The notes below the pieces were generated by a model. It was not told the DNA's origin. It saw nothing but the letters and a program-made list of their open reading frames with translations, and did no database searches. The position numbers were made by a program, and so were the translations under genes. A stretch of 64,000 nucleotides of DNA from Kutzneria kofuensis (GTDB taxonomy: Bacteria > Actinomycetota > Actinomycetes > Mycobacteriales > Pseudonocardiaceae): assembly GCF_014203355.1 (NCBI RefSeq), contig NZ_JACHIR010000001.1, forward strand, positions 7,442,038 through 7,506,037, in the 5' to 3' direction. Shown here piece by piece: positions 1-64,000 of this stretch; position 1 is the stretch's first letter, and every line of letters begins with the position of its first letter.

Positions 1-411
1 CGCGAGCAGCGCCAGCGTGTCGCCCAGCTCGGCCAGCCGCTCCGGCGGGATGCCTCTCCGCAGCCGCTCGTCGAACTCCGTCGCCGCCTTGCGGAGCCGG
101 TGGAAGGCCTGCTCGCCCTCGTCCGTCAGCTCGATCTGATGCACCCTCCGGTTGGCCGGGTCCCTCCTTCGGGTGATCAGCCCGTCCCGCTCCATGCCGG
201 ACAGGTGATGCGTCATCGTCGCTTCCCGCAGCTCCAGCGCCTCGGCCAGGTCCCGCTGGGTCGCGCCGGGGTTGATCTTGAGCTGGAGCAGCACGAGCCA
301 GGCCGACTGGGAGCTGCCGGCCGCCGCGAGCGCGTCCTCGAAGGCCCGGCTGAGGGTGCGTGCCACGCGGGCGACCGCGAGTCCGATCGGTGGCTGGTGT
401 GGACGGCCCAT
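1..411 (-). CDS. MarR-family transcriptional regulator (3' end cut by window edge)
   Basis: Reading from the ATG at 411 toward position 1 gives at least 137 residues with the MarR winged-helix layout: a dimerisation helix at the start, a recognition-helix region around ATMTHHLSGMERDGLI, and a wing with RRRDPANRRVHQIELTDEG. The C-terminal dimerisation helix runs off the window. The start follows the stop of the SnoaL-like gene (422) by a few bases, so it is the last gene of the operon that begins near 1632. The CTTAG-box operator at 1642-1666 in front of that operon is its probable autoregulatory site (inference). Ligand unknown. Confidence 0.9.
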   Translation of the reverse strand, partial: MGRPHQPPIGLAVARVARTLSRAFEDALAAAGSSQSAWLVLLQLKINPGATQRDLAEALELREATMTHHLSGMERDGLITRRRDPANRRVHQIELTDEGEQAFHRLRKAATEFDERLRRGIPPERLAELGDTLALLA

Positions 412-421
412 GCCGGTGAGC

Positions 422-790
422 TTAGGCGGGGCGGCCGATGGGGCTCAGCTGCGTGCCGGCCAGCCGCCATCCGTCGTGCTCTCGCACCCAGATGTGGGTC
501 GACCGGAACTGCCCGTCCGACGGCGTTCCCCGATACGCGGCCTTCTGTTCGTGGACGCCGACCACCAGCGCCGTGTCGCCGATCTCCCGCACCTGCCGGT
601 CCCGCCAGTCCAGTTCGGACGTCACGAGGTCGCCGCTGCGGTACCGGTCGAGCCACTGGGTCTTGTCCAGCACGAACCCGAACGGCCCCACCAGCGTGAA
701 GCTCTCGGTCGCCAGCTCGTCCAGTGTGGACACGTCTCCGGCGATCTCCGCCCTGGCCCACCGGTTCTCCAGCTCGTCGATGCTTGTCAT
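422..790 (-). CDS. SnoaL/NTF2-like nuclear transport factor 2 family protein
   Basis: A 122-residue protein with the compact alpha+beta cone fold pattern of DUF4440/SnoaL-like proteins: an N-terminal helix (MTSIDELENRWARAEIAGD), a central strand pair around FTLVGPFGFVLDKTQWLDRY, and C-terminal strands ending STHIWVREHDGWRLAGTQLS. Such proteins are small-molecule binding or isomerase-like folds; many have no known substrate. The start ATG overlaps the stop of the upstream NmrA-like gene (ATGA at 787-790), so the two are translationally coupled. The MarR gene follows directly, suggesting a stress- or xenobiotic-responsive trio. Confidence 0.85.
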   Translation of the reverse strand: MTSIDELENRWARAEIAGDVSTLDELATESFTLVGPFGFVLDKTQWLDRYRSGDLVTSELDWRDRQVREIGDTALVVGVHEQKAAYRGTPSDGQFRSTHIWVREHDGWRLAGTQLSPIGRPA

Positions 791-1632
791 GACTCCTCCT
801 TGAAGTGCTTTTCCGCCCAGCTCCTGAACGTCGTCGCCGGCCGGCCCAATACCTGCTCGACGACGGGCGAGATGTCCGCCCCGTAGTCGCCGTTCATGAC
901 GTGCTCCACCATCGCCTCGGCGATGTCCCGGGCCATGCCGCCCCGCACGATGCCGTCGATCGTCTGTTCCACCGTCGGCTCCGCCAGCGTCAGCCGACGG
1001 CCCAGGATCTCCCCGACGATCGCCAGTTCCCGTTCCGGCGTCAGGACTTCCGGCCCCGACAGCTCCAGCGTCTCGTTCGCGAGGTCGCTGTTCGTGAACG
1101 CCTCCACGGCCACCGCCGCGATGTCCTCCGGCGCGATCGGCGCCGTCGCCTTCTTCGCGAACGCCACCTGCACGGTGTCGCCTCGGCGCAGCATGTGCTT
1201 CCACACCAACGTGTTCGACATGAACCGCCCCGGCCTGAGCATCGTCCACTCGATGCCGCTTTCCGTCACCGCCGCCTCGTCCTCGCGATGCCAGTCCGCC
1301 ACCAGCTCGTGGCTCGATTCCCCTCCCTCCGCCACCGACAGCTTCACCAGGTGCCCGACGCCCGCCTCCCGGGCCGCCCTCACCTGTTCCACCGTGTGCA
1401 GCTTTCGGCTCCCCGTGGCCTGCGCCGTCATCAGGAACGCCCGCTCAACTCCCTCGAACGCCTTCCTCAGGCTCTCCGGCTCGTCACAGTCGCCCTGCAC
1501 CACCTCCACGCCCTCCGGAAACCGCACCCCTTCCGGCCTGCGCGTCATCGCCCGCACCGGCAGCCCTCGCTCCAGCAGCTGCCCCACCACCTCGGCGCCC
1601 ACGTGCCCCGTCGCCCCCGTCACCAGGATCAT
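787..1632 (-). CDS. NmrA-like NAD(P)-binding Rossmann-fold oxidoreductase/sensor
   Basis: 281 residues starting MILVTGATGHVGAEVVGQLL, a Rossmann TGxTGxxG nucleotide-binding motif. The body has the NmrA/HSCARG atypical SDR layout (RAMTRRPEGV, VEVVQGDCDEPESL, then WTMLRPGRFMSN) and lacks a clear YxxxK catalytic pair, so it may act as a quinone/NAD(P)H reductase or redox sensor. An in-frame GTG at 1650 exists, but it lies inside the CTTAG operator; the ATG at 1632 with AAGG upstream is preferred. First gene of the NmrA-SnoaL-MarR operon. Confidence 0.9.
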   Translation of the reverse strand: MILVTGATGHVGAEVVGQLLERGLPVRAMTRRPEGVRFPEGVEVVQGDCDEPESLRKAFEGVERAFLMTAQATGSRKLHTVEQVRAAREAGVGHLVKLSVAEGGESSHELVADWHREDEAAVTESGIEWTMLRPGRFMSNTLVWKHMLRRGDTVQVAFAKKATAPIAPEDIAAVAVEAFTNSDLANETLELSGPEVLTPERELAIVGEILGRRLTLAEPTVEQTIDGIVRGGMARDIAEAMVEHVMNGDYGADISPVVEQVLGRPATTFRSWAEKHFKEES

Positions 1633-1641
1633 GCCGTGAAC

Positions 1642-1666
1642 CTTAGACACCTAAGACTTAGATGTC
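1642..1666. promoter_or_regulatory. CTTAG-box operator for the MarR operon
   Basis: The stretch holds CTTAG (1642-1646), its reverse complement CTAAG (1651-1655) and CTTAG again (1657-1661), giving an inverted repeat CTTAG-ACAC-CTAAG followed by a third half-site. It sits immediately upstream of the ATG at 1632 of an operon that ends with a marR gene, where MarR proteins usually bind their own promoter. Binding is inferred from position and symmetry only. Confidence 0.45.
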
Positions 1667-1683
1667 AAAGTATCGCCCCGGGA

Positions 1684-1740
1684 GATGCCACATGCGCCTT
1701 CCCATGTGGCATCAGGGCGCACACGGGAAGCGCATGTGGC
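1684..1740. terminator. Overlapping alternative hairpins downstream of the crotonase gene
   Basis: GATGCCACATG (1684-1694) pairs perfectly with CATGTGGCATC (1703-1713) around an 8-base loop. The same left arm region (1687-1703) can instead pair with GGGAAGCGCATGTGGC (1725-1740) with one bulged base. The element lies just past the stop of the crotonase (1750, minus strand) and before the MarR operon, so it probably ends crotonase transcription. No T-run is obvious. Confidence 0.45.
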
Positions 1741-1749
1741 GTTTGGCCG

Positions 1750-2514
1750 TCAGCGGCCCGTCCACCTCGGCGGACGCTTCTCGGCGAAGGCCTGGGCGCC
1801 TTCGCGGGCGTCGGCGGAGGCGAAGACGGGGCCGACGATGTCCTGCTGACGGTCGAAAGCCTCCGACGCGGGCCAGTCGGGGGACTCCACGATGACCTTC
1901 TTGGTGGCGCGAACGGCGAGAGGGCCGTTGGCGGCGATCTCGGCGGCCAGGGAGCGGGCGACGGACAGGGCCTCGCCGGGGGAGGCGAGGCGGTTGACGA
2001 AGCCGAACGCATGCCCTCGGGAAGCGTCGAGGAAGTTGCCGGTGAGGGCGAGCTCCATGGCGACGTGGTACGGCAACCGGACGGGCAGCCGCATGACTCC
2101 GCCGCCGGCGGCGACGAGGCCGCGCTTGACCTCGGGGATGCCGAACTGGGCATCGGTGGCGGCGACGACGAGATCGCAGGCCAGGGCGATCTCCAAGCCA
2201 CCGGCCAGGGCGTAGCCCTCGACGGCGGCGATCAGCGGCTTCGACGGCGGCCGCTGGGTGAGGCCGGCGAAGCCACGGCCCTCGATGCTGGGGAACTCGC
2301 CGCGAACGAACGCCTTGAGGTCCATGCCGGCGCAGAAGGTCCCGCCGGCCCCGGTGACGATGCCGACGACAAGATCGTCGCGGCGGTCCAGCTCGTCGAC
2401 GGCGGCGGCGAGGCCCTCGGCGACGGCCCGGTCCACGGCGTTGCGCGCGGACGGGCGGTTGATCGTGATCACGGCGACGCCGTCGGCGTACTCGGTCAGC
2501 ACCTCGTCGGACAT
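1750..2514 (-). CDS. Crotonase / enoyl-CoA hydratase-isomerase family protein
   Basis: 254 residues, the usual crotonase length. The oxyanion-hole stretch (GTFCAGMDLKAF) and the two glutamates used for hydration are both present: Glu in LAGGLEIALACDL and Glu in FGIPEVKRGL. This fits a hydratase acting on a 2-enoyl-CoA in fatty or branched-chain acid breakdown; chain-length preference cannot be read. The start ATG lies 34 bases after the stop of the LAL regulator on the same strand, so both may share a transcript. A hairpin element follows the stop. Confidence 0.92.
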   Translation of the reverse strand: MSDEVLTEYADGVAVITINRPSARNAVDRAVAEGLAAAVDELDRRDDLVVGIVTGAGGTFCAGMDLKAFVRGEFPSIEGRGFAGLTQRPPSKPLIAAVEGYALAGGLEIALACDLVVAATDAQFGIPEVKRGLVAAGGGVMRLPVRLPYHVAMELALTGNFLDASRGHAFGFVNRLASPGEALSVARSLAAEIAANGPLAVRATKKVIVESPDWPASEAFDRQQDIVGPVFASADAREGAQAFAEKRPPRWTGR

Positions 2515-2548
2515 GATCCCCAGGCTAGAGCCAAGCCGCCGGACATGC

Positions 2549-5464
2549 TCAAGGAGCCAGGATCGCGCTGGCGTAGCTGCTCAACGCCTCCCGGTCGGGC
2601 TGCTGCGTCTTGGCGATCAGGCTGGCCACGTGTTTCTCCACGGTCCGGGGCGAGATGTGCAGCCGGTTGGCGATGGCCTTGTTGCCGAGCCGCTCCACCA
2701 GCAGCCGGAACACGTCGTACTCCCGCACGGTCACGCCGACGGACCGCAGCGCGCTGGGAACCTGCTCGGCGCCGACCCGCCGCTGCTGCACGGAGACGCC
2801 GACCTGACGCAGCAAAGCCCGGCAGGCGGAAGCCGTGCCGGTGACGCCGTTGCGGTGGAAGTACTCCTCGGCATTTCGTAGCCACGTGACCGGATCGCCC
2901 CACCCGTCGGCGTGCGCCGACTCGGCCACGAGCCGCAGACCCAGGTTGCGGGCCATCGGGAACGCGCCGCCGACCTGCTGCGCCGCTGCCATGGCGCACT
3001 CGGCCTGCTCGGCCTTGCCCTCACGGCCGTACAACACCGCCCCGGCCAGCTCGGTGAAGTGCCGGTTCCACCGCATCCCGCCGGCCGGCGTCGCGGTCAC
3101 CTGACGGTGCTGCGCCCAGTCGAAACGGCCCTCCAGCACGCCCAGCAACAGGTCCAGCCCGTGCCGACCGGCCAGATGAAAGGTCGTCGGGTTCTCCGCC
3201 TCCAACGTCAGCGCCTGCGCCAGCTCCCGGTCGGCCAGCTCCCGGTTCTCCTCCAGCAAAGCGCAGAAAACCCGGGCCAGACCGAAGGAAAGCGGCAGCT
3301 CCTGCGACCTTTCCCCGCCCCACTGCCGAAACTCGGCCAGGGCGTCGTCCATTTCCCGCCGCCGCCCCTGATGCGCGGCCAGGGTCGCCTTCGCCATCAG
3401 CGCGTACCGGACGATCGAACTGAGCTGCAGCCGGGTCGCGGACTCGCTGCAGGCGGCGATCCGCTCGGCCGCGAGGTCGAAGTCCCCGCCCAGCACGGTG
3501 TGCAGCGCGATGATGGCGTCCGCGTTGTACGCCATGGTGATCGCGCCGATCCGCAGCGCCTCCTGACGGGCCCGCTCCAGGCTGCCGATGTCCGATGTGG
3601 ACAGCCAGTCGATGCCGGCCAGCCGCATCATCGCGTACGCCCGCTGCATCGGCAGCTGGTGCTTCTCACCGAGCTGCTTGGCCTTCTCCAGGCAGTCCAT
3701 CGCCCGCGTGATGTCGTGTTCACGGGCGATGATGCCGAGCAGCTCCCACGCCTCGCACGCGACCACCGGCTGCTCGGACCGCTCCGCCGCGGCCACCGCC
3801 CGCCGGGCCAGTTCCTCCGCGCGAGTCAACCGATCCGGCCGGGGCGTGTCCAGTTCCAGGTACGCCGCGACGACATCCACCGGCGCGGTGTCCTCGTCCG
3901 CCGCGTTCGAGCCGAGCAACGCCCGCGCCGCAGCCACCTGCTCCGCGCCGTCCGTCGGCCGCCCGGCCAGGTATGCGACCTTCGCCAGCCGCGTGTGCAG
4001 GGCGGCCCGCCGGCGGGCGTCGAGACCGTCGCCGTCGAGGTCGGCCAGCTTGCCGGCGAGCTGGAACGCCCGTTCGAAGTGCCCGGCCTCGGCCAGCGCC
4101 GGCAGCAGCGACTCCAGGATGTCGGCGCGGATACCGGTGTCCAGCTTCCGGGTCAGCAGCCGATGGGCCTTGTCCAGCAACGTGATCGCGGACCCGGCGG
4201 CGCCGTCCCGCAACGCCCGGCGACCCGCCTCGGCGAACAGCCGACCCGCCGCCGCGTCCTCGCCGGCGTCCAAACGCAACGTCGCGACCAGCTGGCACCA
4301 GTGCCCCGGCAGCGCCGGATGCAGCTCCATCACGGCATCGGCGGCCTTCGACGACAGCTCCGCGCGGTCGATGGGCGTGAGCTGGCTGAGCAACGCCTCC
4401 GCGGTCAGCGGGTGCCGGAACGCGTACCAGTCCGGCGCCGGCTCGTCCGGCGTGACCAACTGCGCCGCGACGCCGGCGTGCAGATGGGAAAGCAGTCCAC
4501 GATCGTCGATGTCGGCGACCTTGCGTACCACCGAAAGTGGGAACCGGTGACCCAGCACCGCAGCCACCGAGAGTAGCATTCTGCCTTGCGGGCCAAGGCG
4601 ATCCGTGCGGTTGGCGATGCTGCGCACGACCGCCGCCGGCACCTCGGTGCGGAGCTGCCCGACCACCTGCCAGCCGTCGCCGCTGGGCACCAGCAGGCCG
4701 TTGTTCACCATGCCGTGCAACAGTTCCTCGACGATGAACGGGTTGCCGGCGCTGTCCACCCACAGCCGCTGCACGACCTCGTCGGCGACCTCGCCCCCGG
4801 CAACCTCCAGACAGGACGCCGCCATCGCCCGCACCTGCGCCCGGTCCAGCCGCCGCAGCTCCAGCAATGCCCCGGTGCGCCGCTGCTCGCTGGCCCGCGC
4901 CAGATCCAGCGCCGCGCCGGGCTCGCCGCGAATGGTGGCCAGCAGCATGATCGGCTGCAGGTCCAGGTTGTCCGTCAGGTATTCGACGACGGCGAGCGTC
5001 TCGGCGTCGGCGTCGTGCAGATCCTCAAGCACCAGCAGGCATCCGCGCCCGCGACCGGCGACCGACAGCAGCCGCAGCACCGCCTCGGCCAGCACCACCA
5101 GCGACACCGGCTGCGGCGGCGCGCCCGCGCCCCACTCCGGGATCAGCCGCCCCAGAACGGGACGGTACGGGCCGAGCTCGTTGTCGTCGAACGGCTCGCC
5201 ACCGCGGAAGAGCGAGAGCAGCGCCTCGGTCAGCGGCCGGAACGGGACCATCGGGCCGATCGTGCTGCCGCGCCCGCGCAGCACCCGCATGCCGGAGTCG
5301 AAGGCCCGGCCGGTGGTCATCGCGGCCAGCCGTGACTTGCCGATGCCGGCCTCGCCGACCAGGAACGCGGACCCGCCGCGCCCCGCCCTGGTTCCGGACA
5401 GCGCCCGCGTCAGCTCGGTCAGCTCGGCGTCGCGACCGACCAACAGTGGCGCGCGGGTCTGCAT
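2549..5464 (-). CDS. LAL-type LuxR regulator with N-terminal AAA/NACHT-like ATPase
   Basis: 971 residues, typical for large ATP-binding LuxR (LAL) regulators. Residues 37-44 are the Walker A motif GEAGIGKS, and LLVLEDLHDAD fits Walker B. A long helical-repeat middle section (roughly 400-860) is followed by a C-terminal GerE/LuxR helix-turn-helix (about 905-960; GNKAIANRLHISPRTVEKHV). LALs couple ATP and ligand or protein binding to transcription activation, often of secondary metabolism or sugar use. The nearest same-strand gene is the crotonase; the lanM operon lies upstream and is separated by a strong terminator. Target genes are not evident from the sequence. Confidence 0.93.
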   Translation of the reverse strand: MQTRAPLLVGRDAELTELTRALSGTRAGRGGSAFLVGEAGIGKSRLAAMTTGRAFDSGMRVLRGRGSTIGPMVPFRPLTEALLSLFRGGEPFDDNELGPYRPVLGRLIPEWGAGAPPQPVSLVVLAEAVLRLLSVAGRGRGCLLVLEDLHDADAETLAVVEYLTDNLDLQPIMLLATIRGEPGAALDLARASEQRRTGALLELRRLDRAQVRAMAASCLEVAGGEVADEVVQRLWVDSAGNPFIVEELLHGMVNNGLLVPSGDGWQVVGQLRTEVPAAVVRSIANRTDRLGPQGRMLLSVAAVLGHRFPLSVVRKVADIDDRGLLSHLHAGVAAQLVTPDEPAPDWYAFRHPLTAEALLSQLTPIDRAELSSKAADAVMELHPALPGHWCQLVATLRLDAGEDAAAGRLFAEAGRRALRDGAAGSAITLLDKAHRLLTRKLDTGIRADILESLLPALAEAGHFERAFQLAGKLADLDGDGLDARRRAALHTRLAKVAYLAGRPTDGAEQVAAARALLGSNAADEDTAPVDVVAAYLELDTPRPDRLTRAEELARRAVAAAERSEQPVVACEAWELLGIIAREHDITRAMDCLEKAKQLGEKHQLPMQRAYAMMRLAGIDWLSTSDIGSLERARQEALRIGAITMAYNADAIIALHTVLGGDFDLAAERIAACSESATRLQLSSIVRYALMAKATLAAHQGRRREMDDALAEFRQWGGERSQELPLSFGLARVFCALLEENRELADRELAQALTLEAENPTTFHLAGRHGLDLLLGVLEGRFDWAQHRQVTATPAGGMRWNRHFTELAGAVLYGREGKAEQAECAMAAAQQVGGAFPMARNLGLRLVAESAHADGWGDPVTWLRNAEEYFHRNGVTGTASACRALLRQVGVSVQQRRVGAEQVPSALRSVGVTVREYDVFRLLVERLGNKAIANRLHISPRTVEKHVASLIAKTQQPDREALSSYASAILAP

Positions 5465-5558
5465 GGAGCGACCCTAATCGCCTCAGCTGGGAAATCCAGA
5501 AGAACACCGCCGGAGTGACCGAATTGCGGGACGGTCTGCCCCAAGGTGTACGGCGAAT

Positions 5559-5587
5559 CCCCCCATCCGGGCACATCGGATGGGGGG
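5559..5587 (-). terminator. Strong hairpin terminator of the lanM-peptide unit
   Basis: CCCCCCATCCG (5559-5569) and CGGATGGGGGG (5577-5587) form a perfect 11-bp stem with a 7-base loop, 17 bases past the stop of the 69-residue peptide gene. It separates lanM and its peptide from the LAL regulator gene. No T-run follows, as is common in GC-rich actinobacteria. Confidence 0.75.
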
Positions 5588-5603
5588 ACCGGCGATCACG
5601 TGG

Positions 5604-5813
5604 TCAGACCGTGCCCGGCGCGCTGACCGTGGTGAACGGCATGGCCGTGACCGCCATGAAGGCGCTCATGCCCAGCGTCATGCCGGCCAGCGCCCGGGCC
5701 CGCGCCCCCGCGCGAGTTCTGGCGGTCACCACGATCTCGCCCGCCGGGTTCTCGCCACTGGCGGTGGCGAACTCGACGTCGGTGGCGGTCTCGTCGGCGG
5801 TGAAGTCGTTCAT
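5604..5813 (-). CDS. Cysteine-free 69-residue peptide, candidate LanM substrate
   Basis: A good ribosome site (GAGGGAG, 7-8 bases before the ATG at 5813) and a position 64 bases downstream of lanM on the same strand, before a strong terminator, support this as a real gene. The N-terminal half is acidic and Thr-rich (MNDFTADETATDVEF), a leader-like composition; then comes a basic segment (TARTRAGARARA) and a hydrophobic tail ending FTTVSAPGTV. It contains no Cys, so lanthionine rings cannot form within it; Thr/Ser dehydration would be possible. Alternatives are a small membrane or accessory peptide unrelated to LanM. Family not recognised. Confidence 0.6.
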   Translation of the reverse strand: MNDFTADETATDVEFATASGENPAGEIVVTARTRAGARARALAGMTLGMSAFMAVTAMPFTTVSAPGTV

Positions 5814-5877
5814 CCCAGTCTCCCTCAGTGAATTCCCTCAGTGGCACAACAGAAATCTGTTTCCCCAGGTGCAGGAA

Positions 5878-8800
5878 CTAGCGATGGTGCGAGACGTCGA
5901 GCAGGAGCACGGACGGCACCTGGTCGGCGAAGCCGAGGCGCAGCAAGCCGTAGCCGATGCCGGCCAGGCCGCTGAGCAGTCCGGGGGTGGGGACCTCGTT
6001 GGGCGTGCCGCAGCGCGCCCCGTACTGGTCGAGCGAGCCGAGCACCAGGCCCGCGCGGCGACCGACCGCCGCGGCGGCCCGCTCGTCGCCCGCGTGACCG
6101 AGCACGGTGAGCGCCTCGATGGCGCCGAGCTCACCGTGACACAGGCTCAGGTCACGCAGCGGCGGGTGTCCCGCCAGGGCGTCCACACAGCGGGCGAGCC
6201 CTTCGTCCGCACGGCCCATCCGCGCCAGCACCGCCCCCGGAACGCCGGCGCACCAGCCGTGATCGTCCAACCGTGCCGCGGGATCCCCGTCCGCGGCGAG
6301 ATACGTGGCGCCGACGGCCTCGTGCCGGTCGCTGCCGATCGCGGTCGCCAGCCGCAGCAGCGCCCAGCCGGCGCCGGCCGGGCCACGGGCGAAGCCGACC
6401 TGGTCGGTGGTGGCGTGCCGGCCCGTGGCCAGCCGGTCGGCGTAGCGGATGGCCAGCGTGCCGGCCGTGGACAGGCCGGTCTCGGCGTGCACGGCGAGCA
6501 TCGCGGCCAGCCCGCCGGCGAGGCCGTTGGCCACGTCGGCCGGCTCGTCGCCGGCCTCGGTCTCCAAGGCCGTGGCCAGCCGCACGGCAGTGGTCAGCCA
6601 GCCGAGGACCTCGGCGTCGTCGCCGAGCAGCCGGTGCAGGCGGGCCAGGGCGTAGCAGATGCCGCCGAGCCCGTGGAAGCCGCCGGAGCCGACCGCCAGC
6701 GCCAGGGCCAGGTCGTCGCCGAGCGCGTCGAGCAGCCGCGGGATCGGCTGGATCGCGCGCCGGGCCAGGTCGCCGTACCGCGGCGCGCCGGTCAGTTTCG
6801 CCAGCTGCGCAAGGAACAGCGCCAGGCCGGGGTAGCCGTTGGCGAGGCCGGCGCCCATCGGCAGCACGGTCCACTGCTTGTCGTCCACGAGCTCGAGGCC
6901 GAGCCAGTTCGTCCGGTCCGGGCCGGGAACCGCCCGCCCGACCAGCTCGTCGGCGATGCCGCAGGCCGCCGCGAGCAGCCGCTGCGGATCCGGCACGATC
7001 GTGGCCACCGAGCCCGGCAGCACGTCCGTGCCGCGGTGGTCGACCGGCCGCGGGCGGGTCGCGAACGAGGCTCGGATCAGCCACTCCTGGTTGTGCCGGT
7101 CCACCTCGCCCATGTCGGCGATCTTCGCCTCGGCCGCGGCCAGCCCGGACTCCGCGAGCAGGTTGGGCAGCCGGACCCCGGTGGCGGAGAAGACGTCCCG
7201 CGAGCCCACCCGGCAGGTGAACATCGGCACGTCACCGGCCCACAGGTCGGCGATCTCGTGCGGCACCAGCCGGCGGCGCATCGGGTCGTCCAGCGAGTCC
7301 GTCCACAGCAGGTCGAACACGCTGTCCCGGTCCAGCGCGTCGCGCAGCACGTCCGGGTGCGTCGACTCGTCCAGCAGCGTCGTGTACAGCTGCGTCGGGC
7401 GGGCCACGAAACGCAGCTCGGCCGTGGCACACGTGCGCAGCAGGGGCACGAACTCGGCCCGGTGCTCGACGATCGCGTCGTAGCCGGCCTGGAACCCGGT
7501 CAGCAACGCCGCCTGGTAGTCCCGCGGCTCGGCCTCCTGCTCGCCGAGCCGCGGCCGGTTGCGCCCGCCCCGCATCGCCACCGGCCGGCGCACCAGCCGC
7601 ATCGAGTCGGTGCCCGCGCCGTCCCAGCCCACCCCATCGGTCGGGAAGACGCCCTGGTCACCGCCCAGCCCGGAGACGTCGAACGAGCCGTTCTCGCCCA
7701 GCATCACCTGCGGCAGCAGGGCCGTGCGGAACACCGAGCGCACCAGCTCCTGCGCGGCCGGGTCGTGGCCGGTCGCCGTGTCCACCTGCATCGTCGGGTG
7801 GAACAGCGTCTCCACGTCCACCAGCACCGGCTGGTCCCCGGCGGCGATCAGGTTCTCGTAGTGCATGTCGCTGCCGTCGACGGCGTACAGCAGGGCCAGC
7901 AGCGCCCCCTGGCGGCGGTAGAACCGGCTCAGCCCGGTCACCTCGTCGCACGGGGCCGCCGACACGAACTCCTGCCAGCCGTAGCCGTCGCCGCACAGCA
8001 GCGCGACCTTGCGCAGGCCCAGGTCCGGCACCCGGCCGTTGAGCCAGTCCAGCATGTCGTTGAAGTGCGCGTGCAGGTCCAGCGGCCGGGGCTTGTAGAC
8101 GACGGTCCGGCCGTCGGAGAACGTCACCAGCGCGACCGACCGGCCGTGCTGGTGCGCGTCCCCGCCGGTGGACTCGATCTTGGCCAACGGGCCCGGGTCG
8201 CGGCCGTCCAGCAGCGTCTCGACGATCGCGTCCCGGTCGGAGTCGAGCCGCTCCAGCAGCTCCAGGTGCGCGGCGACGGCCTGCTGGCACGCCTGCGCCA
8301 GCAGCCGGGCCAGCACCGGGTACTCCGCGAACAGCGCGTCCAGGTCGGGGCGGCGGGCGAACTCCGCGAACCGCTCCGCCGGGGTGCGGCCGGTCAACTG
8401 CCCGCGGGCCCGGGCCCGGTTCAGCTCCAGCACCAGCGTGCGGGCCGCCAGCCGGGCCAGGCAGCGGCCGAGGCAGTGCACGAAACCGGCGGTCACGTCC
8501 GGGTTCGCGGTGCCGGCGACCGCCGCCTCCGCGATCTCGACCAGCGGCCGCAGCCCGGTGGCCAGCGCGCCGATCCAGTCGTCGCCGAACGCCTTGCGCC
8601 GGTCGCTCGCGCCCGTCAGCGCCGAGTCGACGAAGTCGGCCCAGCCCGGTCGGGCCACCCGCTTGGCCAGCGCGTCCGGGGCCTCCGCGAGCAGGCCGGT
8701 CAGGAGCTTCTCGTCCAGGCCCGCCGCCGCCAGCCGGCGCTCGAACCAGTCCGGGGCCAGCTCCTCGTGCGCCCGGCGCCACCGCTCCAGCCGCTCAAGC

Positions 8801-8895
8801 GCGTTCGCGGTGCCGCTGACCTGCTGCGACGGGCGGGGTAACCGCTCGTGCAGGGTCAGGCCCCCGGCCCACCAGAACGTCGCTGACTTCGTCAC
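5878..8895 (-). CDS. lanM: Class II lanthipeptide synthetase LanM (orphan)
   Basis: 1005 residues with both LanM halves. Dehydratase (DUF4135, about 100-480): GDAHQHGRS near 248, the ATP-binding lysine in VYKPRPL near 267, and DMHYENLIAAG near 343 followed by PVLVDVETLFHP. Cyclase (LanC-like, about 640-1000): all three zinc ligands are present, Cys in GWCAG (near 880) and Cys-His in LCHGELG (near 918), then TPGLLSGLAGIGYGL. LanM phosphorylates and eliminates Ser/Thr and adds Cys thiols. The GTG start at 8895 has no clear ribosome site, but WWAGGLTLHERL just after it matches the usual LanM N-terminus. No LanT transporter or protease is adjacent. Confidence 0.93.
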   Translation of the reverse strand: MTKSATFWWAGGLTLHERLPRPSQQVSGTANALERLERWRRAHEELAPDWFERRLAAAGLDEKLLTGLLAEAPDALAKRVARPGWADFVDSALTGASDRRKAFGDDWIGALATGLRPLVEIAEAAVAGTANPDVTAGFVHCLGRCLARLAARTLVLELNRARARGQLTGRTPAERFAEFARRPDLDALFAEYPVLARLLAQACQQAVAAHLELLERLDSDRDAIVETLLDGRDPGPLAKIESTGGDAHQHGRSVALVTFSDGRTVVYKPRPLDLHAHFNDMLDWLNGRVPDLGLRKVALLCGDGYGWQEFVSAAPCDEVTGLSRFYRRQGALLALLYAVDGSDMHYENLIAAGDQPVLVDVETLFHPTMQVDTATGHDPAAQELVRSVFRTALLPQVMLGENGSFDVSGLGGDQGVFPTDGVGWDGAGTDSMRLVRRPVAMRGGRNRPRLGEQEAEPRDYQAALLTGFQAGYDAIVEHRAEFVPLLRTCATAELRFVARPTQLYTTLLDESTHPDVLRDALDRDSVFDLLWTDSLDDPMRRRLVPHEIADLWAGDVPMFTCRVGSRDVFSATGVRLPNLLAESGLAAAEAKIADMGEVDRHNQEWLIRASFATRPRPVDHRGTDVLPGSVATIVPDPQRLLAAACGIADELVGRAVPGPDRTNWLGLELVDDKQWTVLPMGAGLANGYPGLALFLAQLAKLTGAPRYGDLARRAIQPIPRLLDALGDDLALALAVGSGGFHGLGGICYALARLHRLLGDDAEVLGWLTTAVRLATALETEAGDEPADVANGLAGGLAAMLAVHAETGLSTAGTLAIRYADRLATGRHATTDQVGFARGPAGAGWALLRLATAIGSDRHEAVGATYLAADGDPAARLDDHGWCAGVPGAVLARMGRADEGLARCVDALAGHPPLRDLSLCHGELGAIEALTVLGHAGDERAAAAVGRRAGLVLGSLDQYGARCGTPNEVPTPGLLSGLAGIGYGLLRLGFADQVPSVLLLDVSHHR

Positions 8896-8925
8896 GTCGA
8901 GAAAGGTGTCACGTTCGGCATCCCC

Positions 8926-8994
8926 CTACATGGGGGTGCGGCCCCCATATTCCCCACCCCCACTCCCGGGCCCACCGCCACCTGCGCTCCTCAT
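8926..8994 (-). CDS. 22-residue glycine-rich mini-ORF upstream of lanM
   Basis: An ATG at 8994 preceded by AGGAG at ideal spacing opens a 22-codon frame (begins MRSAGGGGPGSGGG, ends GGRTPM) that stops at 8926, 31 bases before the lanM start. It could be a leader peptide controlling lanM translation, or a chance frame in G-rich DNA. It has two Ser and one Thr but no Cys. The hairpin at 8930-8948 lies inside its end, which would tie its translation to local structure. Confidence 0.3.
   Translation of the reverse strand: MRSAGGGGPGSGGGEYGGRTPM
8930..8948. promoter_or_regulatory. Hairpin in the lanM 5' region
   Basis: ATGGGGG (8930-8936) and CCCCCAT (8942-8948) form a perfect 7-bp stem with loop TGCGG, about 35 bases before the lanM start and overlapping the 3' end of the Gly-rich mini-ORF. 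Because lanM lacks an obvious ribosome site, this structure may influence its translation (inference). Confidence 0.4.
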
Positions 8995-9005
8995 GTGGCT
9001 CCTGG

Positions 9006-9030
9006 TGTCACATATGGCGCGCATGTGACA
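9006..9030. promoter_or_regulatory. TGTCACAT inverted repeat between protease gene and lanM
   Basis: TGTCACAT (9006-9013) and ATGTGACA (9023-9030) flank a 9-base spacer. It lies in the 206-base gap between the protease stop (9102) and lanM (8895), both minus strand. It may be an operator for lanM or the end hairpin of the protease transcript. Its CACAT/GCGC/ATGTG layout resembles the element at 1684-1740. Confidence 0.4.
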
Positions 9031-9101
9031 TTGGAGGTCACTCGTTGGGGTGTATGGGGGCCGTGACCACTCGCGCTCGGGGTGGTCACGGTCGCGGTGA
9101 C

Positions 9102-9998
9102 TCAGGCGTTCTGGGCTCCGTTGTAGACCTGCCACGCGGCGTCCCGGTAGTAGGCGAAGTACGAGTCGCCCCAGCTGCCGAAGAAGCTGGCGGTCTGCAT
9201 CGCCGAGCCGTCGCCCTGGTAGTTGACGATGAACGCGCCGCCGCTGGCCCCGCCGGACAGCCCGATGCAGTTGGGGATCTGCACGCCGCCCTGCGGCCCG
9301 TCGTACGGCTGCCCCTCGCACCAGACGGCGTAGTCCTTGTCGCCCGGGATGCCGATGCCGTGCGCGTAGTTGTTGCTCGGCTGGTTGAAGCCGATGCCGG
9401 AGCTGCCGACCGCGTCCTGCACGTGCCGGTTGCCGTTGCCGCCGGTGCTCAGCACGATGAACGCGTTGTCCCCGCCGGGGCTGGTGTCGTCGATCCGCCA
9501 GCCCATCGACCGCCAGTTCCACCAGCCGTAGGGGGCGCTGCCCCGGTTGTAGGACGGCGCGAAGCGGAAGTTGTTGTAGGTCTGGCCGGTGGCGATGTCC
9601 ATCACGCAGTGCCGGGCCGTGGCGATCACGTCCCGGTTGTTGCTGGTCACCACGTTCGCGGAGCAGAGGTAGTCGCCCTTGCCCGGCACGGAGAACACCA
9701 GCCGGCCGATGGTCGTCCAGACGCTGCTCATCGGTTGGAAGCCGCTGGGTTCGGTGGCGTGGACGAACTTCGGCGCGCCCGTCTGCGGCTGTTCGTTGCT
9801 CTGCACGGCCTTCGGCGCCGGCATCGGTTTGGCCTGCGCGAGGCGTTGTGGCGTCCAGTACTCGTCGAGTGCTTCTGCGGACACGGTGTTGGTGGCGGTG
9901 GCCACCGCGGCGTGCGCGGGAGCGACGGTGACCAGCAGGGACAGTGCGGCGGTGAGCAGGATCGCGGCGGTTCTGTGCACGATGTCAACCCCGTTCAT
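9102..9998 (-). CDS. Secreted trypsin-like serine protease (S1 family)
   Basis: 298 residues from ATG 9998, with a Sec signal peptide (AAILLTAALSLLVTVAPAHA) and a short pro-region before a chymotrypsin-fold domain. Catalytic triad residues are visible: His in ATARHCV (near 129), Asp in GGDNAF (near 177) and Ser in SGGASGGAF (near 251). Two cysteine pairs could form disulfides. Extracellular protein digestion is the likely role. An in-frame GTG a few codons in (IVHRT) is a possible alternative start. Upstream is a divergent gene with a TGTCCG palindrome between them. Confidence 0.9.
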   Translation of the reverse strand: MNGVDIVHRTAAILLTAALSLLVTVAPAHAAVATATNTVSAEALDEYWTPQRLAQAKPMPAPKAVQSNEQPQTGAPKFVHATEPSGFQPMSSVWTTIGRLVFSVPGKGDYLCSANVVTSNNRDVIATARHCVMDIATGQTYNNFRFAPSYNRGSAPYGWWNWRSMGWRIDDTSPGGDNAFIVLSTGGNGNRHVQDAVGSSGIGFNQPSNNYAHGIGIPGDKDYAVWCEGQPYDGPQGGVQIPNCIGLSGGASGGAFIVNYQGDGSAMQTASFFGSWGDSYFAYYRDAAWQVYNGAQNA

Positions 9999-10075
9999 GA
10001 GCAGCGGTTGGAATCGTGGCGGCCGGACCATGGTGCCAGAGCAATCGGCGTAATCGTTGCGGTGCAGGCGATTCC

Positions 10076-10091
10076 TGTCCGGTAACGGACA
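10076..10091. promoter_or_regulatory. TGTCCG palindrome between divergent genes
   Basis: TGTCCG-GTAA-CGGACA is a perfect 6-bp inverted repeat in the 117-base gap between the secreted protease (minus) and the PH-like protein (plus). Position fits an operator; no regulator gene is adjacent. Confidence 0.35.
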
Positions 10092-10115
10092 TGGGCCGCC
10101 CGCGATAAGCCTCCC

Positions 10116-10604
10116 GTGGTGTTCCGACGTGCATCTGAGCTGGGCGACCGGCTGCTCGAACTGTCCCGGTTCAAGTATCCCGCGGACACCACCGCGCTGG
10201 AACACGGCGCCCGTCTCGCGGGCTATTTGGACGACGACGAGTCGATGCTCGAAGTCGTGCACGCCCGGCACTCCTTCGGCGCGACTGTCGCATGTGGACT
10301 CGTGCTCACCGAGCGGCGGTTCATCTTCATGCCGGAGACGCGCCACTTGAGCGAGGTCCGTCGGCTTCTGCCCGGCAGCGGTGGTGCTTTCGGACTACCG
10401 CTGTCCGACGTGACCGCCGTGCGGACCGAGGGCTCGGCGGAGGAGACCGACTGGCTGGAGGACCTCTTCACCCACCAGTCATCGCACGCCGGCCTCGTGA
10501 TCTCGGCGCGCGGTCTGGACGACCTGCACTTCGGCTCGGTCGTCCCGGTCGACGGCCCGACCCGGCTCGTCGACCGTCTGAGACAGATGGGCATCCGCGG
10601 CTGA
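10116..10604 (+). CDS. Hypothetical protein, PH-domain-like
   Basis: 162 residues from a GTG start (two tandem GTG codons make the exact start uncertain by one codon). After a helical N-terminus the pattern of strands (GLVLTERRFIFMPE, GLPLSDVTAVRTE, AGLVISARGLDDLHFGSV) and a C-terminal helix (RLVDRLRQMGIRG) resembles bacterial PH-like domain proteins. No signal peptide or membrane span. Function unknown. A palindromic hairpin (10667-10713) follows, consistent with a single-gene transcript. Confidence 0.75.
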   Translation: MVFRRASELGDRLLELSRFKYPADTTALEHGARLAGYLDDDESMLEVVHARHSFGATVACGLVLTERRFIFMPETRHLSEVRRLLPGSGGAFGLPLSDVTAVRTEGSAEETDWLEDLFTHQSSHAGLVISARGLDDLHFGSVVPVDGPTRLVDRLRQMGIRG

Positions 10605-10666
10605 CGAGGACCGGCCGCGGAAGCCTTGACGGCCTGCTCGGCGGCCGGTGCAGCGGAGGGCGCCGT

Positions 10667-10713
10667 ACGTGAGTGGCTCGCGTGGGCACAGGAGGCAAGT
10701 GAGCCACTCACGT
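10667..10713. terminator. ACGTGAGTGGCTC palindrome, intergenic copy
   Basis: ACGTGAGTGGCTC (10667-10679) pairs perfectly with GAGCCACTCACGT (10701-10713). The same core recurs at 39326-39372. It lies 60 bases past the stop of the PH-like gene and before the GNAT gene, so it is probably a terminator made from a repeated palindromic element. Confidence 0.6.
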
Positions 10714-10762
10714 GGGCAGCAGGTCGCGGGGGCCACCGGGCGTCCGCACTACCCTGGACCGT

Positions 10763-11215
10763 ATGAACGTTGATATCCGACGGGCCGTCGCCGCCGACGT
10801 GCCGGCGATCGTGGCGATGCTCGCCGACGACCCGCTCGGCGCGAGCCGGGAGAATCCGTCGGACATCGACGCGTATCTCGCGGCATTCGACAGAATCGAC
10901 AGGGATTCCGATGAGCTGCTGATGGTGGCTGATCGCGACGGGGAGGTCGTCGGCACGTTGCAGTTGTCGTTCCTGCACGGTTTGTCGCGGCAGGGGGCGA
11001 CCCGCGCGCAAATCGAGGCGGTGCGGGTGCGGGCCGATGCCAGAAGTGAAGGACTGGGCGCACGCCTGATCGAATGGGCGGTCGCGGAATCCCGCCGCCG
11101 CGGCTGCCATCTGGTCCAGCTGACCTCGGACAACAGCCGGACCGGCGCACATCGGTTCTACGAGGGCCTTGGCTTCACCGGCAGTCATGTCGGCTACAAG
11201 TTGACATTGGTCTGA
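10763..11215 (+). CDS. GNAT-family N-acetyltransferase
   Basis: 150 residues from the ATG at 10763. Motif A of the GNAT fold is visible as VRADARSEGLGARLIEWAV (acetyl-CoA pyrophosphate loop), followed by CHLVQLTSDNSRTGAHRFYEGLGF, the usual C-terminal motif. The acceptor is not predictable; similar stand-alone GNATs acetylate small amines or antibiotics. Single gene between the palindrome and the phosphate transporter. Confidence 0.9.
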   Translation: MNVDIRRAVAADVPAIVAMLADDPLGASRENPSDIDAYLAAFDRIDRDSDELLMVADRDGEVVGTLQLSFLHGLSRQGATRAQIEAVRVRADARSEGLGARLIEWAVAESRRRGCHLVQLTSDNSRTGAHRFYEGLGFTGSHVGYKLTLV

Positions 11216-11282
11216 CTCGGTTCACCTGCCGTTCGCCTACGCCGTTTACGTTGCGGGCCTGACGATGCGGCAGGAGGCGCGG

Positions 11283-12413
11283 ATGGATCTCTCGCTCCTG
11301 GTCATCGTGGTCATCGTGACCGCTTTGGCCTTCGACTTCACCAACGGTTTCCACGACACGGCCAACGCGATGGCCACCTCGATCGCCACCGGGGCGCTCA
11401 GCCCGCGGGTCGCGGTCGGCGTCTCGGCCGTGTTCAACCTCGTCGGCGCGTTCCTGTCGGTGCAGGTGGCCAAGACCATCTCCAGCGGCATCGTGGACGA
11501 GACCAAGATCAACAGTGCCATCATCTTCGGCGGCCTCGTCGGGGCCATCGTCTGGAACCTGCTGACCTGGCTGCTCGGGCTGCCGTCCAGCTCCTCGCAC
11601 GCCCTGTTCGGCGGCCTGATCGGCGCCACCTGGATCGCGGCCGGCGCCGACGCGGTGCACTTCACCACCGTGGTGGAGAAGGTGATCGTGCCGGCGGTCG
11701 CCTCGCCGATCATCGCGGGCGTGGTCGCCACGGCCGCCACCTTCCTGGCGTACAAGGTCACCGAGAAGGCCGACAGGACCGAACGGGCCAAGGGCTTCAA
11801 GGCGGGCCAGATCATCTCGGCGTCGCTGGTCTCGCTGGCCCACGGCACCAACGACGCGCAGAAGACCATGGGTGTGATCACCCTGACGCTGATCGCCGCC
11901 GGCACGCTGCCGGCCGGCTCGAACCCGCCGCTGCTGGTCATCCTGGGCTCCGGCCTGGCCATCTCGCTGGGCACCTTCCTCGGCGGCTGGCGGATCATCC
12001 GCACCCTGGGCAAGGGCCTGACCGAGATCGAGACGCCGCAGGGCTTCGCCGCCGAGGCCAGCGCCACGGCGACCATCCTGGCGTCCTCGCAGGTCGGCTT
12101 CGCGCTGTCCACCACGCACGTGGCCACCGGCGCGATCATCGGCTCCGGCGTCGGCAAGCGGCTGTCCGAGGTCCGCTGGGGCGTCGCCGGCCGGATGGCG
12201 GTGGCGTGGCTGTTCACGCTGCCGGCCGCGGCCATCGTCGGCGCGATCGCCGGCCGCACCGCGGCGCTGGGCAACGTCGGCACCGTCATCGTGGCGCTGG
12301 CCGCGGTCGCCGTGGCCGTCGGCGCCTACCTGCTGTCCCGCCGGCAGCCCGTCTCCGCCGGCAACGTCAACGACACGCCGTCCGTCGCCACCCCGGCGCC
12401 GGCGTCGGCCTGA
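11283..12413 (+). CDS. pit: Inorganic phosphate transporter, PiT family
   Basis: 376 residues from the ATG at 11283 (GGAGG upstream; an earlier in-frame ATG at 11265 lies before the ribosome site). The PiT/PHO-4 signature occurs twice: DFTNGFHDTANAMATSIATG near the N-terminus and SLAHGTNDAQKTMGVITL in the second half. About ten hydrophobic segments. It imports phosphate as metal-phosphate with protons. A small two-span membrane gene follows after 12 bases. Confidence 0.95.
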   Translation: MDLSLLVIVVIVTALAFDFTNGFHDTANAMATSIATGALSPRVAVGVSAVFNLVGAFLSVQVAKTISSGIVDETKINSAIIFGGLVGAIVWNLLTWLLGLPSSSSHALFGGLIGATWIAAGADAVHFTTVVEKVIVPAVASPIIAGVVATAATFLAYKVTEKADRTERAKGFKAGQIISASLVSLAHGTNDAQKTMGVITLTLIAAGTLPAGSNPPLLVILGSGLAISLGTFLGGWRIIRTLGKGLTEIETPQGFAAEASATATILASSQVGFALSTTHVATGAIIGSGVGKRLSEVRWGVAGRMAVAWLFTLPAAAIVGAIAGRTAALGNVGTVIVALAAVAVAVGAYLLSRRQPVSAGNVNDTPSVATPAPASA

Positions 12414-12425
12414 GCGGGGGTCCCC

Positions 12426-12629
12426 ATGACGATCAACTGGAGCGGCCTGGGCGAAGTGTTGCTGGTCGCGATCGTGGCCTCGGTGCTGTTCGTCGGCCTG
12501 TTCTCGGTCGGCATCGGCTCGTGGACGCGGCGCGGCGAGGCCGCGCTGAACAACGTGCTGGCGATCGTGTGCTTCGTGCTGTGCGCCGCGATCGTCGGCT
12601 ACGGCATCTTCGCCATCGCCGTCAGGTAG
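12426..12629 (+). CDS. Small two-span membrane protein next to PiT
   Basis: 67 residues with two hydrophobic helices (VLLVAIVASVLFVGLFSVGI and NVLAIVCFVLCAAIVGYGIF) joined by a basic loop (SWTRRGEAA). It starts 12 bases after the pit stop and clearly shares its transcript. Such small proteins often accompany actinobacterial PiT genes; a role in stabilising or tuning the transporter is inferred from context only. Its 3' end abuts the remains of a GH76 gene on the other strand. Confidence 0.85.
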   Translation: MTINWSGLGEVLLVAIVASVLFVGLFSVGIGSWTRRGEAALNNVLAIVCFVLCAAIVGYGIFAIAVR

Positions 12630-12972
12630 CCGCGTTCATCAAGTCCAGTGCGCTCTGCTGCCGGGCCGCGTCGGTCTTGTCGAACGGCCCGGCCCAGAGC
12701 AGGCCATATGTCGAAACCGTTGCGGTCGTTGAGATAGGTCGATTCGCCCGCCGCCACCCGGCTTGTCGCCCGGGTCGTGCAGGATCCCATCGGTGTTGAC
12801 GCAGGTCGCCGTGATGCCGTCGTTGACCATGTTCTCGATGTTGATCATCCCGCTGGCCCTGAACCACGCCCAGCCGTCCCCGGCCCGCCGCCGGTACCCC
12901 GTGTCGCCGGGAATCCTGTTGTGCAGGGCGGCATCCAGCTCGACATAGAGCGCGTTGGTGATGGCGTTCTGC
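12622..12972 (-). pseudogene. Decayed GH76 (alpha-1,6-mannanase-type) gene
   Basis: Minus-strand translation gives NALYVELDAALHNRIPGDTG, then WAWFRASGMINIENMVNDGI, characteristic of the N-terminal part of glycoside hydrolase family 76. A jump to other frames gives ESTYLNDRNGFDI, then LLWAGPFDKTDAARQQSALD ending at the stop at 12622, which matches the family's C-terminal end. The middle of the enzyme (including the usual catalytic Asp pair) is missing, frames shift at least twice, and there is no start. I read it as the remnant of a secreted mannanase gene after internal deletions. Confidence 0.6.
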
Positions 12973-13068
12973 GGTCGCCGGTCAGTCGTAGGCTGGCACA
13001 GGCGGGGCGGCCGCGGCGAGCGGCAAATTGAGTGGCATCCGGCGGCCGGTTTCCCGCAACCTGGTGCG

Positions 13069-13575
13069 ATGGAGACCGATCGCCTGCTGCTCCGACCGGC
13101 CCAACCGTCCGATGTGGACGACCTGCGGGCGCTCGACGCCGACCCCGAGGTGATGCGTTTCCTCGGCACGGACGGCGCCAGTTCGGTTGGCCTCATAGGG
13201 CGTGACGGCTACTGGGTTGGCATCGAGCGTGCCACCGGAGACTTTGTCGGCTGGTTCGGGCTCGGCGACGAGCTCGGGTACCGGCTCCGTCGCGACAAGT
13301 GGGGGCTCGGCTACGCCACCGAGGGCGCGTTCGCGGTGCTGCGGAAGGCGTTCGCCGACGGGCTCGAGCGCGTCACGGCGCAGACGATGTTCGTCAACAG
13401 CGGGTCACGGCGGGTGCTGGAGAAGCTCGGCATGCGGCACGTGCGGACGTTCCACGTGGACTGGGACGACCCGCTGCCCGGCTCCGAGCACGGCGAGGTG
13501 GAGTACGAGATCACCCGGGCGGAGTTCACCGCTTGGCCAGGTACGACAGGAACTGCTCGGCCGCGTGGGCGGTAG
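13069..13575 (+). CDS. GNAT-family (RimJ-like) N-acetyltransferase
   Basis: 168 residues beginning METDRLLLRPAQPSDVDDLR, the classic start of RimJ/RimL-like acetyltransferases. GYRLRRDKWGLGYATEGAFAV contains the acetyl-CoA-binding motif and VNSGSRRVLEKLGMRHV the C-terminal motif. The ordinary fold seems complete. Its 3' end overlaps the 3' end of the convergent hydrolase gene by 50 bases. The region upstream is the GH76 remnant, so the promoter must lie in decayed sequence. Confidence 0.85.
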   Translation: METDRLLLRPAQPSDVDDLRALDADPEVMRFLGTDGASSVGLIGRDGYWVGIERATGDFVGWFGLGDELGYRLRRDKWGLGYATEGAFAVLRKAFADGLERVTAQTMFVNSGSRRVLEKLGMRHVRTFHVDWDDPLPGSEHGEVEYEITRAEFTAWPGTTGTARPRGR

Positions 13576-14701
13576 CGACGGTCCGGGCGCTGGCGACGGA
13601 GTCGAAGGCGTGGTGGGCGTAGGGCAGCTCGGCGTAGCCGAACGGCGAGCCGAGTTCCCGCGCCCGGGTGGCGAACTCGCGGGCCTGGTTGACGGAGACG
13701 ATCTCGTCGCGATCGCCGTGCACGACCAGCAGCGGCGGCGAATCCGGGGTGAGCCGGTGGCTGGGGGAGGCGTCGCGGAAGGTCGCCGAGTCGGGCTCGT
13801 CGTCGATCATCACGCGGCGGATGTGGTCGCGCAGCCCGGTGGTGCCGTCGTCGTTGAACGCCGACAGGTCGTAGACGCCGTAGAGCAGCGCGCCGGCCTG
13901 GATCGACGTGTCGGCGTCCTCGAAACCGGGCTGGAAGGCGGGATCGTTGCCGGTCAGCGCGGCCAGACCGGCCAGGTGGCCGCCCGCGGAGCCGCCGGTG
14001 ATCGCGATGAACGACGGGTCGCCGCCGTAGCGCTCGATGTTGGCCCGGACCCAGGCGATCGCCCGCTTCACGTCCACGATCTGCGCCGGCCAGCGGTTCT
14101 TGGGGCCGAGCCGGTAGTCGATCGCCACGCACACCCAGCCGTTGTCGGCCAGGTGCGCGAGGACCGGCAGGTTCTGCTGCCGGCGGTTGCCGCCCGTCCA
14201 TGAACCGCCGTGCACCTGGATCACCACGGGCGCACCGGTGACGCCCGGCTTGCGCCACACGTCCAGCAGCTGGTCCTCGCTGTAGCGGACGCCGTCGGCG
14301 ACGATGAACTCCGCTCGGCGGTACCGTCCCGGCAGCGCCGGCGTCGGGGCCCACAGCTCCACCGCGCCGCGGCCCAATGCCTCGTCGACCGCGCCCTGCA
14401 GGTGCCGGCGCGTGTCGTTGGCCGGCTTCTGCAACGCCGCCAGCCCGATCGCCGCGCCCGCCGACACCGCCAGCGCGGCCGCGCCGATCTTGCTGCGATG
14501 TGCCTTCAACGCTGCGGCGGCACCCGTCACCGCGAGCTGGGCCGCCGCCGCGGGCACCGGCAGCTCCGTGCCGACGACACCGAGCGCCGTGCCCGGCAGG
14601 TACCAGGGGTAGTGCCGCCACGGCGACCGCCGCGCGATCACGTTCAACGCCACGCCGCCGACACCCGCCGCCACCGCCAGTGCGGTCCCCGTCCTGCTCA
14701 C
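13526..14701 (-). CDS. HSL-type alpha/beta hydrolase (esterase/lipase) with membrane N-terminus
   Basis: 391 residues. The first ~95 hold hydrophobic segments (TALAVAAGVGGVALNVIA and IGAAALAVSAGAAIGLAAL), suggesting membrane attachment. The catalytic domain has the hormone-sensitive-lipase oxyanion motif HGGSWTGG (near 164), nucleophile in GGSAGG (near 234), an acid in HGDRDEIV and His in YAHHAFD (near 362). Likely a carboxylesterase acting on short or medium acyl esters; substrate unknown. The 3' end overlaps the GNAT gene on the other strand. Confidence 0.92.
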   Translation of the reverse strand: MSRTGTALAVAAGVGGVALNVIARRSPWRHYPWYLPGTALGVVGTELPVPAAAAQLAVTGAAAALKAHRSKIGAAALAVSAGAAIGLAALQKPANDTRRHLQGAVDEALGRGAVELWAPTPALPGRYRRAEFIVADGVRYSEDQLLDVWRKPGVTGAPVVIQVHGGSWTGGNRRQQNLPVLAHLADNGWVCVAIDYRLGPKNRWPAQIVDVKRAIAWVRANIERYGGDPSFIAITGGSAGGHLAGLAALTGNDPAFQPGFEDADTSIQAGALLYGVYDLSAFNDDGTTGLRDHIRRVMIDDEPDSATFRDASPSHRLTPDSPPLLVVHGDRDEIVSVNQAREFATRARELGSPFGYAELPYAHHAFDSVASARTVATAHAAEQFLSYLAKR

Positions 14702-14837
14702 GATCCCTCAACGAAGCAAGGTCCCATGAACGCCGCTACCGCCGAGTGAAACCGATCACAAGACCGCAGGCACGGTCCCCCCAACAACCCCGCTTCGTCC
14801 CATACCCGTCGAACCCTCAACTGTCAACCCCTTGATG

Positions 14838-14888
14838 TTGGGAAAGGACCATTCCTCTCATTCAATGACAGGAATGGTCCCTTCCCAA
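14838..14888. terminator. 51-base near-perfect palindrome, terminator of the secreted protein gene
   Basis: TTGGGAAAGGACCATTCCT (14838-14856) pairs with AGGAATGGTCCCTTCCCAA (14870-14888) with one mismatch, and the loop itself pairs (TCATT-C-AATGA), so almost the whole 51 bases fold back. It lies 15 bases past the stop of the minus-strand secreted protein (14904). The remaining gap to the esterase start (14702-14837) shows no gene. Confidence 0.75.
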
Positions 14889-14903
14889 CGCTGGCTGGAT
14901 CGG

Positions 14904-16289
14904 TCAAGACACGGTCAGGGCGGTGTCGTCGAGCACGAACGAGGTCTGCTTGGTGTAGTCCTCGCTGCCGGTGAACTTGATCGTCACCGACTGGCCGGCG
15001 TAGGCGGAGAGGTCGACGCTGTGCTGCTGGTAGCCGGAAGCGGCGTCCTGGTTGGAGTAGCTGGCGACGGTGCTGGAGCCGACGGCGACGGTCAGCGTGT
15101 CGTACTTGGTGCTGGTGGGTTCGGCGGTGTCGATGTGCAGCCAGTAGCTGAGGCTGGCCGAGCACCCGGCGGGGATGGAGACGGTCTGGCTCTCGGTGTT
15201 GGTGGTCGTGGTGCCGGTGCCGTCGAACAGGGCATCGGCCGAGCCGGAATGCGGCGCCTCGACGGAACCGATGCGGGCGTTGCCGCTCCACGACGCGGTC
15301 CCGCTCTCGAAGCCGGGGTTGGCCAGCAGTTGGCCTGGGGCGGCGCAGTTGCCGCCGCCACCACCGGACGTCGACCCCTGCGCCAGCCACGCCGTCGCGT
15401 TCAGGGCCAGGGCGGCGTCGTTGGCCGACGAGTCGGTCCAGCCGTTGTACAGGGTCTTGCCGGACTCGCCGGTTCCGTCGTCGATGGGGGAGCTGTCGTC
15501 CCAGATCGCGACCCGGCCCTTGCCGAAGGTGCTGGTGACGAAGGCGGCGTTGGTGTTGCCCGGCGACGAGCTGCTCAGGTACAGCAGGCCCTTCACGTTC
15601 GGGTTGTCGGCCGGCTTGAGCGTGAACGTGGTGCCGTCGGCGATCAGGCTGTGCTTGACGGTGCCGAACGAGCCGTTCAACACCGGATCGGACGAGTCGC
15701 TGATGGCGACCGGATGATCGGAGTTGACGTCCTTCAGGTCGACGGAGAAGCCGAACGGGTCGGTGTTGTCGACGCCGTTGCTGGTCATGATGTCGTTGAT
15801 GATCTTCGGTGAGTCCCAGCCGTCGTTGTTGCGGTCGCTGCCGGTGTGATCGGACACCAGGAACAGCCCGCCGCCGTTCTGCACGAAGGTCAGCAGCGCC
15901 GTCTTCTCCGAACTGGACAGCCGGATGTTGGGCTCGGGCAGCACGAACTCGTCGAAATGGCTGAGGTCCAGGGCGTTCGAGGAGTTCCCGTACGTGATCG
16001 TGTTGCCGGCCGGCAACGTGTCCAATGTGTACTGACCGGTCTTCTGCAGTGCGATGCCCCACGAGGACAGCGCGCCCGTCCAGTCCTTGTCGCTGCTGGG
16101 CGTGGAGTCCTGTTTGAGCGGATCCGGCTGGCTCGTGCTGATGATCCAGTCCGCGTTGCCGGCGGTTTCGGCCTTGCTGGCGTCGAAGAGGACACGATGC
16201 GTGGTGGCAGCGTGTGAAACCGCCGCCAGGCCGGGTAGGACGGCAGCGGTCAGCGCGGCGGCGAGCGCCGCGCCGGTGATGGGGCGCAT
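14904..16289 (-). CDS. Secreted mosaic protein with C-terminal carbohydrate-binding-like domain
   Basis: 461 residues from ATG 16289 (GGAGG upstream) with a Sec signal peptide (AALAAALTAAVLPGLAAVSHA). The central part (about 30-310) resembles DUF4350/GATase-like Rossmann proteins: HRVLFDASKAETAGNADWI, FDEFVLPEPN, LLTFVQNGGGLFLVSDHTGS, GKGRVAIWDDSSP. After a Gly-rich linker (STSGGGGGNC) a beta-sandwich begins with LLANPGFESGTASWS, typical of carbohydrate-binding-like jelly rolls, with YWLHIDTAE and FVLDDTALTVS. Probably an extracellular polymer-binding protein; enzymatic activity is not evident. Calcium-type motif SDRNNDGWDS near 170. Confidence 0.85.
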   Translation of the reverse strand: MRPITGAALAAALTAAVLPGLAAVSHAATTHRVLFDASKAETAGNADWIISTSQPDPLKQDSTPSSDKDWTGALSSWGIALQKTGQYTLDTLPAGNTITYGNSSNALDLSHFDEFVLPEPNIRLSSSEKTALLTFVQNGGGLFLVSDHTGSDRNNDGWDSPKIINDIMTSNGVDNTDPFGFSVDLKDVNSDHPVAISDSSDPVLNGSFGTVKHSLIADGTTFTLKPADNPNVKGLLYLSSSSPGNTNAAFVTSTFGKGRVAIWDDSSPIDDGTGESGKTLYNGWTDSSANDAALALNATAWLAQGSTSGGGGGNCAAPGQLLANPGFESGTASWSGNARIGSVEAPHSGSADALFDGTGTTTTNTESQTVSIPAGCSASLSYWLHIDTAEPTSTKYDTLTVAVGSSTVASYSNQDAASGYQQHSVDLSAYAGQSVTIKFTGSEDYTKQTSFVLDDTALTVS

Positions 16290-16409
16290 GGGTGCGTACC
16301 TCCGGTGCAGGGAGCGGGGATGTCGCCGCACGAGGATCTCCCGCCCACGCATCGGGATCAATGATTCAATCTTCACTTCACCGAGACGTCATCGATTAGC
16401 CTCCGACAC

Positions 16410-17066
16410 GTGGACGCGGTGGTTTTCGATCTCGACGGCGTGCTGGTCGACTCCGAGCGGACCTGGGACGAGGTGCGCCGGGCCGTGACGGCCGAGCACG
16501 GCGGGACCTGGGACGGGGAGAACACGACCCGGGCCATGATGGGCATGAGCACGCCCGAGTGGGCGGAGTACCTGGCTACGGCGCGTGGTGTGCGGCTGCC
16601 GCCCGACAAGATCGCCCAATTGGTGGTCGACGGCATGGTGCACCGCTATTCCGAGGGCCCGCCGCTGCTGCCCGGGGCCGTCGAGGCCGTACGCGCGACG
16701 GCGGAGCGCTGCCCGGTGGCGATCGCCAGTTCCTCGCCGCCCGCGCTGATCACCGAGGTGCTGCGGGTCACGGGGCTGGACGACGTCGTGAAGGTCGCCC
16801 TGTCCAGCGAGCTGACCGGCGCCGGCAAGCCCGCGCCCGACGTGTACCTGGCCGCTGCCAAGGGCTTGGGCGTGGACCCGACGAAGTGCGTCGCCGTCGA
16901 GGACTCCACCAACGGCATCAGGGCCGCGCTGAACGCCGGGATGATCACGGTGGCCGTGCCGAACGAGCACTTCCCGCCGGACCCGCAGGTCCTGGCCCGG
17001 GCGGCCAAGGTCATCACCGGCGTCCGCGAGCTGCCGGCCGTGCTCGATCTTTTGTCAGGGCCGTGA
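16410..17066 (+). CDS. HAD-superfamily phosphatase/phosphoglucomutase-like hydrolase
   Basis: 218 residues from a GTG start. Motif I DLDGVLVDSE holds the nucleophile and acid Asp residues; motif II Ser in IASSSP; Lys in GAGKPAPDVY; motif IV EDSTNGIRAALNAGM. The cap is the small helical C1 type of beta-phosphoglucomutase/gph-like enzymes. Likely a sugar-phosphate or phosphoglycolate phosphatase. A second, related HAD gene lies at 59565-60230. Upstream the secreted-protein gene is divergent. Confidence 0.92.
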   Translation: MDAVVFDLDGVLVDSERTWDEVRRAVTAEHGGTWDGENTTRAMMGMSTPEWAEYLATARGVRLPPDKIAQLVVDGMVHRYSEGPPLLPGAVEAVRATAERCPVAIASSSPPALITEVLRVTGLDDVVKVALSSELTGAGKPAPDVYLAAAKGLGVDPTKCVAVEDSTNGIRAALNAGMITVAVPNEHFPPDPQVLARAAKVITGVRELPAVLDLLSGP

Positions 17067-17154
17067 CAATCCCGCTGTCGGCCGATCCCGCGCCGTGACG
17101 GGAAGGCCCTATCCTGGCCGCTTGCGGAAATTGACCCTGCGTGAACGAGCGATC

Positions 17155-17853
17155 ATGGAGCTCGACCGGGTCGTCGCGTGGCTGGAGACCGGTGCGGTCG
17201 ACGACGCCCACGTGCTCGGCTCCGACGACGAGCGTGACTGGATGCTGCGCATGTGCGCCGCGCTGCTCGCGCTGCTCAACGAGCACGAGGTCGACGAGTT
17301 CGGGCGCTGCACGCGCTGCCGGGAACCTCGCTCCGGGCTGCGCAAGGCGCTGCCCGGCAGCCGTCGCGCCAGTTCGTGTGCCGTGCTCGATCACGTGATC
17401 GCCGCCTTCGGCGACTCCGTCGAGACCGTGTGGACCCGGGTGCTCACCACCCTCGGCGCCGACATGACCGAGGACGAGGTCCGCGAGTGGCTCGCCACCC
17501 CGCCCGTCCCCGAAGCGCCGAGCCCCTCCCTGTTCAACGTCGACGTCATCGGCGGCTACGGCTTCGGCGCCGCCGAGTTCAACCTCGAACAGGTCAAGTC
17601 CCTGCCCGAGACGCCCGACGAGAGCACCGACCCCATCTCCGGCTGGTTCCGCCGCCCCTACATCTTCGCCGAGGACCCCACCGAGCCCGGTACCGCTCTG
17701 CGAGCCGTCAACCAGTACCGGCAGCAGGCCAAGGTGTGGCGCACCCCCGAGGAGCTGGCCTGCGAGTCCGACACCGCCGTGCTGCCCCGCCTCGAGTTCG
17801 CCGACACCGTGCCGATGTACCTGCCCTCCTTCGGGCCGGCCGTGCGGGCGTGA
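17155..17853 (+). CDS. Actinobacterial conserved hypothetical protein
   Basis: 232 residues from ATG 17155 (MELDRVVAWLETGAVDD). In-frame upstream starts (GTG 17095, TTG 17122) would add up to 20 residues. It contains a CTRCRE cysteine pair with a further Cys about 20 residues later, hinting at a small metal site, and a C-terminal half rich in acidic and proline residues with a WFRRPYIFAEDP segment. No signal peptide or membrane span. Function not recognised. The 150-base gap that follows carries a hairpin at 17964-17989. Confidence 0.75.
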   Translation: MELDRVVAWLETGAVDDAHVLGSDDERDWMLRMCAALLALLNEHEVDEFGRCTRCREPRSGLRKALPGSRRASSCAVLDHVIAAFGDSVETVWTRVLTTLGADMTEDEVREWLATPPVPEAPSPSLFNVDVIGGYGFGAAEFNLEQVKSLPETPDESTDPISGWFRRPYIFAEDPTEPGTALRAVNQYRQQAKVWRTPEELACESDTAVLPRLEFADTVPMYLPSFGPAVRA

Positions 17854-17963
17854 CCCCCGCTCACGTGATCCCGCCACGCTCGTGCGTGGGCATTCGCGTG
17901 GTCGCTTCTCCACGCTTCCCGGTCAGCATATGGCTATGTCGCGTCAGAGTCGGCGTCTCGCCC

Positions 17964-17989
17964 GGCTTCGACATTGCTTCGTCGAAGCC
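17964..17989. promoter_or_regulatory. GGCTTCGAC hairpin upstream of small secreted protein
   Basis: GGCTTCGAC and GTCGAAGCC form a perfect 9-bp stem with an 8-base loop, 20 bases before the ATG at 18010. It could end transcription from the gene before, or act in the 5' leader of the gene after. Confidence 0.4.
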
Positions 17990-18009
17990 GTGGGAGTACG
18001 GCTGATCGT

Positions 18010-18321
18010 ATGCGTATTGGTCTGGTTTCGATGATTACTCTGCTGGCGACGTTGATTGTGGTGCCGGCGACGAGCGCGAATGCGACGGTTGTGACTCCAG
18101 GTTCGATCGTCGCGAGCCCGACGCAGGTCCACCGGGTGTACGTCGGTGGCGGCGGTGCCTGGAAGCCTGGCCCGGCCCTGCAGGCGGCCATCGAGAACGC
18201 CAGGCAGAGCACGCGAGCAGACGGCGTCAGCAACGTCGAGGCGTGCCGGTTGGTCGACTACAAGATCGACTGGGACCCCGAAACGCATTGGTACATCGCG
18301 GAGGCGACGATCTCGTGTTGA
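18010..18321 (+). CDS. Small secreted protein of unknown function
   Basis: 103 residues with a clear Sec signal peptide (ITLLATLIVVPATSANA) and a mature part of about 78 residues with two Cys (EACRLVDYK and the terminal ISC) that may form a disulfide. Early codons are richer in A/T than the neighbours. No family recognised. A lone extracellular peptide; binding, inhibitor or toxin roles are all possible. Confidence 0.75.
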   Translation: MRIGLVSMITLLATLIVVPATSANATVVTPGSIVASPTQVHRVYVGGGGAWKPGPALQAAIENARQSTRADGVSNVEACRLVDYKIDWDPETHWYIAEATISC

Positions 18322-18419
18322 CGTGACGCCGCAGCGATCGGCTCGGACCGCAATGGTGGCGCGAACCGGGGCGCGGCCTTCCTTCTGAAAGGTCGGGTTT
18401 GCGAAGGCGGTGTTTTCAC

Positions 18420-19511
18420 ATGCGATGGTGTAGCAGGGCTTTGGTAGGCGGCGCGGCGGCAGCGCTGATCGTGTCGAGTGGAACGGGAATCAGCAGCGCC
18501 GCCCCCGCGACCATCCCGGCGGCGGATCGGCAGGTCCAATTCGTGGTGGACGGCACCACCACCTACGGCACCCTGCATGTGCCGGCCCACCGTCCCGGGG
18601 CTCGGTTGGCCGTGGCGCTGCTTCTTCCCGGTAGCGGCCCCACCGACCGGAACGGCGACCAGCCACCGGGCTTCACCCCCGCGACACTTCGGTTGATCGC
18701 CGACGTGCTGGGGCAGGACGGGGTGATCAGCCTGCGCTTCGACAAGTACTTCACCGGACGGACCGGCCCCGGACGCTATCGGGACGACCCGGGTCGGATC
18801 GACATGGCGGCGTTCACCCGGCAGGCCGTGGCCGCCTACGACGTGATGCGGGAACAGCCCGAGACCGATCAGCATGCGCTGCTCATCGTCGGCCACAGCG
18901 AAGGCGGCCTCCAGGCACTGCTGGTCGCACGGGCCGCGCGGCCGAAGCCGGTCGGGCTGGCCCTGCTCGAACCGCAGGACCTGCCCGCCCTCGACATGAT
19001 GGACTACCAGGTCGCCGGGCAACTCGACCAAGCGGCGGCGGCGGGCGTCATCACCCGGGAGGTGGCCGAACGGAACAAGGCGGCCGTCCGCGAGGGGATC
19101 ACTGACTTCCGTGCCCGTCACCCCGTGGTCGTCGAGGGACTGCTGCCGGGGGTCGCCGCGCTCCTGCGCGACCTGGACAATCCGCTCAAGTCCCGGTTCA
19201 TCCACAGCGTCGACGCCATCTACCCGCCGGACGTGGCGCGGCGGATCGGCCCCGGCACCCGGGTGATGGTCACCTGCGGGACCGCCGACACCCAGGTTCC
19301 TTGCTGGACAACGTCTCCGCTGCTCCGTGCGCTGTCCGCGGCGCATGCCACCGGTCCCGGGCTGAGGGTGCTGCCCGAGGTGGATCACTTCCTCCACCCG
19401 GCCGGCACTCCCGTCGACGACCAGATTCTCGCCGAATCGGCGCGGCTGGCCCTCCACGAGTTCCTCCGGCCGTGGTGGAACGACGGCGGCGGTGATGCTC
19501 GGTTGAGGTGA
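18420..19511 (+). CDS. Secreted alpha/beta hydrolase
   Basis: 363 residues from the ATG at 18420 (AAGGCGG upstream; a TTG seven codons earlier is less likely). Signal peptide (LVGGAAAALIVSSGTGISSA). The hydrolase domain shows LLLPGSGPTDRNGD (oxyanion region), nucleophile in GHSEGG (Ser near 160), Asp in CGTADTQVP and His in VDHFLHP. Similar proteins are annotated as secreted lipases or dienelactone-hydrolase-like esterases. A 9-bp hairpin terminator follows. Confidence 0.88.
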   Translation: MRWCSRALVGGAAAALIVSSGTGISSAAPATIPAADRQVQFVVDGTTTYGTLHVPAHRPGARLAVALLLPGSGPTDRNGDQPPGFTPATLRLIADVLGQDGVISLRFDKYFTGRTGPGRYRDDPGRIDMAAFTRQAVAAYDVMREQPETDQHALLIVGHSEGGLQALLVARAARPKPVGLALLEPQDLPALDMMDYQVAGQLDQAAAAGVITREVAERNKAAVREGITDFRARHPVVVEGLLPGVAALLRDLDNPLKSRFIHSVDAIYPPDVARRIGPGTRVMVTCGTADTQVPCWTTSPLLRALSAAHATGPGLRVLPEVDHFLHPAGTPVDDQILAESARLALHEFLRPWWNDGGGDARLR

Positions 19512-19527
19512 ACGCAGGGCTACGGGG

Positions 19528-19557
19528 GTTGGGCCTCACCGGTAGGCAAGGCCCAAC
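19528..19557. terminator. Bidirectional hairpin between convergent genes
   Basis: GTTGGGCCT (19528-19536) and AGGCCCAAC (19549-19557) make a perfect 9-bp stem with a 12-base loop, located between the stops of the secreted hydrolase (plus) and the zinc-ribbon gene (minus). Confidence 0.7.
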
Positions 19558-19566
19558 GCGGCGTCG

Positions 19567-19842
19567 TCAGGACGAGAACAGGAAGCGACCGAAGCCGCCC
19601 TTGCGCTGGCGGCGGTCGCCCCAACCGGGGCCGCCGTGGTGGCCGCCGCCGTAGTCGCGGGAACCGGCGTAGTGCTGCTGCGGACCGCCCCACTGCTGGC
19701 TGGACCACTGGGCCTCGGCGCGGGTGAGGGCCTCGAGCTCGCCGTGGTCCAGGAAGATGCCGCGGCACGTGTCGCACTGCTCGACGTGCACGCCGTTGCG
19801 CTCGTAGCTCCGCATGGAACCGGGGCACTTGGGGCAGTTCAT
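19567..19842 (-). CDS. TFIIB-type zinc-ribbon protein
   Basis: 91 residues. MNCPKCPGSM and VEQCDTCRGIFLDHGELEAL form the two CxxC knuckles of the zf-TFIIB (DUF1706-like zinc ribbon) family; the C-terminal half is Gly/His/Gln-rich and disordered. The start overlaps the stop of the upstream phosphotransferase gene (ATGA, 19839-19842), so the two are co-translated. These proteins are small zinc-binding factors of unknown role, often near stress or kinase genes. Confidence 0.88.
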   Translation of the reverse strand: MNCPKCPGSMRSYERNGVHVEQCDTCRGIFLDHGELEALTRAEAQWSSQQWGGPQQHYAGSRDYGGGHHGGPGWGDRRQRKGGFGRFLFSS

Positions 19843-20612
19843 CGGGTCTCCTCACTATCGGTCATCCGGCGGCACGCGGCGAGCATTGCCCGGTCCACGT
19901 CGTCCAGGGGGCGGTCGGTCAGCAGGGCCGTCGCGGCGGTGTAGACCACGAAGGCGCGGGCGATGGGTTCGAGGAACGGCCAAGGGTCGCCGGACAGGGG
20001 CAGGGCGGGGCCGTGACCGGCGCGGTAACCGGCGAGGAACCGCTGCCAGCCGTACTCCGGCAGCGCCCCGACGGCGTAGCCGGCGGCGATCCGTCCGAGG
20101 TCCCACCCGGGATCGCCGAGCCCGAGGTCGTCGACGTCGATCAGAAGCCACCGGCCCCGATACTGCACGAGCTGCCCGAGGTGCCAGTCGCCGTGCACGA
20201 GGTGGTAGCCGGGTTCGAGCGGCGCGACGGTCTCCCACGCGGCGAGAACCGTTGCGGCGTCACGACTTGCGGGTAAGCGGGAGATGGCGCCGGACAGGCG
20301 CGCGGGGGTGCCGGCGGCGGGGATGGGGCCGAGCCGGGACGGGTCGACGCGATGCAGTCGGGCGAGCAGCCCACCGGCCTCGGCCCACGGCGCGGTCGCC
20401 TCGTCGTCGGCGACCGGACGGCCCAGCGGCCACACGCTCACCCAGCGGTCGCCGACCGCGATCGGCCGGCAATCCTTGGGCGGCAACAGGATTCCGTGCA
20501 GAGCCGGATGCGCGGCCAGGCGCATCCGGTCGGCGAGCGCGCGGCCGTCGACGCCGTCGTGATGGGCCTTGACGACCTCGTCGGCCGTGCTGACGACAAC
20601 TCCGGCTGCCAC
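19839..20612 (-). CDS. Aminoglycoside phosphotransferase-fold kinase
   Basis: 257 residues with the APH/choline-kinase layout: Brenner motif HGDWHLGQ and metal-binding DVDDLGLGDPGWDLGR. The last motif position is Gln instead of the usual Asn, as in maltokinase-like HGDxHLGQ motifs, so this is likely native rather than a defect. The N-lobe (VVKAHHDG) is short. Substrate unknown (sugar, choline or antibiotic). Co-translated with the zinc-ribbon gene downstream. Confidence 0.88.
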   Translation of the reverse strand: MAAGVVVSTADEVVKAHHDGVDGRALADRMRLAAHPALHGILLPPKDCRPIAVGDRWVSVWPLGRPVADDEATAPWAEAGGLLARLHRVDPSRLGPIPAAGTPARLSGAISRLPASRDAATVLAAWETVAPLEPGYHLVHGDWHLGQLVQYRGRWLLIDVDDLGLGDPGWDLGRIAAGYAVGALPEYGWQRFLAGYRAGHGPALPLSGDPWPFLEPIARAFVVYTAATALLTDRPLDDVDRAMLAACRRMTDSEETR

Positions 20613-20682
20613 GCTCCACCTCCTCCGTTCACCAACACTGGGTAAACGGTCTGTAATGGAGCGAAGGTTCCCGGAGAACCTG

Positions 20683-21468
20683 TCAATGACCTGAGAAAGT
20701 CGCCTTGCCGGGACCGTCGGTCAGGAAGGAGCGCACCGCCCCGCGCAGGTCGTCGGTGTCGAACAGCTCGGCGGCGATGGCGGTGACGTGCGCGTTCGCC
20801 TCGGCGACGCCACCGTGCTCGAAGTGCCGCAGCACCTGCTTGGTCGCCGCGTGCGCCTTGGTCGGGCCGGCGGCCAGCCGTCGCGCGTACGCCAGCGCGG
20901 CGTCGTCGAAGCCCTCGTCCGGCAGCACCTTGTTGACGACGTTCCAGCGCTCCAGCGTCGCCGCGTCGTAGCGGTCGCCGGTCATCACGAACTCCTTGGC
21001 CCGGCCGACGCCGGCCCGCGCCGCGAGCCGCTGCGTGCCGCCCATCGTCGGCGTCAGGCCGATCACGTTCTCCACCAGCCCGAACTTCGCCCGCTCGGCG
21101 GCGAGCAGCACGTCGCAGGCGACGGCGATCTCGAACGCCCATGTCAGGCACAGCGCGTGCGCGGCGAACACGGTCGGGAACGGCAGCGCCGCGATCCGGT
21201 CCGGGATCGTCAGCATCTCGTCGAAAAGTTCCTTGGCGGCGGCGGCCGACGGCTGCGCGTCGAAAAGGGCAACGTCGACGCCTCCGCTGACCACGCGGCC
21301 GGCGGCCCTGATCAACAACGCCCGTGGCTGCGACGCTTCCACCTGCCCGATCGCCTCGCCGAGTTCTGCCTGCATGGCGGCGGTGTAGAGGTTCAGCGGC
21401 GGCGCGTCGACGGTCAGCACGGCCAGCCCGGCGTCCTCCCGGTCCAGTCGCAGCAGCTCCACGGCCAA
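20683..21468 (-). CDS. Enoyl-CoA hydratase/isomerase family protein
   Basis: 261 residues of the crotonase fold. RVVSGGVDVALF is the oxyanion/acyl-CoA loop; Glu in WAFEIAVACDV and Glu in FGLVENVIGL occupy the two catalytic positions, though the Pro preceding the second Glu is replaced by Val. GLTPTMGGTQRL is typical. A second crotonase besides the one at 1750-2514; they are divergent in sequence. Likely fatty-acid or branched-chain acyl-CoA breakdown. The 70 bases after it hold no gene. Confidence 0.9.
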   Translation of the reverse strand: MAVELLRLDREDAGLAVLTVDAPPLNLYTAAMQAELGEAIGQVEASQPRALLIRAAGRVVSGGVDVALFDAQPSAAAAKELFDEMLTIPDRIAALPFPTVFAAHALCLTWAFEIAVACDVLLAAERAKFGLVENVIGLTPTMGGTQRLAARAGVGRAKEFVMTGDRYDAATLERWNVVNKVLPDEGFDDAALAYARRLAAGPTKAHAATKQVLRHFEHGGVAEANAHVTAIAAELFDTDDLRGAVRSFLTDGPGKATFSGH

Positions 21469-21523
21469 CTCCCGTCTGCAGTGATCTTTGCTTTACCCAC
21501 CCTCTCACGCTCATGATTGCCGG

Positions 21524-21883
21524 GTGTCGGAGATTGCGTCGTGGAACGGCGAGCACCCGCAGGTGAAACTGCTCGACCCCGTGCTGTTCGCTCAGCTCGG
21601 GGCCGGCGAGGGCGGGTACGCGGAGTTGCTGCTGGCCGAGTACGGCCGGCCGGAGCAGGTGATCGTGCGCAACGAGGTGCCGCACGGAGTACTGCACTAC
21701 ATCCAGTTCGAGGAGCGGCCGGACCGTCCGGCCTGGACAACACATCTGATCTTCGGTGGCGCCACCGAGCCGCAGGTGCGCGAGTACCTGGTGACGATCG
21801 GCCTGGGCTCGGTGGAGATCCACACGGTCTACGGCGCCACCGAGCCCATCTACGACGCCCCCGAAGAGGTCGACGAGCTCTAG
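21524..21883 (+). CDS. Conserved hypothetical protein
   Basis: 119 residues from GTG 21524 (MSEIASWNGEHPQVKLLDP). The sequence suggests a small soluble alpha+beta protein (VPHGVLHYIQFEERPDRPAW, VREYLVTIGLGSVEIHTVYG). No motif recognised. It is divergent from the crotonase and its stop overlaps the stop of the Hsp70-like gene on the other strand by sharing a CTAG tetramer (21880-21883). Confidence 0.7.
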   Translation: MSEIASWNGEHPQVKLLDPVLFAQLGAGEGGYAELLLAEYGRPEQVIVRNEVPHGVLHYIQFEERPDRPAWTTHLIFGGATEPQVREYLVTIGLGSVEIHTVYGATEPIYDAPEEVDEL

Positions 21884-23613
21884 ACCGTCGACGGCGCCGG
21901 GGCGCCGGTTCCCGGGTCGGTGATCGTCGACGTCGTCGGGTCGGCCGGCGCGGAGCTGACGATCGTGCCTGGGTCGTAGGCGGGCGGTGGGTCGTTGTGC
22001 GGCACGCCGGCGGGGCTGCTGTCCGTGGCGGGCGGCGGGGTGTCATCGGTCGCCGGCGGCGGCGTGGCCGACGCCGACGGGCTGTCGTCCGGGGGAGGTC
22101 CGATCATCGGGGCTCCGGTGCGATCCTCGGCGCTCGTGGTCGGGCCCGGCTGCCCCGGCGTCTGAGCGGAGCTGCCTGCGGTGGAGCTGCTGCCGGACGT
22201 CTTCGAGGTCGACGTCGTACTGCTGTGCCCGGTGGTCTTGGACGGCTTGCGCGACGCTGCGTGCGCGGCGCCCGACGCCGGCGGCTCGGCGACGGTCGGC
22301 GTGGCGCCGGGAGTCGCCGCCTGGGCCGGGGAGCCGACCTCGGTGGTCTGCGCGCTGTACACGAGCGCGCCGCCGGCCATCGCGACCAGCGCCAGCCCGG
22401 CAGCCCCGGCGAGCATCCGAGGCCGGACCATCCGTCGCGGCCGGACCGGCGTGGCCAGGTGCAACGGGATCTCGGGCTCCTTGGGACGCACCGGCGGCGC
22501 GGCCATCGCGACGACGGCGGGCACCGGTTCCACGACGGTGTCCAGCGACGCCGACAGCGCCGCGCCAACGGCAACCGTCGCCTTGGGATCGGCGTCGACG
22601 GCGACGGGACGCCCCAGCCCGGCCGACAACAGCTCAGTGACCAGCGGAATCCGGGACGAGCCGCCGACCAGCAGCACCGCCGCCAGGTCGGACTCGGTGA
22701 GGCCGGCGGAGCGAACGGTCCGCCGCATCAGGTCGACGGTTTCCTCCAGCGCGGCCCGGATCATGGCCTCGAACTCGGCGCGGATCAGCCGGGCCTGCCG
22801 CTGCCCGGACGGCAGCAGGACGGGGATCATGACCTCGGTGTCGAGGGAAAGAGCCTCCTTGGCCTCGGTGATCTCCCGCCGCAGCCGGCCGACGGCGCTC
22901 ACCACGAGCGGGTCGTCGGCCGACAGTCCCGTCATCAGCTCGGGGAACTGGTGGCGGATCCGTTCGAACACGAGCTCGTCGAAGTCGACGCCGCCGAGGT
23001 GGTCGTCGCCGGCGGGCTCGCCGAGCAGGTCGAACGAGCCGACGGAATCCTTGCGCAGCACGGCCGTGTCCACGGTGCCACCGCCCAGGTCGTAGACGCC
23101 GATCGTGTCGCCGGGCGCGACCCGCTCCGTCGCGGCGTACGCGATCGCGGCGGCGGCCGGCTCGGTGAGCAGCAGGCAGTCACCGAGCCCGAACTCGGCC
23201 AGCGCGGCGCCCAGCAGCGCGGTCTTGTGCCCGCCCCAGCCGGCCGGGTGCGTGATCGCGATCTGCTCGGGTTCGCCGCCCTCACGGGATCGCACCAGGT
23301 CGACGACCCAGCGCGCGAGCAGCGCGGTCAGCTCGTGCGCGGTGTGTCCGCCGTCGCCGAGCAGCATCGGGGTCTCGTCGCCGATGCGGCGCTTGAACTC
23401 CCGCGCCACCCCGGACGGGTCGACCGCGGCCCGGCGCTCGGCCGCGTCGCCGACGAGCACGCCGCCGTCCCGGCCGATGTGCAGCACCGAGGGCACACAC
23501 GTGCTTCTGTTACCGAGGGTGACCATTTCCGGTGACCCACCGCCCCGCCGGATGGCGGCTGCGGTGAACGTCGTCCCGAGGTCCAAGCCGAGCAGATAGC
23601 CCACGGGAGGCAC
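21880..23613 (-). CDS. Membrane-anchored Hsp70-like ATPase (no substrate-binding domain)
   Basis: About 577 residues. The N-terminal ~360 residues are an Hsp70/actin-fold ATPase: GLDLGTTFTAAAI (phosphate 1), VYDLGGGTVDTAV (phosphate 2) and LLVGGSSRIPLVTELL (adenosine loop). Instead of the DnaK peptide-binding domain there is a basic linker, one membrane helix near 404 (GAAGLALVAMAGGALVY) and a ~150-residue Ser/Thr/Pro-rich tail that should lie outside the cell. Start is GTG 23613 or 23604; neither has a good ribosome site. Divergent from the iniB-iniA-iniC-like operon, so a shared envelope-stress role is inferred. Confidence 0.88.
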   Translation of the reverse strand: MPPVGYLLGLDLGTTFTAAAIRRGGGSPEMVTLGNRSTCVPSVLHIGRDGGVLVGDAAERRAAVDPSGVAREFKRRIGDETPMLLGDGGHTAHELTALLARWVVDLVRSREGGEPEQIAITHPAGWGGHKTALLGAALAEFGLGDCLLLTEPAAAAIAYAATERVAPGDTIGVYDLGGGTVDTAVLRKDSVGSFDLLGEPAGDDHLGGVDFDELVFERIRHQFPELMTGLSADDPLVVSAVGRLRREITEAKEALSLDTEVMIPVLLPSGQRQARLIRAEFEAMIRAALEETVDLMRRTVRSAGLTESDLAAVLLVGGSSRIPLVTELLSAGLGRPVAVDADPKATVAVGAALSASLDTVVEPVPAVVAMAAPPVRPKEPEIPLHLATPVRPRRMVRPRMLAGAAGLALVAMAGGALVYSAQTTEVGSPAQAATPGATPTVAEPPASGAAHAASRKPSKTTGHSSTTSTSKTSGSSSTAGSSAQTPGQPGPTTSAEDRTGAPMIGPPPDDSPSASATPPPATDDTPPPATDSSPAGVPHNDPPPAYDPGTIVSSAPADPTTSTITDPGTGAPAPSTV

Positions 23614-23646
23614 ATCGCGACACTCTGGGTGGTCATTAGCGTCGAA

Positions 23647-23692
23647 ATCCCCCAACAATCCCCCAACGCACCCCCGTACCGGATCCCCCAAC
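23647..23692. promoter_or_regulatory. Three ATCCCCCAAC direct repeats upstream of the Hsp70/ini loci
   Basis: ATCCCCCAAC occurs at 23647-23656, 23658-23667 and 23683-23692, spaced by 11 and 25 bases (about one and two and a half helix turns). They lie in the divergent region between the Hsp70-like gene and the iniB-like gene. Direct repeats with helical spacing suit LuxR/LAL- or SARP-type activators; the LuxR gene at 28077-29498 is a candidate binder (inference). Confidence 0.4.
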
Positions 23693-23787
23693 GCCGGGGA
23701 TGCGGGACGGGGGACGGCACCCGATGCACCCGCGGGTGATCGCTACCTAGCGTTATGGGCAACTCGCCGATCGAGGAGGAGATTCCC

Positions 23788-24807
23788 ATGGCGACCGGAA
23801 TCAGCTTGCTGGACTTCATCATGGAGCTGCTGGGCAACCAGACCGCCCGCGACCAGTTCGAGTCCAACCCGCAGCAGTCGCTCGACGACCACGGCTTCAG
23901 CCACCTGTGCGCCGCCGACGTGCACGACGCGATGCCGCTCGTCATCGACGCCGCGCAGTCGTTCGACAGAACCTACGACGCCGGCGGCCCGAGCCATGTG
24001 GTGACCCCGCCGCCGCCCCCGCCGGTGCACGGTGGCGGCGGCGTCGAGCACGCCATCGAGCAGATCCGCTACATCACGCAGAACTACTCCTACTCGGTGG
24101 ACAGCCACAACACCGTGGTGGACAACTCGGTGAACCAGAACGTGTGGGCCCGCGACGTGTGGCAGAGCTTCGACAACCACTCCGTGGTCACCACGGGCGA
24201 CCACAACGTCGTGGGCAACGGCAACGAGGTGCTCAACGGCGACCTGTCGGCCGATCACGGCGGCGCGGTGGCGGTCGGAGGTAGCGCCACGGGCTCCGCG
24301 GACGACTACTCCACCGACGTGCACGCCTACGGCAGCGGCAACGTGGCCGTGGCGAGCAATGGCAGCAGCACCGGCCAGAGCGACTCGCACAACAGCACCG
24401 ACAGCCACAACACGACCGACTCGCACAACAACACCGCGATCGGTTCGGGCAACGACTCGCACGACAACACGGCGATCGGCTCCGGGAACGACTCCCACGA
24501 CGACTCGCACGACAACACCGCCGTGGACTCCGGGAACGACTCGCACGACGACTCCCACGACAACACCGCGATCGGTTCGGGCAACGACTCCCACGACGAC
24601 GTGGCCTCGAACAACAACACCGCGATCGGGTCCGGGAACGACTCGCACGACGACATCGGCTCGGACAACACCACGGCGATCGGTTCGGGCAACGACTCGC
24701 ACGACACCAGCCTGACCGAGCTCGACTCGCACGACCACACGAACATCGCCTCGAACAACGACATCGCGTCCGACAACGACGTCGACCACACCATCATCCA
24801 CATCTGA
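23788..24807 (+). CDS. iniB: IniB-like protein with Ser/Asn/Asp/His-rich repeats
   Basis: 339 residues from ATG 23788, chosen because GAGGAGGAG lies just upstream (an ATG at 23755 lies before it). Residues 1-60 (SLLDFIMELLGNQTARDQFE, then DDHGFSHLCAADVHDAM) match the conserved N-terminus of mycobacterial IniB. After a proline hinge the rest is low complexity, with six copies of TAIGSGNDSHD (one degenerate) in the last 120 residues. No Cys, no signal peptide. In mycobacteria IniB is encoded with the dynamin-like IniA and IniC and induced by cell-wall stress; the same order here supports the call. Confidence 0.8.
   Translation: MATGISLLDFIMELLGNQTARDQFESNPQQSLDDHGFSHLCAADVHDAMPLVIDAAQSFDRTYDAGGPSHVVTPPPPPPVHGGGGVEHAIEQIRYITQNYSYSVDSHNTVVDNSVNQNVWARDVWQSFDNHSVVTTGDHNVVGNGNEVLNGDLSADHGGAVAVGGSATGSADDYSTDVHAYGSGNVAVASNGSSTGQSDSHNSTDSHNTTDSHNNTAIGSGNDSHDNTAIGSGNDSHDDSHDNTAVDSGNDSHDDSHDNTAIGSGNDSHDDVASNNNTAIGSGNDSHDDIGSDNTTAIGSGNDSHDTSLTELDSHDHTNIASNNDIASDNDVDHTIIHI
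24383..24712 (+). repeat. In-gene tandem repeats encoding TAIGSGNDSHD units
   Basis: Imperfect tandem units of about 33-50 bases within iniB encode GSGNDSHD(D/N) blocks. Synonymous differences (gactcgcac versus gactcccac, ggttcgggc versus ggctccggg) show that selection keeps the peptide rather than the DNA. The repeat unit resembles short beta-roll head repeats of trimeric adhesins in its AIGxG core (inference). Confidence 0.8.
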
Positions 24808-24821
24808 CGGGAGCCGTCACC

Positions 24822-26591
24822 ATGCCGCCGACCGCCGCCGAGCTGCTGGACCTCGCGATCCGGGCCACCACGGCCTACCGCAGGGAGGACCTCGGCGCGC
24901 GGTTGGCGGTGACCCGCCGGCGGCTGCTGGACCCGGAGGTCCGGGTGCTGGTCGTCGGCGAGTTCAAGCAGGGCAAGAGCATGCTGGTCAACTCCCTGGT
25001 GGACGCGCCGGTCTGCCCGGTCGACGACGACCTGGCGACGGCGGTGCCCACGCTGGTCCGCTACGCCCCGGAGCCGTCGGTGGTGCTGGTCGGTGACGAC
25101 GAGCACCAGCGCCGGCCGGTGCCGATCGACCAGCTGGCCCGGCATGTCTCGGAAGCGGGGAATCCCGGCAACCGCGAACGTCTGCGCCACGCGGAGGTCG
25201 GGGTTCCCCGCACTGTGCTGTCCGGCGGCCTGTGCCTGGTCGACACGCCCGGCGTCGGCGGCCTCGACTCGGCGCACGGGGCGAGCACGATGGCCGTGCT
25301 GCCCACTGCCGACGCCGTGATCCTGGTGTCCGACGCGGCCCAGGAGTACACCGGCCCCGAGCTGGATTTCCTGCGCCAGGCCATGAAGATGTGCCCGACC
25401 GTCCTCTGTGTGCTGACGAAGACCGACCTCTACCCGCAGTGGCGGCGGATCGCCGAGCTCAACCGCGGGCACCTGGCCGCGGCGGACGTGGACGCCGACC
25501 TGATCGCCGTCTCGTCGACGCTGCGGCAGCACGCGATCCGCACCCAGGACGCGCAGCTCAACGAGGAATCCGGCTTCCCGGAGCTGATCTACCGGCTGCG
25601 CAACGACATTTTCGCCCAGGCGGCCGCGCTCGCCGACCGGTCGGTGGCCAACGACGTGCTGTCGGTGACCGTGCAACTGTCGGCGTCGATGCAGGCGGAG
25701 CTGGCCGCGTACCGGAATCCGAACCACGCCGAGGACCTGATCGCCGAGCTGACCCGCGCCCGCAACCGTGCCGACGCGCTGCGGGAACGCTCCGCCCGCT
25801 GGCAGCAGACCCTCAACGACGGCGTCAGCGACCTGATCGCGGACATCGAGTACGACCTGCGCGACCGGATGCGGCACCTGTTGCGGGAGGCCGAGGAGGA
25901 GCTGGAGCTCGTCGATCCGGCCACTGTGGACGAAGAGTTCACGCTGTGGCTGCACCAGCGCGGGGCCGCCGCGGCGTCGGCGAACTTCGTGTGGACGCAC
26001 CAGCGGACGCAGTGGCTGGCGCGGCAGGTGGCCGAACACTTCGGCGACGCGGGCGACCAGGCCATGCCGGACCTGAGCTTCCACGCGCCGACCGCCACGA
26101 GCACGTTCGAGATGCCGGTGGCGGAGTACTTCAGCCTGGGCCAGAAGCTGATCACCGGCATGCGCGGCGGCTACGGCGGCACGATCATGATCGGCATGCT
26201 GAGCACGGTCGCCGGGCTGACGCTGCTCAACCCGGTGTCGGTGGGGGCCGGCGTGCTGCTGGGCCGCAAGACCGTGAAGGACGAGCGCAAACGCATGCTG
26301 CAGCGGCGGCAGAGCGAGGCCAAGGCGGCGGCGCGACGATTCGTCGACGACCTGATCTTCCAGGTGGGCAAGGAATCCCGTGACCTGCTGCGCGAACTGC
26401 AGCGCACGCTGAGGGACCACTTCACCGCCCACGCGCAGGAACTGTCCCGGTCGGTGCAGGAGGCGCTCGCCGCGGCGCAGCAGGCCGTGAAGGCGGACTC
26501 GGGCAGCCGGGACGGGCGGATCAAGGACGTGACGGCGGAACTGGCCCGGGTCGACCACCTGGCCGGCCTGGCCCGGGAGCTGGCCCGATGA
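24822..26591 (+). CDS. iniA: IniA-like bacterial dynamin GTPase
   Basis: 589 residues. G1 P-loop GEFKQGKS (46-53), G3 DTPG in CLVDTPGVGGLD (near 140) and G4 TKTD (near 198) define a dynamin-type GTPase. The helical stalk follows, with a hydrophobic paddle around 445-475 (GGTIMIGMLSTVAGLTLLNP) that would insert in membrane, then a basic coiled region (RKTVKDERKRMLQRRQ). In mycobacteria IniA remodels the inner membrane under cell-wall stress. The ATG follows iniB by 14 bases; its stop overlaps the start of the iniC-like gene. Confidence 0.88.
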   Translation: MPPTAAELLDLAIRATTAYRREDLGARLAVTRRRLLDPEVRVLVVGEFKQGKSMLVNSLVDAPVCPVDDDLATAVPTLVRYAPEPSVVLVGDDEHQRRPVPIDQLARHVSEAGNPGNRERLRHAEVGVPRTVLSGGLCLVDTPGVGGLDSAHGASTMAVLPTADAVILVSDAAQEYTGPELDFLRQAMKMCPTVLCVLTKTDLYPQWRRIAELNRGHLAAADVDADLIAVSSTLRQHAIRTQDAQLNEESGFPELIYRLRNDIFAQAAALADRSVANDVLSVTVQLSASMQAELAAYRNPNHAEDLIAELTRARNRADALRERSARWQQTLNDGVSDLIADIEYDLRDRMRHLLREAEEELELVDPATVDEEFTLWLHQRGAAAASANFVWTHQRTQWLARQVAEHFGDAGDQAMPDLSFHAPTATSTFEMPVAEYFSLGQKLITGMRGGYGGTIMIGMLSTVAGLTLLNPVSVGAGVLLGRKTVKDERKRMLQRRQSEAKAAARRFVDDLIFQVGKESRDLLRELQRTLRDHFTAHAQELSRSVQEALAAAQQAVKADSGSRDGRIKDVTAELARVDHLAGLARELAR

Positions 26592-28027
26592 GCCGGCTCG
26601 GCGGGCAGGTGCGGACGCTGGTGCGCGACGCCGTCGACGTGTTCCGGGAGTCGCCGGAGATCGCGCAGTCGCTGCGTGATCACCTGGACCGGCTGGACGG
26701 GCCGTTGCGGGTGGCGATCGCCGGCCAGGTCAAGGCCGGCAAGTCGACGCTGCTCAACGCGTTGGTGGGGGAGCGGCTGGCGCCGACCGACGCCGGCGAG
26801 TGCACGCGGATCGTCACCTGGTACCGGCAGGGGCACCGGCCGCGGGTCAGTGCGCAGCCGCTCGTCGGCGGCCCGCGTCAGCTGCGTGTCGACCGCGAGG
26901 ACGGGGCGCTGCGCATCGACCTGGAGGGCCTGAACCCCGCGCACGTGGAGCGCTTGGTGGTGGACTGGCCGTCCCGTGGGCTGTCGGACACCATCCTGAT
27001 CGACACGCCCGGCATCGCCTCGCTGTCGACCGACGTTTCCGCACGGGCCAACGGGTTTCTCGTGCCGGAGGACGAGCCGAGCGAGGCCGACGCCGTCGTC
27101 TACCTGATGCGGCACCTGCACAGCGCCGACCTCCGGCTGCTGGAGTCGTTCCACGACAACGGGATCGCCCGCGCGAACCCGGTGAACACGATCGCCGTGC
27201 TGTCCCGGGCCGACGAGGTCGGTGTCGGCCGCGTGGACGCGCTGATGTCGGCCACCAGGATCGCGCGGCGGTACCGGTCCGATCCGCGGCTGCGGCGACT
27301 GTGCCAGGGCGTGGTGCCCGTCGCCGGGCTGCTCGCGGAGACCGCTCGGTCGTTGCACCAGCACGAGTTCGACGCCCTGGCCGAGATGGCCGCGAAGCCG
27401 CGCTCCGACGTCGAGTCCGCGCTGCTGTCGGCCGACCGGTTCGTGCAGTACGCGGGCGGGTTCGGGCTGCTGGAGCGGTTCGGGCTGTTCGGCGTGCGGC
27501 TGTCGCTGGCGCTGGTCCGGCAGGGCTTCGGCGATCCCGGCCGGCTGGCCGCGGAGCTGGTCCGGCGCAGCGGCATCGACGAGTTGCGGGCCGTGTTCGC
27601 CGCCCAGTTCATGCAGCGTCGCGACCTGCTGAAGTCCCGCTCCGCCTTGCTGGCCGTGGATGCCTTGCTACGCAAGGACGCCCGCCCCGGTACGGATGTC
27701 CTGCGCGACGAGGTCGAGCGGATTCTCGCCGGCGCCCACGAGTTCACCGAGCTCCGTGTCCTCGGCGCGCTGCGCACCTGCGTGACCGGCCTCAGTGAGG
27801 ACGCCATGGACGAGGCCGAGCGCCTGCTCGGCGCCGGCGGCGCGCAGCCGTGGTCCCGCCTCGGCCTCACCCCGGACGTCGACCGTGCCGAACAGCGGGC
27901 GGCGGTGCTCGACGCCCTGGCCCGATGGCAGCGTCAGGCCGAGAACCCGTTGGCACGCAAGGCGACCGTTGACGTGGCCCGCGTGATCGTCCGCACCTGC
28001 GAGGGCATGGCCGCCGAGCTGTCGTGA
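26588..28027 (+). CDS. iniC: IniC-like dynamin-family GTPase
   Basis: 479 residues, start ATG 26588 overlapping the iniA stop (ATGA). P-loop GQVKAGKS (46-53), DTPG in ILIDTPGIASLS (near 138) and SRAD at the G4 position (near 207). The stalk is shorter than in IniA and lacks a strong hydrophobic paddle, as in mycobacterial IniC, so it probably works as the partner of IniA in a hetero-oligomer. It ends the operon; a convergent LuxR gene follows. Confidence 0.87.
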   Translation: MSRLGGQVRTLVRDAVDVFRESPEIAQSLRDHLDRLDGPLRVAIAGQVKAGKSTLLNALVGERLAPTDAGECTRIVTWYRQGHRPRVSAQPLVGGPRQLRVDREDGALRIDLEGLNPAHVERLVVDWPSRGLSDTILIDTPGIASLSTDVSARANGFLVPEDEPSEADAVVYLMRHLHSADLRLLESFHDNGIARANPVNTIAVLSRADEVGVGRVDALMSATRIARRYRSDPRLRRLCQGVVPVAGLLAETARSLHQHEFDALAEMAAKPRSDVESALLSADRFVQYAGGFGLLERFGLFGVRLSLALVRQGFGDPGRLAAELVRRSGIDELRAVFAAQFMQRRDLLKSRSALLAVDALLRKDARPGTDVLRDEVERILAGAHEFTELRVLGALRTCVTGLSEDAMDEAERLLGAGGAQPWSRLGLTPDVDRAEQRAAVLDALARWQRQAENPLARKATVDVARVIVRTCEGMAAELS

Positions 28028-28076
28028 CCGCCACGGCGAAAGCCCCCGCCTGGCACGGAAAGCGCTGGTGGCCTGG

Positions 28077-29498
28077 TCACTGCCCGTTGACCAGGGCGCG
28101 CAGCCGGGCCAGCAGCTCTCGGCGCGAGGCCGAGCCGAGACGCTGCCGGATCCGGGCGACGTGGTGCTCGACGGTCTTGGCCGAGATGAACAGGCGCTCC
28201 CCGATCTGCTTGTACGTCATGCCGCCGACCAGCAGCTCCGCCACCTCGATCTCCCGGGCGGACAGCTGCGGCGCGGGCGATTCCTCGGCGCTGTGCGGGA
28301 CCCCGTGCAGCGCGCGGGCACACGTGAGCAGGGTCGTCATCTCGTTGCGGTCGGCGGTCCGGATGGCGGCCTGCCCGGCGAGCCGAGCGCCGTCCCAACC
28401 CAGCCCGACCGCCCGTAGCTCACGGGCGGCGGCCACCACCTGCTCCACCTGCACGTCCCCGGCCAGCACCCGCAGCCACGCCCGCGCGCACCCGGCCAGC
28501 GCCGCGGCGTAGCGGGAGCTGCGGGCCATCGTGGACAACGCGGCGGCGTGCCGCGCAGCCGTCGACGGCGACTCCGACGCGACCGCCGCCTGCAACGCGA
28601 ACCAGTGCAGCGGCACCGACCACAACGCCGGCCGGCCCAGCCGTGACAGCAGGTCGTCGGCTTCCGCCAGCCTCGGCGCCAGCCACTCGTCCTCGTGCAA
28701 CCGTGCCGCGGCAACGGCGATCTCGCCGACGGGCTGCAGCACGAACAGGTCCACCGGATGCGCGATCACGGCGTCCCGGGCTCGTGGCCACGCGTCGAGC
28801 AGGCCGGCCAGGTCGGACCGCCGTCGGGCCACGCCGATCTCGATCGCCGCCGCGAACAGCTCGTCACGGGGACGGGCGCACTGCCCCGGCACGTCGGCGG
28901 CGGCAAGATCGCCGCGCTGCAAGGAGATCCAGGCGCGGAGCAGGGCGTGCCGCATGGAGTCGTCGCCCACCGCGGACTCGGCCATGTCCAGCTGCCCCAG
29001 ATGCAGCGCCACCAGGCACGCCAGCGCGGAAGGGGTGTCCGGCAGTAACACCTTGCCGGCGTGGGGTTCCAGCACCGCGGCCGCCTGCACGAGCTGGGAC
29101 AACGCGGCCACGGCCGACCCCGTCACGGATTCGGTCACCGCATGGGCCACAAGGGATTCGACTGTGGACAGCGAAGTGGGCGTGCGCACGGAGTCGTCGA
29201 ACGCGGCGAGTTGCTCCCGCGCCTGCGCCAGGTCGCCGACGCCCAGCAGCGCCGCGACCACGAAGCCGGAGCGGACACCGTCCACGCTCTCCGCCCACCG
29301 GTACAGCGTGACGCTGTCGGCCAGCATGCCGCGCTGCGCGAGCACCGCCGCCGCGACCTCCGCGCCGCGCCGGTCGCCGTCGAGGATGGCCTGGTCGGCC
29401 AGTACGGAAGCGGTGTCGAGGTCACCGTCCAACGCGGCGGCCACGGCCTGTGCTGACAGCGGCCCGGTCTCCACGGCGTCGTCGACCACGTGGGTCAT
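28077..29498 (-). CDS. LuxR-family regulator with helical-repeat sensor region
   Basis: 473 residues. The N-terminal ~390 are alanine-rich helical repeats resembling TPR/LAL middle domains, without a Walker A motif. The C-terminal GerE helix-turn-helix (about 405-465) reads LSAREIEVAELLVGGMTYKQ and then ISAKTVEHHVARIRQRLG. Mycobacterial ini operons also neighbour a LuxR-type regulator (IniR), so this gene is a reasonable controller of the adjacent iniBAC-like operon, perhaps through the ATCCCCCAAC repeats (inference). Convergent with iniC. Confidence 0.88.
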   Translation of the reverse strand: MTHVVDDAVETGPLSAQAVAAALDGDLDTASVLADQAILDGDRRGAEVAAAVLAQRGMLADSVTLYRWAESVDGVRSGFVVAALLGVGDLAQAREQLAAFDDSVRTPTSLSTVESLVAHAVTESVTGSAVAALSQLVQAAAVLEPHAGKVLLPDTPSALACLVALHLGQLDMAESAVGDDSMRHALLRAWISLQRGDLAAADVPGQCARPRDELFAAAIEIGVARRRSDLAGLLDAWPRARDAVIAHPVDLFVLQPVGEIAVAAARLHEDEWLAPRLAEADDLLSRLGRPALWSVPLHWFALQAAVASESPSTAARHAAALSTMARSSRYAAALAGCARAWLRVLAGDVQVEQVVAAARELRAVGLGWDGARLAGQAAIRTADRNEMTTLLTCARALHGVPHSAEESPAPQLSAREIEVAELLVGGMTYKQIGERLFISAKTVEHHVARIRQRLGSASRRELLARLRALVNGQ

Positions 29499-29556
29499 CT
29501 CGCTCCCGACGGTTGTCGTTCGGACCTACGCATAGTCGTACCGTCGAGTCGTTTCG

Positions 29557-30546
29557 TTAGTTCAACTCCAGCAATGCCTTACCCTTTCGGGTGACGGAGT
29601 GCAGCACAGCCTGTCCGTGGCGCCGGCTCACCACGAAGCCCGCGTTGCGCAGCAAAGTCACCTGCTGGCTGGCCGACGCCAGCGACATGCCGATCGTCTC
29701 CGCCAGTTCCGACGTGGACCGCGGCGTGCGCAGCGCGACCAGGATCCGGGCGCGCGTACGGCCGACGACCTGCGCCAGGTGGAACTGCGCACGCTCCTCG
29801 GCGACCGGGTCGCGGCGCAGCGGCCGGGCCGGAAACACCAGCACGGGCGGCAATTCCTCGTCGATCAGGGTCACGGGATCGCCGACGCAGAAGAACGACG
29901 GCACCAGCGTCAGCCCGCGGCCGCCGAGCCGGATCTCGTGCGAGCGCGGATAGTCCGTCTCCAGCCACGGCCAGCGCCATCGGAAGGACGGCCCGAGCCG
30001 GGCGAACATGCCGCCCAGACCGTCGTCGAGCAGCTCACGCAGCCGCGATTCGCCGTCGGCACGGACATGGTCGCCGACCTCGTCCCACACCGGCGCGATG
30101 GCCGTGTCGTAGTAGCGGCGCAGCGCGCCGACCAGGTCGGTCATCTGTTCGGCGTTGCCGGCGGCCAGGCCGCGGCAGAACCGGGAGCCCTCGACACGCC
30201 GCAGCCGAGCGGGGCTCATGTCCAGGGTGAGTCGGGAGCGCGGTGTAGACCGTATTACGTCGAACGTCCCCTCGATGCCGTCCGATGTGGGCAAGGGCGT
30301 CAGGAAGTCGGGAAAGTTGCCGCGGCGCGGCACGAGCTGGCGCAGCAGCCGGAACGCCTGGAGCGATTCGGCGTCGGCCAGCCGAGGTCGGACCTCTCGC
30401 CGCCACACCGCGTGACGGTCCGGTTCGCCGGTGGGCAAGAGGTGATCGACGCTCAGCACCAGCTCCCACATGGGGTCCGGCTCCGTGAGCACCCGCGTGC
30501 GCAGCAGATCCTCGGCCGTGAAGTGCAACCGCAGCGTGCCCGCCAT
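29557..30546 (-). CDS. ArsR-like winged-helix regulator with large N-terminal domain (DUF5937-like)
   Basis: 329 residues from ATG 30546, which follows GGGAG (an in-frame GTG/ATG nine bases earlier would overlap the ribosome site). The N-terminal ~240 residues begin LRLHFTAEDLLRTRVLTEP, typical of the DUF5937 ArsR-like family. The C-terminal wHTH (about 255-325) reads VGRTRARILVALRTPRSTSE and SLASASQQVTLLRNAGFVVS. Likely represses a neighbouring gene or itself; the inverted repeat at 30592-30619 lies in the right place. Confidence 0.87.
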   Translation of the reverse strand: MAGTLRLHFTAEDLLRTRVLTEPDPMWELVLSVDHLLPTGEPDRHAVWRREVRPRLADAESLQAFRLLRQLVPRRGNFPDFLTPLPTSDGIEGTFDVIRSTPRSRLTLDMSPARLRRVEGSRFCRGLAAGNAEQMTDLVGALRRYYDTAIAPVWDEVGDHVRADGESRLRELLDDGLGGMFARLGPSFRWRWPWLETDYPRSHEIRLGGRGLTLVPSFFCVGDPVTLIDEELPPVLVFPARPLRRDPVAEERAQFHLAQVVGRTRARILVALRTPRSTSELAETIGMSLASASQQVTLLRNAGFVVSRRHGQAVLHSVTRKGKALLELN

Positions 30547-30591
30547 CTCTCCCACCCCCCTGACCGGACAATGGTCCCACCCCGGCCCGCC

Positions 30592-30619
30592 GGACCTTTC
30601 GGACCTGCCTGAAAGGTCC
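30592..30619. promoter_or_regulatory. GGACCTTTC inverted repeat, candidate ArsR operator
   Basis: GGACCTTTC (30592-30600) and GAAAGGTCC (30611-30619) are perfect 9-bp arms around a 10-base spacer, in the 134-base divergent gap between the ArsR-like gene and the hypothetical gene at 30681. Symmetry and centre-to-centre spacing fit a dimeric wHTH repressor. Confidence 0.5.
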
Positions 30620-30680
30620 TACCAGCCGCGCGTCCGTCGTGCCATGGTGACTGTGCACGATCACGTTGGGGGGCTCGCTG

Positions 30681-31349
30681 ATGGACGACGCGTCGCTGCG
30701 CATGCGCGTGGCCTTCGACGAACGGATCGGCGATTCCCGGGCCGAGCTGGCGGAACTGCTCGCGTGCTGCGGCACGACCACCGCCCGCACGGGCTACCTG
30801 GCGGAACTGGCCGCGCGGCTGGAGGTGTTCGGCAGCGCGGGCGAGCCTTCCTCCACGCCGATCCTGGACGCCGGCGCCGACGGGCTGGAGTACTTCCGCC
30901 GGCACGGGCCCGAACACGCCCGCCGACGGCACCGGGCGTTCGACTTCGACACGGAGATCGGCGCCCGCTACGACAGGCAGCGCGACATCCCGCTGGCCGA
31001 GTTGCGGGCCGACGCCGAGAGCCTCGAGTCGCTCTGTTCCGACATGCTCGACGCGCGCCGCGACCCGTGGCAGCGGGTGGTGTGGCAGCGCATCGGCGGC
31101 TTCGCCGACACGCTGCGGGTCGCCTGCGACGCGGTGGAACGCATCGTGTTCGACAAGGCCGACGCCGTCCACCGGCTGGCCGAGGGCATCGACTCGTACG
31201 ACGGCGACCGCTACGAGGCCCGGCTGGCGGTGTTCGACGCGGCCTGCCGCCACGCCGACGCCGACGTCGCCGACGTGCTGCGCCGGCTGGGCGACGAGAT
31301 GGCCGCGACGGGCACGCGTGACCTTGCCGAAAACCGGTACGCAACGTGA
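30681..31349 (+). CDS. Conserved hypothetical protein
   Basis: 222 residues from ATG 30681. Acidic, helix-rich, soluble, with repeated Arg/Asp pairs (RHGPEHARRRHRAFDFDTEI, FDKADAVHRLAEGIDSY). No recognised domain. It is divergent from the ArsR-like regulator and followed after 77 bases by the MFS gene on the same strand, so it may be co-transcribed with it. Confidence 0.75.
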   Translation: MDDASLRMRVAFDERIGDSRAELAELLACCGTTTARTGYLAELAARLEVFGSAGEPSSTPILDAGADGLEYFRRHGPEHARRRHRAFDFDTEIGARYDRQRDIPLAELRADAESLESLCSDMLDARRDPWQRVVWQRIGGFADTLRVACDAVERIVFDKADAVHRLAEGIDSYDGDRYEARLAVFDAACRHADADVADVLRRLGDEMAATGTRDLAENRYAT

Positions 31350-31426
31350 CGAGGCCGCTACCCTCGTGAAGATCGGTGCTGTGTCGACTGACATTTGGGG
31401 ATGCACCGGTTACGGGGGACAACTTG

Positions 31427-32656
31427 ATGGATGCCGAACCAGCACGGGTCACCTTCGGGACCGTGCTCAAGACCGGCGAGTTCCGCGCGCTCTGGTTGGC
31501 TGAGCTGCTGTCCACGCTCGGTGACCAGGTGGCCAGGGTGGCGCTGGCGGTGCTGGTCTTCAACACCACCGACTCGGCCGTGCTCACCGGCCTGACCTTC
31601 GCGCTGACCTACGTGCCGACGCTGCTCGGCGGGATCTTCCTGGCCGGCCTGGGGGACCGGTTCCCGCGCCGCGAGGTGATGGTCGCGGCCAACGTCGTGC
31701 AGGCGGTGCTGGTCGCGGCGATGGCCGTGCCGAACGTGCCGCTGCCGGTGCTGTGCCTGCTGCTGGCGGTGTCGGTGCTGGCCACCGGCCCGTTCAACGC
31801 CGCCCAGCTGGCGATCCTGCCGGACCTGCTCAGCGGGCAGCGCTACGTGACGGCGATGTCGCTGCGCAACGTGACGACGTACTCGGCGCAGCTGGCCGGC
31901 TTCGCCGGCGGGGGACTGCTGATCGCCGTGCTCAACCCGTACCTGGGGCTGGCCATCGACGCGCTGACGTTTGTCGTGTCGGCGCTGCTGCTGTGGACCG
32001 GGCTCCGGCCGCGGCCGGCGGTGCGGTCGGAGGAGCACGCCGAGCCGACGTCGATCCTGCACGGGTTCACGGTGATCTGGCGCGATCCGCGGACCCGGAT
32101 CCTGCTGGGCATCGGCGCGCTGGCGCTGTTCTACATCGCGCCGGAGGCACTGGGCGCGCCGTACGCCGAGCAGCTGGGCATGGGGCCGACCGCGGTCGGG
32201 CTGCTGATGGCCGCCGACCCGATCGGCGCCGTCGTCGGTTCGCTGCTGTTCGACCGGCTCTCCGAGGTGGCCAGGCTGCGGTCGGTCGGCTGGCTCGGGG
32301 TGGCCGCCGGCGCGCCGATCGCGGCCTGCGCGCTCTACCCGAACCTCGTGCTGTCGATGGCGTTGTTCGCGTGCAGCGGGGCCGCCGCGACGATTTACAC
32401 CATTCAAGCGATGACCACCGCATCGCGTTTACTGCCTAATTCGGTACGGGCCCAGGGAATGGGATTCGCGTCCGCCGTCATCCAGTCGGTGCAAGGGGTC
32501 GGCGCACTTGTCGCCGGCGCATTCGCTCAGGTGTTCACGCCGGCGGGCGGAATGGCGGTGGTCGGCTGCGTCGGGGTGGTGCTGGCGGCCGGACTGGCGC
32601 TGGCGTGGCGCCGGGTGGCGAATCCCGCGCAGTTGGCCGTGCAGCTGACCGGGTGA
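31427..32656 (+). CDS. MFS transporter (drug-efflux-like)
   Basis: 409 residues from ATG 31427 (CGGGGGA upstream). About twelve hydrophobic helices. FRALWLAELLSTLGDQVARV and the loop GLGDRFPRREVMV carry the MFS motif A-like signature between helices 2 and 3. Similar proteins (MDR/enterobactin-exporter EntS-like MFS_3) expel drugs or siderophores; substrate unknown. Single gene downstream of the hypothetical gene. Confidence 0.9.
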   Translation: MDAEPARVTFGTVLKTGEFRALWLAELLSTLGDQVARVALAVLVFNTTDSAVLTGLTFALTYVPTLLGGIFLAGLGDRFPRREVMVAANVVQAVLVAAMAVPNVPLPVLCLLLAVSVLATGPFNAAQLAILPDLLSGQRYVTAMSLRNVTTYSAQLAGFAGGGLLIAVLNPYLGLAIDALTFVVSALLLWTGLRPRPAVRSEEHAEPTSILHGFTVIWRDPRTRILLGIGALALFYIAPEALGAPYAEQLGMGPTAVGLLMAADPIGAVVGSLLFDRLSEVARLRSVGWLGVAAGAPIAACALYPNLVLSMALFACSGAAATIYTIQAMTTASRLLPNSVRAQGMGFASAVIQSVQGVGALVAGAFAQVFTPAGGMAVVGCVGVVLAAGLALAWRRVANPAQLAVQLTG

Positions 32657-32716
32657 GTGGACACGGTCGGCGACGGATGGCGGTCCGCCGCCGACCCCGT
32701 TGGATGGATCACCTTG

Positions 32717-32728
32717 ACCTGATCAGGT
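32717..32728. promoter_or_regulatory. ACCTGATCAGGT palindrome upstream of the GGDEF gene
   Basis: A perfect 12-bp palindrome 115 bases before the diguanylate cyclase start, overlapping a TTGACC hexamer that could be a -35 box. Candidate operator; the regulator is not identified. Confidence 0.35.
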
Positions 32729-32842
32729 TGTCCTACCACGCATTGTCCGACCTCCGTTGCGCTAGCCGGGTGGTCCTGATCCGTTTCCAGAACACACTCC
32801 GCAGCTTCCCGCATACTCCATGGAAACCGTGGGGGGAGAGCC

Positions 32843-34129
32843 ATGGCGAGCATACGACAAGATGACCTTGGGTTGGGTCGAATCGGAAAATGGCCGTTGT
32901 GGGGGCGGCCGGTGCTCTCGATCTGGTATGTGCTTGCCGTCGATCTCGGCGCGCTGGCGGTCATCGCCACCGCATTCGCCGAGCCCGGCGGCGCGGATGT
33001 GCCCGTGGTGAGCGCGGCGGCCCTGGCGGCCGCCGCTTTTGTTCAGGGGGAGGCCTCTCGGCGAATCGAGCGTTTGCGCCGCGTGATGAGCGGTTCCGTG
33101 CACATCAACATGGTGTCGGTGTGGGTGTTCGCGGCCGTGCTGACGCTGCCGATGTCGTGGGTGGCGGTGCTGACCGGGCTGGTCTCGTCGCACGTCGTGC
33201 TGCGCAGCTACCGGATCCAGCGCAGCTACCCGCACCGGCAGGTGATGAATGCCGCCGCGATGGTCCTGGCGGCGTGGGCCGCGCGGCTCGTGCTGGACGC
33301 GGGGGGCGTTCCGGTGCTGACCCGCGCGACCGACCTGGACGCCGTGTCCATCGGGATCGTGCTGGCCGCGGCGGTGGTGTTCTTCGCCGTCGACGGGGTG
33401 CTGATCGCGGTCAGCCTGCTGGTCGACGGCGGCGGCGAGCGGTCGCTGCGCGACCTGGTCGGCTCCGCCGACGACAACGCCCTCGAGCTGGCCACGATCT
33501 GCATCGGCGCGGTGATCGGGCTGGTGCTCGTGTACCAGCCGTTCGCGCTGCTGTTCCTGTTCGTGCCGCTGTTCGTGCTGCACCGCAGCGTGCTGGTCAA
33601 GCACCTGGAGGAGCTGGCCACCAAGGACCAGAAGACGGGCCTGCTCAACGCCTCGACCTGGCGGGACGTGGCCGGCAAGGAGCTGACCCGGGGGACGGCG
33701 TTCGGCGTGCTGATGGTCGACCTGGACCACTTCAAGCGGGTCAACGACACGTACGGGCACCTGGCCGGGGACGAGGTGCTCAAGGCCGTCGCCGGCGCCG
33801 TGCGGCGGTCCGTGCGGGACTACGACTCGGTCGGCCGGTTCGGCGGCGAGGAGTTCGTGGTGCTGCTGCCCGGGCTGCGCAGCGGCGATGTGCTGGCCAT
33901 CGCGGAGCGGATCCGGCGGGCCATCAGCGAGCTGCGGGTGCCGCTGTCGGACAGCGACACGGTGTTGTCCACGCTGACGGCCTCGATCGGCGTCGCCGTG
34001 TACCCGGAGGCCGCGTCCGGTGTGGACGAACTGCTGCACGCCGCCGACACTGCCCTCTACCGGGCGAAACGCGCCGGCCGGAACCGGGTCGTCAGCAGCA
34101 TGGCGGTGTGTGACACCCGAACGGGCTAG
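32843..34129 (+). CDS. Membrane-bound diguanylate cyclase (GGDEF)
   Basis: 428 residues from ATG 32843 (GGGGGGAG upstream). The first ~250 residues have about six to eight membrane spans of a MASE-like sensor with a cytoplasmic loop. The GGDEF domain (about 265-425) has DLDHFKRVNDTYGHLAGDEV and the active-site signature GRFGGEEFVVLLP (near 333), an accepted GGEEF variant, plus an RxxD inhibitory site (RDYD) five residues before it. It makes cyclic di-GMP from two GTP and is likely product-inhibited. No EAL domain. In actinomycetes c-di-GMP controls development. Confidence 0.93.
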   Translation: MASIRQDDLGLGRIGKWPLWGRPVLSIWYVLAVDLGALAVIATAFAEPGGADVPVVSAAALAAAAFVQGEASRRIERLRRVMSGSVHINMVSVWVFAAVLTLPMSWVAVLTGLVSSHVVLRSYRIQRSYPHRQVMNAAAMVLAAWAARLVLDAGGVPVLTRATDLDAVSIGIVLAAAVVFFAVDGVLIAVSLLVDGGGERSLRDLVGSADDNALELATICIGAVIGLVLVYQPFALLFLFVPLFVLHRSVLVKHLEELATKDQKTGLLNASTWRDVAGKELTRGTAFGVLMVDLDHFKRVNDTYGHLAGDEVLKAVAGAVRRSVRDYDSVGRFGGEEFVVLLPGLRSGDVLAIAERIRRAISELRVPLSDSDTVLSTLTASIGVAVYPEAASGVDELLHAADTALYRAKRAGRNRVVSSMAVCDTRTG

Positions 34130-34199
34130 GCGCTGGACGCGCGGCGCCGCCGGTTCGCGGGTACCAAAGGGGGACGACTCCAGCGAGGAGGTGGCCTCC

Positions 34200-34676
34200 A
34201 TGACCGAGCCGAACCGCGGCGCCGCCGCCCAGCACGAGACGCCCGAGGTCCCGCCCATGCGCGACGCCGTGCCCGAGACGCCCGCCGTCCCGGCCATGCC
34301 CGGCGGCATGGTGCCCGGCGGCGGGGCGGCGATCGAGCCCGCCGCCACCGACACCGAGGTCGGCCGCCCGGGCGCCGTCGAGCCCGGCGTCGCCGACACC
34401 CCCGCCGCCGAGCCCGTGCGCCTCAAGCGGACCCGCATCAGCGGCCTCTGGGTAGGCATCACCGTGGCCGCCGTCGTGTTGTTGCTGCTGCTCGTCTTCA
34501 TCGTGCAGAACAACACCTACGTGACCATCTACTTCTTCGGCTGGGGCGGCCAGTTCCCGCTCGGCGTCGCCCTCCTGCTGGCGGCGATCTGCGGCGTCCT
34601 GCTGGTGGCGATCCCCGGCTACGGCCGGATCATCCAGCTGCGGCGGTCGTTCCGAAAGGCGTCGAAGCAGGCCTGA
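34200..34676 (+). CDS. LapA-domain (DUF1049) membrane protein
   Basis: 158 residues from ATG 34200 (GGAGG upstream). A disordered N-terminal half rich in Pro, Ala and Glu precedes two membrane helices (LWVGITVAAVVLLLLLVFIV and LGVALLLAAICGVLLVAIPG) with the LapA core QNNTYVTIYFFGWGGQFPL between them, and a basic tail. In other bacteria LapA-domain proteins help lipopolysaccharide assembly; in actinobacteria the role is unknown. The stop lies in a hairpin terminator. Confidence 0.87.
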   Translation: MTEPNRGAAAQHETPEVPPMRDAVPETPAVPAMPGGMVPGGGAAIEPAATDTEVGRPGAVEPGVADTPAAEPVRLKRTRISGLWVGITVAAVVLLLLLVFIVQNNTYVTIYFFGWGGQFPLGVALLLAAICGVLLVAIPGYGRIIQLRRSFRKASKQA

Positions 34677-34695
34677 CGCCGTCGGCGTCAGGCCC
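34671..34695. terminator. GGCCTGACGCC hairpin overlapping the lapA-like stop
   Basis: GGCCTGACGCC (34671-34681) and GGCGTCAGGCC (34685-34695) form an 11-bp perfect stem with a 3-base loop, including the stop codon of the LapA-domain gene. It separates that gene from the convergent phospholipase gene. Confidence 0.75.
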
Positions 34696-34705
34696 GCTTC
34701 CCCGC

Positions 34706-35734
34706 TCAGCCCCGGGGCAGGACCTCGGGCAGCACGGTGGTGAGCTGCCGCCAGTCGGTGCCGACCACGCTGGCGCCCTTGCTCGCCACCAGCGCGACCC
34801 GGTCCTGCGCCTGCTGCACGGTCGGGTTGACGTCGTCGATCGCCGGCTTGACGTTCTGCGCGTCGGTCATGATCAGGAAGTAGTGGTTGGCCACGTAGAA
34901 CGAGGTGTCGATGCCGCCGTCGATGTAGGCGCTGGCGTCGCCGTCGAACACCACGAACCACGGCCGCAGCGAGGCGTCGCTGTACTGGCTGCGCGGGTCG
35001 CCGGCGGCGGCGTTGTGCACCGCCGGGAAGATCTGCGCCTGCGCCAGGTTGCCGGAGCTGGCCAGGCCCTTGAGGTACTGCGCGTACTCGACGTCGGTGC
35101 GCAGGTGGTCGGTCGGGTTCTGCTCCTCGACCGTGCCGGGGATGATCTCCACCAGCACCTTGCCGGCGAGCGCGGCCCGGGTCGGCCAGTTGTTGGCCTT
35201 GGCGGCGTCGTCGAGCGACGGGTACGAGCCGAGCAGGTCGACCGGCCGGAACACCCGGCTGCCCAGGCTGTTGTGCACGTAGCTGTCCAGGCTGGCCGGG
35301 CCGAGGCCGATGGTGGCGTCGAAGCCGGCCTTGAGCTCGATCTTCACCGTGAGCGGGCCGGCGTTCGGGTGGTTGCCCAGCCACACGTTGATGTCGTCGA
35401 GGCAGTCGTTGAGGTTCTGGTTGCGTGTGCCGCTGTACAGGTTCGCGGTCGGCGACTTGGCCTGCACGCAGTTGTTGTCGCTGCCGATCGGGTTGCTGTG
35501 GCTGACGTTCCACTTCTTCGTGAAGATGTTGAACCACGCGTCCAGCTCGACCAGGTTCGCGCCGGCGTCCAGCGACTGCGCCAGGTACTGGTAGGCGGCG
35601 GTGTCGTAGGTGTTGTGGATGCCGACCGTGGTGGCCTCGGACAGCCGCAGCGATCCGGTCCCGTCGGCCGTCGCGGTCCCGGCGGTCAGGCCCGCCAGCG
35701 CCAGCACCGCGACCGCCACCTTGCTCACCCGCAT
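34706..35734 (-). CDS. Secreted phosphoinositide-specific phospholipase C-like protein
   Basis: 342 residues from ATG 35734 (GAGGAG upstream), signal peptide VAVAVLALAGLTAGTATA. The PI-PLC TIM-barrel start is visible: VGIHNTYDTAAY with the first catalytic His, NLVELDAWFN with acidic metal ligands, and VSHSNPIG with the second His. These Ca-dependent bacterial PI-PLC-like enzymes cleave phosphatidylinositol or related lipids outside the cell. Divergent from icmF across a 350-base region. Confidence 0.88.
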   Translation of the reverse strand: MRVSKVAVAVLALAGLTAGTATADGTGSLRLSEATTVGIHNTYDTAAYQYLAQSLDAGANLVELDAWFNIFTKKWNVSHSNPIGSDNNCVQAKSPTANLYSGTRNQNLNDCLDDINVWLGNHPNAGPLTVKIELKAGFDATIGLGPASLDSYVHNSLGSRVFRPVDLLGSYPSLDDAAKANNWPTRAALAGKVLVEIIPGTVEEQNPTDHLRTDVEYAQYLKGLASSGNLAQAQIFPAVHNAAAGDPRSQYSDASLRPWFVVFDGDASAYIDGGIDTSFYVANHYFLIMTDAQNVKPAIDDVNPTVQQAQDRVALVASKGASVVGTDWRQLTTVLPEVLPRG

Positions 35735-36010
35735 AGGGATCTCCTCAGTTCTCGTCCGATCACGGGGTGTGGCGGCACCCGGGTGCGACCCTACGGGCGC
35801 GCAGGCGGCATCGACAGGCTCAACCGATAACGGAAGCGTGCTGGTAGCCGGATGGATGAACGGTGTTAACCCGGCGGCCGTGCGGACTGTCGTATTCGCC
35901 GGTCACGCCCGATTTTCGGGCGGCCGTGTGAGCGGCGCCGCACCCGCATTGGTTGCACTCCCGATAGTAGGAAGGCAAAGTATTTGGGAGGCCACCCACG
36001 AGGAGTCCCA
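35735..36010. other. Divergent intergenic region between phospholipase and icmF
   Basis: About 276 bases without a supported gene. It must hold the promoters of both divergent genes. An AT-richer stretch near 35960-35995 (GATAGTAGGAAGGCAAAGTAT) lies before the GAGGAG ribosome site at 36000-36005 used by the small upstream ORF of icmF. I see no clear operator. Confidence 0.5.
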
Positions 36011-36091
36011 GTGAGCGAGCTTGCGAGCGAACCATTCAACGCCGAGCGTCCGCGAACGCGGACACCGAGCGCTAGCGAGGTGGCGCAGTGA
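36011..36091 (+). CDS. 26-residue ORF translationally coupled to icmF
   Basis: GTG 36011 follows GAGGAG at 5-6 bases and opens a 26-codon frame (starts MSELASEPFNAERPRTRTPS) whose stop TGA (36089-36091) overlaps the icmF start GTG (36088-36090). icmF itself has a weak ribosome site, so it probably relies on ribosomes finishing this ORF. The peptide's own function, if any, is unknown; a leader role is the simplest reading. Confidence 0.5.
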   Translation: MSELASEPFNAERPRTRTPSASEVAQ

Positions 36092-39000
36092 GCGGAGCAG
36101 TTGCTCTCCACAAGCCGAGCAACCCGGTCCGGTTCATCACCGCCGCCAGCCTGTTCGACGGGCACGACGCCGCCATCAACATCATGCGGCGCATCCTCCA
36201 GTCGCAGGGCGCCGAGGTGATCCACCTGGGCCACAACCGGTCGGTGGACGAGGTCGTCACGGCCGCGATCCAGGAGGACGCGCAGGGCGTGGCGATCAGC
36301 GCCTACCAGGGCGGCCACGTCGAGTACTTCACGTACCTGGTGCAGCTGCTGGCCGAGCGCGGCGCCGGGCACGTCAAGGTGTACGGCGGCGGGGGCGGCG
36401 TGATCGTGCCGCGGGAGATCGAGCTGCTGCACTCCCGGGGCGTGGCCCGCATCTTCTCGCCGGCCGACGGCCAGCACATGGGCCTCGCCGCGATGATCAA
36501 CACCATGGTCGCCTCCTGCGACACCGACCTGTCCGAGCAGGTCCCGGCCACCTGGGACGGCCTGTTCACCGGCGCGCAGGACGCGCTGGCCCGGGCCATC
36601 ACGGTGATCGAGGCCGGCAAGCTGCCCGGCGAGCTGCGGTCGGCGATGACCGAGGCGGTCGGCGACCGGCGCGTGCCGGTCCTGGGCATCACCGGCACCG
36701 GCGGCTCCGGCAAGTCCTCGCTGACCGACGAGCTGGTCCGCCGGTTCCGGCTGGACCAGCAGGACAAGCTGCACATCGCCGTGCTGGCGGTTGACCCGAG
36801 TCGTCGCCGCGGTGGCGGTGCGCTGCTGGGCGACCGGATCCGGATGAACTGCCTCGACCGGGAACGGGTGTTCTTCCGCTCCATGGCGACCCGCCGGGCC
36901 GGCGCGGAGGTGCCGGACGGCCTGGCCGACGCGATCCTGGCCTGCAAGGCGGCCGGCGCGGACCTGATCGTCGTCGAGACGCCCGGCATCGGCCAGGGCG
37001 ACGCCGCGATCGTGCCGTTCGTCGACCACTCGCTGTACGTGATGACGCCGGAGTTCGGCGCCGCGTCGCAGCTGGAGAAGATCGACATGCTGGACTTCGC
37101 CGACGCGGTGGCGATCAACAAGTTCGAGCGCCGCGGCGCCGAGGACGCCCGTCGCGACGTGGCCCGCCAGCTGGTGCGCAACCGCGAGGCGTTCGGCTCC
37201 ACCTGGGAGGACATGCCGGTCTTCGGCACCAGCGCCGCCACCTTCAACGACGACGGCGTCACCGCGCTGTACCAGCACCTCGTGGCGGAGCTCGGGTTCG
37301 AGCACGGCGTGCTGCCCAGGGTCGAGGGCAAGGTCTCCACCTCGGCGTCCACCGTCGTGCCGGCCGCCCGCGCCCGCTACCTCTCCGACATCGCCGACAC
37401 GGTTCGCTCGTACCACAGGCGGACCGAGGAGCAGGTCGAGGCCGTCCGCCGGCACGCCCACCTGGTCGAGGCGCAGAAGGCGCTGGACGCCGCCGGTAAG
37501 TCCACTTCGGACCTTTCCGCCCTGGTGGACGAGACCGAGCGCAAGGTGGACCGGGACAGCGCCGACTTGCTGGCCGACTGGCCGCACACGGTCGAGCAGT
37601 ACTCCGGCGACGAGCTGGTGTTCACCGTGCGGGACAAGGAGATCCGCACCGCGCTGACCCGGGAGACGCTGTCCGGCAACAAGGTCCGCCGGGTCAGCCT
37701 GCCCCGGTTCGACGACGACGGCACGCTGCTGCGCTTCCTGCGCAAGGAGAACCTGCCCGGCCGCTTCCCGTACACGGCGGGCGTCTTCCCGTTCAAGCGG
37801 GACGGCGAGGACCCGGCCCGCATGTTCGCCGGCGAGGGCGACGCCTTCCGCACCAACAAGCGGTTCAAGCTGTTGTCCGAGGGCTCGGCGGCGACCCGGC
37901 TGTCCACCGCGTTCGACTCCGTCACGCTCTACGGTCGCGACCCCGACACCCCCCCGGACGTCTACGGCAAGATCGGCACCTCCGGCGTGTCCATCGCGTC
38001 GCTGGAGGACATGAAGGCCCTCTACGACGGCTTCGACCTCACCTCGCCGACCACGTCGGTGTCGATGACGATCAACGGCCCGGCGCCGACGATCCTGGCC
38101 TACTTCCTGAACACGGCGATCGACCAGCGCGTCGACGCGTTCCGGGCCGAGCACGGCCGGGAGCCGTCGGCCGAGGAGACCGCGGAGCTGCGGGCGTGGG
38201 CGCTGGCCAACGTGCGCGGCACCGTGCAGGCCGACATCCTCAAGGAGGACCAGGGCCAGAACACCTGCATCTTCTCCACCGAGTTCAGCCTGCGCATGAT
38301 GGCCGACATCCAGGAATGGTTCATCGCCAACAAGGTGCGCAACTTCTACTCGGTGTCGATCTCCGGCTACCACATCGCCGAGGCCGGCGCCAACCCCATC
38401 AGCCAGCTGGCGTTCACGCTGGCCAACGGCTTCACCTACGTGGAGTCGTACCTGGCGCGCGGCATGGACATCGACGACTTCGCCGCCAACCTGTCGTTCT
38501 TCTTCTCCAACGGGATGGACGCCGAGTACAGCGTGATCGGCCGGGTGGCGCGGCGGATCTGGGCCATCGCGATGCGGGACCGCTACGGCGCCAACGAGCG
38601 GTCGCAGAAGTTCAAGTACCACGTGCAGACCTCGGGTCGCTCGCTGCACGCGCAGGAGATGAACTTCAACGACATCCGCACCACGCTGCAGGCCCTGTGC
38701 GCGCTGTACGACAACTGCAACAGCTTGCACACCAACGCCTACGACGAGGCCGTCACCACCCCCACCGAGAGCTCGGTGCGCCGCGCCATGGCCATCCAGC
38801 TGATCATCAACAAGGAGTGGGGCCTGTCGATGAACGAGAACCCGTTGCAGGGTTCGTTCGTCGTCGACGAGCTGACCGACCTGGTCGAGGAGGCCGTGCT
38901 GGCCGAGTTCGACCGGATCTCCGAGCGCGGCGGCGTGCTCGGCGCCATGGAGACCGGCTACCAGCGCGGCCGGATCCAGGACGAGTCGATGCTGTACGAG

Positions 39001-39315
39001 CAGCGCAAGCACAACGGGACGCTGCCGCTGATCGGCGTGAACACGTTCCTGGCGCCGCAGGCCGACGAGGGCCCGGTGGAGATCGAGCTGGCCCGCGCCA
39101 CCGAGCAGGAGAAGGAGTCCCAGGTCGAGCGGACCCTGGACTTCCAGCGCCGCCACCGCTCCGAGGCCGCCGACGCGCTGGCCCGGCTGCGCACGGCCGC
39201 CACCAGCGGCGAGAACGTGTTCGAGGTGCTGATGGACGCCGCCCGGGTGTGCACCCTCGGCCAGATCACCGAGGCGTTCTTCGAGGTCGGCGGTCAGTAC
39301 CGGCGCAACATCTGA
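36088..39315 (+). CDS. icmF: Fused isobutyryl-CoA mutase IcmF
   Basis: 1075 residues, the length of IcmF. N-terminal B12-binding domain (1-140) with the IcmF-type SLFDGHDAAINIMRRIL cobalamin motif; MeaI-like GTPase chaperone (about 190-400) with P-loop GTGGSGKSS (near 202) and NKFE at the specificity position; mutase TIM barrel (about 520-1075) with ICM hallmarks such as NTCIFSTEFSLRMMADIQEW. It interconverts isobutyryl-CoA and n-butyryl-CoA with adenosylcobalamin, the built-in GTPase gating cofactor loading. The bkd operon at 55 kb could supply isobutyryl-CoA from valine. Confidence 0.97.
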   Translation: MSGAVALHKPSNPVRFITAASLFDGHDAAINIMRRILQSQGAEVIHLGHNRSVDEVVTAAIQEDAQGVAISAYQGGHVEYFTYLVQLLAERGAGHVKVYGGGGGVIVPREIELLHSRGVARIFSPADGQHMGLAAMINTMVASCDTDLSEQVPATWDGLFTGAQDALARAITVIEAGKLPGELRSAMTEAVGDRRVPVLGITGTGGSGKSSLTDELVRRFRLDQQDKLHIAVLAVDPSRRRGGGALLGDRIRMNCLDRERVFFRSMATRRAGAEVPDGLADAILACKAAGADLIVVETPGIGQGDAAIVPFVDHSLYVMTPEFGAASQLEKIDMLDFADAVAINKFERRGAEDARRDVARQLVRNREAFGSTWEDMPVFGTSAATFNDDGVTALYQHLVAELGFEHGVLPRVEGKVSTSASTVVPAARARYLSDIADTVRSYHRRTEEQVEAVRRHAHLVEAQKALDAAGKSTSDLSALVDETERKVDRDSADLLADWPHTVEQYSGDELVFTVRDKEIRTALTRETLSGNKVRRVSLPRFDDDGTLLRFLRKENLPGRFPYTAGVFPFKRDGEDPARMFAGEGDAFRTNKRFKLLSEGSAATRLSTAFDSVTLYGRDPDTPPDVYGKIGTSGVSIASLEDMKALYDGFDLTSPTTSVSMTINGPAPTILAYFLNTAIDQRVDAFRAEHGREPSAEETAELRAWALANVRGTVQADILKEDQGQNTCIFSTEFSLRMMADIQEWFIANKVRNFYSVSISGYHIAEAGANPISQLAFTLANGFTYVESYLARGMDIDDFAANLSFFFSNGMDAEYSVIGRVARRIWAIAMRDRYGANERSQKFKYHVQTSGRSLHAQEMNFNDIRTTLQALCALYDNCNSLHTNAYDEAVTTPTESSVRRAMAIQLIINKEWGLSMNENPLQGSFVVDELTDLVEEAVLAEFDRISERGGVLGAMETGYQRGRIQDESMLYEQRKHNGTLPLIGVNTFLAPQADEGPVEIELARATEQEKESQVERTLDFQRRHRSEAADALARLRTAATSGENVFEVLMDAARVCTLGQITEAFFEVGGQYRRNI

Positions 39316-39325
39316 CGGGTTCGCC

Positions 39326-39372
39326 ACGTGAGTGGCTCACTTGCTCTCAGCGGCGAAGTGAGCCACTCACGT
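39326..39372. terminator. ACGTGAGTGGCTCACTT palindrome between icmF and SDR, overlapping the SDR 3' end
   Basis: ACGTGAGTGGCTCACTT (39326-39342) pairs perfectly (17 bp) with AAGTGAGCCACTCACGT (39356-39372), loop 13 bases. It follows the icmF stop by 10 bases and contains the stop and last codons of the convergent SDR gene. The same core is found at 10667-10713, so this is a repeated element serving as a bidirectional terminator. Confidence 0.7.
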
Positions 39373-40054
39373 ACGCGTCGACGGGCTGGGAGAGCGCGGC
39401 TTTGGTCCGCCGGGTCGGCTCGTCGGCCAGCACCTCGGCCTGGTCCGCCAGCAGCGCCCGGACGGTCTGCTCGGCGACGTCGTCAGCGGTGATCTTGGGC
39501 CCGGTGACCCAGGCGCTCATGTCGGTGTCGACGAAGCCGGCATGCACGCCGACGACGAGCGTGCCCTGGTCGGCCAGGCCGGCGCGCAGCGTCTGGGTGA
39601 GGGACCACTGGGCGGCCTTGGAGGCGGCGTAGGCGGGCCAGCGGGCGCTGCCGACCCACGAGGCGAGCGAGAGCATGTTGACCACGGCTCCGCCGCCGTT
39701 GCGGGCGAGGATCGGGGCGAAGGCCCGGGACACGGCCCAGGTGCCGAAGTAGTTGACCTCCATGATGCGCCGCGCCTCGTCGAAGTCGCCGGTCATGAGG
39801 TCGCCCTTGCTGCCGATGCCGGCGTTGTTGACCAGGATCGACACGTCGCCGGCCGCCGCGGCGGCGCGGGCGATGTCGTCCGGGTCGGTGACGTCGAGGC
39901 GCAGCGGAACCAGGTCGGGGTCGGTGATCGACGTGAGGTCCCGGGCCCCGGCGTAGACCTTGGCGGCGCCGTGGGCGAGCAGCGAGCGGGCGAAGGCGTG
40001 GCCGATGCCGCGGTTGGCGCCGGTGACGAGTGCGACGGATCCCTTGATGTCCAT
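39347..40054 (-). CDS. Short-chain dehydrogenase/reductase (SDR)
   Basis: 235 residues from ATG 40054 (GGGGAAAG upstream). TGANRGIGHAF is the cofactor-binding glycine motif, LVNNAGIG the structural NNAG motif, and YAASKAAQW the catalytic YxxxK with Ser in NMLSLASW. Classical NAD(P)H-dependent oxidoreductase; substrate unknown. Its last residues (YVSGSLRR) are encoded inside the right arm of the palindrome at 39356-39372, so the repeat has become part of the coding end. Confidence 0.9.
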   Translation of the reverse strand: MDIKGSVALVTGANRGIGHAFARSLLAHGAAKVYAGARDLTSITDPDLVPLRLDVTDPDDIARAAAAAGDVSILVNNAGIGSKGDLMTGDFDEARRIMEVNYFGTWAVSRAFAPILARNGGGAVVNMLSLASWVGSARWPAYAASKAAQWSLTQTLRAGLADQGTLVVGVHAGFVDTDMSAWVTGPKITADDVAEQTVRALLADQAEVLADEPTRRTKAALSQPVDAYVSGSLRR

Positions 40055-40142
40055 GGTCTTTCCCCTGTCCTCGATCGCCGGCGCCTTCGGTCGGCGGTGT
40101 CCCCGGTCGGCGGCTCACGACCGCGACTCCGAACCTACACGC

Positions 40143-40165
40143 CTGGATATAATTTTGCTATCCAG
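40143..40165. promoter_or_regulatory. CTGGATA inverted repeat over a TATAAT box, SDR/MFS divergent region
   Basis: CTGGATA (40143-40149) and TATCCAG (40159-40165) flank 9 bases and overlap a perfect TATAAT hexamer (40148-40153) reading rightward toward the MFS gene. This is the layout of a repressor-controlled promoter. No regulator gene is adjacent. Confidence 0.5.
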
Positions 40166-40258
40166 CTGCGGGTGAAGCAGGTCACGGAGGGTGGCCGGGG
40201 GAGATCTGCTGTCGGTGGCACGGGCGGTTGCCGGTGATCGGCGGGGGTATGTGCGGGG

Positions 40259-40279
40259 CGCTCTGCTGTGGGCAGAGCG
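40259..40279 (+). promoter_or_regulatory. Hairpin in the MFS leader
   Basis: CGCTCTGC (40259-40266) and GCAGAGCG (40272-40279) form a perfect 8-bp stem with a 5-base loop, 40 bases before the MFS start. If transcription begins near 40160 the leader is about 160 bases long and holds this hairpin; an attenuation role is possible but unproven. Confidence 0.35.
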
Positions 40280-40318
40280 AGCGGTTCGGGACGGAACCAG
40301 GCTTGTAGGGTCGCGTCC

Positions 40319-41485
40319 GTGACGTTGCTCTTGCGGTACAAGGACTTCCGCCGGCTGTTCGTCGGGAACTCCGTGTCCCTGCTGGGATCCAGCGTGACGA
40401 CGGTGGCGCTGCCGCTGGCGGCGGTGGTCTACCTGCATGCGACGCCGTTCGAGATGGGCTTCCTCGGCACGGTCGCATTCCTGCCCCACCTGATGCTCGG
40501 TCTACCGGCCGGGGTATGGGTGGATCGGTTGCCGTACAAGCAAATCCTGGTGATCACCGATCTGTGCCAGCTGGTGCTGATCGGCTCCGTCCCGGTCGCC
40601 GCGGTGCTGGGCGTGCTCTCGTTGGCGCAGCTGTACGTTGTGGTGACCTTGGTCGGTGTGTGCGCGCTGTTCGACGCCGTCGCCGCGCAGTCGTTCACCC
40701 CGATGTTGGTGCCTCGTGAGCAGCTGTTACCGGCCAACAGCGCCCTGATGCTCACGAGTTCCACCGTGAACGTGGCCGGATCCGCGCTCGGCAGCGGGCT
40801 CGTCGTGCTGCTGACCGCCCCGCTCGCGACGGCCGTCGACGCCGTGTCGTTCCTTGTCGCCGCACTGTGCAAGAGCCGGATCACCGTTTCCGGCGGCGGG
40901 AACCCCTTGCGGGGCAAGCCCGACCTTTTCGGGGGCCTGCGGATCGCCTTCACGCATCCGGTGCTTCGACCCGTCACCATCGCCGCCACCCTCGGCGCGC
41001 TCGGCGGTCAGATGCAGAACGCCGTGCTGGTGCTGTACTTGGTGCGGGTGCTGGGTTTCTCGCCTGGCCTGGTCGGCGTCGCCGTGACGATCGCCGGTGT
41101 CGCCGGCATTTCCGGCGCATTGATCACGCCTGTGGTCACTCGGAGGCTGGGCCCCGGTAAGACCTTCGTGCTGGGCATGCTCCTGTCCTCCTGCGCCGGC
41201 CTCCTCCTCGCCGCCGGCCCCGCCCTGCTCTCCCAGGCGCTTCGCGGTGCCGGGCCCGCCCTCTACGGCGTCAACCAGCAGACCTTCCGGCAGGCCATGG
41301 TCGCCCCAGAGCAGCTGTCCCGCGTCAACGCCGGCTGGCGCTTCCTCGTCTACGGCACGCAGCCGGTCGGCGCCGTCCTCGGCGGCTTCCTCGGCACGGT
41401 CGACCTCCGCGCCGCCCTGATCTTCAGCGCCGCTGTCATGCTCGCCGGCACCGCCGTCGCGCTGCCGGTCGGCACCGCCCGCTGA
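40319..41485 (+). CDS. MFS transporter (MFS_3, macrolide/siderophore-exporter-like)
   Basis: 388 residues from GTG 40319. Twelve predicted helices; FRRLFVGNSVSLLGSSVTTV at the start and GLPAGVWVDRLPYKQILV as motif A loop are typical of the MFS_3 exporter group. Likely proton-driven efflux of a drug-like compound. Divergent from the SDR across a region with an operator overlapping TATAAT. Confidence 0.88.
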   Translation: MTLLLRYKDFRRLFVGNSVSLLGSSVTTVALPLAAVVYLHATPFEMGFLGTVAFLPHLMLGLPAGVWVDRLPYKQILVITDLCQLVLIGSVPVAAVLGVLSLAQLYVVVTLVGVCALFDAVAAQSFTPMLVPREQLLPANSALMLTSSTVNVAGSALGSGLVVLLTAPLATAVDAVSFLVAALCKSRITVSGGGNPLRGKPDLFGGLRIAFTHPVLRPVTIAATLGALGGQMQNAVLVLYLVRVLGFSPGLVGVAVTIAGVAGISGALITPVVTRRLGPGKTFVLGMLLSSCAGLLLAAGPALLSQALRGAGPALYGVNQQTFRQAMVAPEQLSRVNAGWRFLVYGTQPVGAVLGGFLGTVDLRAALIFSAAVMLAGTAVALPVGTAR

Positions 41486-41488
41486 AGC

Positions 41489-41590
41489 CTGTCACAGATC
41501 CGGGCTGCGCCGGAGCACGTGATCAAGGCCGGCGAGCCGATGGTCACGCTGGTCGAGTACGAGGAACTTGCGCGGCGGGCACCACCGCGC
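41489..41590 (+). pseudogene. Possible Phd/YefM antitoxin remnant
   Basis: In frame after the MFS stop, the translation VIKAGEPMVTLVEYEELARR resembles the core of Phd/YefM antitoxins (a Gly-x-Pro turn followed by hydrophobic strand and (E/D)Y-E-x-L). There is no start codon, no N-terminal DNA-binding part and no toxin gene. It occupies the gap between two convergent genes. May be a chance match. Confidence 0.25.
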
Positions 41591-41610
41591 CGTGGTGCCC
41601 GCGCGGACGC

Positions 41611-42786
41611 CTACAGCGGCTTCGTCAGCTCCTCGTTCATGATCAGGAACGTGCCCAGGCCGTGCTGGTCGTTCGTGGTACGCGGCCGGCCGTAGTAGCC
41701 GGAGAGCGATCCGGTGACGCCGGTTCCCGGGCAGATGTCGGCGATGTTCGTGCGGCCGTCCGAGCCCAGCGTCACCTTCTTCAACACGCCCTGATAACCC
41801 TTCTGCGCCGCCGCGGACAGGCTCGACGACACATAGCCGGCGCGCACCGCCCGGGAGATCGCGTAGGTGTACATGGACGAGGCCGAGGTCTCCGTCCAGT
41901 TGTTCGGATCCGTGCCCTTGTCGACGACCTGGAACCAGCGCCCCGTGGCCGGATCCTGATACTTCACGAAGGCGTTCACCAGCTGCTGCACGTTCTTGAC
42001 CAGTTGCGCCCGCCGGGAGTCGTCGGCCGGCAGCGCGTCCAGCACGTCGAAGTGCGCCAGCGCCACCCAGCCGATCGCCCGGGCCCAGAAGTACGGCGAG
42101 GTGTGCGTCGTCTTGTTCGCCCACGACGCCTTGCCGTCCGCCGAGTACGCGTGGAACAGCAGCCCCGTCGGCGACGTCAGGTGCCCGAAGTACGTCGTCA
42201 GGTTGTGGTACGCCTCCTGGAAGCAGTACGTCTGGTCGTTGTACTGCTTGCCGTAGTCGGCCAGGAACGGCTGCCCCATGTACAGGCCGTCGCACCACAG
42301 CTGTTGCGTGAACGACGTCGAATGCCACATCGCCCCGTCGCTCGTGCGGGGGTAGCTCGGGTACCGGTTGCGAAGCTGCTGCGCCGCCGTGCGGTAGCGG
42401 CTGTCGCCCGTCTCCCGGTGCAGGATCGGCAGCAACACGCCTGCCTGCATCGAGTCCAGGCTGTTGAACGAGTTGTTGATGTGGCCCGAGCTGTCGACGG
42501 AGTAGTCCACCCAGCGCTTGATGTAGGCCAGGTACGAGGGCGTGCGCAGGCGTTGGTAGACGAGGTACGTGCCGTACAGGAACAGGCCCTGCGTGTACCC
42601 CCAGCCTCCGAGCGACTTCGGGTCCGGGTTGCGGGCGATGGTCGAGTCCACCACCGCCTTCGACCAGTCCGTCGCCGCCTCGGTGGTTTCCGGCGCTGCC
42701 TCCGCCGTGCCGGCCGCTGCCGCCAGCGCACCGCCCGTCAACACCGCCAGGCGGCCGAATTCCCGCCGCGAGATCGAGCTGGACAT
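41611..42786 (-). CDS. Tat-exported GH105 unsaturated glycuronyl hydrolase-like protein
   Basis: 391 residues from ATG 42786 (GGAGG upstream). A Tat signal (SRREFGRLAVLTGGALAAAA) predicts folded export. The (alpha/alpha)6 barrel carries GH105 (YteR/RhiN) motifs: LWCDGLYMGQPFLADY with the catalytic Asp, SPYFWARAIGWVALA and SASSMYTYAISRAV. The family removes unsaturated galacturonic or glucuronic acid from pectin-type oligosaccharides after lyase action. No lyase gene is nearby. Confidence 0.9.
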   Translation of the reverse strand: MSSSISRREFGRLAVLTGGALAAAAGTAEAAPETTEAATDWSKAVVDSTIARNPDPKSLGGWGYTQGLFLYGTYLVYQRLRTPSYLAYIKRWVDYSVDSSGHINNSFNSLDSMQAGVLLPILHRETGDSRYRTAAQQLRNRYPSYPRTSDGAMWHSTSFTQQLWCDGLYMGQPFLADYGKQYNDQTYCFQEAYHNLTTYFGHLTSPTGLLFHAYSADGKASWANKTTHTSPYFWARAIGWVALAHFDVLDALPADDSRRAQLVKNVQQLVNAFVKYQDPATGRWFQVVDKGTDPNNWTETSASSMYTYAISRAVRAGYVSSSLSAAAQKGYQGVLKKVTLGSDGRTNIADICPGTGVTGSLSGYYGRPRTTNDQHGLGTFLIMNEELTKPL

Positions 42787-42960
42787 GCTTTCCTCCAGCC
42801 GAGCCGGCGGCGTGGCCCGACGTCGTAGTGGGGACGACTTTCTCTGCAGGCGTACACGGATATGCGTCACAGCCGCAAGAGGTCGGACGCCCCGTGTGGT
42901 GGATCCACGGCGGGGAACCGTCCCGTACCGTCGAAAACGAGGTGACGGGACGGGGGTGCC

Positions 42961-45129
42961 GTGGACAACGAGGTGAATGCCGATTCCATAGCCAATGTCG
43001 TGCAGACCGGCGTCATTCACGGGGGAGTGCATGTGCACACGGCGGTTGGTGCGGACCGGCCGCCGCTGCCGCGGCAGTTGCTGCCCGCGCCGGTGCATTT
43101 CACTGGGCGGCGAGCCGAACTGGCCGCGCTGGACGACATGCTGATCGAGGCGCAGGCGGGCGAGTATCCGCTGGTGGTCGTGCTGACCGGGCAGGGTGGC
43201 GTCGGAAAGACGGCGCTCGCGTTGCAGTGGGCGCATGCCCGACGGAACCGCTTTCCCGACGGCGAACTCCACGCCGATCTGGCCGGGTTCGGCGGCTCCG
43301 ATCCGGTGCCGCCGAGCGAGATTCTCGGCGCGTTTCTCCGCACGTTGGGCGTCGACCCGCAGCGGATGCCGGTGGGCCTGTCCGAGCAGGCGGCGCTGTT
43401 CCGCAGCGTGACCGCCGACCGCAAGCTGCTGGTGTTCCTCGACGACGCCTTCTCGGCGGCGCAGGTCCGGCTGGCGCTGCCGGCGTCGCCGGGCTGCGCC
43501 GTCGTCGTGACCAGCAGGCACCGGCTGACCGGGCTCGCCGCGGACGGGGCCCGGATACTCGAGGTGGAACCGCTCACGTCCGCGGCCGCGGTCCGATTGC
43601 TGGCCAGGACTGTCGGGGACGACCGGGTGGACCGGCAGCCCGATCAGGCGCAGAGCCTGGTGGACCTGTGCGGCGGCCTGCCGATCGCGGTCAGGGTGGC
43701 GGCGGCTCGCCTCGCGAGCAGGCCCAAGTGGTCGGTGGCGAGGGTGGTGACCGAGCTGTCCGACGAGCGGCGTCGGCTGGACGCGCTGTCCGCCCCGGGG
43801 CAGGTGTCCGTGTTGGCCAGCTTCGATCTGTCGTACCGGGCGCTGTCGGACGCCGAGGCGACGCTGTATCGCCGGCAGGGGTTGCAGCCCGGCGCCGAGT
43901 TCGGCGTGGGCCCGGCCTGCGCGGTTCTGACGGGCGCCGATCCGGCGGTGGCCAGGAAGCTGCTCGGCGAGCTGGTCGAGGTGAGCATGGTGGAGGAAGT
44001 CGGCGAGGACCGGTTCCGGCTGCACGACCTGCTGCGGCTGCACGCGCGTGAACAGTGCGTCCGGCACGACGGCGACGACGAGCGGGCGGCGGCACTGCGG
44101 GCCGTGGTGGAGTGGTATCTCGCCGCGGCCGGCCGGGCCGATCGGCTCGTGAGCCCGAGCCGCCGTCGGTTGCCGTACGCGTTCGCCGCCGAGCCGGTCG
44201 AACTGCCGGAGTTCGCCGGCCGTGACGAGGCGCTGGACTGGCTGGACGGCGAGCGGGTCAACCTGATCGCCGCCGGGCGCGCGGCGATGGAGCAGGGGTG
44301 GGCGGAGCTCGCGTGGCAGCTGTCCGACGTGATGTGGCCACTGCTGCTGTACCGCAAGCACTATCTCGACCGGCTGGAGATCGACCGGCGTGGGGTGGCC
44401 GCCGCCCGGACGTGGGGCAACGTGTTCGCGGAGGCCGACATGCTGAAGCGACTGGGCCGGGTGTGCGCCATTCTCGGCCGGCGCGACGAGGCCGAGCAGT
44501 GTTTCCGGCTGTCGATGGACTGCGCGCGGTCCATCGACGACGACCGCGGTGTAGCCGACGCCCAGGAGGGACTCGCGCTGTTGCACCTGGAGTCCGGCCA
44601 GCCGGAGCCGGCGATCGACGAGTTCAGGTCGCTGGCCGCGACCAACCGTCGGCTGGGCGCGGCTCGTTCGCTGGGGCTGACGCTGATCAATCTCGGCACG
44701 GCGCTGTCGGCCGCGGGCCGCCACCGCGAGGCGCTCGACGTGCTCGCCGAGGCGCCCGCGGTGTTCGCCGGCTTGGACGTCGCCGATCCGTACAACGAGG
44801 CGAGGGTTCTCGTGGCCCGGGGCCGGGCCGCCGCCGGCGCGGGGGACACGGACATGGCCCGCGAGACGGCCACCCGTGCCCTTTCCGAGCTGGCCGCCCT
44901 CGGCTCGCCGGCCGGGGTGGCCGAGAGCCACGAGGTGCTCGCCGACATCGCACGGCGGTGCGGCGACGTCGCCGATGCCGTCGAGCATCTCCGTGCCGCG
45001 GTCGAGATCTTCACGACGTTGCGGTCGTGGCGGTTGCCCGCGGCACGGAATCTGCTCAACGACTTGACCACATCGCATGCAGCACGAGAGCCAGCTGGTC
45101 CACAAGGGACCGACCGGTGTGGACCGTGA
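42961..45129 (+). CDS. STAND (NB-ARC) NTPase with N-terminal amyloid-like motif and TPRs
   Basis: 722 residues from GTG 42961. Residues 12-26, NVVQTGVIHGGVHVH, match the Gly/His/Val pseudo-palindromic pattern of RHIM-like bacterial amyloid signalling motifs found at the N-termini of NLR-like proteins. Then FTGR (47-50), Walker A GQGGVGKT (77-84), Walker B LLVFLDDAF, and GLPIAVRVAA near the end of the NB-ARC module; winged helix about 270-340; TPR repeats from about 430. No DNA-binding domain, unlike AfsR. Such proteins sense a ligand with the repeats and switch by nucleotide-driven oligomerisation. The 3' end overlaps a convergent small gene by 74 bases. Confidence 0.9.
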   Translation: MDNEVNADSIANVVQTGVIHGGVHVHTAVGADRPPLPRQLLPAPVHFTGRRAELAALDDMLIEAQAGEYPLVVVLTGQGGVGKTALALQWAHARRNRFPDGELHADLAGFGGSDPVPPSEILGAFLRTLGVDPQRMPVGLSEQAALFRSVTADRKLLVFLDDAFSAAQVRLALPASPGCAVVVTSRHRLTGLAADGARILEVEPLTSAAAVRLLARTVGDDRVDRQPDQAQSLVDLCGGLPIAVRVAAARLASRPKWSVARVVTELSDERRRLDALSAPGQVSVLASFDLSYRALSDAEATLYRRQGLQPGAEFGVGPACAVLTGADPAVARKLLGELVEVSMVEEVGEDRFRLHDLLRLHAREQCVRHDGDDERAAALRAVVEWYLAAAGRADRLVSPSRRRLPYAFAAEPVELPEFAGRDEALDWLDGERVNLIAAGRAAMEQGWAELAWQLSDVMWPLLLYRKHYLDRLEIDRRGVAAARTWGNVFAEADMLKRLGRVCAILGRRDEAEQCFRLSMDCARSIDDDRGVADAQEGLALLHLESGQPEPAIDEFRSLAATNRRLGAARSLGLTLINLGTALSAAGRHREALDVLAEAPAVFAGLDVADPYNEARVLVARGRAAAGAGDTDMARETATRALSELAALGSPAGVAESHEVLADIARRCGDVADAVEHLRAAVEIFTTLRSWRLPAARNLLNDLTTSHAAREPAGPQGTDRCGP

Positions 45130-45340
45130 ACGTCGCGCCGCCCCGCACGGCGACCACGAAACCGTTGTCCGGCAGTACGAAAAGGAGGACACCGGCGGGA
45201 TGGTCGGCGAGCGTCTCCCGTGCCAGGCGGTGTGCGGTTCGTTCGTCAGGGGCTTCGGCGACGAGCACATCCGCCAGCTGCGCGAGTCCGTCGTGGACGG
45301 TGCAGACGGTGGTGCCGTCCACGGCGCGGTGCACGGTCAC
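45056..45340 (-). CDS. 94-residue protein co-translated with the glycosyltransferase-like gene
   Basis: GTG 45340 overlaps the stop of the upstream gene (GTGA), giving a 94-residue product beginning MTVHRAVDGTTVCTVHDGLA and ending LALVLHAMWSSR. Strand-helix alternation and no membrane span suggest a small soluble partner protein. Family not recognised. Its 3' end overlaps the STAND NTPase gene in convergent orientation, which hints that transcription of one may interfere with the other. Confidence 0.65.
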   Translation of the reverse strand: MTVHRAVDGTTVCTVHDGLAQLADVLVAEAPDERTAHRLARETLADHPAGVLLFVLPDNGFVVAVRGGATFTVHTGRSLVDQLALVLHAMWSSR

Positions 45341-46536
45341 CACCCGCCCGGGGCCGGCACCGGCACGGGCTCGACAGCGCGATGCCGACCCGAGGGAGTC
45401 AGTCCGAGTAACCGGTACAGCTGCTCGGCCAGCGTGGCCATGGCGGTGCCCGGCCGGGAGGTGATGCGGTTGGCCACCAGCGTGCTCACCGTGACGGCAC
45501 GGCGCCGGGCAGCGGCGAGCTGGGGCTCCACCGGTTCTCCCGGCGCCAGTCGGACCGCCGCTGCCGACAGCGACTCCTGCGCCGAGCCGGCGGAGTGCAC
45601 CGCTCGCAGCGGCTGGTCGGTGAGCAGCACCGGACGGCCGATCGAGGCGGCGTAGGCCGGGACGGAACCGTGGTCGCCGATCAGATAGTCGGCCGCCACG
45701 ACCACAGCCCGCCAGTCGGCCTCCGGTGGCACCAGCAGGAGGCCGGCCGCTCGACTGTCCGCCAGCCACGACCGCAACTGCCGCCGCCCGTGACCGAACC
45801 ACACCGCCGGGTGCATCAGCGCGGCCAGCCGGTAGCGGTCGGCGGCGAGGTTCTCGTGCAGATGCGGCAGCAGGTCGCCGTTGCGGGCGAACAGCGAGTT
45901 CCCTCCCCACGTCGACGCGACGACGACCAGTTCCTGGCCCGGTGCCAGGCCGAGCGCCGCGCGGTAGGCATCGCGCTGCGGGACGCTGGCCTTGAGACGG
46001 TCGTAGCAGATGTCGCCGACCACGACGGCTCGGTCGACCGCCTCCGGGCACTGTCGGCGTAGCAGTTCCAGTTGGCTGTCATGGGAAAGCACGACGGCGT
46101 CCATCAGCACCCGGCCGTTGTGGGTCAGCCGCTGGGCGTCCAGCCCGTAGCTCTCGGCCCGTACGCCGCCGTCGTGAGTCTTGCCGTACCCGGCGCCGTG
46201 CGGCATCACCAGCAGCGGTGCGTGCAGTTCGTGCAGCCCACCGTACGCCGCGCTGATCGCAAGATCGAAATGCGTGTTCACGGCTTGGTGCCAGTCCAGC
46301 ACCACGCCTTCGGTGTCGCGCAGGAAGTCGCCGACCCCGTTGCTGAAGGCGTCCGGGCCCTGGGTGAACAGGATCTGCACCCGTGGGTCGGTTTCGACGG
46401 TTTCGATCGCCTCGAGCAGGCGCTGGCCGCTCGTGACGGTGTGGACGACGGCGAGCACGGTGCGCAGGCCCGAGCGCGTCACCCAGCGGGACGCGTTGAT
46501 GCCGACCGGCGCGGTCAACCATTCGGCGGCGGACAT
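45337..46536 (-). CDS. GT-B/CDP-glycerol transferase-like protein of unknown specificity
   Basis: 399 residues from ATG 46536 (AAGGGGG upstream). The fold signals are two Rossmann-like halves: an N-terminal VLAVVHTVTSGQRLLEAI with VQILFTQGPDAFSNGVGDFL, and a C-terminal VVVASTWGGNSL, ALMHPAVWFGHGRRQL, AADYLIGDHGSVPAYAA. The HGAGYGK and GDHGS stretches recall CDP-glycerol glycerophosphotransferase and UDP-sugar 2-epimerase-like GT-B proteins. Related actinobacterial proteins are usually left as hypothetical. Co-translated with the 94-residue gene; divergent from the AfsR-like gene. Confidence 0.72.
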   Translation of the reverse strand: MSAAEWLTAPVGINASRWVTRSGLRTVLAVVHTVTSGQRLLEAIETVETDPRVQILFTQGPDAFSNGVGDFLRDTEGVVLDWHQAVNTHFDLAISAAYGGLHELHAPLLVMPHGAGYGKTHDGGVRAESYGLDAQRLTHNGRVLMDAVVLSHDSQLELLRRQCPEAVDRAVVVGDICYDRLKASVPQRDAYRAALGLAPGQELVVVASTWGGNSLFARNGDLLPHLHENLAADRYRLAALMHPAVWFGHGRRQLRSWLADSRAAGLLLVPPEADWRAVVVAADYLIGDHGSVPAYAASIGRPVLLTDQPLRAVHSAGSAQESLSAAAVRLAPGEPVEPQLAAARRRAVTVSTLVANRITSRPGTAMATLAEQLYRLLGLTPSGRHRAVEPVPVPAPGGW

Positions 46537-46727
46537 GTGGTACCCCCTTGCGTTATCCCCGACTCCGCGCGTCCAGCGTGACCTTCACGGTTGACGGCGC
46601 ACTTGCGGTTCGCTTGCCGACTAGACCGATCGGGAGAACAACCCCGAATTTGCGGTGGTGCGGCGCGCGCACTGGTGCACACTGGAAATCCGAAGTCTTA
46701 AAGGGTGACCAGCGAAGGGCGGCGCTG

Positions 46728-49679
46728 GTGGAATTCACGATCCTCGGACCTACCCGGCTGCACGTGCACGGGGTTCAGGTCGATCTTGGCACGACCAAGC
46801 AACGCGGCCTGCTCGCGTTGCTGCTGCACGATGTCAACAACTCCGTTCCGATCGACACGCTGGTGGGTGAGTTGTGGTCGCCGGACCGGACTTTCGAGCA
46901 GGTCAGAAGCAACTTCCACGCACTGGTGAGCCGCCTGCGCAAGGCGCTGGAAAAGGCGGCCGCGCCGGCGCGGATCGAGCGTGACGGCAATGCCTATCGC
47001 ATCAGCACCGATCCCGGTCTCATTGATCTGCACAGGTTCCGCGCGATTGCCGAACAGGCGTACGAATCGGCGGCGCGGCACGATCATTCGAAAGCGTCCG
47101 CCCTGCTCAAGGAGGGATTGGCGCTGTGGACGCCACGACCGCTGGCCGAGGTCAAGGGTCCTTGGGCCGATCACTGCCGCGAACAGCTGGAGACGTTCGA
47201 CCGTCTGCGCGCCCACTACGCGCTGTTCGACAGCCAACTTGCGCTCGGCGAGAACACTGAGGTCCTTCGTGTCGTTCGCACCCTCGTTCGCGGCCGCGAA
47301 CTCGACGAGGAACTGATCCTTCGGCAGATGCGCGCACTCGCCGCGCTCGGCCAGATCAGCGAAGCCATCAGGGTCTACAACCGCTTCCGGGAGCGGGTCG
47401 CCGACGAACTGGGCACCGATCCCGGCCCCGAGCTCCGCGCGCTGTACACCGGCCTGCTCCGCTCGGAACGCGATTCCGTCGTGCACACGCAATCGACCGT
47501 GCAGACGCGCTCGGCGCGCCAATTGCCCCGAGCCGTCCCCGACTTCGTCGGCCGCGCCGATCTCCTCGCCCGGCTGGACACACTCCTCGCCAACGGCGAG
47601 GCCGCCGGGACGCATCGGGTGTGCACCCTGCACGGAATGCCCGGCGTCGGCAAAACCAGCCTCGCCGTGCAGTGGATCGATCGCAACCGCGACCGCTTCC
47701 CGGATGGCCAGTACTCGATAGACCTGCGCGGCTACGGCCCCACCGGACCGCTGGCCCCGGAAGACGCCCTGTCGGTGTTGTTGCTGTCGCTCGGCGACCA
47801 TGACATCCCGAAGAGCGTGGACGAACGCCAGGCCCGCATACGCAGCATGTTGGGACAGAAGAGGATCGCCCTGCTGTTCGACAATGCCCGGGACACCAGT
47901 CAGGTCAAGCCCTTACTCGCCGCCGCGCCGAACTGCGTCATCCTGATCACCAGCAGAGACCTGCTCGCCGGACTCGTCGTGCACGACCACGCCGAGTCGA
48001 TGACCGTGTCCCCGCTGGACGCCGAGGAGTCCCTCTCGCTGCTCACCTCGTCACTCGGCCCGGTCCGCGCCGCCGAGGACCGCGACGCGGTTCGACATCT
48101 GGCCAGCCTCACCAGCGGACTTCCGCTCGCGCTGCGCATCGTCACCCAGCGCGTCGTCGAGCGCCCACACGCCCGCCTCGTCGACCTGGCCCGCGAGCTG
48201 CAACGGCAGGACGTGCTCGGCGCCCTCGGCAGCGACGACGACGAGGCCGCCACCCTCGCCGCTCCGTTCAGTTGGTCGTTCCAGGCCCTTTCGCCGTCGG
48301 CCGCCGGCACCTTCGCCGCACTCGGGCTGTTACCCGGCACCGACTTCTCCGCCGACGCCGTGTGTGCCCTGCTCGACGCCGAACGGTCCGAAGTGGACCA
48401 GAACCTGCGCGCCCTGGTCCGCGTGAACCTACTGCAGCACGGCACCGGCCGCCGTTTCCGCTTGCACCAGCTTCTCCATGGCTATGCCGCCCAACTCGCC
48501 GAGCGTACCGAGGCAGTGCCGGACGCTCGGGCCGCGCAACGTCGAATGCTCGACTGGCTCGTCTTGTCCCTGGCGGCCGGCTATCGCCGCCTGGTCCCCA
48601 GTGGCGCGGAGATTCCTTCCTTGCCTGCTCCGGCCCCGGTGCAGCCGATGACCTTCGAGGACGATTCGGCCGTCATCGCCTGGGCGAGCGCCGAGTCGGC
48701 CACCCTGAGTGCCGCCGTGGCCATCGCTCGCCGGGGATTCCCGGAGCACTGCTGGCGGCTGGCCGCGTACTGCCAGGAGGTCATGGATCGGCTCCGCATG
48801 CACACCGAACTGCTGGCGATCCATCGCATCGGCCTGGACGCGGCCCGCGAACTGGGCAATTCCGAGGGCGAGTGCGGAATGTACAACGACCTCGGCATGA
48901 TCAATCACCGCCTCGGCAAGTACGCCGACGCCGAGACGGCGCTGCGCCGGGCGTTGGCCATCGCCTCCGCGCATGATCTCCGCGAGCTGCTGCCGATCGT
49001 GTTGTCCAATCTGGCCAGCGTGCACGTGGCGACCGGCGATCTGGACACCGCCGTCGGCCTGTACGAGAAAGCGCTGTCCGCTGTCCAGGAGATCGGGACT
49101 CAGAACACCGAGGCCGTGGTCATCGATCAGCTGGCCAACGCCTACCGCAAACTCGGCCGCGACGACGAGGCACTCGAACTGTACCGACGAGCCCTCAGTA
49201 TTCGCGAGAACATCGGACACACCAGGGGAAAGGGCACGACGCTGGCGGAAATGGCGACTCTCTTGCACGAGCACGGCGAGAATTCGGAAGCATTACCCCT
49301 GGCTCGCAAAGCGCTCGCTCTACACATCAGGAGCGGCGATCGGGTGAAGGTCGCCGAAACGCAGGTGACGCTGGCCGAGATCCATTACGATTTCGGCTCC
49401 TTCGACAACACCATCGCATGGGCTGACCGCTCCCTTGGGCTACCGGAAACGGCGAAGTCGCCGGATTTGCGGACTCGTGCCCTGCTTGTACGCGGTTATG
49501 CGCTTGCCGCCCGCGGTGATCACAGCGGCGCGCGGTCCTCCTGGCGTGCCGCCCTGGACTTCCTGACCGACACCGCCGTCCCGGACACGGATGGCCGAGT
49601 GACGCAGTTGCGCAACCTTCTGCGCGGGGCCGGCGGTGACATGAATCCGGGCGGGCCGGAGTGGCAGCACGGAGCGTAG
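46728..49679 (+). CDS. AfsR/SARP-type regulator with NB-ARC and TPR domains
   Basis: 983 residues from GTG 46728 (GAAGGG upstream); upstream in-frame codons lack a ribosome site. Domains: OmpR-like winged helix (1-95; EFTILGPTRLHVHGVQVDLG), bacterial transcriptional activator domain (about 95-245), NB-ARC ATPase with P-loop GMPGVGKTS (near 303) and VGRADLLARLD before it, then TPR repeats from about 690 to the end. AfsR-type proteins activate small regulators or secondary-metabolite genes in response to phosphorylation or ligands. A 56-residue secreted-peptide gene follows after 150 bases. Confidence 0.93.
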   Translation: MEFTILGPTRLHVHGVQVDLGTTKQRGLLALLLHDVNNSVPIDTLVGELWSPDRTFEQVRSNFHALVSRLRKALEKAAAPARIERDGNAYRISTDPGLIDLHRFRAIAEQAYESAARHDHSKASALLKEGLALWTPRPLAEVKGPWADHCREQLETFDRLRAHYALFDSQLALGENTEVLRVVRTLVRGRELDEELILRQMRALAALGQISEAIRVYNRFRERVADELGTDPGPELRALYTGLLRSERDSVVHTQSTVQTRSARQLPRAVPDFVGRADLLARLDTLLANGEAAGTHRVCTLHGMPGVGKTSLAVQWIDRNRDRFPDGQYSIDLRGYGPTGPLAPEDALSVLLLSLGDHDIPKSVDERQARIRSMLGQKRIALLFDNARDTSQVKPLLAAAPNCVILITSRDLLAGLVVHDHAESMTVSPLDAEESLSLLTSSLGPVRAAEDRDAVRHLASLTSGLPLALRIVTQRVVERPHARLVDLARELQRQDVLGALGSDDDEAATLAAPFSWSFQALSPSAAGTFAALGLLPGTDFSADAVCALLDAERSEVDQNLRALVRVNLLQHGTGRRFRLHQLLHGYAAQLAERTEAVPDARAAQRRMLDWLVLSLAAGYRRLVPSGAEIPSLPAPAPVQPMTFEDDSAVIAWASAESATLSAAVAIARRGFPEHCWRLAAYCQEVMDRLRMHTELLAIHRIGLDAARELGNSEGECGMYNDLGMINHRLGKYADAETALRRALAIASAHDLRELLPIVLSNLASVHVATGDLDTAVGLYEKALSAVQEIGTQNTEAVVIDQLANAYRKLGRDDEALELYRRALSIRENIGHTRGKGTTLAEMATLLHEHGENSEALPLARKALALHIRSGDRVKVAETQVTLAEIHYDFGSFDNTIAWADRSLGLPETAKSPDLRTRALLVRGYALAARGDHSGARSSWRAALDFLTDTAVPDTDGRVTQLRNLLRGAGGDMNPGGPEWQHGA

Positions 49680-49831
49680 CAAGGACACGCTCGTCACCCG
49701 GACGAATAATTTAATGGGCAACTAACAACGTTCGGTGCACGTGCACGAGTAGCGCACGAACGGGGGGTTGACCCCAGACAGGTGACCCCCGGCGAGGGGG
49801 CGGCTTACGCCGTCTGGCATCCTCCCCGCTC

Positions 49832-50002
49832 ATGACGTTGATCGTTTGTAAGCGGGCGCTTGCCGCTGCGCTCTTCGTTGCGGTTGCACTCACCCCTATT
49901 GCCGTGCCGGCCTTCGGCTCGGCGCCCGCCAAGGCGGAGAAGGCCGCCTGGGGGCTCATCAACCGAGTGGACAGCCCGTCCACGACAACCACGATGGTCT
50001 GA
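49832..50002 (+). CDS. 56-residue secreted peptide downstream of the AfsR-like gene
   Basis: ATG 49832 opens a 56-codon frame with a basic start (MTLIVCKR), a hydrophobic core (ALAAALFVAVALTPIAVPAF), and a short mature part ending NRVDSPSTTTTMV. This is a clear signal-peptide layout, and a small hairpin (50013-50030) follows the stop by 10 bases. The ribosome site is weak. Position right after a TPR-containing regulator on the same strand resembles regulator-plus-signal-peptide pairs, but no function is known. Confidence 0.6.
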   Translation: MTLIVCKRALAAALFVAVALTPIAVPAFGSAPAKAEKAAWGLINRVDSPSTTTTMV

Positions 50003-50383
50003 ACCAGTAAACCGACACGCGGGGGTGTCGAAAATGGAAGCTAGCGGTGTTTTAGTCACGAGAACGACCCGTCGGGGCTGGCTGGAACAATCGCCTCGGA
50101 AAAGCGGTCGCTGGCCTTGACACGAACCGCGTGGTGGTGGCGCCGGGCAACACTCGTCCGCCACCATCACGCGGGCCGGCTGCTACTTCTCTTCGTGCGC
50201 TCAAGGCGGCCGATGGGTGCTCCTCCTCACGGCGGCGTCGAGCCACGTGGCGGCCATATCTACGGAGCGATCGACCCGACCTGGGCGTCGCGGGTGAGCC
50301 CGTGACCGCCGCCACGTGACGCTGTTCACCGCGCGGCTGCGGGCGGGGGCCGCCGTGGCACACTCCCGAGAGGGAGGTTGGCT
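50003..50383 (+). other. 380-base region without a supported gene, rich in hairpins
   Basis: Holds CGACAC/GTGTCG (50013-50030), a likely terminator of the 56-residue peptide gene, and a long hairpin CCGCGTGGTGGTGGCG (50127-50142) with CGCCACCATCACGCGG (50159-50174), 16 bp with one mismatch. A 28-codon frame (50035-50120) and a TTG-started frame overlapping its end are possible but have unnatural composition. It also contains the promoter of the hydrolase gene at 50384. A small RNA is possible. Confidence 0.4.
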
Positions 50384-51409
50384 TTGGCAACTGATATCGC
50401 CGATGCCCGGACGGCGTGGATGGAGCCGGGGGCGTACGAGGTGGCGCCGGGGGTGCACCGGATCCCGCTGCCGCTACCCAACGACGGCCTGCGCGCGGTC
50501 AACGTCTACGCGGTCGCGGACGGCGACGAGCTGGTGCTGGTGGACTCGGGCTGGGCCCTTGACGAGGCGCGTGACCAGCTGGAACAGGCCCTGGGCAGCA
50601 TCGGGCACGGCTTCGAGAGCATCAGCCGGTTCCTGGTGACGCACGTCCACCGCGACCACTACACGCTGGGCATCACGCTGCGGCGCATGTTCGGGTCCCG
50701 GGTGAGCCTGGGCATCGGGGAGCAGCCCTCGCTGGAGGCGATCCTGCACGGGCGGGTCGAGGGCCAGCTGAACGACCTGGTCCGCTGGGGCGCGGAGGAC
50801 ATCGCGGAGCGGATGCGGCAGGGGATGAAGAAGGGTGGCCCCCGGCAGGACGGCTACGAGCAGCCGGACGAGTGGATCCGGGGCGCGACGGACATCCGGC
50901 TGGAGACGCGGACGCTGCGAGCGCTGCCGACACCGGGGCACACGGCGGGCCACCTGGTATTCCTGGACGCCGACTCGTCGCTGCTTTTCGCCGGTGACCA
51001 CATCCTCCCGCACATCACGCCGTCGATCGGCTTCGAGCTGGTCCGGCAGGAACTGCCGCTCGGCGACTACCTGGACTCGCTGCGGCTGGTCCGCGAGCAC
51101 CCGGAGATGCGGCTGCTGCCGGCGCACGGCCCGGTCGCCGACTCCACCCACGTCCGCGTGGACGAGCTGCTCGACCACCACCGCCGCCGCCTGGACGAGA
51201 CGGAACACGCCCTCGCTCAGGACGAGGCGACGGCGGCCGAGGTGGCGGCCCGGATGGGCTGGACCCGGCACAACCGCAAGCTGTCCGAGATGGACATCTT
51301 CAACCGGATGCTGGCCATCGGCGAGACCTCCGCCCACCTGGACGTGCTCGTCCGGGACGGACGGCTGCGGTCGTCCACAGTGGACGGAGTCGCGCGCTAT
51401 CGCGCCTAG
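50384..51409 (+). CDS. MBL-fold metallo-hydrolase
   Basis: 341 residues from TTG 50384, chosen because AGGGAGG lies 6 bases before it; a TTG two codons earlier would touch the ribosome site. Zinc-binding HxHxDH is present as THVHRDH (near 85), followed by PTPGHTAGH, FAGDH and LPAHG, so both zinc sites are complete. The ~60-residue C-terminal helical domain (EVAARMGWTRHNRKLSEMDI) resembles that of LACTB2/hydroxyacyl-glutathione-hydrolase-like proteins. Likely thioester or ester hydrolysis. Stop shares a CTAG with the convergent methyltransferase stop. Confidence 0.92.
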   Translation: MATDIADARTAWMEPGAYEVAPGVHRIPLPLPNDGLRAVNVYAVADGDELVLVDSGWALDEARDQLEQALGSIGHGFESISRFLVTHVHRDHYTLGITLRRMFGSRVSLGIGEQPSLEAILHGRVEGQLNDLVRWGAEDIAERMRQGMKKGGPRQDGYEQPDEWIRGATDIRLETRTLRALPTPGHTAGHLVFLDADSSLLFAGDHILPHITPSIGFELVRQELPLGDYLDSLRLVREHPEMRLLPAHGPVADSTHVRVDELLDHHRRRLDETEHALAQDEATAAEVAARMGWTRHNRKLSEMDIFNRMLAIGETSAHLDVLVRDGRLRSSTVDGVARYRA

Positions 51410-52260
51410 CCCTTGGTGGCGGTGATGAGCACGGTGTGCCGCAGGCCAGCGGCGCTCGGCCGGAGCGGACGGCCGTAGCCCTCGGCCGCGGCTAGGACCG
51501 GCGTGCTGGTGACCCGCCAGCCGTGGTCGGCCAGCCACTGCACGGGGGCGAAGGTCTTGTCGTTCGGCCACATGTCGGTGATGTCGAACCCGAAGTCCTT
51601 GGCCATGTCGGCCATCGGCTGCTGGTTGGCCAGGTCGCTGACGTCGATGTCGATGTGCTCGACGGCGAACCGGCTGCCCGGCGCGGACAGCTCGTCGACG
51701 AGGGTGAACAGCCGCTCGACGGCGTCGTTCGGCAGGAACGGCAGCAACCCCTCGGCCAGCCAGGAGGTCGGCGCCGTGCGGTCGAAACCGGCGCGTTGCA
51801 GCGCCGTCGGCCAGTCGTCACGCAGGTCGACGTCCACGTTCCGGACCTCGGTGCGCGACGCGACGCCGTTGTCGGCGAGCACGTTCTGCTTGAACTGCAA
51901 CACCTTCGGCACGTCCAGCTCGTAGACGACGGTGCCGGCCGGCCAGTCCAGCCGGTAGCCCCGCACGTCCAGTCCGGCCGCGAGCAGCACCGCCTGCCTG
52001 GTCGCGCCGGCGGCGAAGTACTCGTCGAAGAACCGGGACCGCACGCCCAGGTAGTCGCCCATGTCCTGCCACGGATCCGGCGCGTCGGCCGGCCGTGTCG
52101 GCATCGGCGGCTGCGGCCGCGCCGCGGCGACGAAGAGCTCCGCGTACGGATCGGACACCAGCGGATTCGCCCGGTGGCTCTCGATCGCCCGCGCGGCGGC
52201 GACGGCCAGCGCGGTGATGCCCACGTCGGTGACAATGTCCCAGTCGGCCTGCTGCGTCAT
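51406..52260 (-). CDS. SAM-dependent methyltransferase, TIGR00027/LCMT-like family
   Basis: 284 residues from ATG 52260 (GGGAGGGG upstream). The family hallmarks are present: ITALAVAAARAIESHRANPL, VRSRFFDEYF, LLAAGLDVRGYRLDWP (SAM-binding loop) and VYELDVPKVLQFK. WLAEGLLPFLP marks the C-terminal active-site region. These paralogous actinobacterial O-methyltransferases act on carboxylates or hydroxyls of small molecules; substrate unknown. Confidence 0.92.
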   Translation of the reverse strand: MTQQADWDIVTDVGITALAVAAARAIESHRANPLVSDPYAELFVAAARPQPPMPTRPADAPDPWQDMGDYLGVRSRFFDEYFAAGATRQAVLLAAGLDVRGYRLDWPAGTVVYELDVPKVLQFKQNVLADNGVASRTEVRNVDVDLRDDWPTALQRAGFDRTAPTSWLAEGLLPFLPNDAVERLFTLVDELSAPGSRFAVEHIDIDVSDLANQQPMADMAKDFGFDITDMWPNDKTFAPVQWLADHGWRVTSTPVLAAAEGYGRPLRPSAAGLRHTVLITATKG

Positions 52261-52406
52261 CGGTGACCCCTCCCGACATCGCGTAGTCAGTTGCGTACGC
52301 AACGTATCACTTAGTAGCCCTAACCAACCTTGTGAGCCGGGTCACCGGTCGACCCGCCGTTGTGGCGTCTGGGGACGTGGGAATATCAACCGGTCTGCCC
52401 GCCCTC

Positions 52407-52793
52407 TCATTGAGGTCGGAAGGAACGGATCTGGTAGTTGCCCTGTAGGTTTCCGCCCGCATGGGCGAGGGTGGATCCGATGCGGTTGTGATAATTGTTC
52501 CCGGTGTAGTACTGCACCCGGTGTCCGGTTCCGTTCCACACAGAACGGACGTTCTGTCCTTTCTGGATGAAGGAACAGAGGTCGGCGGTGTCCCGCACGC
52601 TGGGGTCCGACCACTGGCATTTGGTGCCTCCGCCGTTCCAGCCGCTGTAGATGCAGAACCAGCCGGGTTTGCAGCTGTCGTAGCCCATGGGCTGTGCGGA
52701 TGCCGCTGGAGCGGCGGCTGCCATCGGGGCGGTGCCGAGCGCGGCGAGCAGGGCGACCGCGGCGGAATAGATGCGAAGCACGAATAGCTCCAT
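52407..52793 (-). CDS. Secreted peptidase inhibitor family I36-like protein
   Basis: 128 residues with signal peptide (AAVALLAALGTAPMAAAA) and a compact Cys-rich crystallin-like domain: SCKPGWFCIYSGWNGGGTKC, then ADLCSFIQKGQNVRSVWN. Four Cys would form two disulfides. The pattern matches I36 (Streptomyces metalloproteinase inhibitor-like) proteins. Probably inhibits an extracellular protease. A 12-bp hairpin lies about 70-105 bases upstream in its leader. Confidence 0.85.
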   Translation of the reverse strand: MELFVLRIYSAAVALLAALGTAPMAAAAPAASAQPMGYDSCKPGWFCIYSGWNGGGTKCQWSDPSVRDTADLCSFIQKGQNVRSVWNGTGHRVQYYTGNNYHNRIGSTLAHAGGNLQGNYQIRSFRPQ

Positions 52794-52860
52794 TCATGGT
52801 TTTGTGTGGAACATGCATAATCAGCTCTACTCTCGCCGCTTCGGTCGAACAAGCTCGACC

Positions 52861-52897
52861 TGCGGCGAGATGCCGCCGCTGGCGCCATCTCGCCGCA
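52861..52897. promoter_or_regulatory. TGCGGCGAGATG hairpin upstream of the I36 gene
   Basis: TGCGGCGAGATG (52861-52872) and CATCTCGCCGCA (52886-52897) form a perfect 12-bp stem with a 13-base loop. If transcribed leftward it would sit in the inhibitor mRNA leader as a stabilising or attenuating hairpin; as DNA it could be an operator. Confidence 0.45.
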
Positions 52898-53061
52898 CGA
52901 TTGTTTGTGGCCGCAATTACGGGGATTCGAATTCTGGAATTGTTTCTTCGGGGTCGTTGGCGAACTCGGGCCGCCTCGCCTTGCCCTTCTCGCCCCGCCT
53001 CGCTCCGCCTGGGCCCGCTCAGCCCCGACTGGGTGAGCGCCGGCCTTCCTTGGGCAAACTA

Positions 53062-53092
53062 GTTGATGGAGTCCATCAACTACCTCTACAGT
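53062..53092 (+). promoter_or_regulatory. MarR autoregulated promoter with GTTGATGGA palindrome
   Basis: GTTGATGGA (53062-53070) and TCCATCAAC (53072-53080) form a perfect 9-bp palindrome around one base. It covers a -35-like TTGATG (53063-53068); TACAGT (53087-53092) lies 18 bases on as the -10. Transcription would start near 53099, the A of the marR ATG, so the mRNA is probably leaderless and self-repressed. Confidence 0.65.
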
Positions 53093-53098
53093 GGGCGC

Positions 53099-53566
53099 AT
53101 GGTGAGCCGGGAGGACGTCGAGGGACTGGTCGCGGCGCTGTTCGTGGTGAACAACGGCATGACGCGGGCGATGAAGCAGCGCCCCAAGGCCGGCGAGCTG
53201 CGGCTGCTCCAAACCGTCGCCATGCACGAGGGCAGCCGGCCGTCGGAGCTGGCCGAGGCCATGGGGGTGGACCGGTCGCTCGTCACGCGGCAGCTGCGCG
53301 ACCTGGAGGACGAGGGCAAGGTGACGGTCCGCCCGGACCCCAGCGACGGCCGGGCGTTCGTCGCGGAGCTGACCGAGCAGGGCCGCCAGGAGATCGCGGA
53401 GCTGACCGAGTTCGGCATGCGCCGGTTCGAGAGCTTCGTCGAGGACTGGGACGCGGACGAGATCCGCGAGCTGACCCGCCTGCTGTGGAAGTTCGAGCAC
53501 AGCAAGGCGGCCGTTTCGGAACGTGAGCAGGAGGAGCGGCCCGAACGCGGCCGCCGCCGACGTTGA
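53099..53566 (+). CDS. MarR-family transcriptional regulator
   Basis: 155 residues from ATG 53099; longer in-frame starts lie inside the operator-promoter. Winged helix: RPSELAEAMGVDRSLVTRQL as recognition region and VTVRPDPSDGRAFVAELTEQ as wing. A charged C-terminal tail (EREQEERPERGRRRR) is unusual. It lies 14 bases before the membrane protein gene, which it likely controls together with itself. Ligand unknown. Confidence 0.9.
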   Translation: MVSREDVEGLVAALFVVNNGMTRAMKQRPKAGELRLLQTVAMHEGSRPSELAEAMGVDRSLVTRQLRDLEDEGKVTVRPDPSDGRAFVAELTEQGRQEIAELTEFGMRRFESFVEDWDADEIRELTRLLWKFEHSKAAVSEREQEERPERGRRRR

Positions 53567-53580
53567 GGGGGAACCTTTCC

Positions 53581-54402
53581 ATGAACACGGCCAAAGCACG
53601 CGTCTTACTCGTCGCGCTGCTCGACATGGCGCTGGACATCGTCGTCCCGATCGCGGTCTACCTCGCCTTGCAGCCGCTGGGCGTGCCGTCGGTCCTGTCG
53701 CTGGCGGCCGGCGGCATCCTGATCGCCGGCAAGGCGGCCTTCGGCAAGCTGACCGACACGGGTGAGCGCGACACCGCGCTGCTGCTGACCTGCACGATCG
53801 TGTCGCTGGCGGTGATGTTCGGCCTGTACGCCCTTGGCGTCGCGGCGGCGATCGCGCTGGTGGCGGGTGTGGTGCTCCAGGGCGTGGGCATGGCGGTGTC
53901 GATCATCCGCCGCCGCAAGCTGGACGGCTTCGCCCTGCTGGTGCTGACCGAGCTCGCGCTGGGCATCGTGCTCAGCTTCGTCACCAGCGGCGACCCGCGG
54001 TTCCTGGTGGCCCGCCCCGCCTTCTACACCTTCGTGGCCGCGGTCTACGTGTTCGCGACGGTGTTCCGCGGCAAGGCCTTCATGTTCGTCGTCAGCCGGC
54101 CGATGGCCGTCGCCGGCGACCCGAAGCGGGACGTGGCCTACGACAAGGCCTGGGAGAACTCCGCGGAATTCCGTCGCCTGGAACGGATCGGCACCGCCGC
54201 CTTCGCCGTCGTGCTGCTGGCCGAATCGGTGCTGCGGGTCGTGCTGGCGTTCCAGTACAACGCCGACGAGGTCGTGGCCTCGAGCCTTGTCTCACAGTTG
54301 CCGGTGATCGGTCTGCTGGCGCTGTTCATCCTGGGCTACAAGGTGATCCTCGTGCCCAGGCTGAGCCGGCTCGTCGAAGCCGAGATGGCCGTCAGGGCCT
54401 AG
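53581..54402 (+). CDS. Multi-pass membrane protein, VC0807-like
   Basis: 273 residues from ATG 53581 (GAGGGGG upstream) with about six to seven hydrophobic helices and short loops (SVLSLAAGGILIAGKAAFGK near the start). The layout resembles the VC0807 family of uncharacterised membrane proteins. Co-transcribed with the marR gene, so it may be the regulated exporter or membrane sensor. The last 11 bases overlap the convergent Lrp gene. Confidence 0.75.
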   Translation: MNTAKARVLLVALLDMALDIVVPIAVYLALQPLGVPSVLSLAAGGILIAGKAAFGKLTDTGERDTALLLTCTIVSLAVMFGLYALGVAAAIALVAGVVLQGVGMAVSIIRRRKLDGFALLVLTELALGIVLSFVTSGDPRFLVARPAFYTFVAAVYVFATVFRGKAFMFVVSRPMAVAGDPKRDVAYDKAWENSAEFRRLERIGTAAFAVVLLAESVLRVVLAFQYNADEVVASSLVSQLPVIGLLALFILGYKVILVPRLSRLVEAEMAVRA

Positions 54403-54895
54403 CCCACTGGGCGCCGCTGCCGGGATCCTCCTCGAACACCAGCCAGGTCCGGGTCCCGCGCACCCCCTTGATGCTCTGGATCTTCTCCAGCACCACCTCG
54501 CGCAGCGCCACGTTGTCCGGCGCGTGCACCAGCGCCAGCACGTCGAAGTCGCCGCCGACCAGCGCCAGGTGCTCGATGTAGCGGATGCCGCGCAGCGCCT
54601 TGGCCACCGAGCGCCATGTGTTCTGCTCGATCGTCAGCAGCACGTACGCGCTCGTGCCCAGGCCGGCCCGGCGCGGCGAGATCTCCGCGGTGAAGCCGGT
54701 GATCACCTGGTCGGCCAGCAGCCGGTCCAACCGCGCGTAGGCGCTCGTGCGCGAGATGTGCACGCGCTCGGCCAGCGTCCTGATCGACATCCGGCCGTCC
54801 CGCCGCAGCTCGGCCAGGATCGCGCGGTCGGTGTCGTCGAGCTCGGCGGCAGAACGTCCGGCCGGCGACGGTGTGACGTCGGTCTCGATGGACAA
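54392..54895 (-). CDS. Lrp/AsnC-family regulator, probable controller of the bkd operon
   Basis: 167 residues from TTG 54895 (GGAGGG upstream). AsnC-type helix-turn-helix: DDTDRAILAELRRDGRMSIR and VHISRTSAYARLDRLLADQV. The C-terminal RAM ligand-binding domain has GTSAYVLLTIEQN and LVGGDFDVLALVHAPDN. It is divergent from bkdA, the layout of BkdR regulators that respond to branched-chain amino acids. GGCGGAA/TTCCGCC repeats lie between the two starts. Confidence 0.9.
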   Translation of the reverse strand: MSIETDVTPSPAGRSAAELDDTDRAILAELRRDGRMSIRTLAERVHISRTSAYARLDRLLADQVITGFTAEISPRRAGLGTSAYVLLTIEQNTWRSVAKALRGIRYIEHLALVGGDFDVLALVHAPDNVALREVVLEKIQSIKGVRGTRTWLVFEEDPGSGAQWARP

Positions 54896-54917
54896 ATGGC
54901 CCTCCAGACGGCCCGGT

Positions 54918-54945
54918 GGCGGAAATCTGTCTCGGATCTTCCGCC
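54918..54945. promoter_or_regulatory. GGCGGAA inverted repeat in the lrp-bkd divergent region
   Basis: GGCGGAA (54918-54924) and TTCCGCC (54939-54945), 14 bases apart, lie centrally in the 116-base gap between lrp and bkdA. Their centres are two helix turns apart, fitting an Lrp-type dimer site. Confidence 0.5.
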
Positions 54946-55011
54946 AGTGTCGGACAAGGAGCTCAGAATGTCGAGAAAGCGCCTGCAAACGTCTGCCGAA
55001 GGAGGACCCCG

Positions 55012-56103
55012 GTGTCCGATCACATCGCCACGGACCTGCTGCCCTCGGCCACCCCCGTCCGCTACCTCGCCGAGGACGGCACCACCGTCGACGGCCCCGC
55101 CGGCTACACCCTGCCGAGCGTCGAGGAGCTGCGGGACGCCCACCGCCGGATGGTGGTGGGCCGCCGCTTCGACGCCCAGTCGACCGCCCTGACCAAGCAG
55201 GGCCGGCTCGCCGTCTACCCGTCCAGCCGCGGCCAGGAGGCGTGCCAGATCGCCGCCGCCATGGTGCTGCGCGAGGACGACTGGCTGTTCCCGACCTACC
55301 GCGACAGCATGGCGATGGTCTCCCGGGGCATGGACCCCGTCGAGGTGCTGACGCTGCTGCGCGGTGACGCGCACTGCGGGTACGACCCCAATGCGGCCCG
55401 GGTCGCCCCGCAGTGCACACCGCTGTCCACCCAGACGCTGCACGCCACGGGTCTGGCGTACGCGTTGCGGCGCAACGGAACCGACAGCGCGGTGCTCGCG
55501 CTGATCGGCGACGGCGCGACCAGCGAGGGTGACTTCCACGAGGCGCTGAACTTCGCGGCGGTGTTCGAGGCTCCGGTGGTTTTCCTGGTGCAGAACAACA
55601 AGTACGCGATCTCCGTGCCGCTGGACAAGCAGAGTGCGGCGCCTTCGCTGGCGTACAAGGGAGTCGGCTACGGCGTGCGCTCCGAGCAGGTCGACGGCAA
55701 CGACCCGGTGGCCATGCTCGCCGTGCTGCACAAGGCGTTCGAGCACGCCCGCGCCGGCGCGCCGTTCCTGATCGAGGCCCACACCTACCGCATCGAGGCG
55801 CACACCAACGCCGACGACGCCACCCGCTACCGCGACAGCGCCGAGGTCGACCGCTGGCTGGACGCGGATCCGTTGGCCCGCCTGGAGAAGCACCTGCGCG
55901 GCATCGGCGCGCTGACCGACGAGGACGTCGCCGAGGCGCAGGCCGAGGGCGAGCGCCTGGCCGCGGACCTGCGCAGCCGGATGAACGCCGACCCGCACCT
56001 GGACCCCATGGCCCTGTTCGACCACGTGTACGCCCGGCCCACCACGCAGCTCGTCGAGCAGCGTGACCTGCTGGCCACCGAGCTCAAGGCCCAGGAGGGC
56101 TGA
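55012..56103 (+). CDS. bkdA: Branched-chain 2-oxoacid dehydrogenase E1 alpha subunit
   Basis: 363 residues from GTG 55012 (GGAGGAC upstream). Thiamine-diphosphate motif GDGATSEGDFHEALNFAAVF...VQNN near 165-190; GRLAVYPSSRGQEACQIAAA and FPTYRDSMAMVSRG are E1-alpha signatures. With the beta subunit it decarboxylates 2-oxoacids of Val, Leu and Ile and transfers the acyl group to lipoyl-E2. First gene of bkdABC; the stop overlaps the bkdB start. Confidence 0.95.
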   Translation: MSDHIATDLLPSATPVRYLAEDGTTVDGPAGYTLPSVEELRDAHRRMVVGRRFDAQSTALTKQGRLAVYPSSRGQEACQIAAAMVLREDDWLFPTYRDSMAMVSRGMDPVEVLTLLRGDAHCGYDPNAARVAPQCTPLSTQTLHATGLAYALRRNGTDSAVLALIGDGATSEGDFHEALNFAAVFEAPVVFLVQNNKYAISVPLDKQSAAPSLAYKGVGYGVRSEQVDGNDPVAMLAVLHKAFEHARAGAPFLIEAHTYRIEAHTNADDATRYRDSAEVDRWLDADPLARLEKHLRGIGALTDEDVAEAQAEGERLAADLRSRMNADPHLDPMALFDHVYARPTTQLVEQRDLLATELKAQEG

Positions 56104-57116
56104 TGGCCGCCACCACCATGGCGCAGGCGCTCAACCGCGCCCTGCGCGACGCCATGACGGCCGACGAGCGGGTGCTCGTCTTCGGCGAGGACGTCGGCCA
56201 GCTCGGCGGCGTCTTCCGCATCACCGACGGCCTGACCAGGGACTTCGGCGAGCAGCGCTGCTTCGACACGCCGCTGGCCGAGTCCGGCATCGTCGGCTTC
56301 GCGCTGGGCATGGCGATGGGCGGCTACAAGCCCGTCGTGGAGATGCAGTTCGACGCGTTCGCCTATCCGGCGTTCGAGCAGATCACCTCGCACGTGGCCA
56401 AGATGCGCAACCGGACCCGTGGCCACCTGTCAGTGCCGATGGTGATCCGCGTGCCCTACGCCGGCGGCATCGGCGGCGTCGAGCACCACTGCGACTCCAG
56501 CGAGGCGTACTACGTGCACACCCCGGGTCTCAAGGTGGTGTCGCCGGCGACCGTCAACGACGCGTACACGCTGCTGCGCGAGGCGATCGACGACCCGGAC
56601 CCCGTGATCTTCATGGAGCCGAAGAAGCTGTACTGGTCCAAGGAGGACATCGAGCTCCGACACGTCGACGAGCCGCTCGGGCACGCCGCGATCCGCCGGC
56701 ACGGCAAGGATGCCACGCTCATCGCGTACGGGCCGTCGGTGCCGGTCGCGCTGCAGGCGGCTGCGGCCGCCGCCGAGGAGGGCATCGAGCTGGAGGTGAT
56801 CGACCTGCGCTCGCTGGTGCCGTTCGACGACGACACCGTGATGCGGTCGGTGCGCCGGACCGGGCGCTGCGTCGTCGTGCAGGAGGCCTCCGGCTTCGCC
56901 GGCTTCGGCGCCGAGATCGTGGCCCGGATCCAGGAGCGCTGCTTCCACTCCCTGGCCGCGCCGGTGATCCGGGTGTCCGGCTTCGACATCCCGTACCCGC
57001 CGCCGATGCTGGAGCACTCGCACCTGCCCAGCGTGGACCGGGTGCTGGACGCCGTGGACCGGCTGCAGTTCACCGACGAGCCCGATCACCGGTACCTCAC
57101 GGGGGCGCACTCATGA
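56103..57116 (+). CDS. bkdB: Branched-chain 2-oxoacid dehydrogenase E1 beta subunit
   Basis: 337 residues from ATG 56103, overlapping the bkdA stop. VLVFGEDVGQLGGVFRITDG, FDTPLAESGIVGFALGMAMG and FDAFAYPAFEQITSHVAKM are conserved E1-beta blocks for cofactor and subunit contacts; the second half is the transketolase C-terminal domain (LIAYGPSVPVALQAA, LRSLVPFDDDTVMRSV). It ends in an ATGA that also starts a 13-codon minicistron. Confidence 0.95.
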   Translation: MAATTMAQALNRALRDAMTADERVLVFGEDVGQLGGVFRITDGLTRDFGEQRCFDTPLAESGIVGFALGMAMGGYKPVVEMQFDAFAYPAFEQITSHVAKMRNRTRGHLSVPMVIRVPYAGGIGGVEHHCDSSEAYYVHTPGLKVVSPATVNDAYTLLREAIDDPDPVIFMEPKKLYWSKEDIELRHVDEPLGHAAIRRHGKDATLIAYGPSVPVALQAAAAAAEEGIELEVIDLRSLVPFDDDTVMRSVRRTGRCVVVQEASGFAGFGAEIVARIQERCFHSLAAPVIRVSGFDIPYPPPMLEHSHLPSVDRVLDAVDRLQFTDEPDHRYLTGAHS

Positions 57117-57154
57117 CCGCCGACACTCTCTTTGCCGTGGAGGCGGTGTCATGA
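57113..57154 (+). other. 13-codon minicistron coupling bkdB to bkdC
   Basis: The ATG at 57113 overlaps the bkdB stop, and the frame (MTADTLFAVEAVS) ends in a TGA that overlaps the bkdC ATG at 57151. Both junctions are ATGA preceded by TC and followed by CCG, so the minicistron may have come from a small duplication of the start region. It may carry ribosomes from one gene to the next; bkdC also has its own GGAGGCGG site. Confidence 0.45.
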
Positions 57155-58377
57155 CCGTGGAACAGCTGTTCCGGCTGCCCGACCTGGGGGAGGGGCTGAC
57201 CGAGGCCGAGGTGCTCGGCTGGAAGGTCGCCGTCGGCGACACCGTGCACGTCGACCAGGTCGTGATCGAGGTGGAGACGGCCAAGGCCGCCGTCGAGGTG
57301 CCGGTGCCGTTCGAGGGCACCGTGCTGAAGCTGTTCGCCGAGGCCGGTTCCGTGGTGTCGGTGGGGGAGCCGCTGATCGCCGTCGGCGCGGCCGTTTCCG
57401 GGGAATCCGTCGGCGCTGAGCAATCCAGTGGCTCCGAGCAAGCCGCCGGCTCCGGCAACGTGCTGATCGGCTACGGCACCAAGGACGACCAGCCCCGCAC
57501 GCGTCGCCGCCGGGCCAAGGTCGCCACCGTGGCCAGGCCCGCCGAGCCGGCCGTCGCGCAGGCGCCGAAGGTGATCTCCCCGCTGGTCCGGAAGTTGGCC
57601 CGGGACAACGGGATCGACATCGCGACGCTCACGCCCAGCGGCCCCGACTCGATCATCCTCCGCAAGGACGTCGAGGCCGCCATCGCCAAGCCCGCGCCGG
57701 CCGTCGACGGGGAGCGGATCCCGCTGCGCGGCATGCGCCGGGCCATCGCCGACAAGCTCAGCCGCAGCCGTAGCGAGATCCCCGACGCCACCACCTGGGT
57801 GGACGTCGACGCCACCGGGCTGATGGACGCCCGCAAGGTCATCGGTGTCGGCGTGCTGGCCCTGATGGCCCGCATCTGCGTCGCCGGCCTGGCCCGGTAC
57901 CCCGAGCTGAACTCCACTGTGGACACCGAGCGGCAGGAGATCGTCCGGCTCCGGTCGGTCAACCTCGGCTTCGCCGTCCAGTCCGACCGCGGCCTGGTGG
58001 TTCCCGTCGTCCGTGGGGCTGACCGCCTCACCACCCTGGAACTGGCCGCCGAGCTCACCCGCCTCACCGAGCTGGCCCGCGCCGGCACGCTCGGCGTCGA
58101 GGACATGACCGGCGGCACCTTCACCCTGAACAACTACGGCGTGTTCGGCGTGGACGGCTCGACCCCCATCATCAACCACCCGGAGGCCGGCCTGCTCGGC
58201 GTCGGCCGCATCACCGACAAACCCTGGGCCGTCGACGGCCAACTCGCCGTCCGCAAGGTCACCCAGCTTTCCTTCACCTTCGACCACCGCGTCTGCGACG
58301 GCGGCGTGGCCGGCGGATTCCTCCGCTACGTCGCCGACTGCGTGGAAAACCCGCTGACCCTGCTGAGAGGTTTGTAG
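57151..58377 (+). CDS. bkdC: Branched-chain 2-oxoacid dehydrogenase E2 (dihydrolipoyl acyltransferase)
   Basis: 408 residues from ATG 57151. Lipoyl domain (1-80) with lipoylated Lys45 in VETAKAAVEV; linker rich in Ser/Gly; E3-binding domain (about 140-180, SPLVRKLARDNGIDIATLTP); catalytic domain with LNFAVQSDRG-type core and DHRVCDGG with catalytic His near 379. It transfers acyl groups to CoA, giving isobutyryl-, isovaleryl- and 2-methylbutyryl-CoA. No E3 (lpd) gene is here, so a common E3 is used. A strong terminator follows. Confidence 0.95.
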   Translation: MTVEQLFRLPDLGEGLTEAEVLGWKVAVGDTVHVDQVVIEVETAKAAVEVPVPFEGTVLKLFAEAGSVVSVGEPLIAVGAAVSGESVGAEQSSGSEQAAGSGNVLIGYGTKDDQPRTRRRRAKVATVARPAEPAVAQAPKVISPLVRKLARDNGIDIATLTPSGPDSIILRKDVEAAIAKPAPAVDGERIPLRGMRRAIADKLSRSRSEIPDATTWVDVDATGLMDARKVIGVGVLALMARICVAGLARYPELNSTVDTERQEIVRLRSVNLGFAVQSDRGLVVPVVRGADRLTTLELAAELTRLTELARAGTLGVEDMTGGTFTLNNYGVFGVDGSTPIINHPEAGLLGVGRITDKPWAVDGQLAVRKVTQLSFTFDHRVCDGGVAGGFLRYVADCVENPLTLLRGL

Positions 58378-58414
58378 AAACCCGGATCCGTAATCGCCGG
58401 TCAATTCGCGTCAA

Positions 58415-58444
58415 AAAGGCGGCGGGGACATCCCCGCCGCCTTT
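58415..58444. terminator. Bidirectional terminator after bkdC
   Basis: AAAGGCGGCGGGG (58415-58427) and CCCCGCCGCCTTT (58432-58444) form a perfect 13-bp stem with a 4-base loop, flanked by A-run and T-run on either side. It ends both bkdC (plus) and the PAC2 gene (minus). Confidence 0.9.
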
Positions 58445-58459
58445 GCCGCTACGGAACAA

Positions 58460-59377
58460 TCACCGGCCGAGCGGACCGGGCGGGCCGTCGCCCCGCTGGC
58501 CGGGGCCGCCGCGGCCGCGGCGGCGCAGGTAGCGCTCGAAGTCGGCGGCGATGGCGTCGCCGCTGGTCTCGGTGAGCTGGTTGTCGGCGTCGCCGCGCTC
58601 CTCGAGGGCGCGGACGTAGTTGCGCACGTCCTCGTCCTCCTCGGCCATCTCGGTGACCGTCTGCTCCCACTCCTCGGCCTGCTCCGGCAGCGCCCCGAGC
58701 GGCACCTCGATGTCGAGGGCCTCCTCCACCCGGTGCAGCAGCGCCAGCGTGGCCTTGGGGGCCGGGGGCTGCGAGACGTAGTGCGGCACGGCGGCCCAGA
58801 ACGAGATCGCCGGCACGCCGGCCTGCACGCACGCGTCCTGGAACACCCCGACGATGCCGGTCGCGCCCTCGTACCGCGAGCTCTCCAGCCCGAACTTCGC
58901 CGCCGAGTTGGCGTCGTAGGCCATGCCGGTGACCGGCACGGGGCGGGTGTGCGGGGTGTCCATCAGCATGGCCCCCAGCGTCACGACGGTGGTCACGCCC
59001 AGCTGCTCGACGTAGCCGATCAGCTCGGCGCAGAACTTGCGCCACCGCATGTTCGGCTCGATCCCGTGCACGAGCACCACGTCCACCGAGGATCCCGGCG
59101 GGCGGCAGACCGACAGCCGGGTGGTTGGCCACTCGATCCGCCGCGTGATGCCCTCGACCATCCGGACCGTGGGTCGGGTGACCTGGAAGTCGTAGTAGTC
59201 GTCCGGGTCGAGTTCGGCGAGGGGAGTGGCGTCCCAGGTGAGTTCGAGGTGCTCGATCGCGGTGCTGGCGGCGTCGCCGGCGTCGTTCCACCCTTCGAAA
59301 GCGGCCACGAGGACGGGGTCGGTGAGCTGACGCTGCTCGGCCGAGGCGCCCTCTGGGTTCAGGTCCGGATCGGTCAC
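58460..59377 (-). CDS. PAC2-family protein
   Basis: 305 residues. AFEGWNDAGDAASTAIEHL and DVVLVHGIEPNMRWRKFCAE are PAC2 (proteasome assembly chaperone 2-like) signatures; DANSAAKFGLESSRYEGATG and ISFWAAVPHYVSQPPAPKAT continue the fold. The C-terminal ~60 residues are acidic then Gly/Arg-rich. Actinobacteria with proteasomes carry such proteins; their exact role there is unproven. Single gene ended by the shared terminator. Confidence 0.92.
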   Translation of the reverse strand: MTDPDLNPEGASAEQRQLTDPVLVAAFEGWNDAGDAASTAIEHLELTWDATPLAELDPDDYYDFQVTRPTVRMVEGITRRIEWPTTRLSVCRPPGSSVDVVLVHGIEPNMRWRKFCAELIGYVEQLGVTTVVTLGAMLMDTPHTRPVPVTGMAYDANSAAKFGLESSRYEGATGIVGVFQDACVQAGVPAISFWAAVPHYVSQPPAPKATLALLHRVEEALDIEVPLGALPEQAEEWEQTVTEMAEEDEDVRNYVRALEERGDADNQLTETSGDAIAADFERYLRRRGRGGPGQRGDGPPGPLGR

Positions 59378-59564
59378 CGGCCCAGCCTACGACCCGGGCC
59401 GCCGCCTACTCGTTCGGTGCACCTCATAAGTGCCCGCGCGTCGTAACGACGTCGCCTCGGCGCAGGGGTGTGTCGCTGGCCGCACCGGCCCTCGCAACGG
59501 CCGGTCGGCGGGGTCGGCTCGGTTACGGTGGGACGCGGTTGCACCTCGACAGGCGGGAGTTACC

Positions 59565-60230
59565 GTGCGCAGGCCGGCGGCGGTCTTGTTCGACATGGAC
59601 GGCACTCTGATCGACTCGGAGAAGGTCTGGGACGTCTCGCTGGCCGATCTGGCCGCCGGCCTCGGCGGCGTGCTCTCGCCGGAGACGCGGGCCGTGATGA
59701 TCGGGTCCAACATGGACCGGACCATGGTCCTGATGTTCGACGACCTCGGGCTGCCGCACGACCGGCTGGCCATGGAGGAGGGCGGCCGATTTCTCACCAA
59801 GCGAACAGAGGAGTTGTTCCGCGAGGGCCTGCCGTGGCGGCCCGGGGCGGCCGATCTGCTCGCGGCGGTGAAGGAGGCGGGCGTGCCGACGGCGTTGGTC
59901 ACGTCCACCGAGCGCGCCCTGACCGAGGTCGCGCTGGACACGATCGGCCGTGACTTCTTCGACGTGACCATCTGTGGCGACGAGGTGGACGGCCGGAACA
60001 AGCCGCTGCCCGAGCCGTACCTGAAGGCGGCGCGGCTGCTGGGCGTCGACCCGGCCGACTGCGTGGCGATCGAGGACTCGCCGACCGGCTCCGCGTCGGC
60101 GGCCGCCGCGGGCTGCACGGTGCTGGTCGTGCCGTGCGACGTGGAGGTCCCGATCGGGCCGGGCATGGTGCACCGCGAGTCGCTGGTCGGCGTGGACGTG
60201 CCGGCACTCGGGGCACTGCTGGACCGGTAA
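59565..60230 (+). CDS. HAD-superfamily phosphatase
   Basis: 221 residues from GTG 59565 (GGCGGGAG upstream). Motif I DMDGTLIDSEKVWDVSLADL, motif II VTSTE, Lys in RNKPLPEPYLKAA and motif IV EDSPTGSASAAAAGC; helical C1 cap. Same subgroup as the HAD gene at 16410-17066. Likely sugar- or alkyl-phosphate hydrolysis. A strong terminator lies 66 bases after the stop. Confidence 0.92.
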   Translation: MRRPAAVLFDMDGTLIDSEKVWDVSLADLAAGLGGVLSPETRAVMIGSNMDRTMVLMFDDLGLPHDRLAMEEGGRFLTKRTEELFREGLPWRPGAADLLAAVKEAGVPTALVTSTERALTEVALDTIGRDFFDVTICGDEVDGRNKPLPEPYLKAARLLGVDPADCVAIEDSPTGSASAAAAGCTVLVVPCDVEVPIGPGMVHRESLVGVDVPALGALLDR

Positions 60231-60296
60231 ATAGCGCCGCCAACTGGTATATCACCCGTTCGGCTGGCATTCTGGCAGGTACTACCGGGGACGGAC

Positions 60297-60327
60297 GGGC
60301 GCCGGGGCCGAACAGGCCCCGGCGCCC
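60297..60327 (+). terminator. Terminator downstream of the HAD gene
   Basis: GGGCGCCGGGGCC (60297-60309) and GGCCCCGGCGCCC (60315-60327) form a perfect 13-bp stem with loop GAACA, followed by GATTTCTTTC, a T-rich tail. A textbook intrinsic terminator. Confidence 0.9.
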
Positions 60328-60405
60328 GATTTCTTTCCCGCATTAATCGAAACGAGACAGGGTCGTTTTTTGGTGTGGCGGACGCGACCGTCGGCGGAAT
60401 TGCCT

Positions 60406-60417
60406 TACCGATCGGTA
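60406..60417. promoter_or_regulatory. TACCGATCGGTA palindrome upstream of the FabH-like operon
   Basis: A perfect 12-bp palindrome of the ACCGATCGGT type often bound by TetR-family repressors, 55 bases before the FabH-like start, and just before a TTGACG hexamer (-35-like). No TetR gene lies in the window near it. Confidence 0.45.
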
Positions 60418-60471
60418 GCGGATCTCCTTGACGGACCGTGTTTTTCCGCGCCGACGACAGGAGCCGCCGCT

Positions 60472-61488
60472 GTGAGGGCGTCCATCCGCACCAGCGTCCC
60501 CGTGCGCCACGCCGCCATGCTCGGCGTCGGGGCGTACCGGCCACGGCTGGTCGTGGACAACGACCAGGTGGCGGGGCTCATCGACTCCTCGGACGAGTGG
60601 ATCCGCACCCGGTCCGGCATTCGCAGCCGCCGATGGGCGAGCGAGGACGAGACGATCGTCGAGATGGCCACCGCGGCGGCGTCGGCGGCGCTGGAGAGCA
60701 GCGGCATCGACCCGGAGCGGATCGGCTGCGTGCTGCTGGCGACGATCTCCAACCTGCGGCAGACGCCCGCGGCGGCCAGTGAGGTCGCCACCCGACTCGG
60801 CGCGGTGAACGCCGGAGCGATGGACATCTCCGCCGCCTGCGCCGGTTTCTGCTACGGCCTGGCGCTGGCCGGCGACATCGTGCGCGGCGGCAGCGCTGAG
60901 CACGTGCTGGTGATCGGCGTGGAGCGGATGACCGACCTGATCGACGACCGGGATCGCGGCACCGCGTTCCTGTTCGCCGACGGCGCCGGCGCGGCCGTCG
61001 TCGGCGGCAGCGACGAGCCCGGCATCGGGCCGGTGGTGTGGGGCAGCGACGGCAGCCAGGCCGAGTTGATCAGCCAGGACCACAGCTGGCTGGACTGGCG
61101 GGACCAGCTGGCCAAGGACCCGTCGGCGGAGGCGCCGGCGCTGCGGATGAACGGCCAGCCGGTGTTCCGGTGGGCGACCGTGGAGATGGCCAAGGTCGCG
61201 CGCCGCACGCTGGAGGCGGCCGGCATCGACGTCGCCGATCTCGACGCGTTCATCCCGCACCAGGCCAATGATCGGATCACCGAAGCTCTGGCCCGGTCGC
61301 TTCGGCTGCCGTCGTCGGTCGCCATCGCGCGGGACGTGGTCGAGCAGGGCAACACCTCCGCCGCGTCGGTTCCGCTCGCCATCGACGCGTTGCTGTCCTC
61401 TGGCGCCGCCCGCAGCGGCGACACCGCGCTCTTGCTGGGATTCGGCGCCGGCCTGAGCTTCGCCGGCCAGGTTGTCGTGCTGCCGTGA
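60472..61488 (+). CDS. 3-oxoacyl-ACP synthase III (FabH/KAS III)-like
   Basis: 338 residues from GTG 60472 (AGGAG upstream). Catalytic triad present: Cys in DISAACAGFCYGL (near 122), His in FIPHQAN (near 262) and Asn in EQGNTSAAS (near 292). DEWIRTRSGIRSRRWA is the family substrate-entry motif. FabH enzymes start fatty-acid chains from acyl-CoA primers; branched primers from the bkd complex would suit an actinomycete. The neighbours (Tat protein, DUF4331) are not fatty-acid genes, so a specialised role is possible. Confidence 0.93.
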   Translation: MRASIRTSVPVRHAAMLGVGAYRPRLVVDNDQVAGLIDSSDEWIRTRSGIRSRRWASEDETIVEMATAAASAALESSGIDPERIGCVLLATISNLRQTPAAASEVATRLGAVNAGAMDISAACAGFCYGLALAGDIVRGGSAEHVLVIGVERMTDLIDDRDRGTAFLFADGAGAAVVGGSDEPGIGPVVWGSDGSQAELISQDHSWLDWRDQLAKDPSAEAPALRMNGQPVFRWATVEMAKVARRTLEAAGIDVADLDAFIPHQANDRITEALARSLRLPSSVAIARDVVEQGNTSAASVPLAIDALLSSGAARSGDTALLLGFGAGLSFAGQVVVLP

Positions 61489-61501
61489 CACCCGCCCGCT
61501 T

Positions 61502-61520
61502 GTTGCATATGAGTTGCAAC
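61502..61520. promoter_or_regulatory. GTTGCA inverted repeat before the Tat/DUF4331 genes
   Basis: GTTGCA (61502-61507) and TGCAAC (61515-61520) with a 7-base spacer, 95 bases before the Tat-protein start. Candidate operator of an internal promoter. Confidence 0.35.
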
Positions 61521-61613
61521 TAGCCTTCGAGTGAACTGATCCGGTTCTCCGCGCGAAGTGATCTGGTGACCCGACTCGCGCCAGTTCGTACCTTCTGTCT
61601 GGAGACCCGGATC

Positions 61614-61886
61614 ATGACAAGTCTTTCCCCAGTGTCGCGCCGCAAGCTGCTGCGCGGCGCGCTGGCCGTCGGCGCCGCCGGTGTCGTCGGCGGTGTCGCC
61701 GTCGAGGCGTTCACCACGGGCGCGTCGGCGCAGACCGACCCGCAGGCCGCGGGCGGCACGGCCGAGCCCGTGGTCGCGCACGTCCGGGACGTCGCGTCGG
61801 GGGACATCGACATCTTCGTCGGCACCAAGCTGGTCCGGCTCAAAGACCCGCAACTGGCCGCCCGACTGGCCCAGGCCGCCCGCTGA
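61614..61886 (+). CDS. Small Tat-exported protein
   Basis: 90 residues from ATG 61614 (CTGGAG upstream). A Tat signal (SRRKLLRGALAVGAAGVVGG) precedes a ~50-residue mature part: AEPVVAHVRDVASGDIDIFV, then GTKLVRLKDPQLAARLAQAA. No known domain. The DUF4331 gene begins 15 bases after its stop, so the two form a unit; an accessory or anchoring role for the DUF4331 protein is inferred. Confidence 0.82.
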   Translation: MTSLSPVSRRKLLRGALAVGAAGVVGGVAVEAFTTGASAQTDPQAAGGTAEPVVAHVRDVASGDIDIFVGTKLVRLKDPQLAARLAQAAR

Positions 61887-61900
61887 CGAGGAGATTGACG

Positions 61901-63292
61901 TTGTCATCGCATCGCGAAGCCCCCGAGATCTCGCAGGACCCGGTCGCCGACTCCGCGGACCTGTACGCGTTCGTCAGCCCCGACGTGCCCAACACCGTCA
62001 CGCTGATCGCGAACTACGTGCCGCTGCAGTCGCCCGCCGCCGGGCCGAACTTCTTCGAGTTCGGCGAGGACGTGCTGTACGAGATCAACATCGACAACGA
62101 CGGCGACGGCCGGGCGGATGTCACCTACCAGTTCCGGTTCAAGACCGAGCTGGGCAACAACAACACGTTCCTGTACAACACCGGCCCGATCCAGTCGCTG
62201 GACTCGCCGAACTGGAACCGCAAGCAGTTCTACGACGTCACCCGGATCAGCCGCGGCCAGAGCCAGAAGCTCGGCGCCCACCTGCCCAGCCCGCCGTGCA
62301 ACATCGGCCCACTGTCCACTCCGAACTACGCCAAGCTGGCCCAGGACGCCGTGCGCGACCTCGGCGGCGGCCGCAAGGTGTTCGCCGGGCAGCGTTCCGA
62401 CGGCTTCTACGTCGACCTCGGCGCGATCTTCGACCTCGGCCGGCTGCGCCCGTTCGACGGCGCGCACAACAACTTCGGGCTGGCCAAGCTGGTCAACTCC
62501 GGCGGCGTGAACGCCACCAAGGACCTCAACGTGCACACCATCGCGCTGCAGGTGCCGATCTCGGACCTGACCCGCGGCGGCTACAACGCCAGGGACGTCA
62601 ACAATCCCGCTTCCGTGATCGGCGTGTGGACCGCGGCGTTTCGGCAGCAGGTCAAGCTGTGGGACGACGTCAAGCGCAAGCACGAGTGGTCCGGACCGTG
62701 GAACCAGGTGTCCCGGCTGGGCAACCCCCTCGTCAACGAGGTGCTGATTCCCATGTCCCGCAAGGACGAGTGGAACCGCTCGCAGCCGTCGGACGACAAG
62801 AACTTCGCCCAGTTCGTCACCAAGCCCGAACTCGCCGGCCTGCTGCCGGTGCTGTACCCCGGCGCCTTCCCGAACCTGGACGCCCTGAACAAGTCCGGCA
62901 AGTCCCGCGACGACCTGGCCGCCGTCCTCCTGACCGGTCTCCCCTCCGGCGTGGTCAACGGTTTCCAGAACAACACCGGTCATGTGCAGGCCGACATGCT
63001 CCGCCTCAACACCGCCGTTCCGCCGGCCAGGAAGCCCAACATCCTCGGCGTCGTCGGCGGTGACCTGGCCGGTTTCCCCAACGGCCGCCGGGTTTACGAC
63101 GACGTCGTCACGGTCGAACTTCGCGCCATCGCCGGGGTCACCTTCAGCCTCATCGACAAGAACTTCAAGCCCGACGCGGTCGCCGGGCAGGTCACCGACG
63201 GCCTTACTCCCGCCAACCTCGACATCCCTTTCATGCCGCACTTCCCGTACCTGGGCGTGCCCCACGACGGTTTCGACACGCCGGCGAAGTAG
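61901..63292 (+). CDS. DUF4331-domain protein
   Basis: 463 residues from TTG 61901 (GAGGAG 7 bases upstream; the TTG at 61895 is too close). It starts SSHREAPEISQDPVADSADL, the hallmark of DUF4331, and contains INIDNDGDGRADVTYQF, a calcium-binding-like Asp/Asn loop, and a beta-rich body. No own signal peptide, although the upstream partner has a Tat signal. Function of the family is unknown; members often lie in operons with extracellular or redox proteins. Confidence 0.9.
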   Translation: MSSHREAPEISQDPVADSADLYAFVSPDVPNTVTLIANYVPLQSPAAGPNFFEFGEDVLYEINIDNDGDGRADVTYQFRFKTELGNNNTFLYNTGPIQSLDSPNWNRKQFYDVTRISRGQSQKLGAHLPSPPCNIGPLSTPNYAKLAQDAVRDLGGGRKVFAGQRSDGFYVDLGAIFDLGRLRPFDGAHNNFGLAKLVNSGGVNATKDLNVHTIALQVPISDLTRGGYNARDVNNPASVIGVWTAAFRQQVKLWDDVKRKHEWSGPWNQVSRLGNPLVNEVLIPMSRKDEWNRSQPSDDKNFAQFVTKPELAGLLPVLYPGAFPNLDALNKSGKSRDDLAAVLLTGLPSGVVNGFQNNTGHVQADMLRLNTAVPPARKPNILGVVGGDLAGFPNGRRVYDDVVTVELRAIAGVTFSLIDKNFKPDAVAGQVTDGLTPANLDIPFMPHFPYLGVPHDGFDTPAK

Positions 63293-63304
63293 GAGCGAAC
63301 TCCC

Positions 63305-63586
63305 GTGGCTGACAGCCTCGTTCTCGACATCGGCGGCGACATCGGCGCCCTCGTCATCCACACCGGCCCCGAGCTCGACTCCGCCGAGATCGAGCTCAGC
63401 CCCGTCGGTTTCGACCACCAGCGATTCCACAACCAGGTGCACGCCCGGCACTTACCCGACGGTGTGCGGCACAACGCCGTGTTCCCCCGGGTCCATGCCG
63501 GCGAGTACAGGGTCTGGCGGGATCACGACACCGTCCACGGCACCGTCCGCATCGAAGGCGGCCAGGTCGCCGAATACACCTGGTAG
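63305..63586 (+). CDS. Conserved hypothetical protein downstream of DUF4331
   Basis: 93 residues from GTG 63305, 12 bases after the DUF4331 stop. Strand-rich with many His residues (FDHQRFHNQVHARHLPDGV, WRDHDTVHGTVRIEGGQVAE), suggesting metal binding, though no motif is recognised. It ends the operon; the hairpin at 63587-63686 begins at its stop. Confidence 0.75.
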   Translation: MADSLVLDIGGDIGALVIHTGPELDSAEIELSPVGFDHQRFHNQVHARHLPDGVRHNAVFPRVHAGEYRVWRDHDTVHGTVRIEGGQVAEYTW

Positions 63587-63686
63587 AACCCCGGTGAGTC
63601 GCGCTCTGGAGCACACCGAATGTAGGTTTCCAGCACATGCCTGAGGCTTACATTCGGTGTGTCTGAGAGCGCGACTCGCCGGGGTT
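63587..63686. terminator. Long two-part inverted repeat filling the gap between convergent stops
   Basis: Outer arms 63587-63607 and 63666-63686 pair over 21 bp with one mismatch (core GAGTCGCGCTCT); after a 5-base internal loop, inner arms ACACCGAATGTA (63613-63624) and TACATTCGGTGT (63649-63660) pair perfectly. The element spans exactly the space between the stop at 63586 (plus) and that at 63688 (minus). A bidirectional terminator or a remnant palindromic element. Confidence 0.7.
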
Positions 63687-63687
63687 T

Positions 63688-64000
63688 TCAGGCGGCGAAC
63701 ACTGCTCTGACGGCTGCGGCGCCGGTTTCGGCGGCGCGGCGGAGGCGGGGGATGTTGGTGGTGAGGCCGTTGATGCCGCAGTCGGTGGTGGGGCGCAAGG
63801 CCAGCAGGCCACGGCCGGTCAGGAGTTGCATGGCGGTGGCGTGCTTCTCGGCACGGCGACGCAAGGCCTCGGCGACTACGGGATCGAGGCCGCGGGCCAC
63901 CACGGACATGAGGGGGTGTTCGCCACCCTTGGGGGATTTCTCGGTGGGGGCACGGGAAAGCAGCACCAGCACATGGGTGGCCTCCCGCTCCAACGCGCGT
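63688..64000 (-). CDS. C-terminal part of a gene running off the window (function unknown)
   Basis: At least 101 residues open to the window edge, ending LRRAAETGAAAVRAVFAA. The part seen is helix-rich with HPLMSVVARGLDPVVAEALR. The only internal start is a TTG without context, so the true start is probably beyond 64000. No family recognised. Confidence 0.6.
   Translation of the reverse strand, partial: RALEREATHVLVLLSRAPTEKSPKGGEHPLMSVVARGLDPVVAEALRRRAEKHATAMQLLTGRGLLALRPTTDCGINGLTTNIPRLRRAAETGAAAVRAVFAA

Follow-up and report, generated by a model that had tools for sequence, protein, structure and literature searches.

A conserved lanM, peptide and STAND/LuxR regulator cassette in Kutzneria kofuensis with a putative cysteine-free LanM substrate

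We found that the lanM locus in the stretch of Kutzneria kofuensis DNA analysed here (64,000 nt, called the window) is, judged by its sequence, a conserved cassette with the order lanM, peptide gene and STAND/LuxR regulator gene. The reading that we favour as rather likely is that of a dedicated, probably autoregulated LanM cassette making a linear, dehydrated and ring-free peptide under its STAND/LAL regulator. The features of the locus are the following.

8930 to 8948, no strand: palindrome ATGGGGG-N5-CCCCCAT, candidate operator ahead of lanM, 35 to 53 nt from its start codon
5878 to 8895, minus strand: lanM, class II lanthipeptide synthetase of 1005 aa with a GTG start (Pfam DUF4135 and LANC_like)
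6250 to 6252, minus strand: predicted zinc ligand Cys882 of LanM (sequence position)
6136 to 6141, minus strand: predicted zinc ligands Cys919 and His920 of LanM (sequence position)
5820 to 5826, minus strand: ribosome-binding-like GAGGGAG, 6 nt ahead of the peptide ATG
5604 to 5813, minus strand: putative precursor peptide of 69 aa with 0 Cys and with homologues in other genera
5736 to 5750, minus strand: leader motif NPAGE (in relatives HPAGE, HPAGQ, DPAGG, DAAGG and others)
5613 to 5633, minus strand: predicted C-terminal core TTVSAPG with three dehydratable residues
2549 to 5464, minus strand: LAL-type, STAND-like regulator of 971 aa with an AAA_16 ATPase, a long helical region and a LuxR HTH

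According to the proposed route, the LanM would bind the PAGE-containing N-terminal portion of the precursor, and Ser/Thr at predicted positions in the C-terminal T-T-V-S-A-P segment would be phosphorylated and then eliminated. The product would be linear and carry Dhb/Dha residues; because the peptide has no Cys, a lanthionine ring is presumably absent. The adjoining STAND/LAL regulator may control the operon, with the palindrome ahead of lanM as the probable site.

The LanM joins a DUF4135 dehydratase to a LanC-like domain and scored 729.5 bits against TIGR03897, above the curated cut-off of 304. It was the only DUF4135 protein in the whole genome. LicM2 and CylM are solved LanMs. When the window LanM was aligned with CylM, residues D252, H254, K274, D347, H349, N352, D364, R506 and T512 of the latter were all matched (in the same order D246, H248, K268, D343, H345, N348, D360, R495 and T501), with the roles of the catalytic residues taken from an account of CylM (PMC4550811). 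The predicted phosphorylation and elimination residues were accompanied by all three zinc ligands (C882, C919 and H920), which bears out the original prediction of an intact kinase-like dehydratase and a complete cyclase zinc site.

The residues C, K, H, W and Y are all missing from the peptide, and its gene starts 64 nt downstream of lanM; a downstream position, a good ribosome site and the lack of Cys had all been described correctly beforehand. Rings through Lys or His within this peptide were rejected because it has neither residue. With Ser/Thr present and Cys absent, it departs from the Cys plus Ser/Thr core of a LanA, and it matched no family, the TIGR03898 leader family included. Its C-terminal half is hydrophobic. 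A chance ORF was rejected on the basis of homologues in three genomes of the same genus (96, 93 and 81% identity) and in other genera, together with the closest pair, for which a dN of 0.020 and a dS of 0.098 rest on only 8 changes.

We then turn to the conservation of the pairing. The LanM had been called an orphan, and a lack of conserved downstream peptides beside homologous LanMs had been named as evidence against the pairing. A homologous peptide was found downstream in 140 of the 144 distinct fetched LanM relatives (at least 550 bits; the fetched set is a part of all matches listed) and the regulator was found downstream on the same strand in 142/149 loci, so the orphan label does not apply and the pairing stands. 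The four loci without a peptide were L043 (Ns in the LanM), L129 and L174 (contig ends) and L131 (LanM in two pieces). LanMs below 700 aa and those that duplicated another LanM or lay wholly within one (182 reduced to 168) were left out of the counts, as were L232 to L242, the 11 of 66 named loci where gene calling gave no LanM, and gene starts are predictions of our own gene caller. With the window peptide as the lone query, 42 downstream frames scored above 12 bits, compared to a maximum of 7.8 among 2193 upstream and antisense control frames; an iterated profile, which includes members later scored, gave members at least 24.5 and controls a maximum of 11.8.

The host is described as a soil bacterium, and the three-gene unit was recurrent in many related bacteria. 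LanM relatives occurred in 77/200 genomes sampled from the family (E <= 1e-40, other LanMs included) and, at E <= 1e-150, in 65/392 genomes sampled from the genus of G504. A conserved accessory enzyme was rejected: among 1012 neighbour proteins (at least 60 aa, within 8 kb) at 80 loci, only the regulator was near-universal (79 loci), and the next clusters covered 22 and 21 loci. By eye, these two clusters comprised AMP-ligase/NRPS-like proteins at varied places and SARP-like regulators.

The regulator and the palindrome had no place in the earlier account of the locus. The regulator has the two terminal domains of a LAL, an N-terminal AAA_16 domain (84.2 bits) and a C-terminal GerE HTH (36 bits), both above their cut-offs. 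LanM and regulator have co-evolved, as judged from their sequences (Mantel r 0.918 across 64 loci; 19/19 for paralogues). An AF2 model of the regulator (pLDDT 89.3, pTM 0.70) had an all-helical middle part, where a LAL would carry a TPR-like superhelix, and Foldseek searches with it returned the STAND-TPR ATPase 6mfv first, at E 1e-12 but with TM of only 0.29/0.40 and an rmsd of 23, and the maltose-system structure 8bob in tenth place.

The palindrome was first noticed on visual inspection of loci from Lentzea and Saccharothrix and then counted across all loci including those, giving 67/139 loci (half-sites 12 nt apart in 65) compared to 0/417 controls, which were 350-nt windows placed at random in these loci and mostly coding. 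It was present in only 2/34 Cys-tail cassettes, though the regulator is present there too. One further near-copy was found in the genome, ahead of another possible regulator gene; the 30 genomes examined for palindrome evidence were hand-picked among cassette carriers. Scanning for sigma-70 promoters and for terminators returned nothing that exceeded shuffled sequences. The regulator is the probable binder of the candidate operator.

The cysteine content of the peptide tails was compared with the state of the zinc site. Cys-free tails were the majority, found in 108/143 loci (scored over the last 25 residues, with the last 30 used in another tally; the outgroup L093 is counted among the 35 Cys-tail loci). 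Cys-free partners, originally held to be rare beside full LanM enzymes, are thus not rare in this branch. The zinc site was lost in 24/108 Cys-free-tail loci compared to 0/35 Cys-tail loci. These zinc-lost LanMs formed one clade that kept the dehydratase, and 24/24 of their peptides possessed a Cys-free DTSVSxP tail with one conserved Cys ahead of it, which would allow a metal-independent ring in this clade. All three zinc ligands were kept in the other 84 Cys-free-tail loci, the window included; in 29/84 of these loci the final 32 residues of the peptide include a C, K or H. The median cyclase dN/dS was 0.396 in the zinc-lost clade (44 pairs) compared to 0.202 in zinc-intact loci (331 pairs), while the dehydratase medians were 0.245 and 0.265, respectively. 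H345, N348, D360 and R495 were identical in 143/143 LanMs and D343 in 142, with one gap; K268 was replaced by Arg or Gln in 30/143, and position 501 was Thr in 127/143 and Ser in 16/143. The trees were quick searches with long branches, leaving out rows more than 90% identical or below 800 aa, and the Cys history on them is uncertain at 5-11 changes. Because the loci and pairs are related, the Cys/zinc, tree, co-evolution, dN/dS and palindrome counts are non-independent.

The original prediction had offered three readings. The first, a dehydrated product without rings, is favoured, since the dehydratase residues are conserved and one like-tailed clade has lost its zinc site. A substrate encoded elsewhere is disfavoured. 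As for another nucleophile, Lys and His are excluded in the window peptide, and an external thiol is a conceivable one. The LanM would then dehydrate the TTVS residues and its LanC domain would add a small cell thiol (for example mycothiol, an actinobacterial thiol, or cysteine) or the Cys of another protein. We consider this unlikely, if the best of the alternatives. The zinc ligands in 84/84 Cys-free-tail loci outside one clade and the low zinc-intact cyclase dN/dS speak for it and are hard to explain for a dehydratase-only enzyme if no thiol is ever handled; the clade that has a like tail and no zinc site speaks against it. The single Cys before the tail in the zinc-lost peptides also weighs against a dehydratase-only enzyme. 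We know of no LanM that adds an external thiol. Human LanCL1, which adds glutathione to Dhb/Dha intermolecularly, is a precedent for the chemistry (PMC9934072).

Sister cassettes bear on the identity of the substrate. Tails of the [TS]TCC type were found in 16/35 Cys-tail loci, and a TIGR03898 scan of 14 cassette peptides gave 5 matches, of which one, the precursor of the basal cassette L070, exceeded the cut-off (25.5 compared to 23.5), with L068 just short at 22.3. The window peptide is probably the LanM substrate, since Cys cores occupy the corresponding position in sister cassettes and the basal one passes the leader cut-off. A profile bridge between the cassette peptide and ordinary LanM precursors was rejected, since these precursors scored at control level once they were left out of the cassette profile. 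That the peptide is instead an accessory, immunity or regulator-binding peptide, with the LanM acting on something else, would suit its hydrophobic half, its lack of a LanA family match and the regulator nearly always alongside; we judge this improbable given the sister Cys tails, the L070 leader match and the lack of any other candidate of such kind in the genome. Weighed against the preferred reading of a linear dehydrated product were the K268 and T501 substitutions, the lack of a family match for the window peptide, the few TIGR03898 matches, the leave-out result for ordinary precursors, and, for the palindrome, its near absence from Cys-tail cassettes and its further near-copy in the genome.

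A Cys-bearing substrate encoded elsewhere, with the downstream peptide as a decayed precursor, appears very improbable. Neither a second peptide relative above noise nor a mersacidin-type leader over the TIGR03898 cut-off was found in the 10.4 Mb genome by profile and TIGR03898 searches, which reject a second substrate of the cassette-peptide kind and which an unrelated substrate would escape; the peptide is also kept across genera, as is not expected from decay. Unclustered lanthipeptide proteases do exist in other systems (PMC8960859), and the locus is without a LanT transporter/protease, as had been noted: a C39 LanT in the window was rejected, the single C39 peptidase of the genome lying about 1 Mb away. 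Any exit route and role of the product are conjectural. Equally improbable is a degenerate or kinase-only LanM that leaves the peptide phosphorylated or unmodified, since the CA_C0082 homologues that would be its parallel (a LanM-like protein without a known biosynthetic role in PMC10301443) are without dehydratase residues, while here R495 is invariant, T501 is Thr or Ser, and the dehydratase is constrained (median dN/dS 0.245-0.265).

LanM enzymes are generally taken as lanthionine makers; in the LanM branch described here, most members have Cys-free precursor tails and one clade is zinc-lost. Since zinc-intact and zinc-lost enzymes occur naturally within a single family, the role of the LanC domain without a ring-forming thiol could be tested directly, and the nearly fixed regulator with the palindrome offers a handle for turning the operon on and finding its product. 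As a tentative extension, the cassette may be a RiPP signalling circuit in which the LanM makes a Dhb/Dha ligand from the Cys-free peptide for the co-evolving STAND regulator, which would act at nearly one operator per genome (that of its own operon), with no transporter fixed in the unit. If true, this would be a lanthionine-free class II branch for sensing rather than antibiotics.

The lanM-peptide-regulator trio was not found in the literature searched and may already be described in Zhang 2015. Compared to class II mersacidin/lichenicidin-type systems (TIGR03898), the cassette shares the LanM architecture, the catalytic and zinc residues and, in L070, a leader over the cut-off, but the window precursor lies downstream with a short leader and no Cys, no C39 LanT is in the window, and a STAND-like regulator adjoins. 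Cys-free LanM partners are not unheard of: Walker 2020 (PMC7268733), citing Zhang 2015, records LanM-associated precursors without Cys in LanM+LanKC clusters, and that large survey put them aside. These clusters (also subfamily C in PMC11251773, in Streptomyces) likewise place a LanM next to a Cys-lacking precursor but carry a class III LanKC, which was absent among the 15 window proteins scanned, and their accounts in the two papers, as far as consulted, make no mention of the regulator trio. CcaM/LanMbC of the dehydrazoles (PMC10676384) also belongs to DUF4135 and gives a product that contains dehydroamino acids but lacks lanthionine, and its zinc-less cyclase domain resembles the zinc-lost clade; unlike the window LanM, which keeps its CCH ligands and so falls outside the LanMbC definition, it acts on azole peptides that have first passed through a YcaO enzyme, and a Pfam scan found no YcaO gene among the same 15 proteins (part of the ORFs in the first 19.5 kb). 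CA_C0082 (PMC10301443) is LanM-related and linked to a regulatory system, and itself has no zinc site, but part of its dehydratase domain is missing, as are the dehydratase residues, and it has no lanthipeptide genes alongside. The regulator resembles LAL and MalT-like STAND regulators in its AAA_16 and LuxR HTH domains and in its Foldseek matches, and differs from them in being tied to a LanM cassette.

The original prediction placed a LanM with all three zinc ligands of the cyclase beside a 69-residue peptide without Cys. Both genes lie where it put them, the ligands are present (C882, C919 and H920), and no Cys is encoded in 5604-5813. The features of the locus are as follows:

9102-9998, minus strand, serine-protease-like gene, product probably secreted, just upstream of lanM
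8930-8948, palindrome, candidate operator, from 35 to 53 nt upstream of the start codon of lanM
5878-8895, minus strand, lanM, 1005 aa (LanM family TIGR03897, 729.5 bits against a cut-off of 304; DUF4135 and LANC_like domains)
5604-5813, peptide gene, downstream of lanM
2549-5464, STAND/LuxR regulator gene, third gene of the cassette

The LanM matched both of the solved enzymes LicM2 and CylM. In the alignment, D246, H248, K268, D343 and H345 correspond to CylM D252, H254, K274, D347 and H349, and N348, D360, R495 and T501 to CylM N352, D364, R506 and T512, residues whose roles are described in PMC4550811. The peptide contains 11 Thr and 3 Ser, and Lys, His, Trp and Tyr are also absent. The assembly is 10.4 Mb, and its named close relatives are Kutzneria species, a genus of the Pseudonocardiaceae.

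LanM was detected in 77 of 200 genomes sampled from the family (E <= 1e-40), 9 of 394 from the class (E <= 1e-100) and 65 of 392 from the genus of G504 (E <= 1e-150), a genome whose contig matches Streptomyces sp. XM4193; 66 loci from a named collection were added. Relatives were counted among the fetched LanMs, with copies removed, at a score of at least 550 bits against the window enzyme (n = 144). A peptide homologue was found directly downstream of lanM in 139 of these by the peptide profile and in one more (L175) by eye. In all, the peptide accompanies 140 of the 144 enzymes. Among 143 loci with a peptide, including the outgroup L093, Cys occurred within the last 25 residues in 35 and was absent in 108. 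The peptide was missing from L131, where LanM is in two pieces and the regulator lies 40 nt further, from L043, whose LanM contains Ns, and from L129 and L174, which reach contig ends. With the window peptide as the sole query, 42 downstream frames exceeded 12 bits, and the maximum among 2193 upstream and antisense frames was 7.8; with the iterated profile, members scored at least 24.5 bits and controls up to 11.8.

The regulator gene (product approximately 970 aa) followed lanM in the same orientation, no more than 2.5 kb away, in 142 of 149 LanM loci; the exceptions were three contig ends, the outgroup L093, two nearby genes on the opposite strand and one upstream. LanM and regulator identities were correlated across 64 loci (Mantel r = 0.918; best of 500 permutations, 0.139). 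In multi-cassette genomes the regulator was nearer to that of the LanM's closest foreign relative than to the own-genome paralogue (19/19). No other gene family of comparable recurrence was found among 1012 neighbour proteins from 80 loci. The 9102-9998 product had no Pfam match, and its GGASGG and ARHC motifs presumably mark it as serine-protease-like. This type of gene was also noted near lanM in four other loci of the same genus (L039, L040, L041 and L043) and was absent from the 14 largest neighbour clusters of the 80 loci. Two Cys-tail cassettes, L055 and L059, have a common divergent multi-gene cluster alongside, comprising, as named by eye, an adenylation-like enzyme, a carrier protein, tryptophan-synthesis-like enzymes and an acyl-CoA dehydrogenase-like gene.

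The predicted regulator model (pLDDT 89.3, pTM 0.70) combines an AAA-type N-terminus, an extended stretch that is helical throughout, and an HTH. Its best Foldseek match was the STAND-TPR ATPase 6mfv (E 1e-12, with a low TM-score), and the tenth was the maltose-system structure 8bob. Superhelices of this kind serve STAND proteins in ligand sensing, hence the boldest reading, that the LanM-modified peptide may be a ligand of the regulator.

Across loci, the palindrome has the consensus AATnTGGGGG-N5-CCCCCATGTG. The distance between the starts of TGGGG and CCCCA was 12 nt in 65 of the 139 regions upstream of lanM, and no other single value between 5 and 30 was seen in more than one region. With inner spacing of 4-8, the palindrome was found in 67/139 lanM upstream regions compared to 0/417 control windows, and before the regulator gene in 0/132 regions. 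It accompanied 17/23 zinc-lost cassettes (LanM without an intact zinc site), 48/82 zinc-intact Cys-free and 2/34 Cys-tail cassettes. The exact core occurs at a single place in the window's own genome. Allowing two mismatches, a match lay upstream of lanM in 30/30 chosen cassette genomes, with further sites elsewhere in four (G000, G001, G013 and G111; list read by eye). A one-mismatch copy in the own genome (contig C3, L247:5292-5315) shortly precedes a gene (5347-6279) with weak HTH matches, so its protein, instead of the cassette regulator, could bind the palindrome. Proteins starting similarly (MALRDxGF) adjoin lanM in cassettes L057 and L076. Two genomes from a single genus each have a related palindrome (L249:4828-4851 and L250:4846-4869), overlapping the end of a different AAA/LuxR-like gene of about 913 aa. 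Between the peptide and regulator genes, an inverted repeat at 5559-5587 (C6AT and ATG6 arms) has the reverse half-site order to the lanM palindrome and could be a terminator or second binding site.

The zinc site was intact in 35/35 Cys-tail loci and 84/108 Cys-free-tail loci, and lost in the other 24, hosted by the genus of G504 and named Streptomyces and Streptacidiphilus. One Cys-tail LanM (L055) has Cys as its third ligand, not His; this CCC pattern is listed for prochlorosin-like systems in PMC11251773. In a reduced tree, 18 zinc-lost loci grouped in a single clade (SH-aLRT 100) that sits within Cys-free lineages. C882 and C919 were replaced in 24/24 zinc-lost loci and H920 in 14/24. The HGxxG His became Asp in 17/24 and is variable in zinc-intact loci too (kept in 63/84 Cys-free and 19/35 Cys-tail). 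Zinc-lost LanMs retain the dehydratase residues, including K268 and T501 (one sequence partial), and all 24 peptides carry a DTSVSxP tail; the 119 zinc-intact loci include 30 with Arg or Gln in place of K268 and 16 with Ser in place of T501. At dehydratase identities of 0.70-0.80, mean cyclase identity was 0.64-0.67 for zinc-lost pairs (n = 103), compared to 0.81 for Cys-free (n = 44) and 0.72-0.75 for Cys-tail (n = 5) zinc-intact pairs; at 0.60-0.65 the gap was small (0.56 against 0.61 and 0.59). Median dN/dS in the cyclase domain was 0.396 for zinc-lost (44 pairs) and 0.202 for zinc-intact (331 pairs), compared to 0.245 and 0.265 in the dehydratase. The kept residues and raised cyclase divergence indicate that the dehydration machinery is retained in this clade and the cyclase relaxed, not abandoned. 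Four loci with an intact site and Cys-free tail (L148, L149, L153 and L161) group with the zinc-lost clade and are natural partners for paired enzyme comparison.

Judging from sequence, the downstream peptide is most likely the LanM substrate. Sister cassettes encode peptides alike in layout but with Cys tails ([TS]TCC in 16/35), and basal cassettes encode a precursor with a long mersacidin/lichenicidin leader. That leader family, TIGR03898 (cut-off 23.5), was matched by the L070 precursor (25.5), just missed by L068 (22.3), matched weakly by three further cassette peptides (14-17 bits) and not matched by 9 of 14 scanned, the window peptide among them. Ordinary LanM precursors, when left out of the profile, dropped to control-level scores, which counts against the substrate reading. 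Near the C-terminal end, L068 has SVSAPCLGYG and the window peptide TVSAPGTV, so a single Cys-to-Gly change at the corresponding position would take away a ring partner. L068, in the basal branch, carries two tandem precursor genes downstream of lanM, with WKDPDAR leaders and the Cys within an SVSxPC core. The L089, L090 and L169 peptides have another Cys-free core type, ending in DLP(W/F)TTM plus a few residues, not TTVSAP.

Two results count against a simple dehydratase-only role. The zinc ligands are kept in the window's branch and every other Cys-free branch outside the zinc-lost clade (84/84), and each of the 24 zinc-lost peptides carries a single Cys in the block preceding the tail (example, GRNRACARARVLAG); zinc-free ring formation by class III cyclases is described in PMC10604976. 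Because of these results, we considered that an external thiol would be the partner of the intact site, much as glutathione is for LanCL1 (PMC9934072); this is an unlikely alternative drawn by analogy, favored by the ligands kept in those 84 loci. Among their peptides, the last 32 residues lack Cys, Lys and His in 55 and contain some in 29.

Within the portions of the literature searched, no earlier description was found of the palindrome, of the zinc-lost clade or of lanM, peptide and STAND regulator as a trio. In LanM+LanKC clusters, precursors that lack Cys are already known next to LanM (PMC7268733 and PMC11251773), and CcaM is a DUF4135 enzyme giving dehydroamino acids without lanthionine (PMC10676384).
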